A stretch of DNA of 64,000 bases. Origin: Acidobacteriota bacterium (GTDB taxonomy: Bacteria; Acidobacteriota; Terriglobia; Terriglobales; Acidobacteriaceae). Below, in pieces: positions 1 through 64,000 of the stretch (positions within the stretch are counted from its first letter, which is position 1; every line of letters starts with the position of its first letter). The stretch lies in contig QIBA01000032.1 in assembly GCA_003225175.1 (NCBI GenBank), forward strand, positions 62,001-126,000, in the 5' to 3' direction. The translations under genes and the position numbers were made by a program. Under the pieces are notes generated by a model. That model was not told where the DNA came from, ran no database searches, and saw only the letters and a list, made by a program, of their open reading frames with translations.

Positions 1-1
1 A

Positions 2-1729
2 GAACACGACGAAGCCATTCGCCTGCTCGAAGGGATGCGCGATAGCAAGCCGGATGTCGAACTCGCGCTCGGCCAGGCGTATGCCGCTGCCGGTCAATTG
101 GCGAGGGCTGTTTCAATTTGGAATCATTTGTACGCCGAGATGCCGCTTAGCCAGGAGGCCTCGGCAGCGCAAATTGAATTGACCAAGCTCGGCGGACAGG
201 GACTCATCTCGGCTCCGACTCTTGAACAACGCCGCACGCGCGCCGATCTGCTGATGAAGGGACGCCGATTCGACCTCGCCGCGACCGAATATCGCGGGAT
301 TCTCGACAGCATACGGTCGGATATGAGTCAGCAAAGTTTGCAGCATGAGCTGCAAGTGAAGCTCGGCGGAGCCCTCTATCGCCAGCATCAGTTGGAGGAA
401 GCTAAGTCGCTCCTCGAGTCGGTTCCAGCAAGTTCCGAACTGTACGAAGCCGAACGGTTTTACTATCTGCACGAAATCGCACGCAGCAAAGACGACGGCG
501 ACCGCGAGCGTCAGATTCTTTCTGACATGATGCAGAAGTTTCCGGCGAGTCCGTGGTTACAGGAAGCCCTGCTGTCGGCCAGCAACATGTATCTGTTGCG
601 GCCCGACTACAAGAATGCAATTGAGTTTTATACCGCGCAATTCAAACTCTTTCCTGAAGGAAAGTATTCACCGTACTCGCATTGGAAGGCGGCATGGCTG
701 AACCTGCGCACCGGAAATAAGGACGAAGCCAAGCGCCTGATGGAAGAGCAGGTAAGGTTGTATCCCGCCGGACAGGAGATTCCTCCAGCGCTGTACTGGC
801 GCGCGCGATTGGCGGAAGAAGACGGAGATTACGATCGCGCAGGCGAGTATTACGCCTATATTCTTCGCCGGTTCACGCATTACTACTACGCGGATCTCGC
901 TCGCGAGCGTCTGCGCTTCCGTTTCGATGCTGCAAAACATGATCCGCTGCTCGATAAGATACCGACGCAGGACGATGTCGATAAGAACAGCTTCGAAGCT
1001 CCGTCGGACGATTTGCGCGTTGCTCGCGCACAGCTGCTGACCAACGCTGCATTATTCGATTTCGCCGTTCGCGAACTTCAGGCTGAACCCGACAAGCTCT
1101 ACGCAAAAGCCGAGATCGCTCGTGTGTACTTAAAAGCGGACCGGCCAGATCGGGCACTACAATCCTTCAAGCGCGCCGTGCCCGGCTACTTTGCCGGTGA
1201 CATCACCGACATGCCCTCCTGGGCGTGGAATATTCTTTTTCCAAAACCATATTGGAACGAGCTGACGCGTTACGCGAACGCGAATGGTCTTGACCCATAT
1301 CTGGTAGCCAGCTTGATTCGTCAAGAGTCCGAGTTCAATCCTCAGGCGGTCTCGCATGCAAATGCCTGGGGACTGATGCAACTGCTGCCTCCAGTCGGCA
1401 AGAAGATGGCGAAGGAAGTTCGGTTGAGGCACTTCAGCCAGGACCAGCTAACCGATCCCAACGTCAACATTCAGCTGGGCACGCGATATTTCAAAGAGAT
1501 CGTCGACAGTTTCGGCGGGCAAGTACAATTTGCTTTGGCTGCCTACAATGCGGGTTCAGACCGCGTAAAAAGCTGGCAGGAGCAAGGCCCATATCGGGAT
1601 ATCCACGAATTTGTCGAGGCGATTCCATTCAGCGAGACTCGCGAATACGTACAGGCGATTATGCGCAACGCGACGGTGTACCGGCTTCTTTATTCCAAGA
1701 ACGTCCAGACAGCCAGGGCGGCTCCTTAA
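2..1729 (+). CDS. slt: Soluble lytic murein transglycosylase with TPR repeats (5' truncated by window edge)
   Basis: The frame is open from the first bases of the window, so the N-terminus lies outside and the ATG at 35 is probably internal. The first ~400 visible residues are helical TPR-like repeats (for example the stretch with AYAAAGQLARAVSIWNHLY). The last ~150 residues form the SLT lysozyme-like domain. The catalytic glutamate is expected in the segment LIRQESEFNP (about residue 442 of the visible frame), followed by GLMQLLP and AAYNAGSDRV, which are hallmarks of Slt70-type enzymes. Such enzymes cleave the MurNAc-GlcNAc bond of peptidoglycan in the periplasm, leaving 1,6-anhydroMurNAc ends. 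The C-terminus is complete. Confidence 0.93.
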   Translation, partial: EHDEAIRLLEGMRDSKPDVELALGQAYAAAGQLARAVSIWNHLYAEMPLSQEASAAQIELTKLGGQGLISAPTLEQRRTRADLLMKGRRFDLAATEYRGILDSIRSDMSQQSLQHELQVKLGGALYRQHQLEEAKSLLESVPASSELYEAERFYYLHEIARSKDDGDRERQILSDMMQKFPASPWLQEALLSASNMYLLRPDYKNAIEFYTAQFKLFPEGKYSPYSHWKAAWLNLRTGNKDEAKRLMEEQVRLYPAGQEIPPALYWRARLAEEDGDYDRAGEYYAYILRRFTHYYYADLARERLRFRFDAAKHDPLLDKIPTQDDVDKNSFEAPSDDLRVARAQLLTNAALFDFAVRELQAEPDKLYAKAEIARVYLKADRPDRALQSFKRAVPGYFAGDITDMPSWAWNILFPKPYWNELTRYANANGLDPYLVASLIRQESEFNPQAVSHANAWGLMQLLPPVGKKMAKEVRLRHFSQDQLTDPNVNIQLGTRYFKEIVDSFGGQVQFALAAYNAGSDRVKSWQEQGPYRDIHEFVEAIPFSETREYVQAIMRNATVYRLLYSKNVQTARAAP

Positions 1730-1761
1730 CGACTTCTCCGATCCGACAGGGATGAATCAGT

Positions 1762-1826
1762 GTGGCACAGCCGCCCTCGGCTGTGGCTCTGCCCAAAGCG
1801 AACACAGGCGAGGGCGCCTGTGCCAC
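1762..1826. repeat. Composite palindromic repeat, CCCT-loop hairpins
   Basis: Two hairpins face each other: CACAGCCG-CCCT-CGGCTGTG at 1766-1785 and CACAGGCG-AGGG-CGCCTGTG at 1803-1822. The outer bases GTGGCACAG (1762-1770) and CTGTGCCAC (1818-1826) also pair, so the whole unit can fold as one cruciform. The same hairpin type recurs at 13745 and 47649. It fills the gap between the transglycosylase and the dehydratase. Confidence 0.75.
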
Positions 1827-1840
1827 AATCACTTGAACTA

Positions 1841-2797
1841 ATGATCTCCTTTCAGGACGTTCAGGAAGCCCGCGAGCGCATCTCGAAATATGTAAGGCGC
1901 ACTCCCACGGTCCGCAACCGCACCTTGAGCGAGATGCTTGGCACGAATCTTTATCTCAAATTGGAGCTGTTTCAGACCACTGGTGCATTCAAAATTCGCG
2001 GAGCATTCAATAAGATTCTTTCCGAACTCGAGCACGCGCGGCGCGCTGGGGTTGTAGCTGTCAGCGGCGGAAATCATGCGCAGGCAGTGGCGTACGCCGG
2101 CCAGGTGCTTGGGTGCCGCAGCGTAGTGCTCACACATCGCAGCACGCCTCGCAACTACATCGAAGCGACACGCGGATACGGAGCTGAGGTCATTCAGCTC
2201 GAAGACATCTCCGAAGCCTTCGCCAAGGCCCACGACTATCAAGACCAGGGAATGCTTTTCGTCCATCCATTCGACGATCCGTTGGTGATGGCGGGACAAG
2301 GAACGCTGGGCTTGGAGATCCTCGAAGATGTGCCTGAACTCACAGATGTGTTCGTGAGCATAGGGGGAGGCGGCCTGATGAGTGGGACCGCCGTGGCGAT
2401 CCGTTCTCAGAAGAACGTCCGCTTTCGCGGCGTTGAGACAGAAGGCGCCGATGCTATGGCGCTGGCCCTGGCTGCTGGACATCCGATCGAGATTCGTCCA
2501 ACTTCGATCGCAAAGACATTGGGAGCTCCCTCAGTCTCTTTCCACACTCTGGCAATGGCTAAGGAGCATCTTCTCAGCGTGACGGTTATTTCGGACAAGG
2601 AGGCGGTTGAAGCCCTCGAAGTCCTATTGGAACGTGCCAAGGTCCTCACCGAGCCCGCTGCTTCGTGCACTCTTGCCGCCGCCTTGCGCCTGAGAGAGAG
2701 CTTTCGTCCTGACTCCCACGTTGTGTTGATTTTGTGCGGCGGGAATCTTGGCGTGGAGGACCTCTGCGAGTATCATGCAAGATTTCTGAAAAGCTGA
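1841..2797 (+). CDS. PLP-dependent serine/threonine dehydratase
   Basis: 318 residues, fold type II PLP enzyme. The PLP-binding lysine sits in TGAFKIRGA, the substrate loop is SGGNHAQAVAYAG, and the glycine-rich phosphate loop is GGGGLMSG. The C-terminus ends in CGGNLGVEDL and there is no ACT-like regulatory domain, so it resembles short catabolic threonine/serine dehydratases (or serine racemases) rather than biosynthetic IlvA. It would deaminate L-threonine or L-serine to the 2-oxo acid and ammonia. A GTG at 1760 is in frame, but the residues it would add are encoded by a palindromic repeat, so ATG 1841 is preferred. The stop codon overlaps an in-frame ATG (TGATG) of the next gene. Confidence 0.88.
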   Translation: MISFQDVQEARERISKYVRRTPTVRNRTLSEMLGTNLYLKLELFQTTGAFKIRGAFNKILSELEHARRAGVVAVSGGNHAQAVAYAGQVLGCRSVVLTHRSTPRNYIEATRGYGAEVIQLEDISEAFAKAHDYQDQGMLFVHPFDDPLVMAGQGTLGLEILEDVPELTDVFVSIGGGGLMSGTAVAIRSQKNVRFRGVETEGADAMALALAAGHPIEIRPTSIAKTLGAPSVSFHTLAMAKEHLLSVTVISDKEAVEALEVLLERAKVLTEPAASCTLAAALRLRESFRPDSHVVLILCGGNLGVEDLCEYHARFLKS

Positions 2798-2811
2798 TGC
2801 CTGGAGACCAC

Positions 2812-4989
2812 GTGAAAGCACTCAAATTTTGCTCCTTCTTTCTGCTGTTCGCTTCCGTCGCTGCTATTGCCCAGAGCTTCACGGTTGAACAAGTCATGAG
2901 CTCGCCGTTTCCTTCGCAGCTCACTTCCGCCCAAAGTGCCGAGATTGTGGGCTGGGTGTTCAACAACAAAGGGTCCGACAACGTCTGGATGGCAACCGCA
3001 CCTGATTTCGTTGGGCGCCAGATCACGCACTACTCAGGAGATGACGGCCAGCGGATTGCGTCGCTGAAGATCACTCCGGATGGCCGAACCGTTCTCTACG
3101 CACGCGGTTCGGAGCTAAATAGAATCGGTCGATCGGCGAATCCGGTCAGTTTGCCGGCGCAACCAAAGCAACAGGTGTGGGCAGCAGAAGTAGACAAGGG
3201 TGAGCCGCGCCTGCTTGGCGACATGGGTTGTGAAGAGGAGGGCTGCGAAGACATCCAGATTTCTCCGGACGGAAAGTATGCCGTGTGGGAGACAAAGCAT
3301 CAGCTATGGATGGCTCGTACTGACGCTCCAGCTGGCGCGACGGCTAAGCCATTGACCGATATTCGCGGTGAAATTTCGTGGCCGCAATGGTCGGCGGACG
3401 GCAGGCGCATCGCTTTCCGCGTTGATCGCACCTCGCATAGCTTGGTAGTTATTGGAGACATTTCCCCGAATCTCGATCAAGTGCTCTCATCAACCGAGCC
3501 TGCAGCAGACAAAAAAGCGGAGAAAAAAGAGCAGCCGCCGCTGCTGAGCGCCTTTCACTATCTTGCCCCGAGCTCCGAGCGCGATATGTTTCCGCGCTGG
3601 TCGCCCGACGGAAGGCAGATTGCTTTCATTCGCACCGGAGGTCAGGAGAACAAGCTGCCGCTGATTCCGATTCGTCCTAGACCGTGGTCGCTCTGGGTGG
3701 GTGATACGACCAGCTACACAGCACGTCAGATCTGGAGCAGCGGTCCGACTCTTCGTGATTCTCTTCCACCATTTGCTGGGGAGTCGCTGCAGTTTGCCGG
3801 AGATCGCATTGTCTTCGTCTCCGAGCAAACGAATCGTAATCATCTGTACTCCATTCCCATTTCGGGTGGACGGGCTGTCGAACTCACGCCGGGCGACTTT
3901 GACGTGGAGGATGTCACCCCCAATCCAGCAGGGCAAAACCTGATCGTTTATTCCTCGAACCAGGACGATGTTGATCGCCGCCACATCTGGAGTGTGGACG
4001 CGAAAGGCGGAGCGCCAAAGGCAATAACGAGAGGCGAGACCATCGAATGGGCTCCTACGGTGACATCGGGAGATCGCATTCTCTGTCTCGGCTCTGCTGC
4101 GACTACACCGGCTCTGCCATATCGCATCGGCAATTCGGGTCGGGAACTAACTGCAAAGGATGCGCTGCCGAAGGACTTTCCTTCAGCTCAACTGGTCGTT
4201 CCGAAGGAGGTGACGTTCAAGAGCAGCGATGGGCTCACGATCCACGGCCAGCTCTTTGTTCCTAAGAATCAGACAGGCAGAGGACCAGCGCTGATCTTTA
4301 CTCATGGTGGCCCTCCCAGGCAGATGATGCTCGGGTTCCATTACATGTACTACTACCACAATGCATACGCCGAGAATCAGTATCTTGCCAACTTGGGATA
4401 CACGGTCCTGTCCGTGAACTACCGGCTCGGCATTATGTATGGTCACGACTTTCGTCAGCCGCCGAACGCAGGCTGGCGCGGCGCTTCGGAATATAACGAC
4501 GTGCTGGCAGGCGTGCATTATCTCGAAACCTTGCCTAATGTCGATCCACAACGGATCGGGTTGTGGGGCGGCTCGTATGGCGGATTTCTTACCGCGATGG
4601 GACTTGCCCGCAATTCCGACATTTTCAAAGCGGGAGTTGACTTCCACGGCGTACATGATTGGTCTGAGCTGCTTCCGCAGCGGCCACGGCTCTTCTCGGA
4701 AGAGGCTCCGGATGTGAAAGAGGCACTCCGGTTAGCCTTTTCATCCTCTCCCGATTCTTCAGTGAACAAATGGCGTTCTCCAGTTCTACTGATTCATGGG
4801 GACGACGACCGCAACGTTCCCTTCAACCAGACGACCGATCTCGTGCAGCGGCTGAAAAAGCAGGGCATTGAATACGAGGAGATCATCTATCCCGATGAGA
4901 TTCACGACCTATTGCTGTGGAAGGATTGGGTGAACTCGTACAAACAGGCTGGTCGGTTCTTCGATCAAAAGCTAAAAGTGCAGAAATAG
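2812..4989 (+). CDS. Secreted S9 family (prolyl oligopeptidase-type) peptidase
   Basis: A signal peptide (KALKFCSFFLLFASVAAIAQ) is followed by a beta-propeller region with repeated WD40-like PD40 motifs (ITPDGRTVLYA, ISPDGKYAVW, WSADGRRIAF, WSPDGRQIAF) and a C-terminal alpha/beta-hydrolase domain. The expected triad is visible: Ser ~588 in GGSYGG, Asp ~664 in DDDRNVPF, His ~698 in DEIHDLL. It probably degrades peptides in the periplasm or outside the cell (DPP4/acylaminoacyl-peptidase-like). The GTG at 2812 is chosen because GGAGA lies about 6 bases upstream and it begins right at the signal peptide; ATG 2797, overlapping the previous stop, is the alternative. The esterase gene starts 4 bases downstream. 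Confidence 0.88.
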   Translation: MKALKFCSFFLLFASVAAIAQSFTVEQVMSSPFPSQLTSAQSAEIVGWVFNNKGSDNVWMATAPDFVGRQITHYSGDDGQRIASLKITPDGRTVLYARGSELNRIGRSANPVSLPAQPKQQVWAAEVDKGEPRLLGDMGCEEEGCEDIQISPDGKYAVWETKHQLWMARTDAPAGATAKPLTDIRGEISWPQWSADGRRIAFRVDRTSHSLVVIGDISPNLDQVLSSTEPAADKKAEKKEQPPLLSAFHYLAPSSERDMFPRWSPDGRQIAFIRTGGQENKLPLIPIRPRPWSLWVGDTTSYTARQIWSSGPTLRDSLPPFAGESLQFAGDRIVFVSEQTNRNHLYSIPISGGRAVELTPGDFDVEDVTPNPAGQNLIVYSSNQDDVDRRHIWSVDAKGGAPKAITRGETIEWAPTVTSGDRILCLGSAATTPALPYRIGNSGRELTAKDALPKDFPSAQLVVPKEVTFKSSDGLTIHGQLFVPKNQTGRGPALIFTHGGPPRQMMLGFHYMYYYHNAYAENQYLANLGYTVLSVNYRLGIMYGHDFRQPPNAGWRGASEYNDVLAGVHYLETLPNVDPQRIGLWGGSYGGFLTAMGLARNSDIFKAGVDFHGVHDWSELLPQRPRLFSEEAPDVKEALRLAFSSSPDSSVNKWRSPVLLIHGDDDRNVPFNQTTDLVQRLKKQGIEYEEIIYPDEIHDLLLWKDWVNSYKQAGRFFDQKLKVQK

Positions 4990-4993
4990 CTAG

Positions 4994-6574
4994 ATGCATT
5001 CACTCAAAACTACGACAAGACTGATCCGGTGCCTTCCCGTCGTACTCGCAACACTGGTATCCGTTTTGACTTTTGGGCAGCGTCCAGCATCCACAACTGC
5101 GCGCAGGCCACAAGCGATCATGGTTCATGTGACTCTGGCTCCCGGAATGCCAAGTCCAATTTCGGGAAGACTGCTGATCTTTCTCACGAGCAAGAGGATT
5201 GATGGCGATGAAATCAAACCCGACGAGATCGATCCGCATGCGGTCTGGGTCGAAGCCGAAGAAGTTCATAACCTCGTTCCGGGCAAACCCTTGGACCTAC
5301 GTTCCGATGCCGCAGCGTATCCCGACAGCTTCTCGCACTTGCCTTCCGGAGACTACGCGGCCATGGCGCTCCTGGATGTGAACCACAGCTATGCGTACAA
5401 CGGAACTGCGGCGGGAGATCTCCGAGGTCCGGTAAAGCGAATCGGACACATTGTCGCGGGTAGGGGTGGGAGCATTAGTCTCGTTTTGGATTCAGTGGTA
5501 CCGGACCTCAAGATCAATATTCCACAGTCAGTCGAGGTCATCAGTTTCACTAGCTCCTCACTGTCCATATTCTGGGGACGACGGATCCAGATGAATGCCG
5601 CAGTCGTGTTGCCGCCGAGCTACCGGAACAATCCCGACCGCCGCTATCCCACGATGTATTGGACCCATGGCTTTGGCGCAACGTTTCCAGCGATTGTGAA
5701 TCGGGTGGCTGCGCGCTTTGCCGAGCAGGTGGCAGCTGGAACCCTGCCGGAGATGATTTATGTGCTGCTCGATGAGCATTGTCCCAGCGGCACACACGAA
5801 TTTGCCGATTCGGCCAACAATGGGCCTTGGGGTGAGGCGTTAACCGAAGAATTGATTCCGTATTTGGAACAGAAATATCGCATGGACGCGAAGCCGAGCG
5901 GCCGTCTGCTGAACGGCCATTCCTCCGGCGGCTGGGCAGTGTTGTGGTTGCAGGTCGCCTATCCAGAATTTTTCGGAGGAACCTGGCCAACCGCGCCGGA
6001 TCCCTCCGATTTTCACAGCTTCACCGGACCGAACCTTCTCGCTAATCCACCGCAAAACTTTTATCGAAACCCTTCTGGCTCGCCGTGGATGCTGGTGCGC
6101 ATTAAAGGCAAAGACCAGGTTTCGCTTGAAGATTTTGCCCGCCAAGAAACTGTCTTCGGCGAGTACGGCGGACAGATGGCTTCTTTCGAGTGGGTCTTCA
6201 GTCCACGTGCAGACGATGGCAGACCGGAGCGTCTGTTTGATCGCGCAACCGGAAAAATCGATCCCGCTATCGCGAGTGCGTGGGAGAGGTATGACATCGC
6301 GACGATTATCCGCAACAATGCTGATCGGCTGCGCCCGCTGCTGCAGGACAAGATTCATCTGACTGTCGGCACGATTGACACTTATCATCTCGACGAGCCC
6401 GCGCGCTTGCTGGAGAAGACGCTGCGCGACGCAGGAATTCGCGCCCAATTCACGTACGTCGAGGGCCGGGATCACGGGAATCTTTATCAGGGAGGACTGC
6501 TGGCAAAGATCACACAGGAGATGATGCGCGTGGCACGCCCTCAGCAGGCGGCTTCTTCGCCTTCTGGAAAGTAA
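4994..6574 (+). CDS. Secreted esterase D/enterochelin esterase-like hydrolase
   Basis: 526 residues with an N-terminal signal peptide ending near LTFGQ. The C-terminal half is an alpha/beta-hydrolase of the putative esterase (Esterase D) type. The nucleophile is Ser ~310 in NGHSSGGW and a likely catalytic histidine is in EGRDHGNLYQ near residue 494. The N-terminal ~180 residues form an all-beta extension seen in some secreted family members. Start and previous stop are four bases apart, so it is probably cotranscribed with the S9 peptidase; the pair may act together in nutrient scavenging. The substrate cannot be told from sequence. Confidence 0.8.
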   Translation: MHSLKTTTRLIRCLPVVLATLVSVLTFGQRPASTTARRPQAIMVHVTLAPGMPSPISGRLLIFLTSKRIDGDEIKPDEIDPHAVWVEAEEVHNLVPGKPLDLRSDAAAYPDSFSHLPSGDYAAMALLDVNHSYAYNGTAAGDLRGPVKRIGHIVAGRGGSISLVLDSVVPDLKINIPQSVEVISFTSSSLSIFWGRRIQMNAAVVLPPSYRNNPDRRYPTMYWTHGFGATFPAIVNRVAARFAEQVAAGTLPEMIYVLLDEHCPSGTHEFADSANNGPWGEALTEELIPYLEQKYRMDAKPSGRLLNGHSSGGWAVLWLQVAYPEFFGGTWPTAPDPSDFHSFTGPNLLANPPQNFYRNPSGSPWMLVRIKGKDQVSLEDFARQETVFGEYGGQMASFEWVFSPRADDGRPERLFDRATGKIDPAIASAWERYDIATIIRNNADRLRPLLQDKIHLTVGTIDTYHLDEPARLLEKTLRDAGIRAQFTYVEGRDHGNLYQGGLLAKITQEMMRVARPQQAASSPSGK

Positions 6575-6680
6575 TCGAAGACGTAGATCGATGCCTGCAA
6601 CTCGCGCCTTTAATCAGAGCAGAGAATGCTCGGAGCAAAGTCTGTGACGTTTTCATCTATATTGAGTCGATAGAACTGCC

Positions 6681-7694
6681 ATGAAGACCGCTGAGGGCGA
6701 AATCTTCGATCTTCTTGTGATCGGTGCCGGTCCTACAGGTATGGCCTGCGCGATTGAAGCTCAACGTGTGGGGATGCGTGCTGTTTTGGTGGACAAAGGA
6801 TGTCTGGTGAACTCTCTCTTCCACTATCCCGCCAACATGACGTTCTTCACGACACCAGAATTGCTCGAGATCGGCGACATTCCATTCAGCAGCCCGAATC
6901 AGAAGCCGAATCGCAGCGAGGCGCTGGAGTACTATCGCAAAGTTGCGGAACATTACGCATTGGATGTCAGGCAGTACGAGCGGGTCGATCGTGTTGACGG
7001 CAGCGACGGCGATTTTCGCGTGCATACAACCGATCGCTTCGCGCACTGTCATCGTCATCGCTCGCAAAAACTCGTGGTCGCCACCGGCTACTACGATTTG
7101 CCGAATTACATGAACGTTCCGGGCGAGGACTTGGCCAAGGTAATGCACTACTACCGCGAGCCTCATCCGTACTACGACAACGATGTTTTAGTCATCGGCG
7201 GCAAGAATTCGGCCGCGATCTCGGGATTGGAATTGTGGCGTCATGGCGCTCGCGTCACGCTGGTACATCGCGGACCTGGGATGCACAAGAACGTGAAGTA
7301 CTGGATTCTGCCGGATATCGAGAATCGAATTCGCAATCAGGAGATCACTGCGTTCTTTAATTCCCGAGTGCTCGAGATTGGGGAGCGTAGTGTGCTGGTG
7401 GAAGCACCAGCTGGCAAGATCGAGTTACCGAATGATTTCGTCTTTGCGCTGACTGGTTATCATCCCGATTTCGACTTCTTGAACGCGATTGGTATCGAAC
7501 TCGGCGGTGGTGAGTGCCGGCCGGTGTGCGACACGGAAACGCTTGAATCCAATGTTCCTGGAATTTATCTTGCAGGCGTGATTGTCGCCGGCGCGCGCAC
7601 GAGCGAGATCTTCATCGAGAACGGCCGGTTTCACGGCCGCCAGATTGCGGCCGATTTAGCGCGCAAATTATCCCCACAGGTTGCTCGCAAGTAG
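6681..7694 (+). CDS. ypdA: YpdA-family FAD/NAD(P)-binding oxidoreductase (putative bacillithiol disulfide reductase)
   Basis: 337 residues. It has an FAD Rossmann motif GAGPTGMACA at residues ~15-24 and a second nucleotide-binding motif IGGKNSA near residue 169. The segment GCLVNSLFHYPANMTFF and the C-terminal PGIYLAGVI are characteristic of the YpdA group, which lacks the CxxC of thioredoxin reductase. In Firmicutes this family reduces bacillithiol disulfide with NADPH, so the host may use bacillithiol or a related thiol; that is an inference from the family. It is a single gene with its own gap upstream. Confidence 0.82.
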   Translation: MKTAEGEIFDLLVIGAGPTGMACAIEAQRVGMRAVLVDKGCLVNSLFHYPANMTFFTTPELLEIGDIPFSSPNQKPNRSEALEYYRKVAEHYALDVRQYERVDRVDGSDGDFRVHTTDRFAHCHRHRSQKLVVATGYYDLPNYMNVPGEDLAKVMHYYREPHPYYDNDVLVIGGKNSAAISGLELWRHGARVTLVHRGPGMHKNVKYWILPDIENRIRNQEITAFFNSRVLEIGERSVLVEAPAGKIELPNDFVFALTGYHPDFDFLNAIGIELGGGECRPVCDTETLESNVPGIYLAGVIVAGARTSEIFIENGRFHGRQIAADLARKLSPQVARK

Positions 7695-7708
7695 GTAACG
7701 AGGTGATT

Positions 7709-7993
7709 CTAAGCCTCAGGCTCTAAATATCTAAGTCCTGCGCCCGCCAGCTCACTCGCCTTCATTTCAATTTCATCGAATCGTAGATGTCCTTCACGGA
7801 CCAGCTGATCGAAGTCCATTTCGAGTTCTGCGTCGGTAAGAGGAAGCGCTAACTTGTGGTAGAGCAATTCCCGGAGGTCCTCGTTACTCATGCTGCCCGC
7901 GAAGGAATTGCCGGCGAGATCTTCATAGCGAACCTGGTACACGTCAAAGCCACTGCCTGAAGCGTTCTTACGGATATCGAGTGTTCCATGCAT
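7709..7993 (-). CDS. Small hypothetical protein
   Basis: 94-98 residues, acidic, soluble, no signal peptide. Two in-frame ATGs (8005 and 7993) are possible; 7993 has a G-rich stretch about 10 bases upstream. The sequence mixes a short beta part (FDVYQVRYEDLAGNSFAG) with helices (LRELLYHKLALPLTDAELEMDFDQLV). I do not recognise a family. It converges on the ypdA gene with a 14-base gap. Confidence 0.6.
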   Translation of the reverse strand: MHGTLDIRKNASGSGFDVYQVRYEDLAGNSFAGSMSNEDLRELLYHKLALPLTDAELEMDFDQLVREGHLRFDEIEMKASELAGAGLRYLEPEA

Positions 7994-8217
7994 GCCACAC
8001 CCCATGCACTGGGATTAACCCAGAGCGCTACAAGGATTCCCGCTATTCTGAACGCTGTCAACTATCAACACGCCTCCAGCTACTCTCGTTGGCTGCCAAC
8101 CTGGGCCCGGCGCTGCTCGTCTCATTTACTGTCTCTCCACAGTAGCCCTTTGGCATGTTTGAGTTGGCCGAGTGTGCCGCGTGGAGAACGAGAGACCTGC
8201 ATTTTAGGGGGGATTCC

Positions 8218-8796
8218 ATGAAAACACGAATCGCAATCATGCTGCTCGCGGTGGCCGCGTTGGGTTTGGCTCCGGCGCTCCGTGCGCAGGATCACGGTGA
8301 AATTGGTGTGTTCGGAGAAATGTTCCGAGCTTCGGCCAGCAGCCTCAATCTATATGGAGTGGGCGGAAGAGTTGGCTTGAACGTTCATCCCAACGTTGCT
8401 CTCGAGGCGGAAGGTTCCTATGATTTTTCGCAGAGCAACACAACGAGAGTAACGGATGTCAGCGGCAACACGAGTTTCTTCCGCTCGGATCTCCGTGCCA
8501 CTCACTTTCAATTTGGACCAAAGTTCCAACTCGGTACGACTGGACCAGTTCGCGCCTTCCTTTTCGCTAAAGGAGGTTTTGTTCGATTCGGAGTAACTCC
8601 TGGACCAGTTACCTTCGGGACATTTCCTACTCGTCTCGAGAACACTGACCTGAACGGGACCTTCTATCCCGGGGGCGGAATTGAGTTTTTCCTGGGGCCT
8701 ATCGGCATTCGAGCAGATGCCGGCGACGAGATTTATTTCGATCGCGGAGCGCAGAACAATCTGAAGATTACGTTTGGACCGTCGATTCGCTTTTGA
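8218..8796 (+). CDS. Outer membrane beta-barrel protein
   Basis: 192 residues with a clear signal peptide (MKTRIAIMLLAVAALGLAPALRAQ). The mature part has alternating beta strands rich in Gly and aromatic residues (GVGGRVGLNVHPNVALEAEG, KFQLGTTGPVRAFLFAKGGF) and ends IKITFGPSIRF-like in an aromatic residue, as expected for an OmpA/OmpW-like eight-stranded barrel. The ATG at 8218 is preceded by AGGGGGGA. A strong intrinsic terminator follows 20 bases after the stop, so the gene is probably monocistronic. Confidence 0.8.
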   Translation: MKTRIAIMLLAVAALGLAPALRAQDHGEIGVFGEMFRASASSLNLYGVGGRVGLNVHPNVALEAEGSYDFSQSNTTRVTDVSGNTSFFRSDLRATHFQFGPKFQLGTTGPVRAFLFAKGGFVRFGVTPGPVTFGTFPTRLENTDLNGTFYPGGGIEFFLGPIGIRADAGDEIYFDRGAQNNLKITFGPSIRF

Positions 8797-8817
8797 GAGC
8801 TGTTTGGAAATGTCGGC

Positions 8818-8858
8818 AAGGCCGAAACTCTGGACAAGAGTTCGGCCTTTTTATTTTT
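8818..8858 (+). terminator. Rho-independent terminator
   Basis: A GC-rich stem, AAGGCCGAAACTC pairing with the complement ending TTCGGCCTT, encloses a short loop and runs into a T-rich tract (TTTTTATTTTT). It sits directly after the beta-barrel gene. Confidence 0.85.
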
Positions 8859-9097
8859 CGCAGTAAGACACAGCATGTTGCACATCTAACTCTGTTATCG
8901 AACCAGTAACCAACGGGAGATCGCAAAAAGGTTGCCTCATCTAGGTCCAGCAGGCGTGTAAAGGCAGGTGAATCACGACATACAGCGGATGAAAATGTTA
9001 TAAAGATTTTTTCTAAGCTGCTGCCAACACCTAAGCAGAGTGCCTCATCTGTAAACATATGATCCGCCGATAAGGATGTGGCGGATGGGCCCCGACG

Positions 9098-10354
9098 ATG
9101 AAAGTTTGTTTAGTCACAGCTTTTCCTCCCAGCTCAGAAAGACTGAATGAGTACGGGTTTCATCTCGCAAAGGAAATCAAGAAGCGAGATCTCGTCAGTT
9201 TGACGATCCTCGCAGATCAGATGGACAGGCCCGCGGCCGAGCTTCCGGGCTTTGATGTTGACCGCAGCTGGAAATTTAATTCCGTCGCGACGCCGTTTGC
9301 TCTTTTGCGTGCCGCACGAAGGCACAGGCCCGACGTAGTCTGGTTCAACCTGGTGTTTTCGAGCTTTGGAGATAAGCCGATCCCAGCATTTTTGGGAATT
9401 TGTACCGCGCTGCTACTGCGGCTCTTCGGCTTTTACACACATATCACTCTGCATCACGTAATTGAATTCATCGATCTTTCGAACGGAACTCGATTCCCGA
9501 GGCTATACAAGCTGTTCGGAGCCATCGCGACGAAACTAATGTTGTTCTCGGGATCGTTGACTGTGTTGTTGCCGTCCTATCGCAAAGTGCTGCTCGAAAG
9601 CTACGGTGGGGAGTACGTGCATCTTCGCAAGCACGGAGTCTTTTCGGCAGCACCTAAGTTTCCGGACATCAGCAAACGAGGCAATCCCGAACATCGGATT
9701 CTGGCATTTGGAAAATGGGGGACCTATAAGCGTCCAGAAATTTTGATTGAAGCCTTTGCTCACATCGCCGACAAGTTTCCCAATGCGAAACTGGTGATCG
9801 CAGGTTCCAATCACCCGATGTGCCCTGGATACGTCGAATCGCTGCGCGAGCGCTGGCGCGATTGCCAGCGCATCGAGTTCCAGGGCTATATACCGGAGGA
9901 GGAGATCGGAAACATCTTCTCTTCAGCGACGGTTCTGGTATTGCCTTATACCTCCGCTGGCGGACCAAGCGGAGTTGCTCATCAGGCATGTGAGTTTGCA
10001 GTACCGATCATCGGATCGGATATTCCCGACTTCCGCGACATGGCGAATACAGAAGAGCTCGCCATGTTGTTCTACGAAACTGGAAACCCCGAAAGTCTGG
10101 CTCAAGTCCTGACTGATCTACTCGAGAATCCGACTCTGCAGCACGAGATGGCAGAGCAAAACTTCTCGGTAGCGGTACGAACGACGATGGAGAGAGTCGT
10201 GGGACAGTATCTCCACGCGTTCGCGAAGACTCTTGCATTGAAGCGACGGAATAAGATTTCAAAGCGTTCACCGGTACAGGCGTTCGATTACTGGCCGTCG
10301 GAACTGCCTCAAGCGACAGAAGCGGAACAACACTTCATTACGGTGAATTCTTAG
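9098..10354 (+). CDS. Family 4-type glycosyltransferase (GT-B fold)
   Basis: 418 residues, no signal peptide. It begins MKVCLVTAFPPSS, the usual N-terminal Rossmann strand of GT-B enzymes. The C-terminal half has the donor-binding domain: ILAFGKWGTYKRPEILIEAF, then KLVIAGSN, then VLVLPYTSAGGPSGVAHQAC, where the Glu of the EX7E motif is replaced or shifted. It would transfer a sugar from a nucleotide donor in polysaccharide or glycolipid synthesis. It lies 7 bases upstream of a family 2 glycosyltransferase, so the two are likely one transcription unit. Confidence 0.85.
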   Translation: MKVCLVTAFPPSSERLNEYGFHLAKEIKKRDLVSLTILADQMDRPAAELPGFDVDRSWKFNSVATPFALLRAARRHRPDVVWFNLVFSSFGDKPIPAFLGICTALLLRLFGFYTHITLHHVIEFIDLSNGTRFPRLYKLFGAIATKLMLFSGSLTVLLPSYRKVLLESYGGEYVHLRKHGVFSAAPKFPDISKRGNPEHRILAFGKWGTYKRPEILIEAFAHIADKFPNAKLVIAGSNHPMCPGYVESLRERWRDCQRIEFQGYIPEEEIGNIFSSATVLVLPYTSAGGPSGVAHQACEFAVPIIGSDIPDFRDMANTEELAMLFYETGNPESLAQVLTDLLENPTLQHEMAEQNFSVAVRTTMERVVGQYLHAFAKTLALKRRNKISKRSPVQAFDYWPSELPQATEAEQHFITVNS

Positions 10355-10361
10355 GTGTCTC

Positions 10362-11168
10362 ATGTATTCGCTCACAATTGTCATTCCCGCTTTCAATGAA
10401 GAGTCGCGCCTTGAAGCGACGCTGCACAAACTCGACGCATTCCTCAAGGCTGAGGACTGGAATGCAGAGCTCATCGTTGTCGATGACGGATCCACCGACC
10501 GAACCGCGCAGCTCGTAATGCGCCACATGCTTGAGAAACCTTACATGCGGCTCTTGCAGAACCACGTGAATCGCGGCAAGGGATTCAGCATCCGACGCGG
10601 AGTCGAAGCTGCGCTCGGAGATTTAATTCTTCTCACCGATGCGGATCTTTCTGTGCCGCTGAACGAAGCCCACAAGCTGCTCGATGCCATCAAAGAAGGC
10701 GCAGACATCGCGATTGGATCGCGAGGTGCGCAGGCTGGAGGAAGTGCGTTAGCTCCCTGGCATCGGCGCTTGTGCAGTGCAGGCTTTCGCATGCTCGTCC
10801 AATCCGTCCTCAGACTTCGGTTTGAGGACACGCAGTGCGGCTTCAAGGCTCTCAAACGCAAGGCAGCGCGGTTGATCTTCTCACGGCAGCGCATTGAACG
10901 TTGGGGCTTCGATCCTGAAGTGCTCATGCTCGCCGACAAGTTTTGCTTTATCGTGAAAGAGGTCGGGGTTGAGGTTATTCACGATGATCGCAGTCGACTG
11001 AACATTGTGAGCGATTCGTTCCGCATGTTTTGCGAGGTTCTGAAGATCCGTTACCACTTGTTATTTGGCGTGTACAACCATCCAACTCCGGCATATCAAG
11101 TCGTCTCCGCCCCCGCAGCAGTGGCGGGCGAGTCAATGGAAACTGCTCCATCGAAGCTGGCTGCATAG
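10362..11168 (+). CDS. Family 2 glycosyltransferase, polyprenyl/dolichyl-phosphate sugar synthase-like
   Basis: 268 residues. It starts TIVIPAFNEESRLEATL, continues with the nucleotide-binding DDGSTDRT and the DXD-like DADLSVPL, and has RFEDTQCGFKALKR, a motif of the DPG synthase-like subgroup (ALG5 type). That subgroup loads glucose onto a polyprenyl phosphate at the membrane. No C-terminal transmembrane pair is evident. It follows the GT4 gene with a 7-base gap and ends just before a hairpin terminator. Confidence 0.87.
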   Translation: MYSLTIVIPAFNEESRLEATLHKLDAFLKAEDWNAELIVVDDGSTDRTAQLVMRHMLEKPYMRLLQNHVNRGKGFSIRRGVEAALGDLILLTDADLSVPLNEAHKLLDAIKEGADIAIGSRGAQAGGSALAPWHRRLCSAGFRMLVQSVLRLRFEDTQCGFKALKRKAARLIFSRQRIERWGFDPEVLMLADKFCFIVKEVGVEVIHDDRSRLNIVSDSFRMFCEVLKIRYHLLFGVYNHPTPAYQVVSAPAAVAGESMETAPSKLAA

Positions 11169-11180
11169 CCTAAGTACCTC

Positions 11181-11206
11181 AGGGATCCGCTCTTGCGGAT
11201 CCCTTT
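11181..11206 (+). terminator. Probable terminator hairpin
   Basis: Perfect 10-bp stem AGGGATCCGC / GCGGATCCCT with loop TCTT, followed by only two Ts, placed 13 bases after the glycosyltransferase stop. The T-tract is weak, so termination efficiency is uncertain. Confidence 0.6.
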
Positions 11207-11422
11207 CAAGGAAAAATCTGTGAAGCCGTTCGATAGACCTTGGCGTGTGCTTCTGCTGCCAGCTCCATGGGCAAGGAATATCCGCCGCCAAGAGTCCCTA
11301 GGGTGACCAACTTGATCGGAGTACAAAGAGTCAACACCAGACTGATACTTACCTGCAAGGAACCGATGTCCGTGAGCAAGTCGATGGCATGGACGTCGCA
11401 GTGATAGACACGCACACGAATT

Positions 11423-11570
11423 AGGGTACAGGGAACAGGGGCAGGGAACAGGCAAGGCACAGCAGGCGATGCAGGCACCGAACCCATGACTTTGTCAGAA
11501 GTCGCTCTGATGATTGCAAGGAACTGTTAGCGACGAACCCTGTTCCCTGCCCCTCTCCCCCTGTACCCTG
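11423..11570. repeat. Inverted repeat flanking a 100-bp spacer
   Basis: A purine-rich arm GGGTACAGGGAACAGG... at 11423-11452 has its reverse complement in the pyrimidine-rich arm ...TTCCCTGCCCC...GTACCCT at 11538-11570, just before the eutB start. The rest of the 400-base gap (11207-11575) shows no gene I can support. The second arm leaves no recognisable Shine-Dalgarno sequence for eutB. Confidence 0.55.
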
Positions 11571-11575
11571 TCGTT

Positions 11576-12943
11576 ATGCGCTTTGCTGATCTTCGGGAGC
11601 TGTTTGCCAAAGCCAACGAGGTGAAGTCGGGGGATCAGCTCGCGGGCGTCGCGGCGCGATCAGAGCAGGAGCGGGTTGCAGCGAAGTGCGCGCTTGCCGA
11701 CACTCTACTTGCCGAGATTTTTGCGAAGCCTCTCCTTGAAGACGAAGTCACGCGTCTGATTTATGACAACTTCGACGAAGCAGCCTTCGCACCGATCCGC
11801 AGTATGACGGTTGGCGCTTTCCGCGAGCACATATTGAGCGATCTAAATTCTGGCGAAGATCTCAAGTCGTTGGAGCCGGGACTCATTCCCGAGATGGCCG
11901 CCGCAGTCGCGAAGATCATGAGCAACAAAGACCTCGTGCTCGCCGCGTCCAAGATGCGCAATGTAACCCGTTGCCGGAATACTCTCGGCGAAACTGGAGT
12001 GCTTGCAATCCGCACGCAACCCAACCACCCTGCAGATGATATCGGCGGCATCCTGCTGGCAGCGTTCGAAGGTCTGCTCTACGGATGTGGGGACGCGGTG
12101 ATCGGCGTCAATCCAGCGGCAGATTCCGTCGAGAGCGTCTCGGCGATACTGCACGGTTTACAACGTCTCGTGACTGCTTACGAGATACCAACACAAACCT
12201 GTTGTCTTGCTCACATCACAACACAACTCGCGGCAATGGAGCGTGGTGCTCCGGTTGATCTGCTCTTTCAGTCCGTGGCGGGCACGGAGGCTGCGAACCG
12301 CAGCTTCGGAATAAATCTATCCTTGCTACGCGAAGGTCACGAGCGAGTGCATGAGCACCATCGTGAGCGCAGCGACGTGCATTGGGTCGGCGAGAATGTA
12401 ATGTATTTCGAGACCGGGCAAGGTAGCGCGCTATCTGCCGAGGCCCATAATGGGATCGATCAGCTGACTCTGGAAGCGCGTGCTTATGGTGTGGCGCGTG
12501 CATTCGCTCCGATGCTGGTGAACAGCGTTGTTGGGTTTATTGGTCCTGAATATCTCTTCGACGAAAGACAAATCATCCGTGCAGGGCTCGAAGATCACTT
12601 CATGGGCAAGCTCTTGGGGCTTCCTATGGGCTGCGATGTGTGCTACACCAACCACGCTGAAGCTGATCAGAATTCGGCCGACAACCTACTCGTGCTGCTC
12701 TCTGCTGCCGGATGCAACTACTTTATGGGAGTTCCATGCTCAGACGACGTAATGCTCAACTATCAATCGACGAGCTATCACGACGCGCTGGCGATGCGCC
12801 GTCTCTTCCATCTTCGTCCTGCTCCGGAATTTCTCGAATGGCTCGAGATTGAAGGCATGTATAGGAACTCGCAGCCGGCAATGCTCGAAAACACGCTCCG
12901 GCGCGAACTGATTGGCAAAGCAGAAGAGCTTCTGGGGAGCTGA
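11576..12943 (+). CDS. eutB: Ethanolamine ammonia-lyase large subunit
   Basis: 455 residues, the usual length for EutB. Conserved stretches include SNKDLVLAASKMRNVTRCR, ETGVLAIRTQPNHPADD, FQSVAGTEAANRSFGINL, YFETGQGSALSA and MGLPMGCDVCYTNHAEADQN-like residues near 355. With EutC it forms the adenosylcobalamin-dependent lyase that turns ethanolamine into acetaldehyde and ammonia. eutC follows after 7 bases. No eutA reactivase, transporter, aldehyde dehydrogenase or microcompartment shell gene lies nearby, so this is a minimal cytosolic version. Confidence 0.96.
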   Translation: MRFADLRELFAKANEVKSGDQLAGVAARSEQERVAAKCALADTLLAEIFAKPLLEDEVTRLIYDNFDEAAFAPIRSMTVGAFREHILSDLNSGEDLKSLEPGLIPEMAAAVAKIMSNKDLVLAASKMRNVTRCRNTLGETGVLAIRTQPNHPADDIGGILLAAFEGLLYGCGDAVIGVNPAADSVESVSAILHGLQRLVTAYEIPTQTCCLAHITTQLAAMERGAPVDLLFQSVAGTEAANRSFGINLSLLREGHERVHEHHRERSDVHWVGENVMYFETGQGSALSAEAHNGIDQLTLEARAYGVARAFAPMLVNSVVGFIGPEYLFDERQIIRAGLEDHFMGKLLGLPMGCDVCYTNHAEADQNSADNLLVLLSAAGCNYFMGVPCSDDVMLNYQSTSYHDALAMRRLFHLRPAPEFLEWLEIEGMYRNSQPAMLENTLRRELIGKAEELLGS

Positions 12944-12950
12944 GATCTTC

Positions 12951-13721
12951 ATGGACAGCGATTTAGCGGTTCGTATCGTCGAGAAGATTCGCGCTCGCAC
13001 TCCGGCGCGCTTGCTTGCCGGTCACAGCGGTGGCGGATATCGCACATCTACGCAGCTTGAGCTGCGCGCCGCGCATGCCGCAGCTCGCGACGCGGTTCGT
13101 ACCGACTTTGATCTCCAACAGCACCTCGGCAAAGAACTCATCGAGGAGTTCGGAATCTTTGAGACTGTTACGCAAGCCCGCTCTAAAGACGAGTATTTAC
13201 TGCGTCCCGATCTGGGACGTCGACTGTCGCTTGAGTCGCGGCAGAAGACTGGGGATTTGTGCGTTGCAGAACCTGACCTCCAGATCATCATTGGCGACGG
13301 ACTCTCCACGACAGCGATCTCGGCGCAGGTTCCCTCTCTTCTGCCGCTCCTGATGCAAGGAGCGGTCGCACGTCGATGGAGTGTAGGCAGACTGTTCGCG
13401 ATCCGCTTCTGCCGCGTTGGCGTCCTCAATGATGTTGGCGATCTGCTTCATCCAAGGCTAGCGGTGCTATTGATTGGAGAACGTCCTGGATTGGCAACCG
13501 CCGAGAGCATGTCAGCATACATGGCCTATCGTCCTCGATCAGGACACACCGATTCTGACCGAAACTTGATCTCTAATATTCACTCGCGAGGACTCCAGAG
13601 TGAAGAAGCAGCAGCTCGCATCCTGAACCTCGCAGCCAGAATAATGAATCTAGAAACCAGTGGTGTAAAAGTCAGGGAAGAGTTGTCGGAAAGGAGTTCT
13701 CCACAAAAACTGTCCTCCTGA
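12951..13721 (+). CDS. eutC: Ethanolamine ammonia-lyase small subunit
   Basis: 256 residues from ATG 12951, which has GGGGAG about 11 bases upstream; an in-frame ATG at 12912 would overlap eutB and is less likely. Family signatures include TPARLLAGHSGGGYRTSTQL, AARDAV, LRPDLGRRL, IIIGDGLSTTAI, ERPGLATAESMSAYM and the C-terminal region with SNIHSRGL. It contributes the cobalamin-binding subunit of the lyase. It forms an operon with eutB. A palindromic composite repeat begins 14 bases after its stop. Confidence 0.95.
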   Translation: MDSDLAVRIVEKIRARTPARLLAGHSGGGYRTSTQLELRAAHAAARDAVRTDFDLQQHLGKELIEEFGIFETVTQARSKDEYLLRPDLGRRLSLESRQKTGDLCVAEPDLQIIIGDGLSTTAISAQVPSLLPLLMQGAVARRWSVGRLFAIRFCRVGVLNDVGDLLHPRLAVLLIGERPGLATAESMSAYMAYRPRSGHTDSDRNLISNIHSRGLQSEEAAARILNLAARIMNLETSGVKVREELSERSSPQKLSS

Positions 13722-13734
13722 AGTCAAGGGTTGC

Positions 13735-13906
13735 TTACGTGGTTCCGGCCGCCCTCGGCCGGTAGGCGGCTGGCGATCTCTATAGTGCTAAAACAATACG
13801 ACTGGCTATCAATTTGCGATCGCTACTCAAGGCTCGCAATTAATTGGCACGTACGAATTCTCGGTTCGTCGCAGCCTACCGGCGGAGGGAGGCCGGAACC
13901 ACGTAA
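13735..13906. repeat. Long inverted composite repeat with CCCT-loop hairpins
   Basis: The left arm (TTACGTGGTTCCGGCC... from 13735) and the right arm (ending ...GGAACCACGTAAGCA near 13906) are near-perfect reverse complements of ~36 bases. The left arm holds the hairpin CCGGCCG-CCCT-CGGCCGG (13745-13762); the right arm holds a mismatched version (13879-13896). About 110 bases of AT-richer sequence lie between. It belongs to the same family as 1762-1826. Confidence 0.7.
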
Positions 13907-14031
13907 GCAGCACCTGTATCCCACAGCTCTCGTCCAGCTGCTCTATACAAGAAAAAACCTTTGGATGGCAACAGAGCCACCACCCTCCAGTTCTTATCTC
14001 ACATAGAACCTGCACAATCAGAGGAGGCAAC

Positions 14032-14664
14032 ATGCATCGGCTTCTTACGTTTGTTGCTGCTTATATTATTAGTGGTGCTATGGCCTTTGCTCAGGGAACA
14101 GCGACCGGCCAGGCTCCAGCCAGGGGAACCCAGTCCAGTGGGAACAGCGTCAGCTCCACCCCGAACAGCAATAGCACCTCGCCTTCAGGCGCTCAGGGAC
14201 AGGCGAGTCGCACGCCATCGAGCCCTAATCAGGCATTGCCAGGCGACAGCAATCCCGCGAATGCCACCACACGCGACGCTCAGGCCAATGGAAGCGCTGT
14301 TCGAGCTAATTCAGGTAACGGAGGCACCCCCGGAACTGCCGCAGGCAATAACGCGAACAGTAGCGATAACACCGGCCTGAAGAGAGATGACACCGGGAGC
14401 AATCCGACGAGCGGACACGCCCCAACCAACATTACCAATCCGGGAACAAGAGGCCAATGGTTCTGGATCGCGCTAGGCATCTTTGTTGCCTTGGTCCTGC
14501 TTGGGGCGCTCATCGGGAGGAGTCGAGCAGCGGCGGATATCGATCAGACCGATCCGACCTTACGCAGCACGCGCGAGCCGGATGTAATCCGGCGCGAGGA
14601 GATTTACCGGCGGAGGCCTGACGAGATTGACCGAGATGAGGACCAGATTCGTCGCGCGGGCTAG
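14032..14664 (+). CDS. Low-complexity exported membrane protein
   Basis: 210 residues. A signal peptide (MHRLLTFVAAYIISGAMAFAQ) leads into ~120 residues rich in Ser, Asn, Gly, Thr and Pro, then one transmembrane helix (FWIALGIFVALVLLGALIG, about 142-160) and a charged C-terminal tail rich in Arg, Asp and Glu. AGAGGAGG precedes the ATG. No family recognised; the layout suggests a single-span protein with a disordered external part. The stop codon overlaps by two bases the stop of the convergent ABC exporter gene. Confidence 0.65.
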   Translation: MHRLLTFVAAYIISGAMAFAQGTATGQAPARGTQSSGNSVSSTPNSNSTSPSGAQGQASRTPSSPNQALPGDSNPANATTRDAQANGSAVRANSGNGGTPGTAAGNNANSSDNTGLKRDDTGSNPTSGHAPTNITNPGTRGQWFWIALGIFVALVLLGALIGRSRAAADIDQTDPTLRSTREPDVIRREEIYRRRPDEIDRDEDQIRRAG

Positions 14665-16580
14665 TCGTCGCTGCCGATCAGAGTCCCGGAAGTTGTAGGG
14701 AGCTCCTGATCCTTGTACTGGAGTTGGTAGAGTTTCCAGTAGATTCCGCGCTGGGTCAGAAGCTCCTGGTGTGATCCCATTTCGCGAAGCTTCGATCTGT
14801 GCATCACGATGATCTTATCAGCGCGCTGCACGGTGGAGAGCCGGTGCGCGATGACGATCGATGTGCGACCTTCCACCATTCGCGTGAGCGCTTCGCGCAC
14901 TCGTAGTTCCGTATCGGTATCGACACTGGAAGTGGCTTCGTCCAGGATCAGAATTCTGGGTTGATGGGCCAGAGCCCGGGCGAACGATATAAGCTGCTTT
15001 TGTCCAGTCGAGAGCGTGCTGCCGCGTTCCCGTACCGGCTCCTTGAAACCTCCGGGCAAGGTACGGATGAAATCTCCGATATTTACCTCGTCAGCGGCCC
15101 GCTCGACCATCTCTTTTGTGACCCATTTCGAACCGAGCCGAATATTGTCCGCAATGGTGCCAGAGAAGAGGAATGGATCCTGCAGTACAACACCGTAGCG
15201 TTGCCGCAACTCGCCGAGATCCAAGTCCCGTATGTCCACACCATCGATACGAATTGCGCCGTGTTGAATGTCGTAGAACCGCAATAGCAGCGAGATGATC
15301 GTCGTCTTGCCGGCGCCTGTGTGGCCTACGATTGCAACCGTCTCTCCCGGTTCGATCGTGAAAGATACATCGCGCAGCACCCATTCGGGTTCCGGCGGCG
15401 GCGGTTCAGCTGCGTGGCGCTGCCCGTTACGGTCAGCTTTGCGTTGCACCCGGTTGTATGCGAACCAGACGTGGTCGAACTCGATCCGTCCGCGGCCCTT
15501 CACTTGTCGCTCCGTAGCTGGGCTGACCACTTCGGGCGCTGTGTCGAGCAGCTTGAAGATGCGTTCGCTCGAGGCCATCGCGGACTGCAGAATGTTGTAC
15601 TTTTCGCTCAGGTCCTGAATTGGGCGGAAGAAGCGCTGAGCATATTGAATGAAGGCGACCACCGTGCCCAAGAGAGTTGCGTCTACTAGGGCCCGTCTTC
15701 CGCCAAACCAAATCACGGATGCAATAGCAATTGCCGACAGAATTTCGACTACAGGGTAATAGACGGCATGCGCCAGGATCGCGTCTTTGAAGGCATCCAT
15801 GTGCATCGCGTTTACTTCTTCAAAGCTCTTATAGGACCGTTTCTCGCGATTGAAGAGCTGGAGCACGACAATTCCGCTGACGTGCTCCTGCAAATAAGAA
15901 TTAATGCGCGCAATGGCTGTCCGAATCCGCCTGTAAGATTCGCGGACCTTGCGACGAAAAATCATCGTTGCCCAGAAGATTAGTGGCAGCACGGAGAAGG
16001 TGATGAGTGCGAGCCACCACTTCATCACCAGCATGAACCCGATGATGCCAGCAAGCACGAAGACGTCTTCGAAGATTGAGACCACGCCTGAGGTGAACAT
16101 TTCGTTGACTGCGTCCACGTCAGTAGTAACTCGTGTGACTAATCGTCCTACTGGGTTGCGATCAAAAAATGCCACATGCAGTCGCTGCAAATGCCCGAAA
16201 ATCTGGCTCCGCAGGTCGAACATTGCCTTTTGTCCCACCCATTGCATGTAGTAGGTCTGTAGGAATTCCATGCAGTAGCTAACAAAAAGCAGGGAGAGAT
16301 AGAGTCCGGCAATCTGTCCAATGCCCATCAGAGGTCGCGAGCTTAGCCAGGAATCGAGGAAGTGAGGCCTGATAGCTGTATGCCTTGCCGCCAAATATCT
16401 ATCAACAGCGACCTTGGTGAGATACGGCCCGAGAACATCAGCTCCAGCCTTGATCAAGATTGCGCCAATGGCAACGATGGTTTGCCATTTGTAAGGCGCG
16501 AGATAAGCCAGCAACCGTTTCATCAAACGGCTGTCGTACGCCTTTCCTAGTACCTCTTCTTCCTGATGGGCTTCTGCCAT
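14661..16580 (-). CDS. ABC exporter, fused permease and ATPase (MsbA/MdlB type)
   Basis: 639 residues. An N-terminal six-helix exporter domain (~30-330) is followed by a nucleotide-binding domain with Walker A GHTGAGKTT (~residue 418), Q-loop VLQDPFLFSG, signature LSTGQKQLISFARAL, Walker B ILILDEATSSVD and H-loop IAHRLST. A ~25-residue polar insert (KADRNGQRHAAEPPPPEPEW) sits at the start of the ATPase domain. It likely works as a homo- or heterodimer exporting lipid or drug-like molecules across the inner membrane; the substrate is not evident. Confidence 0.9.
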   Translation of the reverse strand: MAEAHQEEEVLGKAYDSRLMKRLLAYLAPYKWQTIVAIGAILIKAGADVLGPYLTKVAVDRYLAARHTAIRPHFLDSWLSSRPLMGIGQIAGLYLSLLFVSYCMEFLQTYYMQWVGQKAMFDLRSQIFGHLQRLHVAFFDRNPVGRLVTRVTTDVDAVNEMFTSGVVSIFEDVFVLAGIIGFMLVMKWWLALITFSVLPLIFWATMIFRRKVRESYRRIRTAIARINSYLQEHVSGIVVLQLFNREKRSYKSFEEVNAMHMDAFKDAILAHAVYYPVVEILSAIAIASVIWFGGRRALVDATLLGTVVAFIQYAQRFFRPIQDLSEKYNILQSAMASSERIFKLLDTAPEVVSPATERQVKGRGRIEFDHVWFAYNRVQRKADRNGQRHAAEPPPPEPEWVLRDVSFTIEPGETVAIVGHTGAGKTTIISLLLRFYDIQHGAIRIDGVDIRDLDLGELRQRYGVVLQDPFLFSGTIADNIRLGSKWVTKEMVERAADEVNIGDFIRTLPGGFKEPVRERGSTLSTGQKQLISFARALAHQPRILILDEATSSVDTDTELRVREALTRMVEGRTSIVIAHRLSTVQRADKIIVMHRSKLREMGSHQELLTQRGIYWKLYQLQYKDQELPTTSGTLIGSDD

Positions 16581-16669
16581 TGCGCGACTGTCTCATTTTA
16601 GACGGACATCTGTACATCCCGGTCGCAGGAAATGGTTCGGATCGATGCCACAGAAGCAGTAGCCTCTCT

Positions 16670-17374
16670 CTACGGCGGTGGTATTGACTCGGCTGTCTCG
16701 ACCGGCATATGCGGGGCAGCCCTCCACGCGTACTGCGAGCCTGTCCAGAACAGGAACCCTACCCTCGTAGGTTCAAAAATAATTTGAGAGTGTGCCAGAG
16801 AGACGGGAGCTCCTTCTACGTGCTGAGGCGCACGCCGGGTCTCAATCGGGCCGGTTCCTGGATGACGTACAAGGTAAGCCTGTTGTGCATTGGGATCGCG
16901 CCAACCATTCGGACCATATCCGTGAACAATAGCCAACAACAATTCTTTGGAATGCGTCGACTGAGGTTTCGGTTTTGGGGGCAGGAACACGACTCGTTGG
17001 TCTGCAGGTGCCACGAAGGCTTGCCTCGCGTCCTGAATCGTCCAATTGGCAAGCGGATCGTTAACTATCTTGAGCTTGGAATAGTTGGGAAGAACGAGTG
17101 CGGCTAGATCCGGTGATCCGTCCCCATTGAAATCACCAGTGGTGAATGAATGTTCCTGACAACTGGCGTGGACGGAATCGGCAAAGATCCGATGCAACGC
17201 CGCGTTTACCTCTGAAGCTGTAGCAGGCGAAGAATTGATAGGAATGGACGCTGCTGGCTGCGAGTCAGCATTCGACTGACGAATAACCGGCTTCTCGAAC
17301 GAAGCAGGAGCACGTTTTGAGCAGGACCAAAACAGAACTGTGATCGCAATAATAGCCAAATGAGAGATTTTCAT
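16670..17374 (-). CDS. Putative lipoprotein with FG-GAP/VCBS-like motif
   Basis: 234 residues. The N-terminus MKISHLAIIAITVLFWSC carries a lipobox-like end, so it is probably lipidated and exported. A single calcium-binding-like motif, GDFNGDGSPDLAAL, matches FG-GAP/VCBS repeats. The remainder shows no family I recognise. Its C-terminus is proline-rich. It lies between the ABC exporter and the diheme oxidoreductase on the same strand, but the gaps are 64-90 bases and no functional link is clear. Confidence 0.65.
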   Translation of the reverse strand: MKISHLAIIAITVLFWSCSKRAPASFEKPVIRQSNADSQPAASIPINSSPATASEVNAALHRIFADSVHASCQEHSFTTGDFNGDGSPDLAALVLPNYSKLKIVNDPLANWTIQDARQAFVAPADQRVVFLPPKPKPQSTHSKELLLAIVHGYGPNGWRDPNAQQAYLVRHPGTGPIETRRAPQHVEGAPVSLAHSQIIFEPTRVGFLFWTGSQYAWRAAPHMPVETAESIPPP

Positions 17375-17438
17375 TCTGGGCCTCAGGAATTGTCAGCAGG
17401 CGGAGATTTTTGCCTCCGCCTGCCTAAGCTCTTCCACT

Positions 17439-18716
17439 CTAGAGCGAGTTCAGGAACGTGATTAGTTGGTTCTTCTGAGTTGTGGTCAGGTTCCGATAAT
17501 TATTGATGACGAAGGTTGCTTCTCCCGCGTGACGAAGGATTGCCTCGTTACGCGTGAGTGATTCGCCATCGTGCATCAAGCGATCGCGCGTGCGTACGCC
17601 CCAAAGCGGAGCTGTGCGCATCTTGTTGGCGGTATCGGCAGGTCCGTTCTGGACGATTCCATCCCCCGTCCCTACGTTATGCAGCAGGAAGTCGCTGTAG
17701 GGATGGATCACCTTGTTTCCCAAAGCGGCAGGCACTACGAACGCGCCGCCGTTGATTGCGGTTCCCGCAGGAGCGGTAGTGATTGACGTGAGGTGGCAGA
17801 TGTTGCAGCCGATAGCGCTGAACAACTGCTGTCCAGCTTGCGCGTCGCCGGTCGCAAGCAATACTGAGTCCACAGGCGGCGCTTTGGTGCCGCGCATGAA
17901 GATCGCAAAGCGATCGATATCGTTGTCAAGATCCTCCGGATCACCAGTGAGCTTGCAGACCGAGGTGGTGTCAGTAGGATTCAAGCGGTTTGTGATGCCT
18001 TGTTCGTTCAGATAGGCATCGCTTGAGAATGACAGCAGACTTGCATGCTGGTTCTTCCATCCGAAGCGGCCGCCACGAATCTTTCCGGGAGCCTCGAGTA
18101 CCGCGACCTGGATGAACTCCCCGGCGATTCGTCCGCCACTTTGCGATGGCTGGTTGTTCGCAATCGCGAACAGCGTGTTGCTATCGATGGCTTCCACGAA
18201 ACCATCGCCTAGAGTGTTCAGTGAAGTCCGGAAGGTTCGGATATTCTCCGACCCCGGAGTGCGTTCCTGCGCTTCCGCGCAGATCGCACGGTCATTTACC
18301 AACGACCGATTCGGAACCGTGTTCTGTCCATCGTTGATGCTGATCGTCGGGCTTATAAAGTTTCCGGATGCATCATTGTGGCCAACGCGCAGTTCGGTCA
18401 CCTGGCTGATTCCGCCAGTCACCGGATTCTGATGGCAACTCACGCAGGATTGCGCGTTGTAGAGTGGGCCAAGGCCCGTGTCCACTCCGTCTTGTTCTTC
18501 AAACGTTGCTTGGACGTCTGCGAAGATACTGCCTACGCTTTCGGGAAAGCCGTTGCTGAAGCTTTGCGATCCTTGATTCTCGTTAAGCGTTGGCGTGCTG
18601 AAGCCGGTGGGTGCTTGCGAGGCTCCCTGGCTCAGCACGAATGTCATCGTGCCAGTCACACATAGCAGGGCCAGTACGGCGATGATCCGCAGATGGCTTC
18701 TGAGGGGATATTTCAC
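17439..18716 (-). CDS. Diheme oxidoreductase, putative peroxidase (DUF1111 family)
   Basis: 425 residues with signal peptide. Two c-type heme motifs are visible, CVSCH (in LYNAQSCVSCHQNPVTGG) and CNICH (in FSAIGCNICHLTS). The C-terminus has APLWGVRTRDRLMHDGES, typical of the di-heme oxidoreductase family related to cytochrome c peroxidase (MauG/CcpA-like). It would act in the periplasm, perhaps as a peroxidase. The GTG at 18716 is chosen because AAGGAG lies 7 bases upstream; the longer frame to 18746 crosses that site. Confidence 0.85.
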   Translation of the reverse strand: MKYPLRSHLRIIAVLALLCVTGTMTFVLSQGASQAPTGFSTPTLNENQGSQSFSNGFPESVGSIFADVQATFEEQDGVDTGLGPLYNAQSCVSCHQNPVTGGISQVTELRVGHNDASGNFISPTISINDGQNTVPNRSLVNDRAICAEAQERTPGSENIRTFRTSLNTLGDGFVEAIDSNTLFAIANNQPSQSGGRIAGEFIQVAVLEAPGKIRGGRFGWKNQHASLLSFSSDAYLNEQGITNRLNPTDTTSVCKLTGDPEDLDNDIDRFAIFMRGTKAPPVDSVLLATGDAQAGQQLFSAIGCNICHLTSITTAPAGTAINGGAFVVPAALGNKVIHPYSDFLLHNVGTGDGIVQNGPADTANKMRTAPLWGVRTRDRLMHDGESLTRNEAILRHAGEATFVINNYRNLTTTQKNQLITFLNSL

Positions 18717-19018
18717 GAGTGAGCTCCTTCCAAGTGGGTTAGGCAAAGCGGTGCGCGAGCTCCTTGGCCAATAGGAACTTCAGAGATTCAAGAACGAATG
18801 GCGTTTACTGACGCATGCGAAAAAGGAAGCACGCGGAAGGCTTTTTTGAAGGTGCGATTGCTGCCTGCACACCTCAGAATTAATTACAGCAATCTTTCGG
18901 GGGCCGAGTAACGATATTTCGTGTTACCGATGAAGTGGAGGCGGCCAATATAGGAGTGAGGATTGGGAAATGGCAAGTAAAACTTTGATGGCTTATTACT
19001 AAATAGTTACGATCCTTC

Positions 19019-19142
19019 TTATCCCATTGTGAACCTATTAATAACCATTAATTCCAGCTAATTGCTGCATAATCATGGATCTCCAAAACGCTGTTGCCAC
19101 AGTGTTTATCCTATAGTTACTCGTAATATTTTCTGTGGATAA
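19019..19142. other. AT-rich gap with DnaA-box-like sites
   Basis: The ~640-base gap 18717-19355 has no gene I can support and its middle is markedly AT-rich. It contains a perfect DnaA consensus box on the minus strand (TTATCCACA, read at 19134-19142) plus two partial matches on the plus strand, TTATCCCAT (19019-19027) and TTATCCTAT (19106-19114). No dnaA, dnaN, gyrB or rnpA is nearby, so it is only a possible DnaA-binding locus. Confidence 0.3.
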
Positions 19143-19355
19143 GTAGCAATTAATTTACGTATTTCTGGCGGGACTGAGCGGAGAGAACACGAGAATAGGC
19201 AGTACCCGGTCTTCTGGTGCAATTCAAGTGTTACTCAATTTGCAGAGAAGGCAGGGAAGAGCTGCGTGAGCTGCCGTTCGTTTGGCGCCTGCGCGAGGTC
19301 GGTCGCACCCGGCGGCTATTGGCGCCGATATCGTTATCGCAGTTACATATAAACG

Positions 19356-19937
19356 TCATACACTCGCGGAATTCCAGCGGCGGATCACCTTGTACTCATG
19401 TTCACATCCGAGAACGCTGATCGTGGCCGTATTTAGTGCGAAGAATTTTCCATCGACAGGCGGAAGATCAAGCCAAACAGCCGTCAAGATGCGCAGCACG
19501 TGACCGTGGGCGAAGAGGGCCACGTCACCGTTCACTTGCACGCAGCGATCGATGACACGCTTCACGCGCATTCCGACCTGATCCGCGGACTCACCTCTCA
19601 CTACACCGTCGCGCCACAGCGACCAGTTGGGACGATCCTTGCGGATGTCTGCAGTACTGCGGCCTTCATATTCGCCGTAATCCCATTCTTTGAGATCATC
19701 AGTAATCTCGGCCTGGCCCGCGTAGCCAGCCAGGCGACATGTTTCCAGCGCGCGTTGCATCGGACTGACGAGCACGAGCGCGAATTTGCGTCCATGTAGT
19801 TTTGTTTTGAGTTCCTCTGCCTGTTTGATTCCGCTTGGAAGCAAAGGCAGGTCAGTACGCGAGGTGTGCGCTCCTGAGGCCGACCATTCGGTTTCGCCGT
19901 GGCGCATTAACCAGATTTCCTGTTTGGATTCGCTCAT
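19356..19937 (-). CDS. Histidine phosphatase superfamily protein (phosphoglycerate mutase-like)
   Basis: 193 residues, cytosolic. The catalytic motif LMRHGETEWS near the N-terminus carries the phosphate-accepting histidine, and the second conserved histidine is in ALFAHGHVLR near residue 150. Length and the segment LKEWDYGEYEGRST match small phosphatases of the GpmB/CobC type rather than glycolytic mutases. The substrate cannot be assigned. It is a solitary gene downstream of the AT-rich gap. Confidence 0.85.
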   Translation of the reverse strand: MSESKQEIWLMRHGETEWSASGAHTSRTDLPLLPSGIKQAEELKTKLHGRKFALVLVSPMQRALETCRLAGYAGQAEITDDLKEWDYGEYEGRSTADIRKDRPNWSLWRDGVVRGESADQVGMRVKRVIDRCVQVNGDVALFAHGHVLRILTAVWLDLPPVDGKFFALNTATISVLGCEHEYKVIRRWNSASV

Positions 19938-20075
19938 CGCAGCTTTCTTGGAGATGGAATTGGGAGACTGCGACTACGTTACAGAGTTACAGAATACATC
20001 GTGAAATCAGACGAGCGATTCAAAGAGTTAGAACTCTGCCGAACATCTGGCCTGAGCCGTAGGTACAGACAAAGC

Positions 20076-21401
20076 CTATCCCGCTGCTTGTTTTTTCTGC
20101 TCCGAGTCTTCAGCCTCATGATGATAGTGCCATCCCGGCAGTTGGTCGCTACCTGTGATGAGCCGTGCGCCTGACTGCCAGCTCAGATATTGCCAGCCCC
20201 AGTTCAGCAGAACAGAGAAGCGGTTGCGATAGCCGATTAAATAAATGAGGTGGATGAACAGCCATGCCGACCATGCAAGCACGCCAGAGAGATGGATTTT
20301 CCCGATTTGGGCGATTCCCTTAGTACGGCCAATCGTCGCCATGCTGCCTTTGTCCCAATAGCTGAACGGTTGGCTCGGCTTGCCCTCAACGCGGCGTCGG
20401 ATTTCTTTCGCAACATACTGGCCCATCTGGATGGCCAGCGGAGCGACTCCTGGCATAGGCGAGCCATTTTGTTCAAAATGCGCGAGGTCGCCGATGACAA
20501 AGACCTCCGGGTATCCTTCGATGTTCAACCGGTCGTTCACCATGACTCTGCCGCTCCGATCGGTTTCAGCGCCAAGCGCTTGACCCAAGGGTGAGGCCTT
20601 TACTCCTGCGGCCCAGAGGACTACGGCAGCCTCGATTTTTTCGTTTCCAACCCAAACGAGCCCTGGTTCAATGTTCGTTACCTTCGTGTTGGTTCGAACT
20701 TCCACGCCCAATTGTTCAAGCTGTCTTTGCGCGCTGGTCGAAAGGTCTTCCGCATAAGCTGGCAGGACGCGTGGTCCACCTTCGAGTAGGACGATTCGCG
20801 CGCGACGTGGATCCGTGGCGTTGAAGTCCTGGCTGAGCACATGTCTTGAGATTTCCGCGATAGCCCCTGCCAGTTCAACTCCCGTAGGACCGGCGCCCAC
20901 GATAACAAAATTCAGCGGGCAGTGCTGCCTGTTTAGCAGGGTTTCGCGCTCTGTGAGCTCGAAGGCCAGCAAAACGCGGCGGCGGATCTCGGTTGCATCT
21001 TCAAGCGTCTTCAAGCCCGGCGCAAGCTGAGCCCAATCATCTCGCCCGAAATAGGAATGCGTAGCGCCAGCGGCGATGACAACGTAGTCATAGGGAACAC
21101 GATCGCCTTCCTCGAGAAGGATGCGGCGATGCTCGAGGTCAAAGCCGACGACATTGCCGATCAGCACTTCCACATTCTTCTTTCCGCGCATTACGCTGCG
21201 GATAGGTGCAGCGATGTCTGCGGGCGACAGCGCAGCCAATGCTACTTGATATAGCAGCGGCTGAAATGTGTGGTGGTTCTTGCGGTCGAGAAGCGTAACC
21301 TCCACATCCGCTCTGGCCAGTCCCAGCGCACCCTGGAGCCCGCCGAAACCGCCGCCGATGACCACCACATGAGGACGCGCGTGTTTGCTGTTGCTTTCCA
21401 T
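20076..21401 (-). CDS. ndh: Type II NADH dehydrogenase (NAD(P)/FAD-dependent oxidoreductase)
   Basis: 441 residues from ATG 21401; a longer frame would need a TTG. The FAD motif VVVIGGGFGGLQ is at the N-terminus, followed by HHTFQPLLYQVA and an NADH-binding motif VIVGAGPTGVELAG near residue 165, then VFVIGDLAHFE. The C-terminal ~60 residues contain a hydrophobic stretch (WSAWLFIHLIYLIGYRNR) that anchors NDH-2 enzymes to the membrane. It oxidises NADH and reduces quinone without pumping protons. Confidence 0.9.
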   Translation of the reverse strand: MESNSKHARPHVVVIGGGFGGLQGALGLARADVEVTLLDRKNHHTFQPLLYQVALAALSPADIAAPIRSVMRGKKNVEVLIGNVVGFDLEHRRILLEEGDRVPYDYVVIAAGATHSYFGRDDWAQLAPGLKTLEDATEIRRRVLLAFELTERETLLNRQHCPLNFVIVGAGPTGVELAGAIAEISRHVLSQDFNATDPRRARIVLLEGGPRVLPAYAEDLSTSAQRQLEQLGVEVRTNTKVTNIEPGLVWVGNEKIEAAVVLWAAGVKASPLGQALGAETDRSGRVMVNDRLNIEGYPEVFVIGDLAHFEQNGSPMPGVAPLAIQMGQYVAKEIRRRVEGKPSQPFSYWDKGSMATIGRTKGIAQIGKIHLSGVLAWSAWLFIHLIYLIGYRNRFSVLLNWGWQYLSWQSGARLITGSDQLPGWHYHHEAEDSEQKKQAAG

Positions 21402-21588
21402 GATGCCTATTTGATGTTCCAAGTCAGCGGACGTGACCAAAAGTAACTACTAAGTAGCGAGCCTCATTGTGTATGCAATAGGAGCATGCTACCTTTCGCC
21501 AAAGCTCACAACTGCGAAACTCCGCAGTACTGCCCCAGCAGCGCCGGCGAGAGAAAAATTCCAGCGTTTTCAAGGGCAAGGATAGACG

Positions 21589-22710
21589 ATGAATATCGAT
21601 GATCTGCTTCGTATAGCAATGGATCGCAAAGCTTCCGACTTGCATCTAAAAGTCGGAAACTTTCCCCACATTCGTGTTGACGGCGAACTGGTCGCACTTT
21701 CCGACCAGCCACGTATCTCTGCCGAAGACATGCTGAACATGGCCTTCAGCATGATGTCGAACCGGCAGAAACAGAAGTTCAAAGAAACCGCCGAACTCGA
21801 TATGGCGTACGGAGTCGCCGGTCTGGGACGTTTCCGTGTGAACGTGTTCCAGCAGCGCGGCAATGTGGGGCTAGTACTGCGCGTGATTCCGACAAAGATC
21901 CGCGTGCTTGACGAGCTATATCTGCCGAAGATCATCGAGAAGATTTGCGACGAAGCCCGTGGACTCGTGCTCGTTACCGGAGTCACAGGTTCCGGCAAGT
22001 CAACGACACTGGCCGCGATGATCGACCGCGTGAACTCCCTGCGGCCCGAGCACATCATCACCATCGAAGACCCCATTGAATTCCTGCATCGCGACAAACG
22101 CGGATTCGTAAATCAGCGCGAAGTGGAAGTGGATACACCATCATTTGCGTCGGCGCTTCGCGCCAGCTTGCGTCAGGACCCCGACGTGATCCTGGTCGGC
22201 GAAATGCGCGATTTGGAAACAATCTCAACCGCACTTCATGCAGCCGAAACCGGCCACATGGTTTTCTCGACTTTGCACACGTTGGACGCTGTGGAAACCA
22301 TTAACCGCATCATCTCCGTCTTCCCACCACCAGAACAAAAGCAAGTGCGCATGCAGCTGTCGGCGACCATTAAGGCCGTAATCAGCCAACGGCTCGTCCG
22401 CAAGGCCGATGGCAATGGCCGAGTTCCCGCAGTCGAGGTGCTGCTCTCGACGGCGTTCATCCGTGAGTGCATCACCATTCCCGAAAAGACGCGCATGATC
22501 CGCGAAGCCCTTGCGGCCGGCACTTCACAATACGGCATGCAGACCTTCGATCAGTCACTCTACGACCTGTATCAGCAGGGGCTTGTCACCTACGAGGTTG
22601 CGCTCGAAAACGCGACCAACCCAGACGATTTCAAGCTGAAGGTGCAGGGAATCGGCTCAACGGCCGACGCTGCACGCGAACAGATGGAAGCCGCGGGATT
22701 TGGACGTTGA
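21589..22710 (+). CDS. pilT: Type IV pilus retraction ATPase PilT
   Basis: 373 residues, the normal length. Walker A GVTGSGKST is at ~131-139, the Asp box has ITIEDPIEFLH, Walker B has DVILVGEMRDLET, and the His box has GHMVFSTLHT. The C-terminus carries an AIRE-like helix region. The start MNIDDLLRIAMDRKASDLHLK matches the PilT N-terminal domain. It powers pilus retraction. No other pilus genes are present in the window. Confidence 0.96.
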   Translation: MNIDDLLRIAMDRKASDLHLKVGNFPHIRVDGELVALSDQPRISAEDMLNMAFSMMSNRQKQKFKETAELDMAYGVAGLGRFRVNVFQQRGNVGLVLRVIPTKIRVLDELYLPKIIEKICDEARGLVLVTGVTGSGKSTTLAAMIDRVNSLRPEHIITIEDPIEFLHRDKRGFVNQREVEVDTPSFASALRASLRQDPDVILVGEMRDLETISTALHAAETGHMVFSTLHTLDAVETINRIISVFPPPEQKQVRMQLSATIKAVISQRLVRKADGNGRVPAVEVLLSTAFIRECITIPEKTRMIREALAAGTSQYGMQTFDQSLYDLYQQGLVTYEVALENATNPDDFKLKVQGIGSTADAAREQMEAAGFGR

Positions 22711-22777
22711 GTGTCGCCGAGGTTCTCGCAGATCGGTGATCGGGTGAAGCGAAACCCACGCTGATCGCAACTACACA

Positions 22778-22880
22778 TTGTTATTCCGAAGCGCCTGGTA
22801 TTGGGCGCGAGGAATCTGCTTTCCTTCCCAGCATTGCCCAGGACAGCAGATCCCCTCACTTCGTTTCGGGATCACAGTAT
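22778..22880. repeat. Intergenic palindromic repeat (TTATTCCGA...GGAATCT type)
   Basis: TTGTTATTCCGAAGCGCC at 22778 faces GGGCGCGAGGAATCT up to about 22818, forming an inverted repeat. A second half with AGATCCCCTCACTTCGTTTC and GGGATCA follows to 22880. The first half resembles 50855-50897. The gap 22711-22963 holds no gene I can support. Confidence 0.55.
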
Positions 22881-22963
22881 GGAAGGCGATCTATTCCGCC
22901 CACTCAAGGTTGCTGGTCTTGCTTCACCCGATTCTCCCCTTATCCCTGTTATTCTGCGGATAA

Positions 22964-23677
22964 ATGTCCCCAGCCATCAGAATTGCTCGTCGATTTTGTG
23001 GACCACCAGACAGCGGCAATGGCGGATATAGTGCGGGGATGCTAGCCTGCCTTTTACCCGGAACGTGTGAATGCACTCTGCGAAAGCCAATTCCACTCGA
23101 GCGCGACTTGCAGACCGAGATCTCAGATCGAAGCGCGCGATTGCTCGATGGCGCCGAGTTGATCATTGAGGCTGTGCGGACGGAGATAGATGGCGCTGAT
23201 CACAGTGCTCCGGCACTCGAACAGGCGCAGCGTGCTTCGTTGACCTCTCTGGCATTTGAGAATCATCCTTTTCCAACCTGCTTCACATGCGGTCCGGAGC
23301 GGAAGCCTGGAGATGGTCTGCGAATTTTTCCGGGGTGCCTGCCCGAGGCGGACGGCAACGATGGTGTTTTTGCTGCGGTGTGGATCCCTGACTCGTCGTT
23401 GACCAACGGCGGTGTTGTGGTTCGACCAGAGTTTGTCTGGGCGGCCATGGATTGTCCGACAGGCTTCGCTGCCGGATTTCCCTGGAAGGGAACTCTGGTA
23501 ACCGGCCGCCTTTCCGTCGAGCAAGTGGCGCCGGTATATCCTGCACGGCCGTACGTGGTCATGAGTTGGTCAACCGGCAGCGAAGGCCGAAAGCATCATG
23601 CTGGAGCTGGACTCTATGACTCCGACAGTCAGCTTTGTGCAAAAGCCCGAGCAACTTGGATAAAGATTGAGAGGTAG
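22964..23677 (+). CDS. Hotdog-fold thioesterase-like protein
   Basis: 237 residues, soluble. The N-terminal segment RRFCGPPDSGNGGYSAG and the C-terminal segments LTGRLSVEQV-like, ARPYVVMSW and CAKARATW fit a double-hotdog thioesterase-like family, in which the first helix faces a GNGGY motif. Cysteines at FPTCFTCGPE (near 107-110) resemble a small metal-binding or redox pair. Enzymatic activity and substrate are unknown. It stands alone between pilT and a palindromic repeat. Confidence 0.6.
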   Translation: MSPAIRIARRFCGPPDSGNGGYSAGMLACLLPGTCECTLRKPIPLERDLQTEISDRSARLLDGAELIIEAVRTEIDGADHSAPALEQAQRASLTSLAFENHPFPTCFTCGPERKPGDGLRIFPGCLPEADGNDGVFAAVWIPDSSLTNGGVVVRPEFVWAAMDCPTGFAAGFPWKGTLVTGRLSVEQVAPVYPARPYVVMSWSTGSEGRKHHAGAGLYDSDSQLCAKARATWIKIER

Positions 23678-23776
23678 AGACGCAGCATGCTGCATCTTCA
23701 CGACGTACTTCGGAAAGGCTAGGACTGTTCGGCCCTCGCAAGCGCACGGACGAGACGTAGCATGCTACGTCTCTAC
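23674..23776. repeat. Paired GTAGAGACG palindromes
   Basis: GTAGAGACGCAGCATGCTGC (23674-23693) overlaps the end of the upstream gene; a second, perfect palindrome centred on GTAGCATGCTAC (23752-23776) follows 60 bases later in opposite orientation. The same sequence recurs at 29285 and 50270. The ~180-base gap between genes contains nothing else recognised. Confidence 0.7.
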
Positions 23777-23855
23777 TATTGCCAAGTCCGATGTATCTAA
23801 AAACAAAGGGACCCAGATCGCGATAATGCCAATCCGGGCTCAAGAGGGAGAAAAC

Positions 23856-24563
23856 TCAGGCAATCGTTATTGGCCGCGTCAGCCTGAACGTCAGGCGACG
23901 CTCGGGGCCGAATCCAACATCCTTTTTGCCCGTGGCGTATGCGGCACCTGTTCCACCAGCCGCGCCGATGGCGCTTCCGATAAGCGCGCCGGTGCCGCCG
24001 CTAGCTATCGCCCCGATTAGTGCGCCACCACCTGCTCCGCCTCCGATCCACGCCAAGTTCCGCTTTTTATGTGCGGCCCCGGCTACCATCACGCTCGAAC
24101 TCTGCAGAAGAATCGTTTTGCCCTTGACGTCCATGGATGCGAGCGCGATCCGCAGATATCCGGGATGGGTCAGCCGTCCAGAGCGCCGAGCAGCGACCAC
24201 ACGTCCGGTGACTTGCGCGCCGGTTGGCGCGATGGTCTCTCCATCAACGACAATAGGTTGATCAAGAACCGCCTCAAATTGATCTCCGGGGCTCGAGGTC
24301 GCGCTCGAAACCGCGTTTTGCAGGCGCACGGTGATCGCTGTTCCCGAAGGGATCACTACTTCCTGCGGAACGAGCGATTTGCTTGTCGTCTTGCTGGCGT
24401 CAGCAGAATCATTCTTACCGGAAAAGGGAGCGGCCTGCGCGGTTTGTGCTTGCGTCGAAGGTTGATCGTTGGCACTACGCGCTACAGGCGTGCTCATTTG
24501 CTTGCCGCATCCAGTCACCGCAGCCAGCAATGCCACCAAAACCATCGAAGTGGGGAACTTCAT
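23856..24563 (-). CDS. Glycine-zipper lipoprotein
   Basis: 235 residues. The N-terminus ends in a lipobox (LAAVTGC), so the protein is probably a lipoprotein. A linker of ~45 residues leads to a beta domain (VVIPSGTAITVRLQNAVSS, DGETIAPTGAQVTGRVV), then a glycine-zipper segment of ~40 residues (IGGGAGGGALIGAIASGGTG and on) that could insert in a membrane. Similar proteins are common in Acidobacteriota with unknown role. It is monocistronic; GGAGAG lies upstream of its ATG. Confidence 0.75.
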   Translation of the reverse strand: MKFPTSMVLVALLAAVTGCGKQMSTPVARSANDQPSTQAQTAQAAPFSGKNDSADASKTTSKSLVPQEVVIPSGTAITVRLQNAVSSATSSPGDQFEAVLDQPIVVDGETIAPTGAQVTGRVVAARRSGRLTHPGYLRIALASMDVKGKTILLQSSSVMVAGAAHKKRNLAWIGGGAGGGALIGAIASGGTGALIGSAIGAAGGTGAAYATGKKDVGFGPERRLTFRLTRPITIA

Positions 24564-24951
24564 TAAACGTCTCTCCTGACCAATTGCCTACTTTGGTTCG
24601 CGCCTCGTGCTTGCGAGCTCTCAACTGCTTGAATGCAAGCGCGATACCATGTAGCCTTGTTGAAAACAAGGCACTTAATGGCGTTAACGATGTAATTTTT
24701 TCTTAGATTCAGCAACTCAAGTCCCTCATCGCGGCTCTTGTCACGCTGAAATTTCTATTGCCGGAGCAACGAATCGCAAGTTGAACTGAGTTTTTCGGCA
24801 ACACTTGTCAGATTGAAGCTCGACGATTTGAAATTGAGCCGAACAAGGAGACCGTATTCACCAGTTCCTGTCGCCAGATGTCGCTCTAGCTCCGCTTGAA
24901 AAGTGGAGCGCTTGGGAGTACGCTTCGGGCTACATTTCCCGGGGGGGCACT
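24564..24951. other. Intergenic region between divergent genes, no gene seen
   Basis: This 390-base stretch separates the divergent glycine-zipper and STAS genes and should hold both promoters. A short hairpin CCTTGTT-GAAA-AACAAGG is at 24654-24671 and a second inverted pair CTCCGCTT/AAGTGGAG is near 24891-24908. I see no clear -35/-10 pair and no coding frame. Confidence 0.4.
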
Positions 24952-25341
24952 ATGGCGTTAAAAATCACGTCTCGCACGGTAGACGGTGTGAAGGTTATCG
25001 ACTGCGTTGGGCGCATTGTCTTCGGCGACGAAGCAAGTCAATTGCGAGAGACGGTTAAGCGGGAACTGGCGGAAAACAATCGTCTTGTTCTGAATCTTGG
25101 CGAAGTTAGTTACATCGATAGCGGCGGCATCGGTACCCTGGTGAGCCTGTTCACCACGGCACGCAACGCCGGAGGCGATATTAAACTGGTCAATCTCACA
25201 AAGCGTGTTGGAGACTTACTCCAGATCACCAAGCTGATTACAGTCTTCGAAAGCTACGATGATGAGCGCAAGGCTGTCAACGCGTTCCACTCAGCTCCGC
25301 ACACGAACGTAGCAACGATGTCGCGCAGAGAAAGTGCCTAA
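24952..25341 (+). CDS. STAS-domain anti-sigma factor antagonist
   Basis: 129 residues, one STAS domain over nearly the full length. The phosphorylatable serine lies in VSYIDSGGIGTLVSLF, near residue 59, as in SpoIIAA/RsbV. Such proteins bind an anti-sigma kinase when unphosphorylated and release the sigma factor. No anti-sigma kinase or phosphatase gene is adjacent, so the partner is elsewhere. The ATG follows a G-rich stretch (GGGGGGGCACT). A class A hydrolase gene begins 39 bases downstream. Confidence 0.88.
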   Translation: MALKITSRTVDGVKVIDCVGRIVFGDEASQLRETVKRELAENNRLVLNLGEVSYIDSGGIGTLVSLFTTARNAGGDIKLVNLTKRVGDLLQITKLITVFESYDDERKAVNAFHSAPHTNVATMSRRESA

Positions 25342-25380
25342 GGACGACTCGTTGGTCAGATCGCAGGACTCGTTGATCCG

Positions 25381-26352
25381 TTGAATACCTCCGCGCGGAG
25401 ATTAAAGGAGATAATCTGCGTCTTTTTGCTGGGCTGCTCGTGCGCCTGGGCGCAGATGTCTGCTTTAAATTGCTGCCCGCAAATTTCCAGTAAAGAAAAA
25501 CAACAGGCGCTCTGGACCAAATTGCAAGAAAAGATCGCCGCCGTGGATCGCAATCTGGACGGCGTTATGGGCGTCGCTGTTCGCGATCTGACCAACAGTG
25601 AGACATATCTACTGCACGGCGACGATGTCTTCCCACAAGCCAGTTCCATCAAGATTGCCGTGTTGGCCGAACTCTACGACCAGGAACAGCGCGGACGTCG
25701 CGGTGAAAGCGGCGTAGCCCGACTCGCTGATCTTTACACGGTTCGCAGCGAGGACCTTGTTCCTGATAGTTTCATTATGGGAGGGCTTACTCCCGGCGTA
25801 AGCCGCATTACAAATCGCGACTTAGCGACGATGATGGTTGCTGTCAGCGACAATTCGGCTACCAATGTTCTGATCGACCACTTGGGAATGCCGAACGTCG
25901 AGCGCATGCTTGCCTCGATTGGCTTAAAGAACACTCACTTACAACGCAAGATGATGGACATTGCAGCGGCACGCCAAGGCCGGGAAAACGTCTCCACGCC
26001 GCGCGAAATGATGACGCTGTTCGATGCTATTTATCGCAATAAGCTGTTCGATAAGGAACTTACTGCCGACTTTTTCAAAGTTCTCTCCACGCCGAAGGAC
26101 AGCAGTATTCCAAAACTACTTCCAGCCGATCTGAACATCGCCAATAAACCAGGCGAGCTCGAAGCCGTACGCAACGATTCCGGCATCATCTTCGTGCCCA
26201 ATCGCCCATTCATTCTCTGCGTTATGACCACTTATCTGCACGATGAACGCGTCGGCCAACGTTCGATCAGCGAAATCGCGCTCGCCGCCTACGAATATTT
26301 CGATCGATTAGGCCGCTCGTCGGAGTACGGACGCGCCGTTCCTGCGAAGTAA
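25381..26352 (+). CDS. Class A beta-lactamase-fold serine hydrolase
   Basis: 323 residues with signal peptide, starting at TTG 25381 because no ATG/GTG precedes the signal. Motifs: SxxK as QASSIKIA (~residue 84), SDN as AVSDNSATN (~residue 158), and KPG where class A enzymes have KTG. In the omega-loop region the sequence runs GRENVSTPREM, so the usual ExxLN with the deacylating glutamate appears missing or shortened. It may be a weak lactamase, a PBP-like peptidase or another penicillin-binding hydrolase in the periplasm. Confidence 0.78.
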   Translation: MNTSARRLKEIICVFLLGCSCAWAQMSALNCCPQISSKEKQQALWTKLQEKIAAVDRNLDGVMGVAVRDLTNSETYLLHGDDVFPQASSIKIAVLAELYDQEQRGRRGESGVARLADLYTVRSEDLVPDSFIMGGLTPGVSRITNRDLATMMVAVSDNSATNVLIDHLGMPNVERMLASIGLKNTHLQRKMMDIAAARQGRENVSTPREMMTLFDAIYRNKLFDKELTADFFKVLSTPKDSSIPKLLPADLNIANKPGELEAVRNDSGIIFVPNRPFILCVMTTYLHDERVGQRSISEIALAAYEYFDRLGRSSEYGRAVPAK

Positions 26353-26587
26353 TCGATAATCCTTCTGCATGCGAAACAGCTGGATTTCTGCCCAGGGAGC
26401 ACGGATTCATGCGTGCCGGAAAGAACAACATTGGCTGGCATCGTTCAGCGGTTTAAGCCGCGATTGAAGCCGCAGACTGAGAAGCAAGAAGAGTTTTCCC
26501 TTTCCGGTACGGATGGAATCCGCGCCTCCTCCCGAAGACAAGCGTGATACATTCAATTTTTGAATCAACAATCGAGGAAATCCGCGA

Positions 26588-27148
26588 ATGCGAAAGCTGC
26601 TATTGCTGTGCTTAGCATTGTTCTGTATAAATCTCTGGGCGCAGGAGGTGACTAGCGGTAGTCGCGAAATCGAATTCTTTGCTCAGGGTGGACACAGCGT
26701 AGCCGGTGGACGCGGAGATACGACCATCTTTAACGCGGGCGCGCGTTGGGGATTCGGGCTTTTTGACCTCGGCCGTGGCTCATTTCAGTACGAGCTCGAG
26801 GCAATCCCAATCTATTTTGTGCGTCAGCCCATCCAGAACGCCTACGCAATAAGCTTCACTCCATTCGATGTCAAATACAACTTCCGGCGGAATGCTGGGC
26901 GCGCTATCCCATTTGCCGAATTGGGTGGCGGCGTTCTCATCTCCAATCACGATATCCCATTCGGCACAAACGCGGTCAATTTCACGCCACAACTGGGCCT
27001 GGGAGTGCACATTCCGTTTGGGGAGCACGGCCTACACGCCACTTTGGCCCTTAAATATCTGCACATTTCCAATGCCGGATTGTCCGTTCCCAATCCTGGC
27101 TTGAACACAATCCAGTTCCGATTCGGGATTGGAAAATTCCGTAAATAG
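26588..27148 (+). CDS. PagL-like lipid A deacylase / acyloxyacyl hydrolase family
   Basis: 186 residues with a signal peptide (MRKLLLLCLALFCINLWAQ) and a beta-barrel pattern. The C-terminal motif KYLHISNAGLSVPNPGLN carries the His and Ser arranged as HxS(N), as in PagL, where they form the active site with a glutamate nearby. It likely sits in the outer membrane and removes an acyl chain from lipid A; this is inferred from the family. GAGGAAA precedes the ATG. Confidence 0.72.
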   Translation: MRKLLLLCLALFCINLWAQEVTSGSREIEFFAQGGHSVAGGRGDTTIFNAGARWGFGLFDLGRGSFQYELEAIPIYFVRQPIQNAYAISFTPFDVKYNFRRNAGRAIPFAELGGGVLISNHDIPFGTNAVNFTPQLGLGVHIPFGEHGLHATLALKYLHISNAGLSVPNPGLNTIQFRFGIGKFRK

Positions 27149-27188
27149 ATTCACTCAGGCGCAACCGCTCACCGGATCGAGGTCGCCG

Positions 27189-28709
27189 CTATACTTGCTC
27201 ATAGATATGCCGCTCCCCGTCTTCCTGCTGAAAGGCCGGCTTGAGGGAAGTTCTTTCTTTGCGAGATGCTTTCTGGTGAGCCGGGATGATCCAGAGATAC
27301 ATCGCAGCGTAGGCGCGCCAGGGCCGCAATGCCTCGGCTCGGCGCTCCAGCTCTCTCGGAGACCGTGTGTCGAGCGCTCGAAGCAAACCAAGATCAGCAG
27401 AAGGAAAGGCGTCAGGTTCTCTCAGCGCCCTCATGGCGATATATTGTGCCGTCCACTCGACGATTCCCGGTATTTGCTGCAGGCCACTCAGGAAGGCATC
27501 GACATCCACGATTCCTTCGAAGCTAATTGTTCGGTCGCACACCGCCCGTGCGATAGCGCGGATTGTTCCGGCTCGTGCTTTGGGTAGTCCGATGCTGGCG
27601 AGGTTGGCATCGGCCAGCACCTCAGGTCCGGGAAAGATGTGGGTGAGACCGGCAGGTGTGGAGAAGGAATATCCGAAGGATCTGGCGAGGCGCCCTGCGA
27701 GTGCTGCAGCTCCTTTGACCGTGATCTGCTGTCTCAAAACGGCACGGACGGCCAGTTCGAATCCGTTCCAGCATCCGGGCACGCGCATTCCTGGAGCTGC
27801 ATCGATCCTCCTGGCCAGCGCTCCGTCGGCACGCAAAGCGGACGCGATAGTTGACCAGTCAGCATTCACATCGAACATTGCTCGTATCCGCTCGACAATG
27901 AAGAACAGCGCTCGAGGATCGCCGAATTGAATCCGGGCTACAAGGGTGTGCGTGCTCTTGTCGAGAGAAATCTCGAAGTAGCCGTGATTCCCATTTACAG
28001 CAATGGAGCGGCGGTAAATTCCGGAGTCCACGGCTTCAACTCCGGGCGTTGCTCGAGCTTCAAGAAACGTCAGCATGCTTTGCCAGTGATACGGCGGACG
28101 AAAGCGGAGGCGGAAGAGATAGTAATTCTCGGGCTCGATGCTTTTCTGGCGGGCAAGCTGGCGAATCTTCTTCGGCGTTCTCTTGTAAACATCGCGGATG
28201 CCGGCATTGAATCGGCGCACCGAACCAAATCCTGAGGCCAGCGCGACTTGATTCATCGCAAGCCTAGTCTCGTCGATCAGTTTTTTGGCGAAGTGCAATC
28301 GGCGTGTGCGAGCTACGGCGCTCGGGGTTGCTCCAAGGTGCTGCAGGAATAGTCGGCGAAGATGGCGCGCTCCGACTCCCAGTCTGCCGGCAAGCGCCTC
28401 GATGCCTCCATCTTCGAGTCCGCTCTCATCAATCAGGCGTAGGGCTCTCGAAACGGTGTTGGAAGTTCCCAGCCACGCCGGCGTTCCAGGCGAGCACTCG
28501 GGGCTGCAGCGCAAGCACGGACGGAAGCCTGCTTCGGCGGCCGCGGCCGCAGTGGGGAAATAGCGAACGTTCTTTTCCTTGGCTGTGGGTGCTGGACAAA
28601 TCGAACGGCAATACACCCCGCTTGTCAGGACGGCAATGAAGAATTTGCCGTCGAAGCGTGCATCACGTGAGAGCCGCGCCTGCGAGCATGCCTGCCAATC
28701 GAGTGCCAT
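27189..28709 (-). CDS. Fused Ada-type regulator and 3-methyladenine DNA glycosylase (AlkA)
   Basis: 506 residues from ATG 28709. The N-terminal ~85 residues are an Ada zinc-binding domain with the four-Cys pattern CRSIC ... CLRCSPEC. An AraC-type helix-turn-helix follows (~90-190, LAGRLGVGARHLRRLFLQHLG). Then come an AlkA N-terminal domain and an HhH-GPD glycosylase domain, with the helix-hairpin-helix LQQIPGIVEWTAQYIAMRA and the catalytic Asp expected in PSADLGLL. It removes alkylated bases and may activate its own transcription when methylated. The C-terminal methyltransferase domain of Ada is absent. Confidence 0.9.
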   Translation of the reverse strand: MALDWQACSQARLSRDARFDGKFFIAVLTSGVYCRSICPAPTAKEKNVRYFPTAAAAAEAGFRPCLRCSPECSPGTPAWLGTSNTVSRALRLIDESGLEDGGIEALAGRLGVGARHLRRLFLQHLGATPSAVARTRRLHFAKKLIDETRLAMNQVALASGFGSVRRFNAGIRDVYKRTPKKIRQLARQKSIEPENYYLFRLRFRPPYHWQSMLTFLEARATPGVEAVDSGIYRRSIAVNGNHGYFEISLDKSTHTLVARIQFGDPRALFFIVERIRAMFDVNADWSTIASALRADGALARRIDAAPGMRVPGCWNGFELAVRAVLRQQITVKGAAALAGRLARSFGYSFSTPAGLTHIFPGPEVLADANLASIGLPKARAGTIRAIARAVCDRTISFEGIVDVDAFLSGLQQIPGIVEWTAQYIAMRALREPDAFPSADLGLLRALDTRSPRELERRAEALRPWRAYAAMYLWIIPAHQKASRKERTSLKPAFQQEDGERHIYEQV

Positions 28710-28874
28710 TCTCGTAATGCCATCATAGTGGAACGTTGGGAGCAGGATGGACGTTTTCGGACCAGCCTCCTTAGCCGCAATTGAACCGCAGGGAGACACG
28801 TCCGCAAACGTCCAGTCCTGTTGGTTGATTCGGTCTATCTTGACTCAGACAGGTGTAATGGGAGTAGGTGATCG

Positions 28875-29261
28875 ATGTGGATGGGCAATGCGGTGAGTAC
28901 GGCCTTTCCGGAAAATAACCGGCCGTCAGACTCTCGGCTGATCATCAAATCTGGCGGCCGCGTAATCTTCATTCGCATGGACGAGATTGACTGGATCGAA
29001 GCGGATGCAAATTACGTTCGACTCCATGTGAACGGAAAAGAGTCATACCTGTTTCGCAAACCGATCAGTAAGATAGCCGCACAGCTCGACAGCTCCCGCT
29101 TCATCCGTATTCATCGCTCTTATATCGTGAACGTCAGCCGAATTCGACAGCTGCAATCCTGCAACAGCGGAGAATTTATAGTGTGCCTTCGAGACGGCAA
29201 GGAACTGCCCTGTGGGCGAACCTACAGAAGCGCGTTGCAGGCTTTATACCGCCCTCGATAG
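28875..29261 (+). CDS. Stand-alone LytTR-type DNA-binding protein
   Basis: 128 residues made almost entirely of a LytTR domain: IFIRMDEIDWIEADANYVRLH, RFIRIHRSYIVNVSRIRQL and a C-terminal RDGKELPCGRTYRSALQ. There is no receiver domain and no transmembrane helix, so activation must rely on another protein or on level alone. It starts 165 bases from the Ada-AlkA gene in the opposite direction. A GTAGAGACG palindrome lies 24 bases beyond its stop. Confidence 0.85.
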   Translation: MWMGNAVSTAFPENNRPSDSRLIIKSGGRVIFIRMDEIDWIEADANYVRLHVNGKESYLFRKPISKIAAQLDSSRFIRIHRSYIVNVSRIRQLQSCNSGEFIVCLRDGKELPCGRTYRSALQALYRPR

Positions 29262-29284
29262 CTGTCGACGCCATAAACAGCAAG

Positions 29285-29304
29285 GTAGAGACGCAGCATG
29301 CTGC
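29285..29304. repeat. GTAGAGACG palindrome copy
   Basis: GTAGAGACGCAGCATGCTGC, identical to 23674-23693, followed by an imperfect inverted continuation (AGCATTGCTGCG) just beyond it. Confidence 0.7.
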
Positions 29305-29337
29305 AGCATTGCTGCGTTCTACCGCATGCGTTTTCAG

Positions 29338-29700
29338 TCAAGCTTGGGCAACCTGGATTACGCAAAAGAGATTCCCACTCGGATCTTCAAGCGCAACAAG
29401 TCATCGGTTTTTTCTATATCTACACGGATAGCGAGTGGCGCCGGCCTTTACCAGCCGCTCCACCTTGACCTCTCTGCTCTCTCTGTGTAGAGAGATCGTG
29501 ATGAAAGCTGCTCCTTTTGCCTGAGCCCCTTTCACGATCGTGCTTCAAAGACAAGTTAGGTCTCCGGCCATTAGGATCACGAAGAACTACCATCCACTCT
29601 TGGCGCGTTCTCGGGGAACGTAATGGAGAGCTTCCTGCAAAGAAACTAGCATCTTGTCGAACTCATAGCACCGGATGACAATTGAACGATCCTCATTCTT
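29338..29700 (-). pseudogene. Decayed VOC (glyoxalase-like) gene
   Basis: Reading the minus strand across frames recovers a VOC-family protein in pieces: IVIRCYEFDKMLVSLQEALH and then YVPRERAKSGW (stop), a shifted frame VLRDPNGRRPNLSLKHDRER, another frame REVKVERLVKAGATRY (stop), and the C-terminus LEDPSGNLFCVIQVAQA ending at a normal stop at 29338. At least three frame changes and two stops separate them, and no single open frame covers the gene. The order and spacing match intact VOC proteins of about 120 residues. It is unlikely to make a functional product. Confidence 0.75.
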
Positions 29701-29802
29701 GGAACTTCGAATCAAATCAACTCATTATGTTGCTCGCGACCATTTTGCTCCGTTCACAAGGTAGATAAAATTATTACGCAGGATTGAATCAAAGAGGAAT
29801 CC

Positions 29803-30333
29803 GTGACCAACGACGAAACCAACTCTCTCCTCGATTATCACTACTGGGCGCGCGATCGCATGCTCGCTGCCCTCGATTCGCTCTCGCCTGAGCAATTCGC
29901 CGAGCCGATGGAAAGCAGCTTCAAATCGATTCGCGATACCGTGGTGCACATCATGGGCGCCGAAATGGTCTGGTACTCCCGCTGGCGTGGAAGTCCGCAG
30001 GGAATGCCTAGAAGTGACTCTTTTGGAGATGTCGCGGCGCTGCGTTCTGCCTGGCGCGAGTTGGAATCCGCTGTGCGCGTCTTTTTTCAGGAGCTGGGCG
30101 CTGAGCGACTCGAGACACGGCTGGAGTACAGATCCCTCAAAGGGGAACTGCATTTGTCTTCGTTCGAGCAGATGCTTCGGCACGTGGTAAATCACGCCAG
30201 TTATCATCGCGGACAAGTGACGACCATGCTGCGCCAGGTCGGCGCCAAACCACCTGAGAGCACGGACTTAATTAACTACTATCGAACACTGGAGAAGACT
30301 CAGGGTGCTGCCACTCCCGGAGGGGTTGCGTGA
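29803..30333 (+). CDS. DinB family metal-dependent protein
   Basis: 176 residues, a four-helix DinB/YfiT-like fold. It starts at GTG 29803 with AGAGGA upstream. The expected metal-binding histidines are in DTVVHIMGAEMVWYSRW (near residue 49) and in MLRHVVNHASYHRGQV (near 130-134). Members include thiol transferases that use bacillithiol, mycothiol or glutathione, which would fit with YpdA elsewhere in the window, but the substrate is unknown. Confidence 0.85.
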   Translation: MTNDETNSLLDYHYWARDRMLAALDSLSPEQFAEPMESSFKSIRDTVVHIMGAEMVWYSRWRGSPQGMPRSDSFGDVAALRSAWRELESAVRVFFQELGAERLETRLEYRSLKGELHLSSFEQMLRHVVNHASYHRGQVTTMLRQVGAKPPESTDLINYYRTLEKTQGAATPGGVA

Positions 30334-30599
30334 CTCCATCATCACGCCATTCCTCTGGACACTGCCATGCCTCGGGCCGGTGCGAAAATGTGTATCTGCC
30401 CACGAAGCAAAGCGGCCCGGGGGATCTGCTGTTTCTTGACGCTATGAAACATAGATTCCCGCGCCGCAACAGCCGATTCTCAGAGCGGTATACCGCGTCG
30501 CGGCGGCCCGGGATGACAGCGTCAAAGGAAGCCCCCACGACGCTGTATTCAATTTTGCTATCCTGACAGGCCGAATCTTCTGACTGTCACAGGCAAAAA
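30334..30599. other. Intergenic region with repeat remnant
   Basis: No gene seen. Around 30450-30525 the segments GATTCCCGCGCCGC and GCGGCGGCCCGGGATGACAG form an inverted pair resembling other intergenic repeats of this window. The last 60 bases should carry the GH92 leader; AGG at 30591 is the only ribosome-binding hint. Confidence 0.35.
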
Positions 30600-32894
30600 T
30601 TGAATAATCTTCATCGCCACTCTTCACATTCGATTCCAGCATTCCTCGTAGTCATCTGCTCGCTTCTCTCGACCTTCACTTTCGCACAAACAAACGAAGC
30701 CGCTTCACCTCCGACGCGCACGAGCGCGGTCGACTGGGTGAACCCATACATCGGCGCTGCGGGCGCGGGAAGCGACTATGGTGGAACCATGCCGCTGGTC
30801 ACTACGCCGTTTGGCATGACGAATTGGACGCCGCAGACTCGGCAAAACAAGATCAGCGTCACCTCATACCATTACGACGATACGACCATTTCGGGATTCA
30901 TCGGCACACACCAGCCCGCGATCTGGATGGGAGACTTCGGCTACGTAACCATTGTGCCGGAAGTGGATGACATCAAGACGACTCCTGAACAACGCAAGCT
31001 GAAGTTCAGCCGCGACGATGAGCGCACCACTCCGTACTACTACTCCGTAGTGCTGGATGCCGGGCAGTCGCGGAAAATCCACGCCGAATTAACCGCTACT
31101 GATCACTGCGGCTATCTCCGATTTACCTTCCCTGCCGATACTCGCGGCAGCGTTTTAGTGGAGGCGACTCGGCCGAACATCGCCGGTTCGGTCGAAGTAA
31201 GCATCGATCGCAAAGAGATCAGCGGTTTTAATCCTCATCGCATGGACGCTCACCTCGGTCCCTTCGCGCTTCCGAACTTCAAGGGGTACTTCGTAGTGCA
31301 ATTCCGCGATTCGTGGACGGAGAGCGGCACATACCACGGCTCCGACGTGCGCGGAGATCGCATTTCCGTCTCAGGGAGCAACGTCGGTGCTTATGCGACG
31401 TTCCGCGCTAGAGAGGAGAAAGTTGTTGAGGTGCGGGTCGGAACGTCCTTCATCAGCATTGAGCAGGCGCATGCCAATCTGCAGAAAGAGATTCCCAATT
31501 GGGATTTCGAAGGCATTCGCGCTGCGCTAAAACAAATTTGGAACCAAAAACTCGGACTGATTTCCATCGATGGAGCGACCGACGATCAGCGCACAGTGTT
31601 TTATACCAGCCTCTATCATGCGCTGCTTTACCCGCGGCTCTTCTCCGAATATGGGCGGTACTACAGTGCTTTCGACGATCGCGTCCATAACGGCGTCTCA
31701 TATACTGCTTTTTCAATTTGGGACACCTTCCGGGCCGAGCACAGCCTGCTCACGCTCCTCGCCCCTGAGCGCGTCCCTGATATGGTGAAGGCACTCCTCC
31801 AGGACTACCAAGAGGGCGGATGGATGCCGAAGTGGCCCAATCCGTCCTACACCAACATCATGATTGGCACGCATGCAGATGCAGTGGTCGCCGAAGCCAT
31901 CAACAAGGGTTTCCGCGGATTCGATTACAACCTCGCGTACCAGGCAGCCTACAAAGACGCCATGACGCCTCCCGACGACGACACCAAGCACAAATGGCTC
32001 GATCGCGAGGAGCACACCCCGTACGAGGCTCGCGCCGGACTCAGCTACGCCAAGACTTTGGGCTACGTGCCTGCCGACAAGACCGCCGAAGCGGCGTCTT
32101 CAACGCTGGAAGACGCCTACGACGATTACGCCGTAGCACAAATTGCCAAGGCACTCGGCAAGCAGAGCGATTATGAGTTCTTCATGAATCGCTCGCATAA
32201 TTACGAGCTGCTATTTAATACCAAAACAGGATTCATGCAGGCCCGTAATTCCGACGGTAGCTGGGCCGATCCTGGAGTGGGCTGGACTGAAGGCGATACG
32301 TGGGTCTACACCTGGTCGCCAATGCACGATGTTCCCGGACTGATGAAGCTCATGGGAAGTCCGGAAGTCTTCAATCGCAAGCTGGACGAGCATTTCGCCG
32401 CCGGCCACAACAAGCACGACAACGAGCCCAGTCATCACTACGGATACCTGTATGACTTCAGCGGACAGCCTTGGAAGACGCAGGCCAAAGTCCGTGAAAT
32501 TGCCGCTCAAGCGTATTCGAATACGCCGGTTGGAATTTTGGGGAACGAAGATTGCGGTCAGATGTCGGCCTGGTACATCTTTACTACGATGGGCTTTTAC
32601 CCGCTAAATCCAGTCTCCGGCGAGTATATGATCGGAAGCCCGCTGTTTCAGAAGGTTGCGCTGAGTCTGCCCGGAGGGAAAACCTTCGTAATCACGGCGC
32701 ATGGCAATTCGCCGCAAAGCCTATATATCCAGTCGGCGAAGCTCAATGGAAAGCCCCTGACGATACCGATGCTCCATTTTGAGGACATTCAACATGGAGG
32801 TAACCTCGAGTTCGAAATGGGCCAAACCCCGTCAAAATGGGCGAGCGATTGGCATCCTGCACCATTGCCGCGATTTCAGAACCGCCCGCAGTAG
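30600..32894 (+). CDS. GH92 family alpha-mannosidase
   Basis: 764 residues with a signal peptide, read from TTG 30600 as no ATG/GTG precedes it. The N-terminal beta-sandwich starts VDWVNPYIGAAG.GSDYGGTMP, typical of GH92. The C-terminal (alpha/alpha)6 domain has YHALLYPRLFSEYGRYY, FSIWDTFRAEHSLLTLL, GWTEGDTWVYTW, NEPSHHYGYLYDF and GNEDCGQMSAWYIF, which hold the acidic catalytic residues in this family. GH92 enzymes are calcium-dependent exo-alpha-mannosidases that trim mannose from glycans; here it would act in the periplasm or outside. Confidence 0.93.
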   Translation: MNNLHRHSSHSIPAFLVVICSLLSTFTFAQTNEAASPPTRTSAVDWVNPYIGAAGAGSDYGGTMPLVTTPFGMTNWTPQTRQNKISVTSYHYDDTTISGFIGTHQPAIWMGDFGYVTIVPEVDDIKTTPEQRKLKFSRDDERTTPYYYSVVLDAGQSRKIHAELTATDHCGYLRFTFPADTRGSVLVEATRPNIAGSVEVSIDRKEISGFNPHRMDAHLGPFALPNFKGYFVVQFRDSWTESGTYHGSDVRGDRISVSGSNVGAYATFRAREEKVVEVRVGTSFISIEQAHANLQKEIPNWDFEGIRAALKQIWNQKLGLISIDGATDDQRTVFYTSLYHALLYPRLFSEYGRYYSAFDDRVHNGVSYTAFSIWDTFRAEHSLLTLLAPERVPDMVKALLQDYQEGGWMPKWPNPSYTNIMIGTHADAVVAEAINKGFRGFDYNLAYQAAYKDAMTPPDDDTKHKWLDREEHTPYEARAGLSYAKTLGYVPADKTAEAASSTLEDAYDDYAVAQIAKALGKQSDYEFFMNRSHNYELLFNTKTGFMQARNSDGSWADPGVGWTEGDTWVYTWSPMHDVPGLMKLMGSPEVFNRKLDEHFAAGHNKHDNEPSHHYGYLYDFSGQPWKTQAKVREIAAQAYSNTPVGILGNEDCGQMSAWYIFTTMGFYPLNPVSGEYMIGSPLFQKVALSLPGGKTFVITAHGNSPQSLYIQSAKLNGKPLTIPMLHFEDIQHGGNLEFEMGQTPSKWASDWHPAPLPRFQNRPQ

Positions 32895-33154
32895 CGGATA
32901 TGTGAGCGCCAGAAATCAAAAGCACTCTAGCCGAATCAACACGTTACCGTTAGTTGTTAATTGCAATGTTGTTTCCGGGTAACGCGAGTAATCGGTGAAT
33001 TTGCGCGGGTAATCTTGTTGGCCCTCATGGCTCCGGATACGCTCTAAATGCTGACAAGGAGTGTGCCAGCAATGAGCGTCGCCGTCGTCATAGCCGCGGT
33101 TTTGGCAGTGTCGTCCATCCTTCACCGCCGCTCTCCAGACCGATAGACTTGTTG

Positions 33155-33411
33155 CTACTCGTGGCGCAAAGCCATAATGGGATTCACCCTGGCACTCCGC
33201 CGCGCCGGTAACATGCGACTAGCGCGACCAGCGTTAACGCAGCCGAGACCGTAAAGTACATCAGTGGATCGGAGCCGCTCACTACCAGGAACTTGCCCAC
33301 GAGCTTGGCGCTGGCGAGTGCGCAAATTAATCCAAGCACGAGACCAGCGCACACTATGATTACTCCTTGCCGTATCACAAGGCCAAGAATCGAGCTGGGC
33401 CGAGCCCCCAC
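33155..33411 (-). pseudogene. C-terminal remnant of an ADOP/FtsX-type permease
   Basis: Minus-strand reading gives GARPSSILGLVIRQGVIIVC, a transmembrane stretch and DPLMYFTVSAALTLVALVAC in one frame, then a shift to LPARRSARVNPIMALRHE and a stop. That is the last ~80 residues of a MacB/FtsX-like permease (canonical end: ..ARRAxxVDPxxALRxE). The rest of the gene is absent, and a stop codon lies just upstream of the fragment. It is on the opposite strand from the longer decayed permease at 36900. The remainder of the gap 32895-33532 shows no other feature. Confidence 0.7.
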
Positions 33412-33532
33412 CTAACGGGAGCAGCAGAACAGCCAGGCAGGGAAGTGCTTCTCCCTCATACGCAGGTTGACGTGGAAGAGTTCAACCTATTACAGATAAG
33501 CATGATTTTTCTGTCGTAAAGAGGCAGCAATC

Positions 33533-33946
33533 ATGAGCCCATTGCCAACAGACGCAAAGACAGCTATCACTTTCATCCGTACAGTTCCAATTCTGCGCAT
33601 CTTCTCCGTCGAAAAGGCGAAAGAATTTTACCGTGGCTTTCTTGGGTTTTCCGTCGACTGGGAGCACACGTTCGAGCCTGGCATGCCGGTGTACATGCAA
33701 GTCTCACGCGCGGGATTACAGCTGCATCTCAGCGAGCACCATGGCGATGGCTCGCCTGGCGTGCATATTCACGTGGAGATGACCGGAGTCGACGAATTCC
33801 ACGCCGAAGTCACTGCAAAAGGGTATCCATATCTCTGCCCCGGAGTGCAGGACGAGTTCTATGGCGCACGCGCGATGCACGTGACTGATCCATTCGGCAA
33901 TCGGATCAGTTTTAACCAATTCAAAGAGGCTCGCGAGTCCGTCTAA
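33533..33946 (+). CDS. Glyoxalase/bleomycin resistance (VOC) family protein
   Basis: 137 residues. A single pair of VOC modules: TVPILRIFSVEKAKEFYRGF at the start and GVHIHVEMTGVDEFHAEV followed by MHVTDPFGNRISFNQF at the end, the usual ending of bleomycin-resistance-like proteins. Metal ligands could include the histidine of VHIHVE and the Glu/Asp positions, but the reaction is not evident. AGAGG precedes the ATG. It converges with the serine hydrolase gene, whose stop is 4 bases away. Confidence 0.83.
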   Translation: MSPLPTDAKTAITFIRTVPILRIFSVEKAKEFYRGFLGFSVDWEHTFEPGMPVYMQVSRAGLQLHLSEHHGDGSPGVHIHVEMTGVDEFHAEVTAKGYPYLCPGVQDEFYGARAMHVTDPFGNRISFNQFKEARESV

Positions 33947-33949
33947 TCT

Positions 33950-35983
33950 TCATTTCGAAGACACGGTCAGCGACGCTTCCGTGAACGTGTACTCATGCTG
34001 CCCGTCTCGGATGATCAGCGCGCGCTTGCCATTCTTCTCCGCTTTCACGAATTCAAAGCCGTCATTTGTTGGATCAATAGTGATGAACGATATCGTTCCA
34101 TCATCATTTTTCCGCGTTGCAATCGTGCTCTTCCACTCGCCAAAGTCGAAAGTAGTTTTGCCGCCCTTGGCTGAAACGGCGATTTCGCCAAGGTCCTTGC
34201 TGTAATACTTCATCGCCAGTTGGGAGACGAGCGATGCATCTGCCGGCACCACAAGTCGTTCACGTTCTTTCGCGAGAACTGCCCTGTATCGCGCCGCCTG
34301 TGCTTTGACGTCTCCTACCGCTTCGGGCTTGCCATCGAAGAGGACTTCGAGCAGCCGCCTTCTGAAAGGACCTAGCATCATTCCGCCGTTATCGGAATTT
34401 GTGAGCAGCACAGCTCCTACTCCAGAATCAGGCAGGAAATCGATATCGCTCTTGTAACCGGCCATGCTGCCGCCATGATGAACGATGGGGACGCCGTATT
34501 TGCTGTCGACCATCAAGCCCATCCCGTAATAATGATCTTCACCCACATCGACCTGGCGCGCGCGCCGTGCCAGCAGATTTTCCGCCGAGACGAGCTGCTT
34601 GCCATTCGGCAGCTTTCCGAGAGAGAGCTCCAGTTGGACGTAGCGAATCAGATCAGCAGCCGAGGTCCAGACTCCGCCCGCCGGACGGTGCGGCATTACG
34701 GAATAATCGAATGCGATATCGGCGACCGCCGGCTTTCCGTCGACATCATCGCCGTGCGGACTGGCATGATTGCCTTTCAGCGCCTTCGCCATATCGAACG
34801 TCGTCGATTTCATCCCCAAAGGATCGAAGATCGCTTTCTGCATGGCAGCGTCGTACGCAGCCCCGAGTTCCATATTGGGATACACAATATGCGCGCCAAT
34901 GTACCCGGCGGCCGATGCCATTAGATTGCTGTACTGAAATACCTCGCCATATTTGGTAGTGGGTTGCATGGTGCCGAGCAGAGCAAGTGACGACTCCGGC
35001 GTGGCTTGCTTGAATTCGAAGATCCATTCCAGATCCTGCCGCGGCATTCCAGTGCAAGCACAGATCAAATTCTTGACAAGTACCTTCCTGGTCGTCTCTG
35101 GATTGCCAAGTTTGAAGCTCGGATAAACGTCAATGACAGGCTCATCCCATCGTAGCTTTTTCTCATCCACGAGCTCTGAAAGCAGCAGTGTGGTCATGCC
35201 TTTCGTATTCGAAGCCGCCATGAAGAGCGTGTTCTCATCCACGCGCTCGGGCTTTCCCAGCTCACGCACTCCGAGGCCACCCTGATAGACGATCTTGCCG
35301 CCCTCGATCAGCGCCAGAGACGCGCCAGGGATTCCCAACGTCTTCATTGAATCTTCCACGAACGCTTTGATCTCAGCGATTTTTGCGTCATCCAGTGGAT
35401 GAGCCTTACGTCCAGCGAAGGATTCACGTTGATAGCCCTTGGGACGTAGGCTCTGAATGATCAGTCCAATTGGCGCGCCGCGTTTTCCAAAAGTTGGTTC
35501 GCTTCCGTCGAGGATCACCGCCGTCCATGTGCTGCCCGCTCGTAGCGCAATCGCCTGCACAACCGCGCGTTCGTTGGGAGAAGTCTCGTAGTCAAACACC
35601 TGCCGGTCCTCCCACCCCTCGCGTGGTGGGCGCGCTGTAACGACCTTGACCGGCCACTTGTGATCTGGCTTGTACGCCCCCCAGGCGGCCGCGACTGCAG
35701 CTGCCGCATCGGTGGCCTGGGTATCCACGATCGCTATATGAGTGTCCGGCTCGGGAGGCTGAAGGATGACTATATTCTTGCCCGTCATGATCGACCAGCC
35801 GGCAGGGACCGTGAAGCTCGCTCCGGCTGCGGTGACGCGCGGCGTATCAGCCGTTAACTGCTCCGGCGCCGATCTGGCTTCCGCCGCCGGTGCAGCGGTT
35901 TGCATTGCGGAGCCGAACATCCCGCTTTGAGTGAGTGCGGTAAGAAGAAGTAAGGAGAGAACAGCCAGGCGACGGATCGTCAT
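33950..35983 (-). CDS. Exported class C beta-lactamase-fold serine hydrolase
   Basis: 677 residues from ATG 35983, which begins a good signal peptide (MTIRRLAVLSLLLLTALT). The first ~200 residues form an extra N-terminal domain. The hydrolase domain (~215-580) has SxxK as AASNTKGM, YxN as FQYSNLMAS and HxG as VHHGGSMAGY. A C-terminal beta domain of ~100 residues follows. These are the hallmarks of AmpC-like lactamases, DD-peptidases and esterases; the size suggests a peptidase or esterase rather than a true lactamase. Confidence 0.85.
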   Translation of the reverse strand: MTIRRLAVLSLLLLTALTQSGMFGSAMQTAAPAAEARSAPEQLTADTPRVTAAGASFTVPAGWSIMTGKNIVILQPPEPDTHIAIVDTQATDAAAAVAAAWGAYKPDHKWPVKVVTARPPREGWEDRQVFDYETSPNERAVVQAIALRAGSTWTAVILDGSEPTFGKRGAPIGLIIQSLRPKGYQRESFAGRKAHPLDDAKIAEIKAFVEDSMKTLGIPGASLALIEGGKIVYQGGLGVRELGKPERVDENTLFMAASNTKGMTTLLLSELVDEKKLRWDEPVIDVYPSFKLGNPETTRKVLVKNLICACTGMPRQDLEWIFEFKQATPESSLALLGTMQPTTKYGEVFQYSNLMASAAGYIGAHIVYPNMELGAAYDAAMQKAIFDPLGMKSTTFDMAKALKGNHASPHGDDVDGKPAVADIAFDYSVMPHRPAGGVWTSAADLIRYVQLELSLGKLPNGKQLVSAENLLARRARQVDVGEDHYYGMGLMVDSKYGVPIVHHGGSMAGYKSDIDFLPDSGVGAVLLTNSDNGGMMLGPFRRRLLEVLFDGKPEAVGDVKAQAARYRAVLAKERERLVVPADASLVSQLAMKYYSKDLGEIAVSAKGGKTTFDFGEWKSTIATRKNDDGTISFITIDPTNDGFEFVKAEKNGKRALIIRDGQHEYTFTEASLTVSSK

Positions 35984-36129
35984 GTGAACCACCACAATGA
36001 GGGATGTGGAAATGGCGCACGCAACGATACACTGATCGCGGCGAATTTGTAAAAACCACCCAGGAAGCTCCCTGTGGAACGTAAGGCATTCCACAATGGG
36101 AGGGCCGCCAGAGCTTTGCGGCCCCTAGT

Positions 36130-36633
36130 TCATGAGCGCTTGCGCGTGATGGATCGCATTGTGCGAAGGGCGGTTCTCGTTAGCGGGTGGAATCTCCAAT
36201 CCTGCTTCTCCCCGAAACCCTGCTTGCGGATTTCCAAGAGGGCGTTTTCGAGGCGCCGGCACTCAGCAGGGCCCATGTGGATGAACCGGAAAGCTTGCGC
36301 AGGAGGTGTCCCTCGGTCTGCGGGTCCAAGGAACTCGACGGCGCTGCTGATTCTTCCGGATACGGCCACCAGTGTAAGATCGGCAATCGTTCCCTTGGCC
36401 ACTGGCCTTCCTAAGCGCACAGTACCTCCGGTGGCGGACAGCTTGCACAGGATGCCTGTCATTTGCTGGGCACCAAGAGCAACCAGCGCCCGTTCCTTGT
36501 TTGGAACGATAACGCGGGGAGCGCGTATCGAATCGCGATGCTGATCTGCAATGTTGTGCATTGCGAAAGCATTCCATTCAGGACGAATTCGATCAACATT
36601 ACCAAAGCCGACCGCGGATTCGCATTTGGCCAC
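36130..36633 (-). CDS. Probable PilZ-like domain protein
   Basis: Up to 167 residues from GTG 36633; ATG 36561 (MHNIADQHRDSIRAPRV) is an alternative that would leave 143. The core has an R-rich N-terminal part (RDSIRAPRV), the beta region with CKLSATGGTVRLGRPVAKG and a C-terminal FRFIHMGPAECRRLENAL, which resembles PilZ domains. The canonical RxxxR and D/NxSxxG motifs are imperfect (SATGG), so cyclic-di-GMP binding is doubtful. The flank 36634-36899 contains no gene I can support. Confidence 0.5.
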   Translation of the reverse strand: MAKCESAVGFGNVDRIRPEWNAFAMHNIADQHRDSIRAPRVIVPNKERALVALGAQQMTGILCKLSATGGTVRLGRPVAKGTIADLTLVAVSGRISSAVEFLGPADRGTPPAQAFRFIHMGPAECRRLENALLEIRKQGFGEKQDWRFHPLTRTALRTMRSITRKRS

Positions 36634-36899
36634 AGTCCTGTCCTGCGGAATGGACCGTTAGTGGTCATAGAGATAGCGGCGAGCACATCGCTACCTGACC
36701 AAAGACTTATGGACCTCGCAACCGTCTACCATTCCCCGGCGTAACCTCGCTCCAAAGCGGCTATCCGAGTGTTGACGGTCCAGTGGGACTTGAATCTAAC
36801 TTTTCGGCTGCAGTGGGAAGCGCCGACAAACATCAACCGCGCGCGTTATGAGAGCGCAGTAATGGCGGGGGGATAAGTAGGCGGAGTACAGTTGACAGT

Positions 36900-39386
36900 G
36901 TGCTGCAAGCTGTAAGGTTTTCTCTGCGACAGCCGCGGAAGGCGCCGGGATTCACCGCAGTTGTGATAGCCACCCTGGCACTTGGAATTGGAGCAAACAC
37001 CGCCGTCTTCAGCGTGATGGATGCCGTACTTTTGCGCGCGCTTCCAGTCCGCGATTCCCAGCAGCTTGTCTATCTGCACACCTCAGTTTTCCCCGGCGGA
37101 CAAACCGGATACGGCGACACCTCGATGCGCATGCAGGTCTATGAAGCGCTGCGGAACGAAAAGCGCATTTTCTCGGATCTAATGGCATGGGTTCCTCTTT
37201 CCACCAGCGGAGGTGTTCCCGCGCGCATTGGTTCCGAGCCGGAAGAGCTTAAGGCCGACATGGTCAGCGGTAATTTCTTTTCGGGATTGGGAGTGAGGGC
37301 TGGCCGAGGTCGAATCTTCGATCCTTCCGACGAAAAACAACATGCTCAAATCGCCATCCTGAGCTACGACTTCTGGACACGGCGCTTCGGACGCAGTCCC
37401 GCTGTGCTCGGCCAGACTCTCTTTATTAAGGGAGTGCCGTTCAGCATCGTAGGAATCGCTGCGCCAGGGTTCGTGGGACTCCATCGCGGCAGCTCAACCG
37501 ACGTCTGGGTCCCATTCCAGATCAGCGACGACGTCAAGCCTTGGGGCGTCTCACGCACGTCGACTGCAAGGGGCAACGAAGCCATCTTTACGGCGCAAAG
37601 TGGTGGTTCCTGCTGACAGTTGGACGGCTGCAGGCGGGAGTCAGTAAAGAACAAGCAGCCGCGTATCTGAATCCCATCTTCCGGCAAGCAGCTTATGAAG
37701 GGCTCTCCGCAGACGATCTCGAAGGGTACGATAAACCTCCAACCCTCTCCCTCAGCGACACGCGTGGTATGGAAGGAATGCGCGAGACATACGAACAGCC
37801 TTTAAGAATCCTGATGGGCATGGTAGTTCTAGTGCTCGTGATCGCCAGCGGAAATGTCGCGATGTTGCTGGTTGCGCGAAACGCAGCGCGACAACGAGAG
37901 TTCAGCCTGCGCATGGCCCTTGGCGGCGGACACGCGCATATTCCTGCAACTATTCGCGGAGAGCTTTTTGCTGGTTGCCACTGGTGCCGCTTTGGGATGG
38001 CTGTTCGCAATCTGGGCAACCGGAGCCCTCGCCAGATGGTCGCTGCTGGATCGCAGCCTCGCTCCGAATACGACAGTACTGCTTTTCACTTTGGGAATCT
38101 CGGTAGTCGTGGCGCTCATTTTCGGTCTGGTGCCGTTCCGCAGTGCCATGCGAGTGCCGATCGGCCTGGCCTTGAAAACCTCGAGCGCGACCTCCTACCA
38201 GGACCGGAAATCTCATCGCAGCGCGCAGCTCGTCGTAGCCCTGCAGATGTCTATGTGCCTCGTGCTGCTCGTCGGAGCCGGTCTGCTGGTGCGGACACTG
38301 CACAACCTCGAAACGTTAAACCTAGGTCTTCGCCCTTCGGGATTGCTTGTATTTGGACTAACGCCGCAGCAGCAGATACACAACGATGCCGAAGGCATTG
38401 GCTTTTTTCAGGCGCTGATCGCACGAATCCGGGCGCTACCCGGAGTGGAATCGGCGACCCTCATGCGCCAGAGGCTTGGCGTTGGCTGGAGCAGCAACAC
38501 GAGTGTTTATGTAGACGGCCAAAAGCCGAAAGTCAGTGATGGGTCACGCATGCGATGGAACAGCGTCGGCTCCGACTTCTTTCACACTCTCGCCGTTCCT
38601 ATACCTCGGGCGCGACATCAGCGATGCCGATACTTCCGAAGCTCCCAAGGTCGTGGTTGTGAATCAGACCTTCGCTAAGCGCTATCTTCCCGATTCGATC
38701 GCGCTTGGGCACATTGTGTCATTCGGGCATAATCCCGACTCGAAGCGCTACACAATCGTGGGAGTGGCTGCCGATAGCAAGTACACAAGCGTACGTGAAG
38801 AAATGATTCCCATGGCATATTTCCCGTTCACACAAGTGCCGGGAACGATGTCCATGCAGGTTGAACTTCGGACAGCGGGAGATTCTGCCGCGCTCCTGCC
38901 GACGGTGCGGTCGGCAGTGAATGAGTTCGCGCCCGACCTCGCCCTCCTCGAACCGAAACTGCAGGAGGAGCAGTTTGCAGAATCACTATCTCAAGACCGT
39001 TTGTTCGCCAGGCTAGCTATCTTCTTCGGTGTGCTTGCAGTAGTACTCGTAGCCACCGGACTCTACGCGACGCTGGCATACAAAGTCGTGCGACGCACGC
39101 CTGAGATCGGCGTCGCATGGCCGTAGGCGCGCAACAGCACGAGGTGCTGTGGATGATCATTCGCGAAAGCCTCATGCTGTGTCTCTTGGGAACGCTTCTA
39201 GGCCTGCCTATCGCGTTAGCCGGCGCACGCTTCCTGAAAGCCATGCTTTTCGGCTTAGAGCCAGGAGATCCCATCAGCGTCATCATGCCGTTGCTGGGCA
39301 TTGCGGCGATTGCCGTGGCAGCAAGCTTCGTTCCCGCGCGTCGTGCCTCGTTGCTGAATCCAATTGTGGCGTTGCGATGCGAATAG
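36900..39386 (+). pseudogene. ADOP-type ABC permease gene broken by several frameshifts
   Basis: The order of segments matches a full-length (~820 residue) acidobacterial duplicated orphan permease. N-terminal FtsX domain: VLQAVRFSLRQPRKAPGF, ATLALGIGANTAVFSV (frame of 36900). The frame then changes near 37560 (VGRLQAGVSKEQAAAYL), near 37950 (FAESFLLVATGAALGWLF), near 38615 (VVVNQTFAKRYLPDS) and near 39115 (GAQQHEVLWMIIRESLML, ending SLLNPIVALRCE). Four shifts leave no intact frame. Both duplicated halves (two FtsX domains and two MacB-like periplasmic parts) can be traced. Sequencing error is possible but would be unusual here, as surrounding genes are intact. Confidence 0.85.
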
Positions 39387-39446
39387 TCAGTGGGCCCTTG
39401 GCAAACAGCAGTTGCAGTGCATCGCGGAGCTAGCCGCCCGATTTTA

Positions 39447-40382
39447 TCAATGCGCCGGAGCGTGGCCGATGCGAATGCCAAGACTGAATGCAAAGCTATC
39501 CAGCTTTTGCCGTGCGCTGCGATCGTAGGTGAAGCCGAGATCCATACGACGGCCGAGGTCTGCGTTCAGACCAGTAGTAAAGCCGTTATCTTCCGTGAAT
39601 CCATTTCCTATAGCCGCAGCAACCTGCTCGTAGATCGGCGCAGACTTTCCTTTCCCACTAGAGGAGACAGAACCCGTTCCGCGATTGAATTCCTGGCTGT
39701 AGAGCTTCTGCAGTCCGAGCGGCAGATTCTCATAACCTGCAAGCTCAAGATTTAACCGTTTGCCGAGCGGAAGTCCGAGCCCCGCCTTGTAGTGCGAGAG
39801 CACGCCCAGCGTTGTATACGGACGCTTCACCATATTGACGAGCGCATTAGAGTTAGCAATTCCCAAATCGAGAAGTGGAGAAAAATGCCCAAGGTCGAAC
39901 TCCACATGGTTGTTGAAATCGGCAGTTGCACGACCAGTGCTGAGCCCGAGCGATGTATCACCCGTAGGCGCGGTGCCCGTTACGGTGACCACGTACTTGA
40001 TTACCGGAGTCGGCGTCGCGAATCTCAACCCAAAGCGCATGTCGCCGATCGCGTTGTAGCCGGAGTTCGGAGTGAATTGCGTAGTCGTGCCACCCGTCTG
40101 TGTGGTGGTAGTCGTGCCATTGAAGAGCGGCTGATTGTAAGCGAGATAGAACGGCGCTCCCAGGGAGATGCCGAAAACCTTGTTGAAGTTATAGCTGACG
40201 GTCGAATCAATAATGCTCGACCAGTTGGCGGAGGAGTCATAGCTTTGCGACAGCGTCGTGTAAGAACTGAAGCCCCGGTCCGGCATACGCAGCGTCAAGG
40301 ACGCTGGCGTGGATTGGGCGAAGGACGCCGAAGCTCCAATCATCAGCAATACGAGTGCGAACACACAATTCCGCTTCAACAT
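39447..40382 (-). CDS. Outer membrane beta-barrel-like protein
   Basis: 311 residues with a signal peptide (MLKRNCVFALVLLMIGASASFAQ). The mature part has a repeated beta-strand pattern with Gly and aromatic residues (GISLGAPFYLAYNQPLF, DMRFGLRFATPTPVIKYVV, LGLSTGRATADFNNHVEFD) and ends in FAFSLGIRIGHAPAH. Runs of Thr/Gly (TTTTTQTGGTTT) interrupt one loop. This suits a transporter or porin-like barrel, but I do not recognise a named family. It is solitary, in a gap after the decayed permease. Confidence 0.65.
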   Translation of the reverse strand: MLKRNCVFALVLLMIGASASFAQSTPASLTLRMPDRGFSSYTTLSQSYDSSANWSSIIDSTVSYNFNKVFGISLGAPFYLAYNQPLFNGTTTTTQTGGTTTQFTPNSGYNAIGDMRFGLRFATPTPVIKYVVTVTGTAPTGDTSLGLSTGRATADFNNHVEFDLGHFSPLLDLGIANSNALVNMVKRPYTTLGVLSHYKAGLGLPLGKRLNLELAGYENLPLGLQKLYSQEFNRGTGSVSSSGKGKSAPIYEQVAAAIGNGFTEDNGFTTGLNADLGRRMDLGFTYDRSARQKLDSFAFSLGIRIGHAPAH

Positions 40383-40596
40383 AGGTTAAGGTTCCTTTTC
40401 GGGATTCACGCCTGGGGGAGATGATGCTCCAGCAATTATGGCGGTAAAATGCGCGACGGATGAACGCAACCACGTATCAGCGCATTACGAAAGGGAAATC
40501 ATTGCAACGCACTAGCGGGGACGAGCTGATCCCCACGGACATCGAGCGTGTCCGAACTCTTTCGCTGGGCCGTCGTCTCCGGTTCCGTCTACTTGT

Positions 40597-40995
40597 TCAG
40601 TGCTGTTGCTGGGCGGCGATCTCGGCAAAGACGACTACATGTCCTGCAGGATCCTTCACTCCAATTTCGGTGGCTCCGTAGAAGGTTGTGCGCACAGGAA
40701 GCACGACATTCGCGTTCTTGGTTGCTGCGATAAACGGTTCGAGTTCCTCAACTTCCATATACAGGAATGCGCGGCCTCCTTCGATCTCACCTGCGATCGT
40801 GGGAGCATCCTTCCTTGCACTGGCAAAGCTCTGATACATAACTTCGCAATTGTCCTTTTGCAGGATTACGAATCCAAGACGATCCCCATCCGGCACTTCC
40901 ACCGTCTTCTGAAATCCGAAGCGCTCAGTCCAGAATTCTGCGCACGGTTCAATCTCATCCACGTATAGCACGGGCGTGAGTTTCTTGATGTGCAT
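40597..40995 (-). CDS. Glyoxalase/VOC family protein
   Basis: 132 residues, a complete VOC pair. MHIKKLTPVLYVDEIEPCAEFWTER leads the first module; the second ends with ATEIGVKDPAGHVVVFAEIA. GCTCGCAACT precedes the ATG on this strand without an obvious ribosome site. The function is unknown: likely a small-molecule binding or resistance protein. It is transcribed away from the cdd1/padR pair. Confidence 0.8.
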   Translation of the reverse strand: MHIKKLTPVLYVDEIEPCAEFWTERFGFQKTVEVPDGDRLGFVILQKDNCEVMYQSFASARKDAPTIAGEIEGGRAFLYMEVEELEPFIAATKNANVVLPVRTTFYGATEIGVKDPAGHVVVFAEIAAQQQH

Positions 40996-41076
40996 ATAGT
41001 TGCGAGCTCCTAAGCTGCTGAGCTTCTAAGCCTCGAGCTGGCGTGGGCAGCCGATGAGAAGCTTGCATTGCCCGCC

Positions 41077-41093
41077 TAGTCTAAATTAGACTA
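41077..41093. promoter_or_regulatory. Perfect 17-bp palindrome, candidate PadR operator
   Basis: TAGTCTAAATTAGACTA is an exact palindrome around a central A, located 25 bases upstream of the cdd1-like start and thus in the promoter zone of the cdd1-padR pair. PadR regulators bind inverted repeats in their own promoters, so autoregulation is plausible. The sequence differs from the common ATGT-ACAT type. Confidence 0.5.
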
Positions 41094-41117
41094 CTACAAA
41101 AACAGTACAGGAGCTGT

Positions 41118-41426
41118 ATGGCCGCGTCAATTGAAATCTCATCCCTTAAACGAGCGGGCAATTTGCAGGACCTGATCTCCGTTGGTCCTGCGACGCTGCG
41201 CGATTTCGAGCTGCTGGGAATCCGCAGCGTTGCTCAGCTTGCCAAGTCCAATCCGAGCAAGATGTACCGACGTCTATGTGAGTTGACCGGAGAGACACAG
41301 GACATTTGCTGCCTCGATGTCTTTCAGGCCGCCGTCGCGCAAGCGCGCAGTCCACGATTGGCGCCAGAAAAGTCTGTATGGTGGTACTGGAGCCGCAAGC
41401 GGAAGGCGAGGCGTGGCAAAGCGTAA
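41118..41426 (+). CDS. Cdd1-like helix-hairpin-helix protein
   Basis: 102 residues. The core, LQDLISVGPATLRDFELLGI and SVAQLAKSNPSKMYRRLCEL, is a helix-hairpin-helix like that of the Cdd1/'pathogenicity locus' family, with conserved cysteines later (DICCLDVFQAAVAQA). The tail is Arg/Lys-rich (SRKRKARRGKA), consistent with DNA binding. AGGAGCTG precedes the ATG. Its end overlaps the padR start by 14 bases, so the two are translated together. Confidence 0.75.
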   Translation: MAASIEISSLKRAGNLQDLISVGPATLRDFELLGIRSVAQLAKSNPSKMYRRLCELTGETQDICCLDVFQAAVAQARSPRLAPEKSVWWYWSRKRKARRGKA

Positions 41427-42006
41427 GCGCAAGCTGGACCTCACAACTGCAGACCTGGTCGTGCTGAGCCTGTTCTCGGAACGGCCGATGCATGGCTATG
41501 AAGCAAATCTCGAATTGGAACGCCGCGAAATCCGGGACTGGGCAGGAATCTCAAGACCGCAGGTGTACTACAGCTTAGACAAATTGCAGAGCTTGGGATT
41601 TCTGCGAACGAAGGCAACGAAGAAACCCGCCGCGGGTCCGGAGCGCAACGTCCTCGCCGCGACCGCCGATGGACGAGCCGCCCTCGCTGACGCTCTTGAG
41701 CGCGAAGACTGGACCACACAGCGCGAACGGCCCCCGTTTCTCACCTGGGTCGCTCTCTCGTGGCTGGCACGCCCGGGGGTCTTCGAAGGACAGATCCAGC
41801 GCAGAAGAAATTTCCTGGAATCAGAGCTAATGCGCGAAAAAGAAGTATTGCACTCCGTGCTAAGCGAATTGGGGCACCCGTATCACGAGGCGGTCTGGAT
41901 GCTGAAGCTAATACTCGAGCAGTTCAAAACGGAACTTCGTTGGCTGGACAAGGTTGAGCAAGAGCTGCAGCATCGTGGGCCAGCGCGGAATCCAGAGACA
42001 GGATGA
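41413..42006 (+). CDS. PadR family transcriptional regulator
   Basis: 197 residues from GTG 41413, inside the end of the cdd1-like gene. The PadR winged helix is ADLVVLSLFSERPMHGYEAN, then ISRPQVYYSLDKLQSLGFL, followed by a C-terminal helical domain (~100-185) with LTWVALSWLARPGVFEG and a long helix for dimerisation. It usually represses its own operon and relieves repression on small-molecule binding. The palindrome at 41077 is a likely operator. Confidence 0.87.
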   Translation: MAKRKRKLDLTTADLVVLSLFSERPMHGYEANLELERREIRDWAGISRPQVYYSLDKLQSLGFLRTKATKKPAAGPERNVLAATADGRAALADALEREDWTTQRERPPFLTWVALSWLARPGVFEGQIQRRRNFLESELMREKEVLHSVLSELGHPYHEAVWMLKLILEQFKTELRWLDKVEQELQHRGPARNPETG

Positions 42007-42193
42007 AGTCCCTCAAAGTGAATGGAGCCTAGGTCACGAGCGCCGAAGGCGGGCCATTCCTCTTCCGTTTTGGTCCATGGACTTCGGGCTGGCGTCCTAA
42101 GAGCCGACAATGTTCTTGCACGCTGAACCCATGGCTCACGCCGATGGGCTACGAGAATGCCGCGCCCTCGGCGTTCACTTCCGGCGACTGGGA

Positions 42194-43377
42194 TCACGTA
42201 CTTTGATTGTGCGCCGTGTCCTTATAAACCATTCCGCCCTTCATCACAAACGCCACCCGCCGCACGCCCCTAATATCCTTCAGCGGATCGCCCTGAAGGG
42301 CGACAATATCTGCCTGACTCCACATTCGCGCACGCGCTCGACAAACTCTTCAGCGTTTCGTCCATGCATGCCGGCCACCGCGTCCGTGCCGAAGACGATT
42401 TTCAATTCGGGAGTCTTTGCGGCTCGCCGCATTACATCATGGTTCATTGGAATGATCTGCTCCATGGGGGCAAAACCGTCGAGTGTGGGAGGGAAGTAGG
42501 GCGTGCCGACAAACTTTTCCTTGTTCTCCAGATAATTCTTCAGAAGCAGCCCAGCCTGAGGATCGAAGTATGTCCCTTTTTGGGCCATCAGCTTCAGATC
42601 GTCGTCCGTGGCTCCGAGGCCGTGCTCGACCTGGGTACATCCGGCAACGGTTGAAGCGCGGACCGCGTCGCGGTAAGCATGCACCAGCGTGCGCAGGCCG
42701 AGCTTCTTCCCCTCGTCGCAAGCGGCGTTCAGTTGCTCCTGCGAAAGTGTCATGCCATTCTGACGCATGCCGCCGGAAGCAAATATCTTGATCAGGTCCG
42801 CTCCCGCTTGCTTCTGTTTGCGCACCCAGGCACGTATCTCGTCCGGAGTCCCTGTCTTTTCGCCCTGGCCCATGAGCGGCTCAAGCGAGGTGATGATTCG
42901 CGGGCCGGGTAATTGGCCTTTCGCGATGCAGTCCCGTAATGGAGCGTCGAGCGCCGAGCCCACGCTCTGCACTGTGGTGAAGCCGGCCATCAGCGTGGCC
43001 CATGCGTTCGCCGCGGTTTGATACACAGCCTCCTGCGTAGTGCCTCCGCTGTTTACGTTTCTTCCGTCGGGACCGAAGCTCCAGCTGATGTGCACGTGCG
43101 AGTCGATCCATCCCGGCAGGACAGTCAACCCGCGCAGATCGTAATCCACTGGTGCGGCGTTGGGATCAATGGCAACAATCTTCGGGCCCTCAACGACGAT
43201 GCGCGTGTCGTGCAGCACATGTCCTTTGCCATCGAGAACCGTGCTGGCGGCGATTACGACGCGTTTTGGTGACGCAGTCTGTGACGCCATTTGCTGTCCA
43301 AAAGCGGAGGCGCTGAATACACAGAGTAGACAACCAATGCCCCCGAAACGGATTCTTTCATAGTCTTCCGCAGCCAC
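42194..43377 (-). pseudogene. Amidohydrolase with internal deletion and frameshift
   Basis: The exported metal-dependent amidohydrolase (imidazolonepropionase/prolidase-like) starts at GTG 43377 with a signal and reads well: TVLPGWIDSHVHIS (metal His pair), KIFASGGMRQ, LVHAYRDAVRAST, QVEHGLG and IVFGTDAVAGMHG (metal Asp). At about residue 350 (VERVRE) the normal next ~40 residues are missing; the frame shifts and the reading ends at 42280. The expected ending ADIVALQGDPLKDIRGVRRV and VMKGGMVYKD is present in the next frame down to a stop at 42194. So the C-terminal beta-sandwich part is lost from the product. Confidence 0.8.
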
Positions 43378-43455
43378 GTGCGTGCGAAGTCATGGCAAGC
43401 GCGCGCCGTAGGCGGCCGAGCTCGTGTAAACATATAAGTTACACTTCAACCGCCA

Positions 43456-43812
43456 ATGAACCAGGATTTCGGAAAACGCTCAACGGTTCTCTTTCTCGAT
43501 GATGATCCACAGCACTTCAAGCTGTACCAGTCGGTCATTGAGCGAGGACCATTTGATGACGATTTGAGGACCATTAATGTCGTCCCGGTCTTCCTTGGAA
43601 ATGGGTCACTAAAGATGCCGGAGGCGACTCATGATGTGGTCGCTCTGGATTACCGGCTCAAGGCTTCCCTCTCAGCGGTTCAAATAGCGAAACAGCTGAA
43701 GTCCAAGTTCCCGAAAACCGCCATTCTTATCCTTTCGGAGCTGGACTGGCCATCTGATGACATTGGTCCCTACTCATCGGCATTTGTCAGTAAGGTGACC
43801 CGGAAAAACTGA
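43456..43812 (+). CDS. Receiver-domain protein (atypical)
   Basis: 118 residues, one receiver-like domain. STVLFLDDDPQHFKLYQSVI gives the acidic pocket, HDVVALDYRLK contains the phospho-acceptor Asp 65, and the conserved Lys is in AFVSKVTR. The usual T/S position is ILSE rather than ILT. No output domain. It starts the receiver/kinase cluster, diverging from the amidohydrolase. Confidence 0.7.
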   Translation: MNQDFGKRSTVLFLDDDPQHFKLYQSVIERGPFDDDLRTINVVPVFLGNGSLKMPEATHDVVALDYRLKASLSAVQIAKQLKSKFPKTAILILSELDWPSDDIGPYSSAFVSKVTRKN

Positions 43813-43917
43813 TCAGCACGCTTGTGAAGCTCACTGCCGTGGATCACATTTCAGCAACACCAAAGAGCTTGCAGCCATCCCATAGGGGGCGCCCGCCATC
43901 TGCCCGGCAGAGATACA

Positions 43918-44370
43918 ATGTTTGCTTTGCTCGGAGGCGGTGTGCGCAAGAAGATGCTGGTGATCGAGGACGAGAAGATCGACGCGCTCGGCATCGGGCG
44001 AGTGCTCAAGAAGGAATTTCCCAACGTAGCGCTCGAAGTGGTAACTAACGGGGAACAGGCGCTGGATTGGATTCAGCGTTTTCGTCCCGATCCCGAGGAA
44101 AGCGTGTTTCTCGTGCTTATGGATCTGACCATGCCACGCATGAGCGGCCTGGATCTAATCTCCGAATTTAAGAGACACGCTCAACTGCATTCGACGCCGA
44201 TTGTGATTCTCAGTGGCAGTGACAGTCCGTCAGCAATAAGTTCGGCTTACGGTTTGGGAGCTTGTGGGTACCTGGTAAAACCCAGCACATCAGCGGAGAT
44301 GAGCGATCTACTCAGCAAGACTCTCAATTACTGGTTGAATGCAAACCGACTTCCAGCGGAGCCTGCTTAA
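43918..44370 (+). CDS. Single-domain response regulator (CheY/Rcp1-like)
   Basis: 150 residues. KMLVIEDEKIDALGIGRVLK forms the acidic pocket, LVLMDLTMPRMSGLDL carries Asp 69, VILSGSDSP replaces the usual T/S with Ser, and GYLVKPS has the conserved Lys. An alternative start near GTG 43939 would remove seven residues. No output domain: it likely acts by protein-protein contact. The PAS kinase begins 70 bases downstream. Confidence 0.83.
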   Translation: MFALLGGGVRKKMLVIEDEKIDALGIGRVLKKEFPNVALEVVTNGEQALDWIQRFRPDPEESVFLVLMDLTMPRMSGLDLISEFKRHAQLHSTPIVILSGSDSPSAISSAYGLGACGYLVKPSTSAEMSDLLSKTLNYWLNANRLPAEPA

Positions 44371-44439
44371 TCCGGCATTTTGCTTGAGAGTAGCTGATCC
44401 GATGTGGTCGCCTGACCACAAATTTGCAACTTCGAGGTT

Positions 44440-45951
44440 ATGTTGGCTTCAATACGTCGCACTTCAGTTACACCTGAAACGACACTCCACTCCGAACACG
44501 TCTTCCGCACGCTTGTAGATTCGGTAAAGGATTACGCGATCTTCCTCTTAACTCCCGAAGGAGATGTCGCCTCCTGGAATCCCGGCGCCGAACGAATCAA
44601 GGGTTACAAAACAGCCGAGATCATCGGTAAAAACTTCAGACTCTTCTATCCGCCTGACGATCTAGTCACGGACAAGCCAGGACACGAACTCAAGGTCGCT
44701 GCCGAAGTGGGAAGCTTCGAAGATGAAGGCTGGCGCTTACGAAAAGATGGCAGCCGCTTCTGGGCCAACGTCATCATCACCCGGATTCTCGATGAGAGCG
44801 GGAGGCTGATTGGCTTTGGCAAGATCACGCGCGACCTCACCGATCGCAGGGAAGTGGAGCTGCAATACCGCCGGCTCATTGAAGGTATTACCGATTACGC
44901 AATCTACTCCGTTGATCCGGAGGGCAGGGTTACCAGTTGGAACTCCGGCGCAAAGCGGTTAAAGGGCTATGAGGCTGAGGAGGTCATCGGCCAGAACTTC
45001 TCGAAGTTCTACACTCCGGAGGATGTAGCTGCAAATCTGCCGGCACAGGTGCTTGAGACCGCCGCTCGAGACGGACACTATGAGGCCGAGGGCTGGCGTG
45101 TGCGCAAAAACGGCCAGCGATTCTGGTCGAGCGTTGCGATCACACCGATTCGGGACGAAGCTGGTACTCTCGTCGGCTTTTCCAAAATCACCCGCGACGT
45201 CACCGATCGCAAGGCTCTTGTCCACCAACTTCAGCAGCACTCCAAAGAGCTCGAACTCAGAGTCAAAGAGCGCGAGCAGACGAATGCTGAGCTGGAAGCG
45301 TTCAGCTACTCCGTCTCGCACGACTTGCGTGCGCCGCTCAGAGCCATCGAAGGATTCGCCGATATCATGCTCCAGGATTTCGCCGGCGAGCTGCCGGACG
45401 AGGTCAAAGAATCGCTCCGGCACATCGTCACAGCAACCATGAGAATGAACCGGCTGATTCAGGATCTGCTTACTTACAGCCGCCTCTCCCGAATCGAATT
45501 CAAGTTGGAAGCAGTCAACGTGAGGTCTGTAGTCTCGGATGCCTGTAACGAATTGGACAGGGATGCGCGCTCAAGGGTGTCCGTCTCAGCAAATCCTGCC
45601 TTAGCGATACGAGCATACAAGCCGATTCTGCGGCAGGTGATTTCCAATCTGCTGACGAATGCGGTGAAATTTACCCAGCCGGAAACTCCGCCCTCTGTCA
45701 CAATACATGCCTGCAGGCGTGGCGACTATGTAAGCATTGAAGTCACGGATCAGGGAATCGGAATTGCGCCCCAACACCAGGAGCGGATATTCCAGGTTTT
45801 CGAGAGACTGCACAATGCGGAAGAGTATCCCGGCACCGGGATTGGCCTCGCTATTGTGCGGCGGGGAATTATTCGCATGGGCGGCACTGTGAGTCTTCGA
45901 TCCGAAATGGGAAAAGGCAGCACCTTTGAAATCCGGCTTCCTTCGGCGTGA
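44440..45951 (+). CDS. Cytosolic PAS-PAS sensor histidine kinase
   Basis: 503 residues without transmembrane helices. Two PAS domains: FRTLVDSVKDYAIFLLTPEG to about 135, and RLIEGITDYAIYSVDPEG from ~148 to ~260. A short coiled coil leads to HisKA with His 294 in FSYSVSHDLRAPLRAIEGF. The ATP-binding domain has QVISNLLTNAVKF (N box), EVTDQGIGIAP (G1) and YPGTGIGLAIVRR (G2). The PAS-phytochrome-like kinase type often signals to single-domain Rcp regulators. The stop overlaps the next start by four bases (GTGA). Confidence 0.92.
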   Translation: MLASIRRTSVTPETTLHSEHVFRTLVDSVKDYAIFLLTPEGDVASWNPGAERIKGYKTAEIIGKNFRLFYPPDDLVTDKPGHELKVAAEVGSFEDEGWRLRKDGSRFWANVIITRILDESGRLIGFGKITRDLTDRREVELQYRRLIEGITDYAIYSVDPEGRVTSWNSGAKRLKGYEAEEVIGQNFSKFYTPEDVAANLPAQVLETAARDGHYEAEGWRVRKNGQRFWSSVAITPIRDEAGTLVGFSKITRDVTDRKALVHQLQQHSKELELRVKEREQTNAELEAFSYSVSHDLRAPLRAIEGFADIMLQDFAGELPDEVKESLRHIVTATMRMNRLIQDLLTYSRLSRIEFKLEAVNVRSVVSDACNELDRDARSRVSVSANPALAIRAYKPILRQVISNLLTNAVKFTQPETPPSVTIHACRRGDYVSIEVTDQGIGIAPQHQERIFQVFERLHNAEEYPGTGIGLAIVRRGIIRMGGTVSLRSEMGKGSTFEIRLPSA

Positions 45952-46427
45952 ATATGTCTGCGCAACGTAACATTTTGCTGATTGAGGATGAAGCTAGTGA
46001 CGCCCTGCTTATTAAACGGGCGTTTGAGAAGGCGGGCTTCGACTTCAAGTTCTGGCGGCTCAAGCATGGTGAAGAGGCGATCAATTATCTCAGTGGCGTT
46101 TCGCCCTTCGACGATCGTGAGACTCACCCCTTACCCGACGTCATTCTCCTTGATATCAAACTCCCCCGCCGCACCGGCTTTGAAGTACTGGAGTGGCTTC
46201 GATCACAACCCCCCGGCCTAAGCCGCATTCCGGTTGTGATGCTGACCTCCTCCCGCCATTCGGTCGATGTGAACCGCGCCTATGATCTCCGCGCAAACGG
46301 CTATCTCACCAAGCCCGACACTGCCCACCAGCTCCAGGAAATGATGATGGATTTTAAGAAGTACTGGCTGCACTGGAACGAGCAGCCGGAGGCGCGCGCC
46401 GAAGTTGATCAGTATCGCCTGCGCTAG
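45948..46427 (+). CDS. Rcp1-type single-domain response regulator
   Basis: 159 residues from GTG 45948 (ATG 45954 is also possible). NILLIEDEASDALLIKRAF gives the acidic pocket, DVILLDIKLPRRTGFEVLEW has the phosphorylation Asp near 69, VVMLTSSR the Thr, and GYLTKPDT the conserved Lys. The layout with extra residues between beta strands 3 and 4 is typical of Rcp1/CheY-like regulators paired with PAS/phytochrome kinases. Translationally coupled to the kinase; no output domain. Confidence 0.9.
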   Translation: MNMSAQRNILLIEDEASDALLIKRAFEKAGFDFKFWRLKHGEEAINYLSGVSPFDDRETHPLPDVILLDIKLPRRTGFEVLEWLRSQPPGLSRIPVVMLTSSRHSVDVNRAYDLRANGYLTKPDTAHQLQEMMMDFKKYWLHWNEQPEARAEVDQYRLR

Positions 46428-46709
46428 GGCAGGTTCCGTGGAATGTAGTGCTGCTCCGATCATGTGAAGCGCTCATCGTCTGCTGCCGGGGCGGTACTGA
46501 TTTGGGTCACACAATTCCCGCCTTGAATTCCACAACTCAATTCAGCTACTCTGTCCCGCAACTTGGCTGGCGCGATTGCTTCGCTGGCGTTCCCGTCCGA
46601 TCAGGTCGTTCGTTGCCTCTCTTCTTTTCTATTTATGCGGCTTCTTCTCACGAGCTGGTTTGCTCCCGTAAGAGGCACATCCCTTTTAGGTCCCTGGAGG
46701 CTCCACTGT

Positions 46710-47627
46710 ATGAAGTTCCGTTCCGTTTTGGTACAAACCCTGTCGGCGGCAGTCCTCGTGGCCGTTGCGTTAATCAATCCGTGCAGCCTAACCGCTCAGG
46801 ATCGCAGACAAGTCGATAAGCTGGAAGCAAGACCGACCCACGAACCGCCGATGATGGGTATTCACTGGGCGCGGGAGTTCGCTCACGCTGCTCGTTCCCA
46901 CCGCAGCCCGGACATGAGCTGGCACAACGGCGCGATCATGAACTCGTCCTTCGTGACCGCAATTTACTGGGGCACAACCTGGACCTCTGCGAATCCGAAG
47001 ATCTCAGGCTTAGAGTCGTTTTACCTCGGCTTCAGCGGCTCGAATTACGCCAAGACCTCTGACGAATACAACGGCAGCAACGGGCAGGTTGGGCCCAACA
47101 ATTCATATGGTGGCTACGTGATTGATACCACCGCTGCCACGGGAGGAAACCAGGTCTCGCCGATCCTTGCAGAAGTCTGCAAGGTGGTACCGAATCCAGC
47201 TGCAGATGGATACTACCCGGTCTACACCGACATCAAGCGAGGCAACGCCGGATACTGTGCCTGGCACAGTTATGGGAGCTGTGGAGGAACCCCGGTACAG
47301 ATTGCCTTCTTCTTTGACCTCGACAGCGATTCTGGCTGCGATCCTCAAGACCGTTCGGGGCGCCATTCACAGGGGCTCGCAGCACTAGCCAACGTGAGTG
47401 CCCACGAACTCTCCGAAGCGAGAACCGATCCGCGCAACGGCGGCTGGTACGACGCTTCCGGAAATGAAAATGGCGACAAATGCGCGTGGACCTTCAACGT
47501 ACCTTTAGTGACATTTACTAACGGGTCCGAGTGGAAACTTCAAGGGGAGTGGTCAAACCATGCCTACGACACAGGGACCGGCTACCCGAACAGCTCAGGC
47601 CAGCGCGGATGCCTCGATGGGCACTGA
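46710..47627 (+). CDS. Secreted EXORDIUM (PHI-1)-like protein
   Basis: 305 residues from ATG 46710, preceded by GGAGG; upstream frame residues look non-coding. The signal peptide is KFRSVLVQTLSAAVLVAVAL. The mature protein has HNGAIMNSSFVTAIYWGTTW, six or more cysteines in the middle (CKVVPN, AGYCAWHSYGSCGG, DSGCDPQD), and LANVSAHELSEARTDPRNGGWYD-like residues near 245-265 with an HExxE motif, then GNENGDKCAWTF. This matches EXORDIUM/PHI-1 proteins, best known from plants. Bacterial roles are unclear; a protease-like metal site is possible. A terminator follows. Confidence 0.65.
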   Translation: MKFRSVLVQTLSAAVLVAVALINPCSLTAQDRRQVDKLEARPTHEPPMMGIHWAREFAHAARSHRSPDMSWHNGAIMNSSFVTAIYWGTTWTSANPKISGLESFYLGFSGSNYAKTSDEYNGSNGQVGPNNSYGGYVIDTTAATGGNQVSPILAEVCKVVPNPAADGYYPVYTDIKRGNAGYCAWHSYGSCGGTPVQIAFFFDLDSDSGCDPQDRSGRHSQGLAALANVSAHELSEARTDPRNGGWYDASGNENGDKCAWTFNVPLVTFTNGSEWKLQGEWSNHAYDTGTGYPNSSGQRGCLDGH

Positions 47628-47648
47628 TTCAGAGTAAAGAACGAAGCG

Positions 47649-47680
47649 CCGGGCGCCCTCGCCCGGTTTTTTTTTGTTTT
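47649..47680 (+). terminator. Rho-independent terminator (CCCT-loop hairpin)
   Basis: Stem CCGGGCG (47649-47655), loop CCCT, stem CGCCCGG (47660-47666), then nine Ts and TTTG-rich sequence. It follows the EXORDIUM-like gene by 21 bases. Its loop is the same CCCT seen in the intergenic hairpins at 1766 and 13745. Confidence 0.9.
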
Positions 47681-47902
47681 CGTACGAAAATCTCAGAAAC
47701 CTGCCAAGGTCTGCAGACTTGCGGTGTCTATTTCTTTGAGCGGCGGCATCCCTGGACCGCTCTTATAACCCTGTGCGTCCTCATGCTCATATGCCATTCC
47801 ATTTCAGGAAACTGAAGAAGCAATTCCAAAATAGCAATGTTCTGTGTTGCTGGAAACCCGAGACTCTAGTCGGGGAAAGCGACGGCTTCAGCCTCGCGAA
47901 CG

Positions 47903-48046
47903 CTACTGATTGTTCACTTCTCCCGATTGCGCGATGAACGTGGTCCCAGCGAGCGCCGCATTTGCGGTTGCTCGAGTGGAGGCGATCCGATCACCCGATC
48001 CCTGCCACCCGTGCACTGTCGGCAATGGTACTACTTCTTTGATCAT
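47903..48046 (-). CDS. Possible 47-residue ORF coupled to the AhpD-like gene
   Basis: The ATG overlaps the stop of the upstream gene (ATGA at 48046-48043). The frame reads IKEVVPLPTVHGWQGSGDRI to ANAALAGTTFIAQSGEVNNQ and then stops. No family is recognised, and part of its sequence resembles an intergenic GATCGGGTGAT repeat, so it may be non-coding. Between 47681 and 47902 I see nothing else. Confidence 0.2.
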   Translation of the reverse strand: MIKEVVPLPTVHGWQGSGDRIASTRATANAALAGTTFIAQSGEVNNQ

Positions 48047-48588
48047 CGATTCTCTGCCACATATAGATGATCGCTCTCCGCGTTGTACAACCGGTTCAAA
48101 CGTGCGCGATAGTTCTCAAATGAAACCTGCGCCGCAAGCTCGATCAACTGTTCCTCCGAGAATTGATTGCGCAGCCTGGCATAGAGTTCGTCCGACACGT
48201 TCGCCGGAGTATTGGTGAGCGCATCCGCAAGCTCAATCACCATCCGTTCCACGTCGTTGAAGCCGCTAAGATCTTCACCAAGTATGGCCGCCAGCTTGGC
48301 GTCGCTGAGTCCTGCTTTTCTGCCCACGGCAGAGTTGATGTCCACTCAAAACGGACAGCCAATCCGTGATGCGGCTCGCACTTTGCTCAACTGCGTATAG
48401 CGCAAGGAGACACGCCGCTTTCTGCTCAGTCCGGCCTCCATGCCGATGCTGCCCCACACCACTCCAGGCACACGCATCTGGATCTTTGCCGGCGTGAGAT
48501 CCCGCCCAAACATCTTCCTCATTGCTCCGTAAAACCAGCGCAAATGCCAGGGCGCCTGATTTTTCTCGAGACCTGCAATTCGTGGCAT
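48043..48588 (-). CDS. AhpD-like carboxymuconolactone decarboxylase family protein, candidate selenoprotein (TGA at codon 81)
   Basis: 181 residues if the in-frame TGA at 48346-48348 is read as selenocysteine. ATG 48588 begins MPRIAGLEKNQAPWHLRWFY. Family residues flank the TGA: RYTQLSKVRAASRIGCPF before and VDINSAVGRKAGLSDAKL after, ending with LTNTPANVSDELYARL and FENYRARLNRLY. Relatives have Cys at this position (GCPxC), so the redox pair would be C78 and U81. No other lesion breaks the frame. A hairpin with 6-bp stem and GUG loop lies 18 bases after the TGA, within the known bacterial SECIS range. Alternatives: a nonsense mutation of a Cys codon or a sequencing error. Gene products of this family reduce peroxides or act on small thiol/lactone substrates; the substrate here is unknown. 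Confidence 0.72.
48319..48333 (-). promoter_or_regulatory. Candidate bacterial SECIS hairpin
   Basis: In the mRNA, UCUGCC-GUG-GGCAGA forms a perfect 6-bp stem with a three-base loop that starts with G. The loop begins 18 nucleotides after the UGA. The published bSECIS pattern asks for an apical loop of 3-14 bases with a G in the first two positions, an upper stem of 4-16 bp and 16-37 bases between UGA and loop; all are met. The stem is short and lies within coding sequence, so chance folding cannot be excluded. Confidence 0.55.
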
Positions 48589-48746
48589 CCGTATTTCCGT
48601 CCATGACAAAAGGATTACAACAGATAAGGATACGAGAGTCGGCCCCGTGCATATTTGGGACGATTAACAAGGCTGGCACAGAACAGCTTCGCGCTGCATG
48701 CAAGACCAAGACGGGCTGCCGCGATTGCTTGTTCATTGCTCTGAGA

Positions 48747-49082
48747 CTAGGACAAGGACACCGCCTCTTCCCCGAGTTGTTCGTTGACTAGTCTTCCGAC
48801 GAGCGGTTTGAGCCGTTCGCCGGTTTTTTCCAGGACAAAGTCATTTTCGGTTTCGGACCAGTCCAGTTTGAAACTCGTGGAGAGAGCTGAGATCCATATC
48901 TGGCGAACTGGGGTGTTGGGAGTAATGACGAACTTCGCGGGTGGTTCCTCGAAGACGACGTTCAGGACGCCATTCTGTTCTTCGACTTCAATCGCGGCCT
49001 CGTCTTCGGCTGCGATCAAGCTCTTTTTCAGGTCTTCTACGGCCACATCGGCCTTGCGACGGAAATCGAGTTCGTCGAGCAT
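48747..49082 (-). CDS. cyaY: Frataxin-like iron protein CyaY
   Basis: 111 residues from ATG 49082. The order is frataxin-like: LDELDFRRKADVAVEDLKKS (acidic first helix), DEAAIEVEEQNGVLNVVFEE (beta strands), KFVITPNTPVRQIWISALST with the conserved PxRQIW motif, then FKLDWSE and a last helix. CyaY binds iron and modulates the IscS/IscU cluster assembly. It lies between the AhpD-like gene and a GH99-like lipoprotein gene on the same strand; there is no isc gene next to it. Confidence 0.85.
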   Translation of the reverse strand: MLDELDFRRKADVAVEDLKKSLIAAEDEAAIEVEEQNGVLNVVFEEPPAKFVITPNTPVRQIWISALSTSFKLDWSETENDFVLEKTGERLKPLVGRLVNEQLGEEAVSLS

Positions 49083-49129
49083 GGGGACATTATAGGTGGT
49101 GGATGTTGTTGGTGTCGGTGGCCGTGGAC

Positions 49130-49149
49130 CCATTCGCTACCGCGAATGG
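49130..49149. repeat. TACC-loop hairpin
   Basis: CCATTCGC-TACC-GCGAATGG, followed by TTCT. It sits across the stop of the GH99-like gene. The same hairpin type, with changed stem but the same loop, is at 53541-53560. Confidence 0.65.
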
Positions 49150-49151
49150 TT

Positions 49152-50159
49152 CTATCCGCCAGCGCGCTGTGCTGTTTCGGTCTTGCCTCCGCAGTCGGCG
49201 ATGCCGCGTTCGATGGCTGTTCCTTCCTCGTAGTCGTTCCAGGTAACGATCATGAGGAACGGTAGCGGGCGATCGGCGGGGAAGTAGCGGCGGTGAAGGT
49301 TGAGGGAGTCTTCGAGGGTTTTGCCGCAGCGGGCGTCCATCTTGCGGCCTTGGCCCCATTCCGCTTTGGAGTCGTCGAAGCCAGGCCATGCGGCGCCTAC
49401 TGCGATCTTCTCGGTTTGTTTCGACATTCTGCTGTAGAAGTCCTCGAGATAGCTGCGGCCCCAGTTGCTCCCGTCTTTGACCCATCCCTTTTTTCCCGGT
49501 GAAACCCAGGCGTAGTAGCCGTCGAAGGCGCCCCAATCTTTTGCGTCTTGATCCTCATAAAGGAGAATGGGCGGATGCTCCCATCCATCCACGGCCTGCT
49601 TCACCCGCTTCCAGTCTGTGTCTCCCGATTTGGGAAAGACGAAGATCATGGGACGGCCGTCGTAGGACAGATAAGCACCCGCAGGCATTGAGGACTTCGG
49701 GCCGATGTAGTGCTCGTATGCGTATTGCAGATCGGAGATTGCTTGTTGGGTGGCGCGGCTGGGATCGTCCACGCTTTCGTCGTACATGATGGCCGTCTTG
49801 AATCCATGTTCAGATGAAACTCGTTGCAGCGCGGCGTAGCTGCGGTCCTCGAAGTCGTGTGAGGGTCCATACCAGTTCACGACGAACGCTTTGATGTTGA
49901 GGTCTTTCGCGTGCTCGACCTGCTGGGCAAGAACGTTCGAATCTTGCGAGTTGTACCCGACGTCGATGTGTCCAGAACGTCCGAACCATGGCTGATACGC
50001 AGCGATGATCTGCGGACTGCCTTCAGGTGCGGAGAATTCTGATCGCAGCGTGCGAGCGATATCAGTGCGATGCGAACCGGCGCATCCTGAGAGATTCAGG
50101 AGAACTATAGTGCCGACAAAAAGACAGAAACGCTGAATAGCTCCGAAAGAAACTTGCAT
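49152..50159 (-). CDS. GH99/GH71-like lipoprotein
   Basis: 335 residues. The N-terminus ends with LLNLSGC, a lipobox, so it is exported and probably lipidated. The domain from residue ~48 begins QIIAAYQPWFGRSGHIDVGY and continues with KAFVVNWYGPSHDFED, FKTAIMYDESVDD, YLSYDGRPMIFVF and FLMIVTWNDYEEGTAIERG, motifs shared by GH99 and GH71 glycoside hydrolase-like folds. A likely acidic active-site pair is in TWNDYEEG. It could act on alpha-mannans or alpha-glucans. The stop is created by a TACC-loop hairpin repeat. Confidence 0.75.
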   Translation of the reverse strand: MQVSFGAIQRFCLFVGTIVLLNLSGCAGSHRTDIARTLRSEFSAPEGSPQIIAAYQPWFGRSGHIDVGYNSQDSNVLAQQVEHAKDLNIKAFVVNWYGPSHDFEDRSYAALQRVSSEHGFKTAIMYDESVDDPSRATQQAISDLQYAYEHYIGPKSSMPAGAYLSYDGRPMIFVFPKSGDTDWKRVKQAVDGWEHPPILLYEDQDAKDWGAFDGYYAWVSPGKKGWVKDGSNWGRSYLEDFYSRMSKQTEKIAVGAAWPGFDDSKAEWGQGRKMDARCGKTLEDSLNLHRRYFPADRPLPFLMIVTWNDYEEGTAIERGIADCGGKTETAQRAGG

Positions 50160-50269
50160 ATAAGAGACAAGGATTTTCCGATGAAAAAATTGAGCAAAAG
50201 CTCAAATGATTGGATGAAAATCCAGCAGATTACGTTGGATCAGAGCTGCTGCAGCCGATTGAGAGCATG

Positions 50270-50297
50270 GTAGAGACGCAGCATGCTACGTCTCTAC
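50270..50297. repeat. GTAGAGACG palindrome copy, full length
   Basis: A 28-base palindrome from GTAGAGACG to CGTCTCTAC around GCATGC, between the ssb stop (50308) and the GH99-like gene. It is the longest of the four copies in the window (23674, 23752, 29285). Confidence 0.75.
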
Positions 50298-50307
50298 TAG
50301 AGGCTGG

Positions 50308-50784
50308 TTAGAAAGGAATATCTTCGTCTTGAATCTGGGTGGCGTGGGCTGGCTCCTCGTGATGTTGCTGGCTCTGGTCGAGGTTGCCACCGCTGGCGGT
50401 GGCGCCGCGGGAGTATCCGCGGGATGCGCCTTCGGCGTCAGGTTCGCCGCGTCCGCTAAGCAAAACGAGATCGTTGGCGATGATCTCCGTTTTGTATTTT
50501 TTCTGTCCAGTCTCTTTGTCGTCCCAGGAGCTGGTTTGGAGGCGTCCTTCGATGTAGACCTTGGAACCTTTCTTTACGTACTCGCCGACAATCTCGGCGA
50601 GCCTCTGCCAGGCAACGACGTTGTGCCATTCAGTGCGTTCCTGCCACTGCCCGCTCTTGTCCTTGTAGCCCTCGTTCGTCGCGAGTGTGAACTTGGCGAC
50701 GGGCGTGCCGGTTGACGTGTACTTGACTTCGGGATCTTTTCCCAGATTTCCCACGAGGATCACTTTGTTAACGCTCTTGGCCAT
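50308..50784 (-). CDS. ssb: Single-stranded DNA-binding protein
   Basis: 158 residues from ATG 50784. The OB fold begins [20 protein letters not shown] and continues [20 protein letters not shown] and [17 protein letters not shown] glycine/serine-rich tail ends in the canonical acidic tip DEDIPF, which binds partner proteins. It is the housekeeping ssb. The tail is short for a genome-scale SSB, but complete. Confidence 0.95.
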
Positions 50785-50854
50785 GCCGCTGCTCCGGTAC
50801 GAAAGAAGTGCGGTCAATATAACAAACGCCCAGGAAATTCACCATCGGCGCGAT

Positions 50855-50897
50855 TTGTTATTCCGAACCGCCGCTGTTTGGCGGTGAAGGGAATCTC
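50855..50897. repeat. TTATTCCGA-type inverted repeat
   Basis: TTGTTATTCCGAACCGCCGC at 50855 faces GGCGGTGAAGGGAATCT to 50897. It resembles 22778-22820 with altered stem. Between ssb and the next gene (50785-51064) I see only this and a second arm GATTCCTTGCG near 50930. Confidence 0.5.
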
Positions 50898-51064
50898 TAC
50901 GGACTTCCAAACTGCCGAATTGATTCGAGATTCCTTGCGTGGGAGGTGTGTCAGTTAACAAAAACCAAGGGCCAACCTCTAGCACCTGCCGGCATAGTGG
51001 CAGTCGGTGGGGATTCCTCGCCGCCAAACGGCAGCGGTTTTGAATGACACACTGTTGGGCGAGC

Positions 51065-51982
51065 CTAATCCGTCGCCGTCACCTTTATATTGTCTACGTA
51101 CACGTGATACGGAGTGCTGCTGGCGTTCAGATCCACCTGGAATCCTGCCGTGAACTCGAGGCGAGTGCCGGTGGCTGTCGCTTGATGGCTAATGTTTGCG
51201 CCCATCGTGTTACCGTCGACGGTGAGGGAATCATGAATCGCCTGCGTCCCTGCCGCATGGAATACCGCAGAAATGTGATGCCATGTATCAGGGGCAAAGC
51301 GCTGTAGCGGGATTCCTGTGCCTTCCCATTCCTTCGTCGTGTAGTTGAAGACGCGCCAGGTGTTGCTGGCATAGTCAGCCTGCCAGGCGAAGTTGTACGT
51401 ATTGCCGTTGGTGGTCTGCTGGGCCTCGAATTCGATTGCTTGAGGAGCGCTTGCATACTGCCCGGGCACGAACATGTCAAAATCGTAGCGCAAGTAGCTG
51501 ACCGGATTGGGAATCGTTGGCTGCTCGATGAAGTAGTAGCCGCCCGTGTACGCTGGGCCTCCATTTACGTAAAAGTCAGCTGCAGACCCGCTCAGACTGG
51601 GATTCGAAACACCCTGGGTCATATGATAGTCGGGCCCCTGTCCGACGCCGCCGATATTGCCACAGCCGCCGCAGGTCTGCCATCCAGGCTGAGTTTGCAG
51701 ACTGCCGTAGACGATTGTGCCAGCGGGATCCGCGCCGGCAGGCGTTGGCGGAACCGTGATCGGTGTAGGTGGAGTCGTCGGGGCAGAGTTCGACGCGGTC
51801 GTGCCCGGCGTTGAAGCGGAAGACGAGCTGCTGGAATTCGATCCGGAGCTGGAATTTGAGTTAATGCTGCTATTGGCGCTTCCGGCTGAGAAAGGCTTTG
51901 CCGATCCGGAGCCACAACCCACAATTGAGCCAACCGCAATCGCGGCCGCGCTGAATTTGATTAAAACCTTAGAAAATTGCAC
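51065..51982 (-). CDS. Lipoprotein with Ser-rich linker and LamG-like domain
   Basis: 305 residues. The signal ends VGSIVGC, a lipobox. A linker of ~55 residues, mostly Ser, Asn, Thr and Pro, leads to a jelly-roll-like domain: YLRYDFDMFVPGQYASAPQA, NFAWQADYASNTWRVFNY, DTWHHISAVFHAAGTQAIHD and a final YHVYVDNIKVT, as in concanavalin A-like lectin/LamG folds. It probably binds polysaccharide outside the inner membrane. No catalytic residues are visible. Confidence 0.65.
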   Translation of the reverse strand: MQFSKVLIKFSAAAIAVGSIVGCGSGSAKPFSAGSANSSINSNSSSGSNSSSSSSASTPGTTASNSAPTTPPTPITVPPTPAGADPAGTIVYGSLQTQPGWQTCGGCGNIGGVGQGPDYHMTQGVSNPSLSGSAADFYVNGGPAYTGGYYFIEQPTIPNPVSYLRYDFDMFVPGQYASAPQAIEFEAQQTTNGNTYNFAWQADYASNTWRVFNYTTKEWEGTGIPLQRFAPDTWHHISAVFHAAGTQAIHDSLTVDGNTMGANISHQATATGTRLEFTAGFQVDLNASSTPYHVYVDNIKVTATD

Positions 51983-52260
51983 CGTAAACTCCTGCCAGTT
52001 CGGGAACGCAACTGACTGAATTCACGGTAGGTTTCGATCTACTCTCGCTACATCGGCGTAGGACTCTAGGGACTTGCGGAAAAACTCTTAGGCACGTCTA
52101 GGTGATTCCTCTAACACAAAAGAGTCAGTGGAGTCATGAAATTTGAGGGTCATCGATAGGATTCCAGACACGCCGGGCGAGGCGCCTGCACCGCGAGGCG
52201 TAGCTATTCAACGGAGCATCCGTGCCCTTGCCCGGCGAAGGCTTGCGATGGCCAACGCCT
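51983..52260. other. Intergenic region with inverted repeat
   Basis: No gene seen. CGCCGGGCGAGG (52171-52182) and CCCTTGCCCGGCG (52225-52237) form an inverted repeat of ~12 bp, resembling the intergenic hairpins elsewhere in the window. Confidence 0.4.
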
Positions 52261-52686
52261 TCAGACGAATAGCTTGTAGAGCATCAGGTAGACAATCACG
52301 CCGGTGACTGACACATACATCCAAATGGGATATGTCCAACGCGCGAGTCGACGGTGACGGTCAAATCTGTTGGTCAGTGCGAAGATGAGTGTGATGAAAA
52401 TCATTGGTACTACCAGTGCCGCGAGCACAGTGTGCGAAATCAGGATGGAAAAGTACAGCGGACGCGACCATCCTCTGCCTCGGAAGTGCACCGACCCCAC
52501 ATGAAAGTGATAGTAGAGGTAACAGCCGAAAAAAACGGAAGAGGTCACGAAGGCAGCGATCATGGTTGCGCGATGCCTGGCCACGACGCCGCGCTTGATG
52601 AAGTTGTGTCCGATGGTGAGCAAGATTGCGGTGGTGCCGTTCAGCGTGGCATCGAGTGGCGGGAAGATGCTGTAGTCGATCTGCAA
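52261..52686 (-). CDS. DUF420 membrane protein
   Basis: 141 residues, four predicted transmembrane segments (e.g. IAAFVTSSVFFGCYLYYHFH, YFSILISHTVLAALVVPMIF). The histidines in LTIGHNFIKRGVVARHR, YYHFHVG and ILISHTVLA are typical for DUF420 proteins, which occur near cytochrome oxidase assembly genes. It is the last gene of the leftward cta cluster, 5 bases after the ABC-2 permease stop, so it is probably part of the same transcript. Function in oxidase assembly is inferred from context. Confidence 0.8.
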   Translation of the reverse strand: MQIDYSIFPPLDATLNGTTAILLTIGHNFIKRGVVARHRATMIAAFVTSSVFFGCYLYYHFHVGSVHFRGRGWSRPLYFSILISHTVLAALVVPMIFITLIFALTNRFDRHRRLARWTYPIWMYVSVTGVIVYLMLYKLFV

Positions 52687-52691
52687 TCAGT

Positions 52692-53519
52692 TCAGGCCGC
52701 AGGTTGGGTTGTTCTGCGGTTTACCATCACGAACGCTGCGCAGAAGATTGCGACGGTAAATATCGCCAGAATCAGAAGGGAAGTTCCCAGCGAGAACTGG
52801 TTCATCGCAGCAGTAGCGGGGAAGAGGGCTGTGCGTAGCACGTCGAGTCCGTAGGTCAGGGGATTTAATCGCATTATCCAGCGAATCCATCCAGAGGCTC
52901 CGTTTACGGGGAAGAGCGCGCCTGAGAGCAGCCACAACGGAATCAGCAATAAATTGACGATTGCGTGAAAAGCCTGCGCCGATTCCATTCGCCAGGCCAG
53001 CGCGAATCCCAACGCGGTGAGCGCGAATGCCATCGAAAACACTGAGAGAACCACCAGGAGGAAATCAGACACTCCGATGTGCACGCCAAGCGCCGGCGCA
53101 AAGATTAGAAAGATCAATCCCTGAACCGCAGAGAGAGTCGTGCCTCCCAGAACTTTGCCCAGAACAATAACTGAGCGGCTTACGGGAGCTACGAGGACGG
53201 ACGAGAGAAATCCTCGATCGCGGTCTTCGATCACCGACATCATGGTGAAGATGGAAGTAAACAGCACGATCATGAGCAGGGCGCCGGGGAAGAAGTATTG
53301 CAGGTAATGTTGATCGCCCGCTCCCGATCGATAAGACGTACCAAACCCTGATCCAATCACTAGCCAGAAGACCAGTGGAGAGAGAATTACTCCAACGACT
53401 CGGCTCTTTTGGCGATAGAAGCGGACGATCTCACGTCGCCAAAGAGAAACGATAGGCAGCAAGAGGTTCGACTTCTGGCTTCTCGTCAGGAGCGGAAATG
53501 TTGTGGCGGTTTGCGACAT
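52692..53519 (-). CDS. ABC-2 type transporter permease
   Basis: 275 residues with six hydrophobic segments and the ABC-2 motif GALFPVNGASGWIRWIMRLNPLTYGLD near the C-terminus, plus RGFLSSVLVAPVSRSVIVLGK near residue 110. It starts at ATG 53519, overlapping the ATPase stop by one base (TAATG), so the pair forms one transporter. Its neighbours ctaA and ctaB suggest it might serve heme or copper handling during oxidase maturation, but no substrate is proved. Confidence 0.88.
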   Translation of the reverse strand: MSQTATTFPLLTRSQKSNLLLPIVSLWRREIVRFYRQKSRVVGVILSPLVFWLVIGSGFGTSYRSGAGDQHYLQYFFPGALLMIVLFTSIFTMMSVIEDRDRGFLSSVLVAPVSRSVIVLGKVLGGTTLSAVQGLIFLIFAPALGVHIGVSDFLLVVLSVFSMAFALTALGFALAWRMESAQAFHAIVNLLLIPLWLLSGALFPVNGASGWIRWIMRLNPLTYGLDVLRTALFPATAAMNQFSLGTSLLILAIFTVAIFCAAFVMVNRRTTQPAA

Positions 53520-54538
53520 TATCTGTTCCGGATGCTCAACCCGTCCGCTACCGCGGACGGTTCTGTCCAGAAGCGGTGCCCAGTCCGTTTTACGAACACG
53601 TCTTCTAACGTGGGTCGACTCACGTTGATCGAACGAATCTCTCCCGGAAAGGCTTCCATTACATCAGCGGCGAAGCGATGTCCCTGGACTCGTTCCAGGC
53701 GAACTGTGTTTTCCTGAATTGAGCATGCGATGCCAAATCGATGCAGGATCCGCTCAGCCAGCCTTTCCGGATCTTCTGCTTCGAACTGAATCACATCGCC
53801 GCCGATCTCAGACTTCAATTCTGCGGGAGTTCCCAGTCCAACGAGTCTGCCCTGATTGAGAATGGCGAGGCGGTTGCAGCGCTCCGCCTCCTCCATCAGG
53901 TGAGTGGTCACAAGAATGGTTACACCTTCTCGTTCCCGCAGGCTGTCCAAGTACAACCACAAATCGCGACGCGCACCTGGATCGAGTCCCGTTGTGGGTT
54001 CGTCGAGGAGCAGAACCGATGGCCGATGCATCAGCCCTTTGGCTAGTTCGGCGCGCCGCTGCATACCTCCGGAGAGAGTTTCTACTAGATCCTTCGCTCG
54101 CTCAGGCAGTCCGACACGCTCCAGCATCTCGCTGATTCGACGCTTGAGCTGCGCTCCGCTCAGTCCGTACAGATGGCCCTGGTGCATCAGATTCTCGGCG
54201 GCAGTGAGCTTCACATCTACGCTCTGCGCTTGCGCTACCACACCGATTCTGCGACGCACTTCATTGGGCTGAATCACGGGATCGAAGCCGGCAATTCGTG
54301 TGCGCCCACTGCTCGGAACCATAAGCGTTGTCAGGATGCGGAAGAGCGTTGTCTTGCCGCTGCCATTCGGGCCGAGCAGGCCGAAGATCTCTGCTTGCCG
54401 AACCTCGAGCGAGATATCGTCCAGGGCGACACGGCTTCCATAATGATGGCCAAGCGATTCAACTTGAATCGCGGGACTGGCAATGATCTGAGTCTCCTCG
54501 TACGCAGAAAGCAAGGCCGAATTGGGACTGCTCTTCAT
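53519..54538 (-). CDS. ABC transporter ATP-binding protein
   Basis: 339 residues. Walker A GPNGSGKTT, Q-loop and signature LSGGMQRRAELAKGL, Walker B VLLLDEPTTGLD, H-loop VTTHLMEEAE are all present. After residue ~230 comes a C-terminal extension with RLAERILHRFGIACSIQE. The last ~15 codons (RFWTEPSAVADGLS) lie in a TACC-loop hairpin repeat, so the natural end of the protein was probably altered by it. Start ATG 54538 overlaps the ctaB stop by four bases. Confidence 0.9.
   Translation of the reverse strand: MKSSPNSALLSAYEETQIIASPAIQVESLGHHYGSRVALDDISLEVRQAEIFGLLGPNGSGKTTLFRILTTLMVPSSGRTRIAGFDPVIQPNEVRRRIGVVAQAQSVDVKLTAAENLMHQGHLYGLSGAQLKRRISEMLERVGLPERAKDLVETLSGGMQRRAELAKGLMHRPSVLLLDEPTTGLDPGARRDLWLYLDSLREREGVTILVTTHLMEEAERCNRLAILNQGRLVGLGTPAELKSEIGGDVIQFEAEDPERLAERILHRFGIACSIQENTVRLERVQGHRFAADVMEAFPGEIRSINVSRPTLEDVFVKRTGHRFWTEPSAVADGLSIRNR
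53541..53560. repeat. TACC-loop hairpin inside a coding end
   Basis: CCGTCCGC-TACC-GCGGACGG, followed by TTCT. Compared with 49130-49149 two stem pairs have changed together (A-T to G-C, T-A to C-G) while the loop is kept. Here the repeat is translated into the last residues of the ABC ATPase. Confidence 0.65.
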
Positions 54539-55497
54539 CGCGCAACCCGGGAGTTGATCATCATGAGCGCGAACAGGGCGGGGAGGTAGAGCACGCTAGC
54601 ACGGAGGAGCCCGCGAGCGAGCTTGCCCGATTCACCGGACGGCAAACCTGAGAGAACACGCGCAAAGCGGATAGAAAATACCAGGAATGCGATACCAAAA
54701 ATGAGTGCACCGACAATATAAGTTCTTGTGACCATGTGCAGATAACCGGGGAAGAGGCTTACCGGTACCAGCATCATCGAATAAGCGAGAACCTCGCGCA
54801 CGGTGGAGCGTCCATCTTCTTCAACGACCGGCAGCATGCGGATTCCGGCTCGACGGTAGTCTTCACGATAGAGCCAGGCGATTGCGTGGAAGTGCGGAAA
54901 TTGCCAGAGGAACAAGATTGCGAACAGCACGAGCGCTTCCCACTCGACGCGTCCACGGGCTGCCGTCCAACCGAGAAGTGGAGGCATCGCTCCCGGCAGG
55001 GCTCCGATCGTCGTGCAGATCGGCGAGCGCATCTTTAACGGGGTATATACGCCAACGTACGCGGCGGCGGTGAGCACACTGAGAATTCCAGTTAGAACAT
55101 TGGTAGTAATGGCGAGATAAGCTGCGCCAGCAAGAATGCAGACCATGCCTACTGCGGTCGCCTCAACGACGCCTATGCGTTGTCCCGGAATGGGGCGGCG
55201 TCGCGTTCGCTGCATGCGCCCGTCAATTTCGCGCTCGATTACCTGATTCATGGCCGCGGCGCCACCAGAGACTAGTCCGATTCCGAGCATGGCGCATAGG
55301 AACTTCCAGGAAAACGCAGGGGTTTGAGCCCGTTGAGCGCCGAGAAAATAACCGGTCCATGCAGTCATTACCACTAGCGACGTCACTCGCATTTTCAAGA
55401 GGATCGCGTAATCGCCAAGGCGTGAATACTTGCGCGGACGAAGAGGCGCCGGTCTCAGTTCTGTGGGTGGTGGAACTGCTTGGATAACGGCGCTCAT
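54535..55497 (-). CDS. ctaB: Protoheme IX farnesyltransferase (heme O synthase)
   Basis: 320 residues from ATG 55497. The prenyltransferase motif is SGGAAAMNQVIEREIDGRM followed by RTRRRPIPGQR, then the second Asp motif in AWLYREDYRRAGIRMLPVV. Seven to nine hydrophobic helices follow. It adds a farnesyl group to heme B to make heme O, in the inner membrane. The stop overlaps the ATPase start (ATGA) and the start overlaps the ctaA stop, so ctaA-ctaB-ABC forms a tight unit. Confidence 0.94.
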   Translation of the reverse strand: MSAVIQAVPPPTELRPAPLRPRKYSRLGDYAILLKMRVTSLVVMTAWTGYFLGAQRAQTPAFSWKFLCAMLGIGLVSGGAAAMNQVIEREIDGRMQRTRRRPIPGQRIGVVEATAVGMVCILAGAAYLAITTNVLTGILSVLTAAAYVGVYTPLKMRSPICTTIGALPGAMPPLLGWTAARGRVEWEALVLFAILFLWQFPHFHAIAWLYREDYRRAGIRMLPVVEEDGRSTVREVLAYSMMLVPVSLFPGYLHMVTRTYIVGALIFGIAFLVFSIRFARVLSGLPSGESGKLARGLLRASVLYLPALFALMMINSRVAR

Positions 55498-56450
55498 GCG
55501 CTTATCGCCTTTCGTGCTATTGAGGACTCGGCGAGGGTTGCAGCATCTTTCACCAAATGTCGACGAACCTGCTCTTCCAGCACAAAACTGGTGGCCAGCA
55601 GCAGGGCTCCGATGGCTACATGGGTGACTGTGGTACTCACCATGCTTGGCAGAGGCTGCACCGCATTCTTGCCCCACACGACGCGCGTTAAGTACGCTGC
55701 GAATCCGAATCCGAGCTGGATCAGAAGCAGCGCAATCATGATCATAGCCGGCCGTCTAAGGGCGGCGATTTGACCGTGACGGCTCAGTACGCGAACGGCA
55801 GTCCAGGCCACGATTCCTGATGTGAGAACTGCGTTTATCAAATGGGGAAGAATGCTCATTCCCGAATGTCGAAAAGCCGCCCCCAGGAAGAGCTGCAGAT
55901 ATACAGCACAGATCGCGAGAACCGCCAAGGTACGTGTAGCCGGAGTGCCGTCATCAGCAAATTTCGCCGGGGACGATTCGATCCAACCCCGTCCAGTGAA
56001 GACAGCCAACAGCACGGCAATCGAGAAGAAAGTTTGTCCCAACGCTGCGTGAGCGCTCGATACGTACCAGGGCAGGAACATCAGCACAGTGAGTCCGCCA
56101 AGCGCGCCCTGGGCGACCACTGTTCCGATCGCCGCGAGACTCAAATTGTGAAGCCATTTCCGCGTATCCATCAAAAACGCTGCCACACAAAAGAGAATTG
56201 TAAGTAGACCGACGCCCTCGGCGATCATCCGATGCGTGTGCTCAAACTTCACGCCGCCAACCATTGGCGGGATTTTGTAAATAGAGCCGAACGACGTCGG
56301 CCAATCGGGGACCGAGAGGCCAGCATCCTCGCTGGTAACAAGTGCGCCAGCGACGATCAGAACAAAAATGCAGCAGGATAGGGCGATTGCAAAGCGGTGA
56401 AGACCGCTATGAAACCGGTTGGAGATAGCTCGTACGACTTCAGACCTCAC
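55494..56450 (-). CDS. ctaA: Heme A synthase (CtaA/COX15 family)
   Basis: 318 residues, eight hydrophobic helices. It starts at GTG 56450. Likely heme-ligand histidines are in KFEHTHRMIAEGVGL, VSSAHAALGQTF, ILPHLINAVL and STTVTHVAIGALL. SVPDWPTSFG and the helix pattern match the CtaA/COX15 family, which oxidises heme O to heme A for cytochrome oxidase. It overlaps ctaB by four bases. The cupredoxin lipoprotein lies 85 bases upstream. Confidence 0.93.
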   Translation of the reverse strand: MRSEVVRAISNRFHSGLHRFAIALSCCIFVLIVAGALVTSEDAGLSVPDWPTSFGSIYKIPPMVGGVKFEHTHRMIAEGVGLLTILFCVAAFLMDTRKWLHNLSLAAIGTVVAQGALGGLTVLMFLPWYVSSAHAALGQTFFSIAVLLAVFTGRGWIESSPAKFADDGTPATRTLAVLAICAVYLQLFLGAAFRHSGMSILPHLINAVLTSGIVAWTAVRVLSRHGQIAALRRPAMIMIALLLIQLGFGFAAYLTRVVWGKNAVQPLPSMVSTTVTHVAIGALLLATSFVLEEQVRRHLVKDAATLAESSIARKAISA

Positions 56451-56535
56451 GCGCTCTGCGCCTTCTTTCAGTATTGATGCGGGCAGGAAACAGTTATTTT
56501 AACAAAGCAATCAGCACTCAGCATTCGGCACTCAG

Positions 56536-57321
56536 CTACTGCGCGGTAAATGTAAAGTCGGCAGTCTTAGTGTCTTTGGCTCCTATGCTGATTTTCTGCG
56601 TCTGCTCGCCAGCGGCTTCGTGAACTGCGCCTATCGTGTATTCGCCCGGCGGCAGTCCTTTAATCTCGAAGCTGCCGTTTGCGTTGCTGATTGCATAGAA
56701 CGGGTTAGCAGCCACATTCACGAAGGCTTTCATCCAGGGATGCTGATTGCACTTGAACGGCATCATCACTTCGGGATCGTGGAAAGTCGTCTCTATCGGA
56801 GCGCCCTTCGGCATTTGCGAGATGTTCCATTGCGAGTTGCTCGGCGCGTTTGGCTGCGCGTGCACGTTGTGCATCGTCAGATCACTGTTGAGAACCCGCA
56901 GTATTTGTCCAGCCATGAGCGCGAGCACATGCGGCTCGTAGCGGCAGCCTTTCTGATCGAGTAGGACAGGGTTAGCAGGTACAGCAAAGTTGCTTTCCTC
57001 CAAACCGGACTTGACGTACACGTAAACGTTCCCAAGTCCTCCACCTTTGCCAACGACGTATTGCTGGCTGAAGTTTGGCTGCTTGTTCGAGATCGTGCAG
57101 CCCGGATCCATACCCATATCGATCTCAACCGGGGCAGGGACGGAGCCTTGGAGATGAATCGTTCCATGAAGGCTGGCTGCGGTCGCAGGATCGACCGTCG
57201 TCAGCTTTCTCGGCGACTCGTTTGCTTTCGGCTGTTCCGTTGCCGGCATAGTACGAGTGTTTTGACTGCAGGCACTGAGAAAGAATGCCAGTGAAACTGC
57301 GAGCAGAAGGGACCAGTTCAT
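56536..57321 (-). CDS. Cupredoxin-like lipoprotein
   Basis: 261 residues with a lipobox (FFLSAC). The middle domain resembles a type 1 copper site: NSDLTMHNVHAQ gives the first His, VMMPFKCNQHPWMKAFV gives Cys, His and Met in the order C-x2-H-x2-M. A C-terminal carboxypeptidase-regulatory-like beta domain (FYAISNANGSFEIKGLPPGE) follows. It likely sits on the periplasmic side of the inner or outer membrane as a copper or electron carrier. It is the first gene downstream of the strong promoter at 57638 and precedes ctaA. Confidence 0.8.
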   Translation of the reverse strand: MNWSLLLAVSLAFFLSACSQNTRTMPATEQPKANESPRKLTTVDPATAASLHGTIHLQGSVPAPVEIDMGMDPGCTISNKQPNFSQQYVVGKGGGLGNVYVYVKSGLEESNFAVPANPVLLDQKGCRYEPHVLALMAGQILRVLNSDLTMHNVHAQPNAPSNSQWNISQMPKGAPIETTFHDPEVMMPFKCNQHPWMKAFVNVAANPFYAISNANGSFEIKGLPPGEYTIGAVHEAAGEQTQKISIGAKDTKTADFTFTAQ

Positions 57322-57476
57322 TTTGGGCCGACGATTGCACTTTCTCGGAGTCGATTTGCTTCAGCTTAGCGAAAGCCTTGCAGTGTTGCTGCACGATTCG
57401 CTGAGAACATTCCTTTCTGGAACATTCTAAAGCGCTTACTGGCGTTGATTGCCTGCAGCAACCCCACCTCTTCCCC

Positions 57477-57521
57477 GGGGTAACGCCGAAATTTCCACAG
57501 GGTAACGCCGGAATATGCACA
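57477..57521. repeat. Two tandem GGGTAACGCCG repeats
   Basis: GGGGTAACGCCGAAATTTCC (57477-57499 with ACA) is followed at once by GGGTAACGCCGGAATATGC (57500-57521 with ACA). They lie between the promoter at 57638 and the cupredoxin gene, on its leader. A regulator or RNA-binding site is possible. Confidence 0.55.
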
Positions 57522-57637
57522 GCGTTACGCTCGCTACCTAGGGCGTAGTTCCAAAGCGACACAGCAGATGAGCCATCTGCCGAAATCGGACCGGGGAAGA
57601 AGTTCCGGGCAACAATCGTGTGCAAAAGCATCGCAAA

Positions 57638-57666
57638 ATTATAGGCGAAATTAAAGCAAAAGTCAA
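57638..57666 (-). promoter_or_regulatory. Sigma-70-type promoter of the cupredoxin-cta cluster
   Basis: On the minus strand TTGACT (-35, 57661-57666) and TATAAT (-10, 57638-57643) are separated by exactly 17 bases. The transcript would begin near 57631 and run through a ~310-base leader to the cupredoxin lipoprotein, then ctaA, ctaB, the ABC genes and the DUF420 gene. It is the best-looking promoter I noticed in the window. The rest of 57322-57789 shows no gene I can support. Confidence 0.7.
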
Positions 57667-57789
57667 GGGATGGCGAAGGTAGTGGGCGGCTTTCAAATCA
57701 GCCCACTACCCGAAGGACGTCAGCGAGGCCTTTAGTGCTCAAGTATTACATTAGGTTCCCAAAATGAATTAAGGAAGGGAGGAGCCGAC

Positions 57790-58821
57790 TCAGCGGCTGG
57801 CAGCGGCCGGTTCCTTGCTCGTTTCCAATCCAGCGATCACCGCGTCGGCAAATTCGCTTGTGCCCACCTTGCCGCCGACGTCGCGCGTTGTTTTCTGTCC
57901 TTCGCGGTAAACGTGTTCGATCGCCGTATGCATGCGGTCCGCAGCGTCGCTCTCGCCCAGATGACGCAGCATGAGCACCGCCGATTGCATGACCGCCGTC
58001 GGATTTGCGAGATCTTTTCCGGCAATATCGGGAGCAGACCCATGCACGGCTTCGAAGATTGCGCACTCGTGTCCCAAATTTGCACCGGGTACTAGCCCTA
58101 AACCGCCGACGAATCCGGCACACAGGTCAGAGATGATGTCGCCGTACAGGTTTTCCATCACCATGACGTCGTACTGGTATGGATTCATGACGAGCTGCAT
58201 GCAGGTGTTATCGACGATGTGTTCAAAATAGGGAATCTCGGGATAGATGTCTGCTGTATCGCGACAGCAGCGCAGGAATAGGCCATCAGTTAACTTCATG
58301 ATGTTGGCTTTATGGATGGCGTGAACTTTTTTTCGCTTCTCGCGGCGCGCGTAGTCAAAGGCAAAGCGCGCGATGCGCGTGGAAGCCTTCTCCGTAATGA
58401 TCTTCAGGCTCTCAACCACGCCAGGCACAACTTCATGCTCGATTCCCGAGTACTCTCCTTCGGTGTTCTCGCGCACAATCGCGAGATCGATTCCGGGATA
58501 GTTGGTCTTAATACCCGGCAGGTTCTTGATTGGTCGAAAATTTGCAAACAGTTCGAATTTCTTGCGGAGTGTGACATTGATACTGGCAAAGCCGCCTGCG
58601 ATTGGGGTGGTCACTGGTCCTTTGAGCGCAACCCGAGTTCTCTCGACCGATTCGTACAGTTCCTTGGGAATATACTGCCTGGTCTTGGCGTAAGCCTCCG
58701 CGCCGGCGAGCTGCGACTCCCACTCGAATTTCGGACCTGTTGCCTCGAGCACGCGAACTGTTGCGTTTACCACCTCCGGCCCGATGCCGTCGCCGGCGAT
58801 CAATGTCACTCTATGGATCAT
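57790..58821 (-). CDS. NAD-dependent isocitrate dehydrogenase (isopropylmalate dehydrogenase family)
   Basis: 343 residues. Substrate motif [20 protein letters not shown], active-site region [27 protein letters not shown] with catalytic Lys, [37 protein letters not shown] and the NAD-type loop [18 protein letters not shown]. The LRKxFxLFANxRP pattern matches NAD-IDH more than LeuB, so it would run the citric acid cycle step; homoisocitrate dehydrogenase is an alternative. It lies 6 bases after nrdR on the same strand. Confidence 0.88.
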
Positions 58822-58827
58822 TCTGGG

Positions 58828-59322
58828 TTATTGGTGTTTCGGACTGGCTTTGGACTTTGCCGCCTTGGCTTCTTTACTCATCAATTGCTCGAGTTCAGCT
58901 CCAAACTCCCGAACGTCTTTGAAATCGCGGTAAACCGAAGCAAATCGTATGTACGCGACTGTATCCTGCTGTTTCAATCGTTCCATGATCAGCTCTCCTA
59001 CCTCAGCCGTTGTGCGCTCCCGGTCTGGAGAATCGATCACGTAGGTCTCCGCTTCGTTCACGATTTGCTCTAACTTTCCCATGGAAATCGGTCGTTTCTC
59101 ACAGGCTTTGAGGAGGCCCGTCAACAGCTTCTGACGGTCAAACTTCTCCCTTCGCCCATCCTTTTTTACGACCATGTACGGGATTTCGTCGATGCGTTCG
59201 TAAGTGGTGAAGCGCTTCTCGCACTTCATGCACTCGCGACGGCGGCGGATGGATTCGCCTTCTTTGGTCTCGCGAGAATCCACTACTTTGTCATTGATGA
59301 AACCGCAGAAGGGACACTTCAT
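58828..59322 (-). CDS. nrdR: Transcriptional repressor NrdR
   Basis: 164 residues. An N-terminal zinc ribbon (MKCPFCGFINDKVVDSRE ... CMKCEKRFTTYE) is followed by an ATP-cone domain (VVKKDGRREKFDRQKLLTGL ... YIRFASVYRDFKDVREFG). NrdR represses ribonucleotide reductase genes in response to nucleotide state. The tail after residue ~150 is Lys/Ala-rich. It is cotranscribed with the isocitrate dehydrogenase. Confidence 0.95.
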   Translation of the reverse strand: MKCPFCGFINDKVVDSRETKEGESIRRRRECMKCEKRFTTYERIDEIPYMVVKKDGRREKFDRQKLLTGLLKACEKRPISMGKLEQIVNEAETYVIDSPDRERTTAEVGELIMERLKQQDTVAYIRFASVYRDFKDVREFGAELEQLMSKEAKAAKSKASPKHQ

Positions 59323-59424
59323 GAGGACTGGGCTGTCGCTTTATTGTAGCAGGCGATTCTCGTGGTCCTAACAGCATGAGTGGAGTGGAGAATCGGGTGA
59401 TCGGGTGAAGTGAAAGACAGGTGC

Positions 59425-59703
59425 TCGGCGATCGGCTGTCACCATTTGGCCAATGAACGGTTTTGGAGTAATAACGAAATGGACTGCAGACAGAACGTCG
59501 AAAGCCGAGAGCCTCAGGTTTCACTTCACCCGATGACCCGATCACCCGATTTGTCTTCTGAACAGGCGGTCGGCGATCGGCTGTCAGCTTTCGGCCAATG
59601 AACGGTTTTGGAATAATAACGAAATGGACTGCAGGCAGAACGTCGAAAGCCGAGAGCCGAGAGCCTCAGGTTTCACTTTACCCGATGACCCGATGATCCG
59701 ATT
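59425..59703. repeat. 145-bp direct repeat, two copies
   Basis: The unit TCGGCGATCGGCTGTCA...CCCGAT starts at 59425 and again at 59570, a period of 145 bases. Both copies hold GGCCAATGAACGG, GAAATGGACTGCAG and AACGTCGAAAGCCGAGAG. Copy 1 is flanked by an inverted arm ATCGGGTGAAGTGAAA/TTTCACTTCACCCGAT, and copy 2 has an extra CGAGAGC. The gap 59323-59811 has no gene otherwise. Confidence 0.8.
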
Positions 59704-59811
59704 TCTTATTTCTCCCTGTTTATCAACAGAATTCACAGGCATCCTTCACCTATCACGTGGTCTATACTCCAAATGCGCGCCACTAAAATTATTCCTTGAG
59801 GTTTTGTGCTC

Positions 59812-60102
59812 ATGTCTGCTAGGGCGCTCCCCGAGCTTGAGTCCGCTGTCTCCGTCGACGAGTTTCAGGCGCTGGAAGAGAAGGTTTACAAGACAATCGA
59901 GTTGCTGAAGTCGGCACGTGAGGCTCGGGCCATTGCCGAGCGCGATGTGACGCGTCTACGTGAACAACTCGAAGACCGCGAGGAAGAAGTCGAGACTCTG
60001 CGTGAACAGATGGTCGGCCTCCGGCGCGATCGTGAAGACGTTCGTGGTCGGGTCGAGAAGATGCTCAAGCAGCTCGATACGATGGGAGCGGAGGCGTCCT
60101 GA
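59812..60102 (+). CDS. Coiled-coil protein, ZapB-like
   Basis: 96 residues from ATG 59812 (an in-frame ATG at 59806 is possible). Nearly all of it is one long charged coiled coil: LEEKVYKTIELLKSAREARA, ERDVTRLREQLEDREEEVE, LREQMVGLRRDREDVRGRVE. It lies 2 bases upstream of zapA, a common arrangement for a ZapB or other divisome-associated coiled coil. Sequence alone cannot confirm the role. Confidence 0.7.
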   Translation: MSARALPELESAVSVDEFQALEEKVYKTIELLKSAREARAIAERDVTRLREQLEDREEEVETLREQMVGLRRDREDVRGRVEKMLKQLDTMGAEAS

Positions 60103-60104
60103 AT

Positions 60105-60425
60105 ATGGGTCAAGCTCAAACGGCACAAAAAGCGAATGACAGCATACGCGTAGAGATTTACGACCAGGGCTACACCCTTCGTGGAACCGATCCGGACCAC
60201 ATCGTCAAACTCGCGGAATATGTAGATCTGAAAATGCGTGCAGTGGCAGAGAAAACTTCAACAGTCGATTCACTTCGAGTCGCTGTGCTCGCCGCTCTCA
60301 ACATTGCCGACGAGTATCACCTGCTCAAGAAGAAGTACGACAGCATCGCTGACACCTACCTGCGGCGCGCCAATTCGCTTTCTGGAATGCTGGACGAAAT
60401 TATCGATGATCGGAAGATCGGGTGA
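60105..60425 (+). CDS. zapA: Cell division protein ZapA
   Basis: 106 residues. The N-terminal beta part IRVEIYDQGYTLRGTDPDHI and the following LAEYVDLKMRAVAEKTSTVD, then ALNIADEYHLLKKKYDSIAD, match ZapA: a globular head with a C-terminal coiled coil. It binds and bundles FtsZ at the division site. Cotranscribed with the coiled-coil gene upstream. A structured RNA candidate lies 150 bases downstream, an arrangement seen for zapA and 6S RNA in other bacteria. Confidence 0.9.
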   Translation: MGQAQTAQKANDSIRVEIYDQGYTLRGTDPDHIVKLAEYVDLKMRAVAEKTSTVDSLRVAVLAALNIADEYHLLKKKYDSIADTYLRRANSLSGMLDEIIDDRKIG

Positions 60426-60577
60426 ATTGACGGTTGAGGCTTTCGGCGTTCGACTCTCGGCGTTGGGCCAACAAGGCTGGTGTGAGTTCCCGCTAAAATC
60501 TTTACTGGCTAAAAGCCGGCTGCCGAGCGCCGAAAGCCAGTTGCTTGCCATCCCCTTCAGCTTTGACTAGCATTCGA

Positions 60578-60785
60578 ACTGGAAGCCAGCCTGCAAAGCA
60601 GGTACTGGCGGTAACCGTTTATTGAACCAACATTCAATGAACAGGGGGCTCGACTCGAAAAATCGGTTCGGTGTGCGAAGTTCCGCCAGTACGGAAATGC
60701 CTAAAGAACCGCGGAGAGTTCCCACCGTCTTAGGACGGGTTCATGAACGGCCCGCCTGGTACGGCCCCGCGGGTTGGCTTTTCAT
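60578..60785 (+). ncRNA. ssrS: Candidate 6S RNA
   Basis: The segment can fold as one long rod. AGCCAGCCTGC (60584-60594) pairs with GCGGGTTGGCT (60769-60779); inward, TACTGGCGG pairs with CCGCCTGGTA, then ACCGTT with AACGG, then TGAACC with GGGTTCA, leaving a large inner loop. Total length ~200 bases, ending in TTTT. Its position after zapA matches the classic 6S synteny. A 6S consensus could not be aligned by eye, so other structured RNAs remain possible. Confidence 0.55.
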
Positions 60786-60853
60786 TTAGCTGCTGAGCTC
60801 CTAACCTTCTGAGCTGCTAAGCTAGCGGCATAGGAGCTGAGCAGCTTAGCTAA
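60786..60853. repeat. Inverted repeat just upstream of lgt
   Basis: TTAGCTGCTGAGCTCCTA (60786-60803) faces TAGGAGCTGAGCAGCTTAG (60831-60849). A related unit, GAGCTCCTAAGCTGCTGAG, is at 41004-41022. The right arm ends 6-10 bases before the lgt GTG, so it could hide the lgt ribosome site or end the upstream RNA. Confidence 0.6.
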
Positions 60854-60858
60854 TTTTC

Positions 60859-61668
60859 GTGTATCCCCGCCTCTTCCAAATTGGGCATTTCTTCGTACCC
60901 ACGTACGGCGTTCTTGTTGCCTCAGGCCTGATCATCGGGCTTCTCGTGACTGTCCACCTTGCACGTAAGCAGGGAATTGATGTGGACACGATGTGGAACA
61001 TGGGTCTCGTGGCGATCCTTGCCGGTATCGTGGGATCGAAGTTGTTGTATCTGTTCACGACCTGGCAGGAGCATCCGGATCTGCCGTTGAATCTGTTTAG
61101 CTTCGATACTTTGCAGTCGGGGGGCGTCTTCTCTGGCGGACTGCTGCTCTCCATTGGCGTTTGCTACTGGTACGCGGTGCGGCACCATCTCCCCAAACTC
61201 AAAACCGCCGACTCGTTTGCTCCGGGGATCGCCATTGGACATGCGATCGGGCGCCTTGGCTGCTTTGCAGCCGGGTGCTGTTTTGGGAAGCCAACGAATT
61301 TGCCATGGGGAGTGACCTTCACGAATCCTATGGCGAAGTGGGCTGGTACACCGCTCGGCATACGGCTGCATCCCACACAGATTTACGAATTCCTGGTTGA
61401 ACTGCTCATCTTTCTTTTACTGCTCTGGGTGTTTCGTCATCGCAGCTTCGAAGGCCAGATCTCTGCTTTGTACCTATTCCTTTACGGCGTAGCCCGATAT
61501 TTTCTCGAATTCCTACGGGCAGATCCTGACCGAGGATCGATGTTTGGCGGGATCATGAGCGCTACGCAGTTCATCGCTTTGCTCCTTGTTATTAGTGGCG
61601 GGGTGATGTGGGTGCTCTGCTCGCGTCCGCAGGGTAGCCGCAGATCTCAGCTTGTGACGATCGCGTGA
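60859..61668 (+). CDS. lgt: Prolipoprotein diacylglyceryl transferase
   Basis: 269 residues from GTG 60859. Seven hydrophobic helices; signature GHAIGRLGCFAAGCCFGKPT around residue 130, TPLGIRLHPTQIYEFLVELL, and GVARYFLEFLRADPDRG near the end. Lgt adds diacylglycerol to the lipobox cysteine in the inner membrane; several lipoproteins in this window depend on it. No ribosome site is obvious because a palindromic repeat fills the leader. Confidence 0.93.
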   Translation: MYPRLFQIGHFFVPTYGVLVASGLIIGLLVTVHLARKQGIDVDTMWNMGLVAILAGIVGSKLLYLFTTWQEHPDLPLNLFSFDTLQSGGVFSGGLLLSIGVCYWYAVRHHLPKLKTADSFAPGIAIGHAIGRLGCFAAGCCFGKPTNLPWGVTFTNPMAKWAGTPLGIRLHPTQIYEFLVELLIFLLLLWVFRHRSFEGQISALYLFLYGVARYFLEFLRADPDRGSMFGGIMSATQFIALLLVISGGVMWVLCSRPQGSRRSQLVTIA

Positions 61669-61942
61669 TGGAGCCTACCGAATGCAATACATTTTGCTCG
61701 ATAAACTCTCGGAAGATGCCTCACGGTAGGGGGAGCACGACTTCAAGGCAGGCCGGCGATGGGCCCTTGTTTTCAGTAAGGCCTTAGCTGCTGAGGTTTC
61801 CATTTTGGAATCAAAGCTGTTACTCGAGTCGCAGCCGAAAACCCCCAGCGGCTGAAGCGAAGGTAGAGATAGCTTCTTACCGGCACGGCTGAAGCCGATG
61901 CCCCTTCCTACACCTGCCGCTCGCTAGGTCACCGCTAAATAC
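61669..61942. other. Intergenic region, small hairpins only
   Basis: No gene seen. CCTACCG (61674) and CGGTAGG (61724) form a weak inverted pair after lgt; GGCACGGCTGAAGCCGATGCC-like residues near 61882-61902 form a second hairpin. Confidence 0.35.
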
Positions 61943-62953
61943 ATGAAAGCAGCACAGCAAGCATTCCGAGCAACTTCAGAAGACTCAGGACGCCGTCTCG
62001 ATCAATTTCTCACTTCAGCGCTTATGAACGTCAGCCGCGCGCGCGTGCAGGAACTGATCGAGCAGCAAAAGGTTCAGGTAAATGGCGCGATTGCTAAGCC
62101 TTCGCTGAAGTTGCATGGCGACGAACTGATCGAGGTGCTTGGCGAGGCGGAGCGTCCGCCACTGAAAGCTACTCCCGAGGACATCCCGCTGGAGGTGGTT
62201 TACGAGGACGAATATCTGGCGGTTATCAACAAACCTGCAGGAATGATTGTTCATGCTGGAGCAGGCGATGAGGAGCGCAATCGTGGAACGCTGGTGAATG
62301 CTTTGTTATTTCGCTTTCAAAAGTTGAGTGAACTTGGAGGCGAAGCCAGGCCCGGAATCGTACATCGCTTAGACAAAGAAACCAGTGGCCTGATGGTTGT
62401 GGCGAAGACCGAGGAAGCGCATCGCAAGTTGGCGGCGCAATTTTCGTCGCGGCAAGTCAAGAAGAAATATATCGCACTAGTGAGTGGTTGGCCGGCGGAG
62501 AAGGGAATGATTTCAGCTGAGATCAGCCGCGACCGCCTGCGTCCAATGCGCATGACCACCCGGCGTGAAGGCGGGAGAGCGGCGGTGTCGCATTTCGTCA
62601 TCCGGCGCAAACTGGACACGCGTTACGGCAAATTCGCCCTGCTGGATGTGGACATCGAAACCGGACGGACTCATCAGATACGGGTGCACTTATCATCACT
62701 TCATCATCCCGTTGTGGGAGACACCCTCTATGGAGCACCAAGAGTGCTGCAGGCGCAAAGGCCAGTGACGCGAAGTAAGCGAGAAAATCGTGGTAGCGAC
62801 GAGCAACTCTCTCTGACTCGGAATTTTCTTCACTCCGCCCGGCTGGAGTTCGTACATCCGATTACTCACGAGCGTCTTCATTTTGAGCGTCCCCTCCCTG
62901 AGGAGCTTCAGAACTTCCTCAAAAAACTGGAGTTGAAGGATTCATATTCATAA
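61943..62953 (+). CDS. rluD: Pseudouridine synthase, RluA/RluD family
   Basis: 336 residues. An N-terminal S4 RNA-binding domain (RRLDQFLTSALMNVSRARVQ) precedes the catalytic domain with GIVHRLDKETSGLMVVAKT, where Asp ~145 attacks the uracil, and with ETGRTHQIRVHLSSLHHPVVGD. An insertion of ~25 polar residues (RPVTRSKRENRGSDEQ) lies before the last part. It modifies 23S rRNA uridines. The RluD assignment is by domain layout; RluC cannot be excluded. Confidence 0.88.
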   Translation: MKAAQQAFRATSEDSGRRLDQFLTSALMNVSRARVQELIEQQKVQVNGAIAKPSLKLHGDELIEVLGEAERPPLKATPEDIPLEVVYEDEYLAVINKPAGMIVHAGAGDEERNRGTLVNALLFRFQKLSELGGEARPGIVHRLDKETSGLMVVAKTEEAHRKLAAQFSSRQVKKKYIALVSGWPAEKGMISAEISRDRLRPMRMTTRREGGRAAVSHFVIRRKLDTRYGKFALLDVDIETGRTHQIRVHLSSLHHPVVGDTLYGAPRVLQAQRPVTRSKRENRGSDEQLSLTRNFLHSARLEFVHPITHERLHFERPLPEELQNFLKKLELKDSYS

Positions 62954-63042
62954 GGTGCTGTGGAATCGGAGCAGTGTTGGCAGACGACTTGCTATCGGTA
63001 ACATGCATCCCTGTTTTCAGGACAGCTATAATAGTGTTTCCG

Positions 63043-64000
63043 ATGAGAGTCTCACGTTTAATTCTAATCGCGCCATTGGCTGCGGCTCTGGCGTTTAGTG
63101 CCTCTGCCCAAGATGGCAGCAGCTTGCCTTCGGCGCCTTCAGCAACTCTGGAACAGCAACGTCCGCCGGCTCCGCCGCCGCAACCTGCTCAACCGGCCGC
63201 TCCCCCTGCGTCCGAAGATGCTAAGCCACAGCAGCCGGTGCTCGAGACTCTCGATCCGAAGCTCAGACCACATCAACCGGCGAATGGCGTTCCCCAAACG
63301 GAACCGGCAGCTCAGGCGCAGACGCCTCCTGCTCCTAATAAGAACGAAGCTGAAGGGAGTCAGGATAAACCGTTCAACATCGTTGTTCCAGTGAACGAAG
63401 TAAATGTCGTCTTCACCGTTACTGATAAGCACAACCACTATGTCAAGGATCTCAAGGAAGCGGATTTCCGCATTCTCGACAACAACAGGCCGCCGGCGAA
63501 CGTACGCAATTTTGCTTCGGAGACAAATCTCCCACTTCGGGTAGGGCTGTTAGTAGACGCCAGCAACTCGATTCGCGATCGCTTTCGTTTTGAGCAGCAG
63601 GCTGCGATCGAGTTCTTGAACCAGATCGTTCACCCGGATCGCGACCAGGCGTTCGTGATTGGCTTCGATACGACTCCTGAGATCACGCAGGACTTCACGA
63701 ATAATCCGGAGAAGCTCGCCGCGGGCGTTCGCATGCTGCGTCCGGGCGGAGGCACCGCGCTGTACGACGCGGTGTATGGAGCCTGTCACGACAAGCTCAT
63801 CAAGACAACGAGCAACCGTGGAGGGCAGCGCCGCGCCATTATCTTGCTATCCGACGGCGAAGACAACCAGAGTCGGGTAACGCGCGACGACGCGATCGAA
63901 GAGGCACAGCGCGCTGAAGTGATTGTGTACACGATCAGCACGAATGTCAGCGGCACCAAGAGCCGTGGAGACAAGATTCTCGAAGTCATCGCAAACGCCA
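63043..64000 (+). CDS. Secreted VWA-domain protein (VWFA-related, 3' end beyond window)
   Basis: The frame is open from ATG 63043 to the window end, 319 residues visible. The signal peptide is VSRLILIAPLAAALAFSASAQ. A ~75-residue Pro/Ala/Gln-rich linker precedes a beta domain (VNVVFTVTDKHNHYVKDLKE), then a VWA domain from ~165 with the MIDAS motif LLVDASNSIRDRF, GGGTALYDAVY and IILLSDGEDNQSR. This matches the VWFA-related proteins abundant in Acidobacteriota. TATAAT at 63027 lies too close to the ATG for a normal leader. Confidence 0.88.
   Translation, partial: MRVSRLILIAPLAAALAFSASAQDGSSLPSAPSATLEQQRPPAPPPQPAQPAAPPASEDAKPQQPVLETLDPKLRPHQPANGVPQTEPAAQAQTPPAPNKNEAEGSQDKPFNIVVPVNEVNVVFTVTDKHNHYVKDLKEADFRILDNNRPPANVRNFASETNLPLRVGLLVDASNSIRDRFRFEQQAAIEFLNQIVHPDRDQAFVIGFDTTPEITQDFTNNPEKLAAGVRMLRPGGGTALYDAVYGACHDKLIKTTSNRGGQRRAIILLSDGEDNQSRVTRDDAIEEAQRAEVIVYTISTNVSGTKSRGDKILEVIANA

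Follow-up and report, generated by a model that had tools for sequence, protein, structure and literature searches.

The window analysed here, a stretch of 64,000 nucleotides from a contig of an Acidobacteriota bacterium, carries on its minus strand a gene of 181 codons plus stop (48043–48588) that very probably encodes a selenoprotein with an AhpD-like/carboxymuconolactone decarboxylase (CMD) fold, as judged from its frame, a match to the Pfam family PF02627, an AlphaFold model and matches to Protein Data Bank (PDB) entries. The frame starts with an ATG at 48588, meets an internal TGA at 48348–48346 (codon 81) and ends with a stop codon, also TGA, at 48045–48043. Eighty codons precede the internal TGA and read-through adds 100 more up to the stop, so that the joined product has 181 amino acids, with U, the putative selenocysteine (Sec), as residue 81 in the context R-I-G-C-P-F-U-V-D-I-N-S-A-V-G-R. 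Apart from the TGA at codon 81, the gene is free of stops and frameshifts. The original prediction had two frames joining across this TGA between 48043 and 48588, with no other lesion in the gene, and this was confirmed. It had given the coordinates without a strand; the coordinates stand, and the strand is now refined to minus, the plus-strand translation of 48043–48588 not being the selenoprotein gene. It had also placed the TGA at the second Cys of a GCPxC motif, which agrees with the redox motif G-C78-P-F-U81 found in the product, a CxxU motif of two redox residues in which Sec would be the second. Gene finders that read TGA as a stop only would split such a gene or call it broken.

The gene next upstream, on the same strand, encodes a frataxin-like CyaY protein (48747–49133, minus strand; PF01491, 71 bits) and had no counterpart in the flanking frames of the other loci in the comparison (L and G numbers denote loci and genomes, respectively). 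A lipoprotein-like frame lies at 49152–50159 on the minus strand; the part of it present in L021, complete at the C-terminus, is weakly similar to glycosyl hydrolase families 71/99, below both cut-offs. At 43918–46427 on the plus strand, what appear by eye from their translations to be a response regulator, a PAS-domain histidine kinase and a second response regulator stand in a row. Within about 1.5 kb of the selenoprotein gene we found no conserved partner: of the three flanking frames, one, located downstream on the other strand, recurs, and does so in L022. One subclade of the Sec-encoding relatives (L043, L044, L046, L048 and L051) has a common downstream gene on the opposite strand; the copy in L046 encodes a member of the NAD-dependent epimerase family (PF01370 with DUF1731).

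The read-through protein matches PF02627 with 29.2 bits (cut-off 23). Since this match spans the TGA, and since the alignment with homologues continues on either side of the TGA, which they share, the joined reading is more than chance. The same Pfam family was matched at E 0.001 by 29 of the 29 members in our protein alignment, which comprises 29 of 34 loci and omits L024, L027, L033, L039 and L053 for an unclear start or frame.

We examined the conservation of the TGA in a family search of 300 genomes, themselves a sample of a larger group; 243 of the 300 match at E 0.001, mostly as distant relatives. Forty matches reach at least 88 bits; 39 of them cover the codon (in 36 genomes, the window gene included), all with an in-frame TGA. 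Inspection by codon of 32 of these 39 found TGA at the aligned position in all 32, and the remaining seven were assessed by stop tally alone. The 39 do not include G138, whose match covers residues 6–62 only and does not reach the codon, or G078, whose match (62.6 bits) covers residues 7–87 only, has no stop and lies at a contig end. As for additional stop codons, the second TGA in the matched stretch of G005 is the end of the gene, and the TAG in that of G291 precedes the gene start. A further search of 396 genomes of the phylum gave 12 matches at E 1e-18, 11 with TGA. Over all 46 loci compared (34 plus 12), TGA occupies the aligned codon in 41, the window gene included, and TGC occupies it in five (L027, L028, L055, L056 and L062). 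The position of the TGA is thus shared between genera and, at greater distance, within the phylum, and the five TGC loci answer the earlier question of whether homologues have Cys at position 81. Two Cys homologues come from Planctomycetota; their identity to the window protein is 36% and 44%, the latter over part of its length, which is within the range spanned by the more distant Sec loci. The contig scan behind them used a Cys pattern, by which Cys forms only were detectable, and returned these two loci. A protein search of a plasmid collection returned 63 records, each less than 60% identical to the window protein (28–33% in the best ten of the 63).

One alternative to selenocysteine is that the TGA replaces an original Cys codon, in a pseudogene or through a sequencing error. 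TGA is one base away from TGC or TGT, and TGC is what five homologues have. Against such a lesion stands the fact that the closer homologues covering the codon share this TGA, 39 of 39 by stop tally and 32 of 32 by codon, in independent genomes; nonsense codons at random positions in close relatives, which the original prediction had named as evidence against itself, were looked for and none was found. Selection on the sequence after the TGA also argues against a lesion. In comparison with an 88%-identical relative, dN/dS was 0.074 after the TGA (93 codons) and 0.088 before it (78 codons). Six other, more distant pairs gave finite values of 0.087, 0.113, 0.159 and 0.205 after the TGA, with two pairs saturated; the third and fourth of these values, from L031 and L032, are higher than those before the TGA (0.136 and 0.057, respectively). 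By these ratios, the codons 3′ of the TGA are under purifying selection. Separately, contig C69 of G138 contains at 95240–95410 a 70%-identical piece, corresponding to residues 6–62 and with an internal TAG, which is perhaps a decayed copy of a selenoprotein gene.

In the RNA past the UGA, we found a hairpin (48319–48333, minus strand) with the 6-bp stem UCUGCC/GGCAGA and a GUG loop (UCUGCC-GUG-GGCAGA); its loop starts 18 nt after the UGA and its folding energy is −8.4 kcal/mol. The model of the bacterial selenocysteine insertion sequence (SECIS) set out in the available part of PMC13188914 has a loop of 3–9 nt, a stem of 4–16 bp, a distance of 16–37 nt from the UGA, a G within the first two loop positions and an energy of at most −7.5 kcal/mol. 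The window hairpin conforms to this model with its 3-nt loop, 6 bp, 18 nt and energy. For the window gene, the z-score of the folding energy is −0.18 over 41 nt, −0.93 over 33 nt and −2.86 for the 27-nt core. Averaged over 32 TGA loci, z is −1.12 for the sequence following the codon; five other offsets gave means of −0.25 to +0.11 (34 loci, two Cys loci included). Folding energy alone makes a weak case for the hairpin of the window gene; the comparative evidence is strong.

This comparative evidence comes from codon choice and from base pairing among the TGA loci, with L026, whose hairpin has a different sequence, omitted (31 of 32 loci in the codon counts and in SECIS alignment A1, and 40 of 41 TGA loci in alignment A3). 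Two rare codons stand in the stem region. Ser86 is encoded by TCT in 30 of 31 loci, a codon that makes up 7.7% of 247 other Ser codons in matched parts of the same genes, and of the 28 loci with Arg at position 90, 25 use AGA, which accounts for 3.3% of the 478 other Arg codons in those parts. In the alignment of 40 loci, 93.6% of the stem cells are paired, compared with 35–60% when the partner is slid; five of seven stem pairs show two-sided changes, and the covariation score of 0.300 compares with at most 0.128 in the slid controls and was reached by none of 500 shuffles. Several loci of the wider phylum, for example, have Ala (GCT) in place of Ser86 together with a change of the partner base from A to C, which retains the pair. 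A covariance model built from the 40 rows, the window gene among them, gives the window hairpin 51.2 bits, and detected none of this kind in the five Cys loci, where the best score was 7.8 bits. Thus, on the evidence of these alignments, the hairpin is conserved at the RNA level. Such conservation with covariation also speaks against a pseudogene or sequencing error, which we now regard as very improbable. The covariance model represents one gene family and misses the TGA of selD (see below), so that it is mute on other selenoproteins. Its second match in the genome of the window (contig C70, 25.7 bits, E 0.08) has no open frame on the matching strand and was set aside as a chance match.

The original prediction had implied that the genome should contain selA, selB, selC and selD, and had named their absence as grounds for rejection. 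All four were present in the host genome (5.73 Mb, 98.9% complete), above the curated cut-offs: selA with 554 bits (cut-off 268), selB with 377 bits (242), selD with 371 bits (125) and tRNA-Sec with 64.4 bits (gathering cut-off 47), the last being called as Sec with the anticodon TCA by ARAGORN. The selD gene (L010 1501–2421, on contig C38 of the host genome, G000) itself has an in-frame TGA, read as AAG-U-ASK, so that at least two genes of this genome seem to need UGA decoding. Among the 300 family genomes, selA exceeds its cut-off in 34 of the 36 carriers of the gene and in 117 of the 264 others (Fisher p 3e-9, with genomes counted as independent and relatedness ignored). The two carriers without a selA match, G003 and G123, have selB and tRNA-Sec above the cut-offs, and G123 is listed as 100% complete; selA may be missing from both through assembly loss. 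The absence of a selA match in these two counts somewhat against the reading as a selenoprotein gene. Within the genus of the window genome, two of six genomes (G002 and G004) have no match to the gene but have selA and selB, with tRNA-Sec above the cut-off in G004 and not in G002.

Read-through of an in-frame UGA by itself leaves the inserted residue unnamed, and the codon might be read by another route, for instance as Trp, by a suppressor tRNA or after a change of the code. Several observations count against a residue other than Sec: the genome has the complete Sec machinery including a tRNA-Sec with a TCA anticodon, UGA also terminates this same gene, the position is Cys in other homologues, and a SECIS-type hairpin follows. 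We give such a decoding route hardly any weight. The sel genes, the conserved TGA and the SECIS-type hairpin with covariation together support the candidate selenoprotein that had been proposed: TGA 48348–48346 is very probably a selenocysteine codon. We have high confidence in the fuller reading, in which the UGA would be decoded as Sec via SelB and tRNA-Sec with the help of a SECIS element to give an AhpD-like CxxU redox protein. SelB and tRNA-Sec would decode the internal UGA under the direction of the SECIS hairpin, which lies within the coding sequence with its loop 18 nt downstream; in the all-helical product, Cys78 and Sec81, at the beginning of helix 79–91, would pair as a redox-active CxxU selenenylsulfide, and Sec81 would be the selenolate that attacks or exchanges. 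On the genomic evidence, we expect Sec to be inserted in living cells. The gene would add a well-supported selenoprotein, the same gene being present in 36 of the 300 family genomes.

The structure of the product was predicted by AlphaFold with Cys in place of Sec and the 29-row alignment as input. The model is all-helical (mean pLDDT 94), with residue 81 near the start of helix 79–91. Its 13 best PDB entries, with Z-scores of 17.8–22.0, are AhpD-like or peroxidase-related proteins, the debrominase Bmp8 among them, and are headed by 2prr (Z 22.0, rmsd 2.3 over 181 residues) and 6k40 (Z 21.8). They include the AhpD proteins of Streptococcus pneumoniae (6e8l, Z 20.9) and Pseudomonas aeruginosa (7xw1, Z 17.8); the Mycobacterium tuberculosis AhpD structures match more weakly (Z about 11). 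The score against the AhpD domain model TIGR00778 is 18.9, below the cut-off of 27.8. Four NCBIfam models match the window protein, each below its curated cut-off; the best, NF053654 (GroundWater_YciW), matches over the full length with 104 bits, against a curated cut-off of 310.

We then compared the active site with that of PA0269, whose relay is described in the accessible portion of PMC3141380 as Glu36, Cys48, Tyr50, Cys51 and His55; the same source gives the two Cys and the His as invariant in the AhpD-like proteins that it compares. In an alignment to 2o4d, the window counterparts of the relay are Gln66, Cys78, Phe80, Sec81 and Asn85. By this alignment the active site is unusual in being relay-less. 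The earlier assignment as AhpD-like therefore stands at the level of the AhpD-like/CMD superfamily and does not extend to AhpD in the strict sense, as Gln66 and Asn85 replace the relay Glu and His. A true AhpD, acting as peroxidase or as AhpC adaptor through a Glu/His relay and with Sec for the second Cys, would be compatible with Sec, and the fold similarity to 6e8l and 7xw1 and the CxxU in place of CxxC are in its favour. The substitution of both relay residues, one of them the His that PMC3141380 reports as invariant, the low Z-scores with M. tuberculosis AhpD and the TIGR00778 score below the cut-off make a true AhpD unlikely in our judgement. Because the relay residues are missing, peroxidase activity is not transferable from AhpD to this protein. 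We take the product to be a thiol/selenol redox enzyme, most likely one that reduces a peroxide or another electrophilic or oxidized small molecule.

The relay Glu66 and His85 occur together in two of the 41 Sec loci, L025 and L026. A selenol is ionized at neutral pH. Selenocysteine may thus have made the Glu-His relay of AhpD dispensable in the Sec proteins, with Gln66 and Asn85 now at the positions in the window protein. That the Cys homologues L055, L056 and L062 are also without these two residues makes a link between Sec and loss of the relay less firm. The fold exists in four combinations: with the relay, it has Cys in PA0269 and Sec in L025 and L026; in relay-less form, it has Cys in L055, L056 and L062 and Sec in others, such as the window protein. 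If loss of the relay follows from Sec, the subfamily would offer a natural test of the benefit of selenium to an enzyme.

A tree of 45 of the 46 rows, with L053 left out as its frame departs upstream of the motif, requires three changes of the Sec label and does not fix their direction. The Planctomycetota Cys pair nests among Sec rows (branch 95/92) and could represent a Sec-to-Cys change. L026 (1498–2019, in G003) is a second AhpD-like frame, distantly related, in which TGA occupies the corresponding position of the motif (NCEY-U-LASH). It joins the Cys rows on a very long branch, a join flagged by the tree tool. Both relay residues, Glu and His, are retained in it, and its hairpin, CCGUCUU-GGC-AAGACGG, differs in sequence; by these features L026 may be a separate, independent gain of Sec.

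Part of the family appears to be connected with ECF41 sigma factors. As described in the available text of PMC3426412, these factors control adjacent genes for carboxymuconolactone decarboxylases, oxidoreductases or epimerases (COE) from the promoter TGTCACA-n16-CGTC, and the signal to which they respond is given there as unknown. We scanned the 46 loci for this promoter with spacers of 14–18, requiring an exact second box and tolerating at most one mismatch in the first. The sole matches, all with the exact sequence TGTCACA-n16-CGTC, were in the Sec relatives L037, L038 and L040, 72–84 bases upstream of the aligned start, and in the Cys relative L055, 50 bases upstream of it; about 0.0004 exact matches per locus are expected by a hand estimate with even base composition. 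The upstream stretch of L056 is short, so that the absence of a promoter there is uninformative. Downstream of the gene in L038, L040 and L055 lies an ECF41-like sigma gene whose product has Sigma70 regions r2 and r4 and a SnoaL_2 domain below the cut-off, and a similar sigma gene is present in L056. The L055 sigma protein exceeds the cut-offs of TIGR02957 and NF007214 (SigJ), and that of L040 is below both (256.7 against 271 for NF007214); SigJ/SigX4 is presumably the same group as ECF41. The nearest sigma homologue in the genome of L037 is located elsewhere, and in G059 a partial sigma homologue precedes the second Sec gene by about 0.8 kb.

Like some of these relatives, the window protein could be an ECF41-type COE enzyme acting on a small electrophile rather than a general peroxidase, again a reading compatible with Sec. 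The exact promoter in four loci and the sigma genes beside L038, L040, L055 and L056 favour it. The window gene itself has no ECF41 promoter nearby, its genome has no homologue of the L040 sigma factor at E 1e-25 (the same was true of six of the 13 carrier genomes searched), and the relatives concerned are about 36–50% identical to the window protein. With neither promoter nor sigma homologue for the window gene, the ECF41 reading is confined to the relatives, and we see it for the window protein as a possible but not the favoured assignment. Where Sec members are preceded by the exact ECF41 promoter, this would provide a way to approach the stimulus to which these enzymes respond. As a broader and quite tentative proposal, which we hold to be rather doubtful as a whole, the proteins may form a phylum-wide, mostly Sec-using subfamily of the AhpD fold in which Sec replaced Cys and the need for a relay, and part of which, the window gene not included, would be a selenium-dependent ECF41 target, with one sigma factor switching one selenoenzyme.

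Little is in print on selenocysteine in Acidobacteriota within the literature that we searched. PMC1794560, in its accessible part, gives four selenoproteins in three families for the phylum, and PMC12013277, likewise consulted in part, gives three selenoproteins in Occallatibacter riparius. A literature search whose reach did not extend to most subscription papers found no description of the present subgroup. NF053654, annotated as a 'YciW-related (seleno)protein', resembles it in being matched by all 29 aligned members, and differs in that the window protein scores far below its cut-off; 'YciW' is absent from the available text of PMC13188914, and our limited literature search did not show the family.

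In comparison with known systems, the gene shares with the ECF41 COE carboxymuconolactone decarboxylases, as far as the accessible part of PMC3426412 describes them, neither the promoter nor the adjacent sigma gene, both of which some of its Sec relatives have. Its predicted product has the all-helical fold common to the AhpD-like structures 2o4d/2ijc (PA0269), 7xw1, 2prr, 6k40 and 6e8l, with the CxxC/U motif at the start of a helix. PA0269 has a Cys-Cys pair with the relay Glu and His, whereas the window protein would have a Cys-Sec pair with Gln66 and Asn85. Its closest counterparts in kind are the AhpD-like/CMD-like CxxU selenoproteins, which are of the same superfamily (PF02627), have the same CxxU motif and carry Sec at the second Cys position; the window protein differs from them in the absence of the relay Glu and His. 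Such proteins have been reported from Geobacter and Alkaliphilus (in the part of PMC1794560 available) and, as AhpD-like 1 and 2, from marine metagenomes (PMC2398784, likewise in part), and the table in the available part of PMC13188914 places them under TIGR01926, PF02627, NF041047 and NF041238. The premise that AhpD-like selenoproteins are a known group is thus borne out by CxxU members in published surveys, and the window gene adds a member to that kind.
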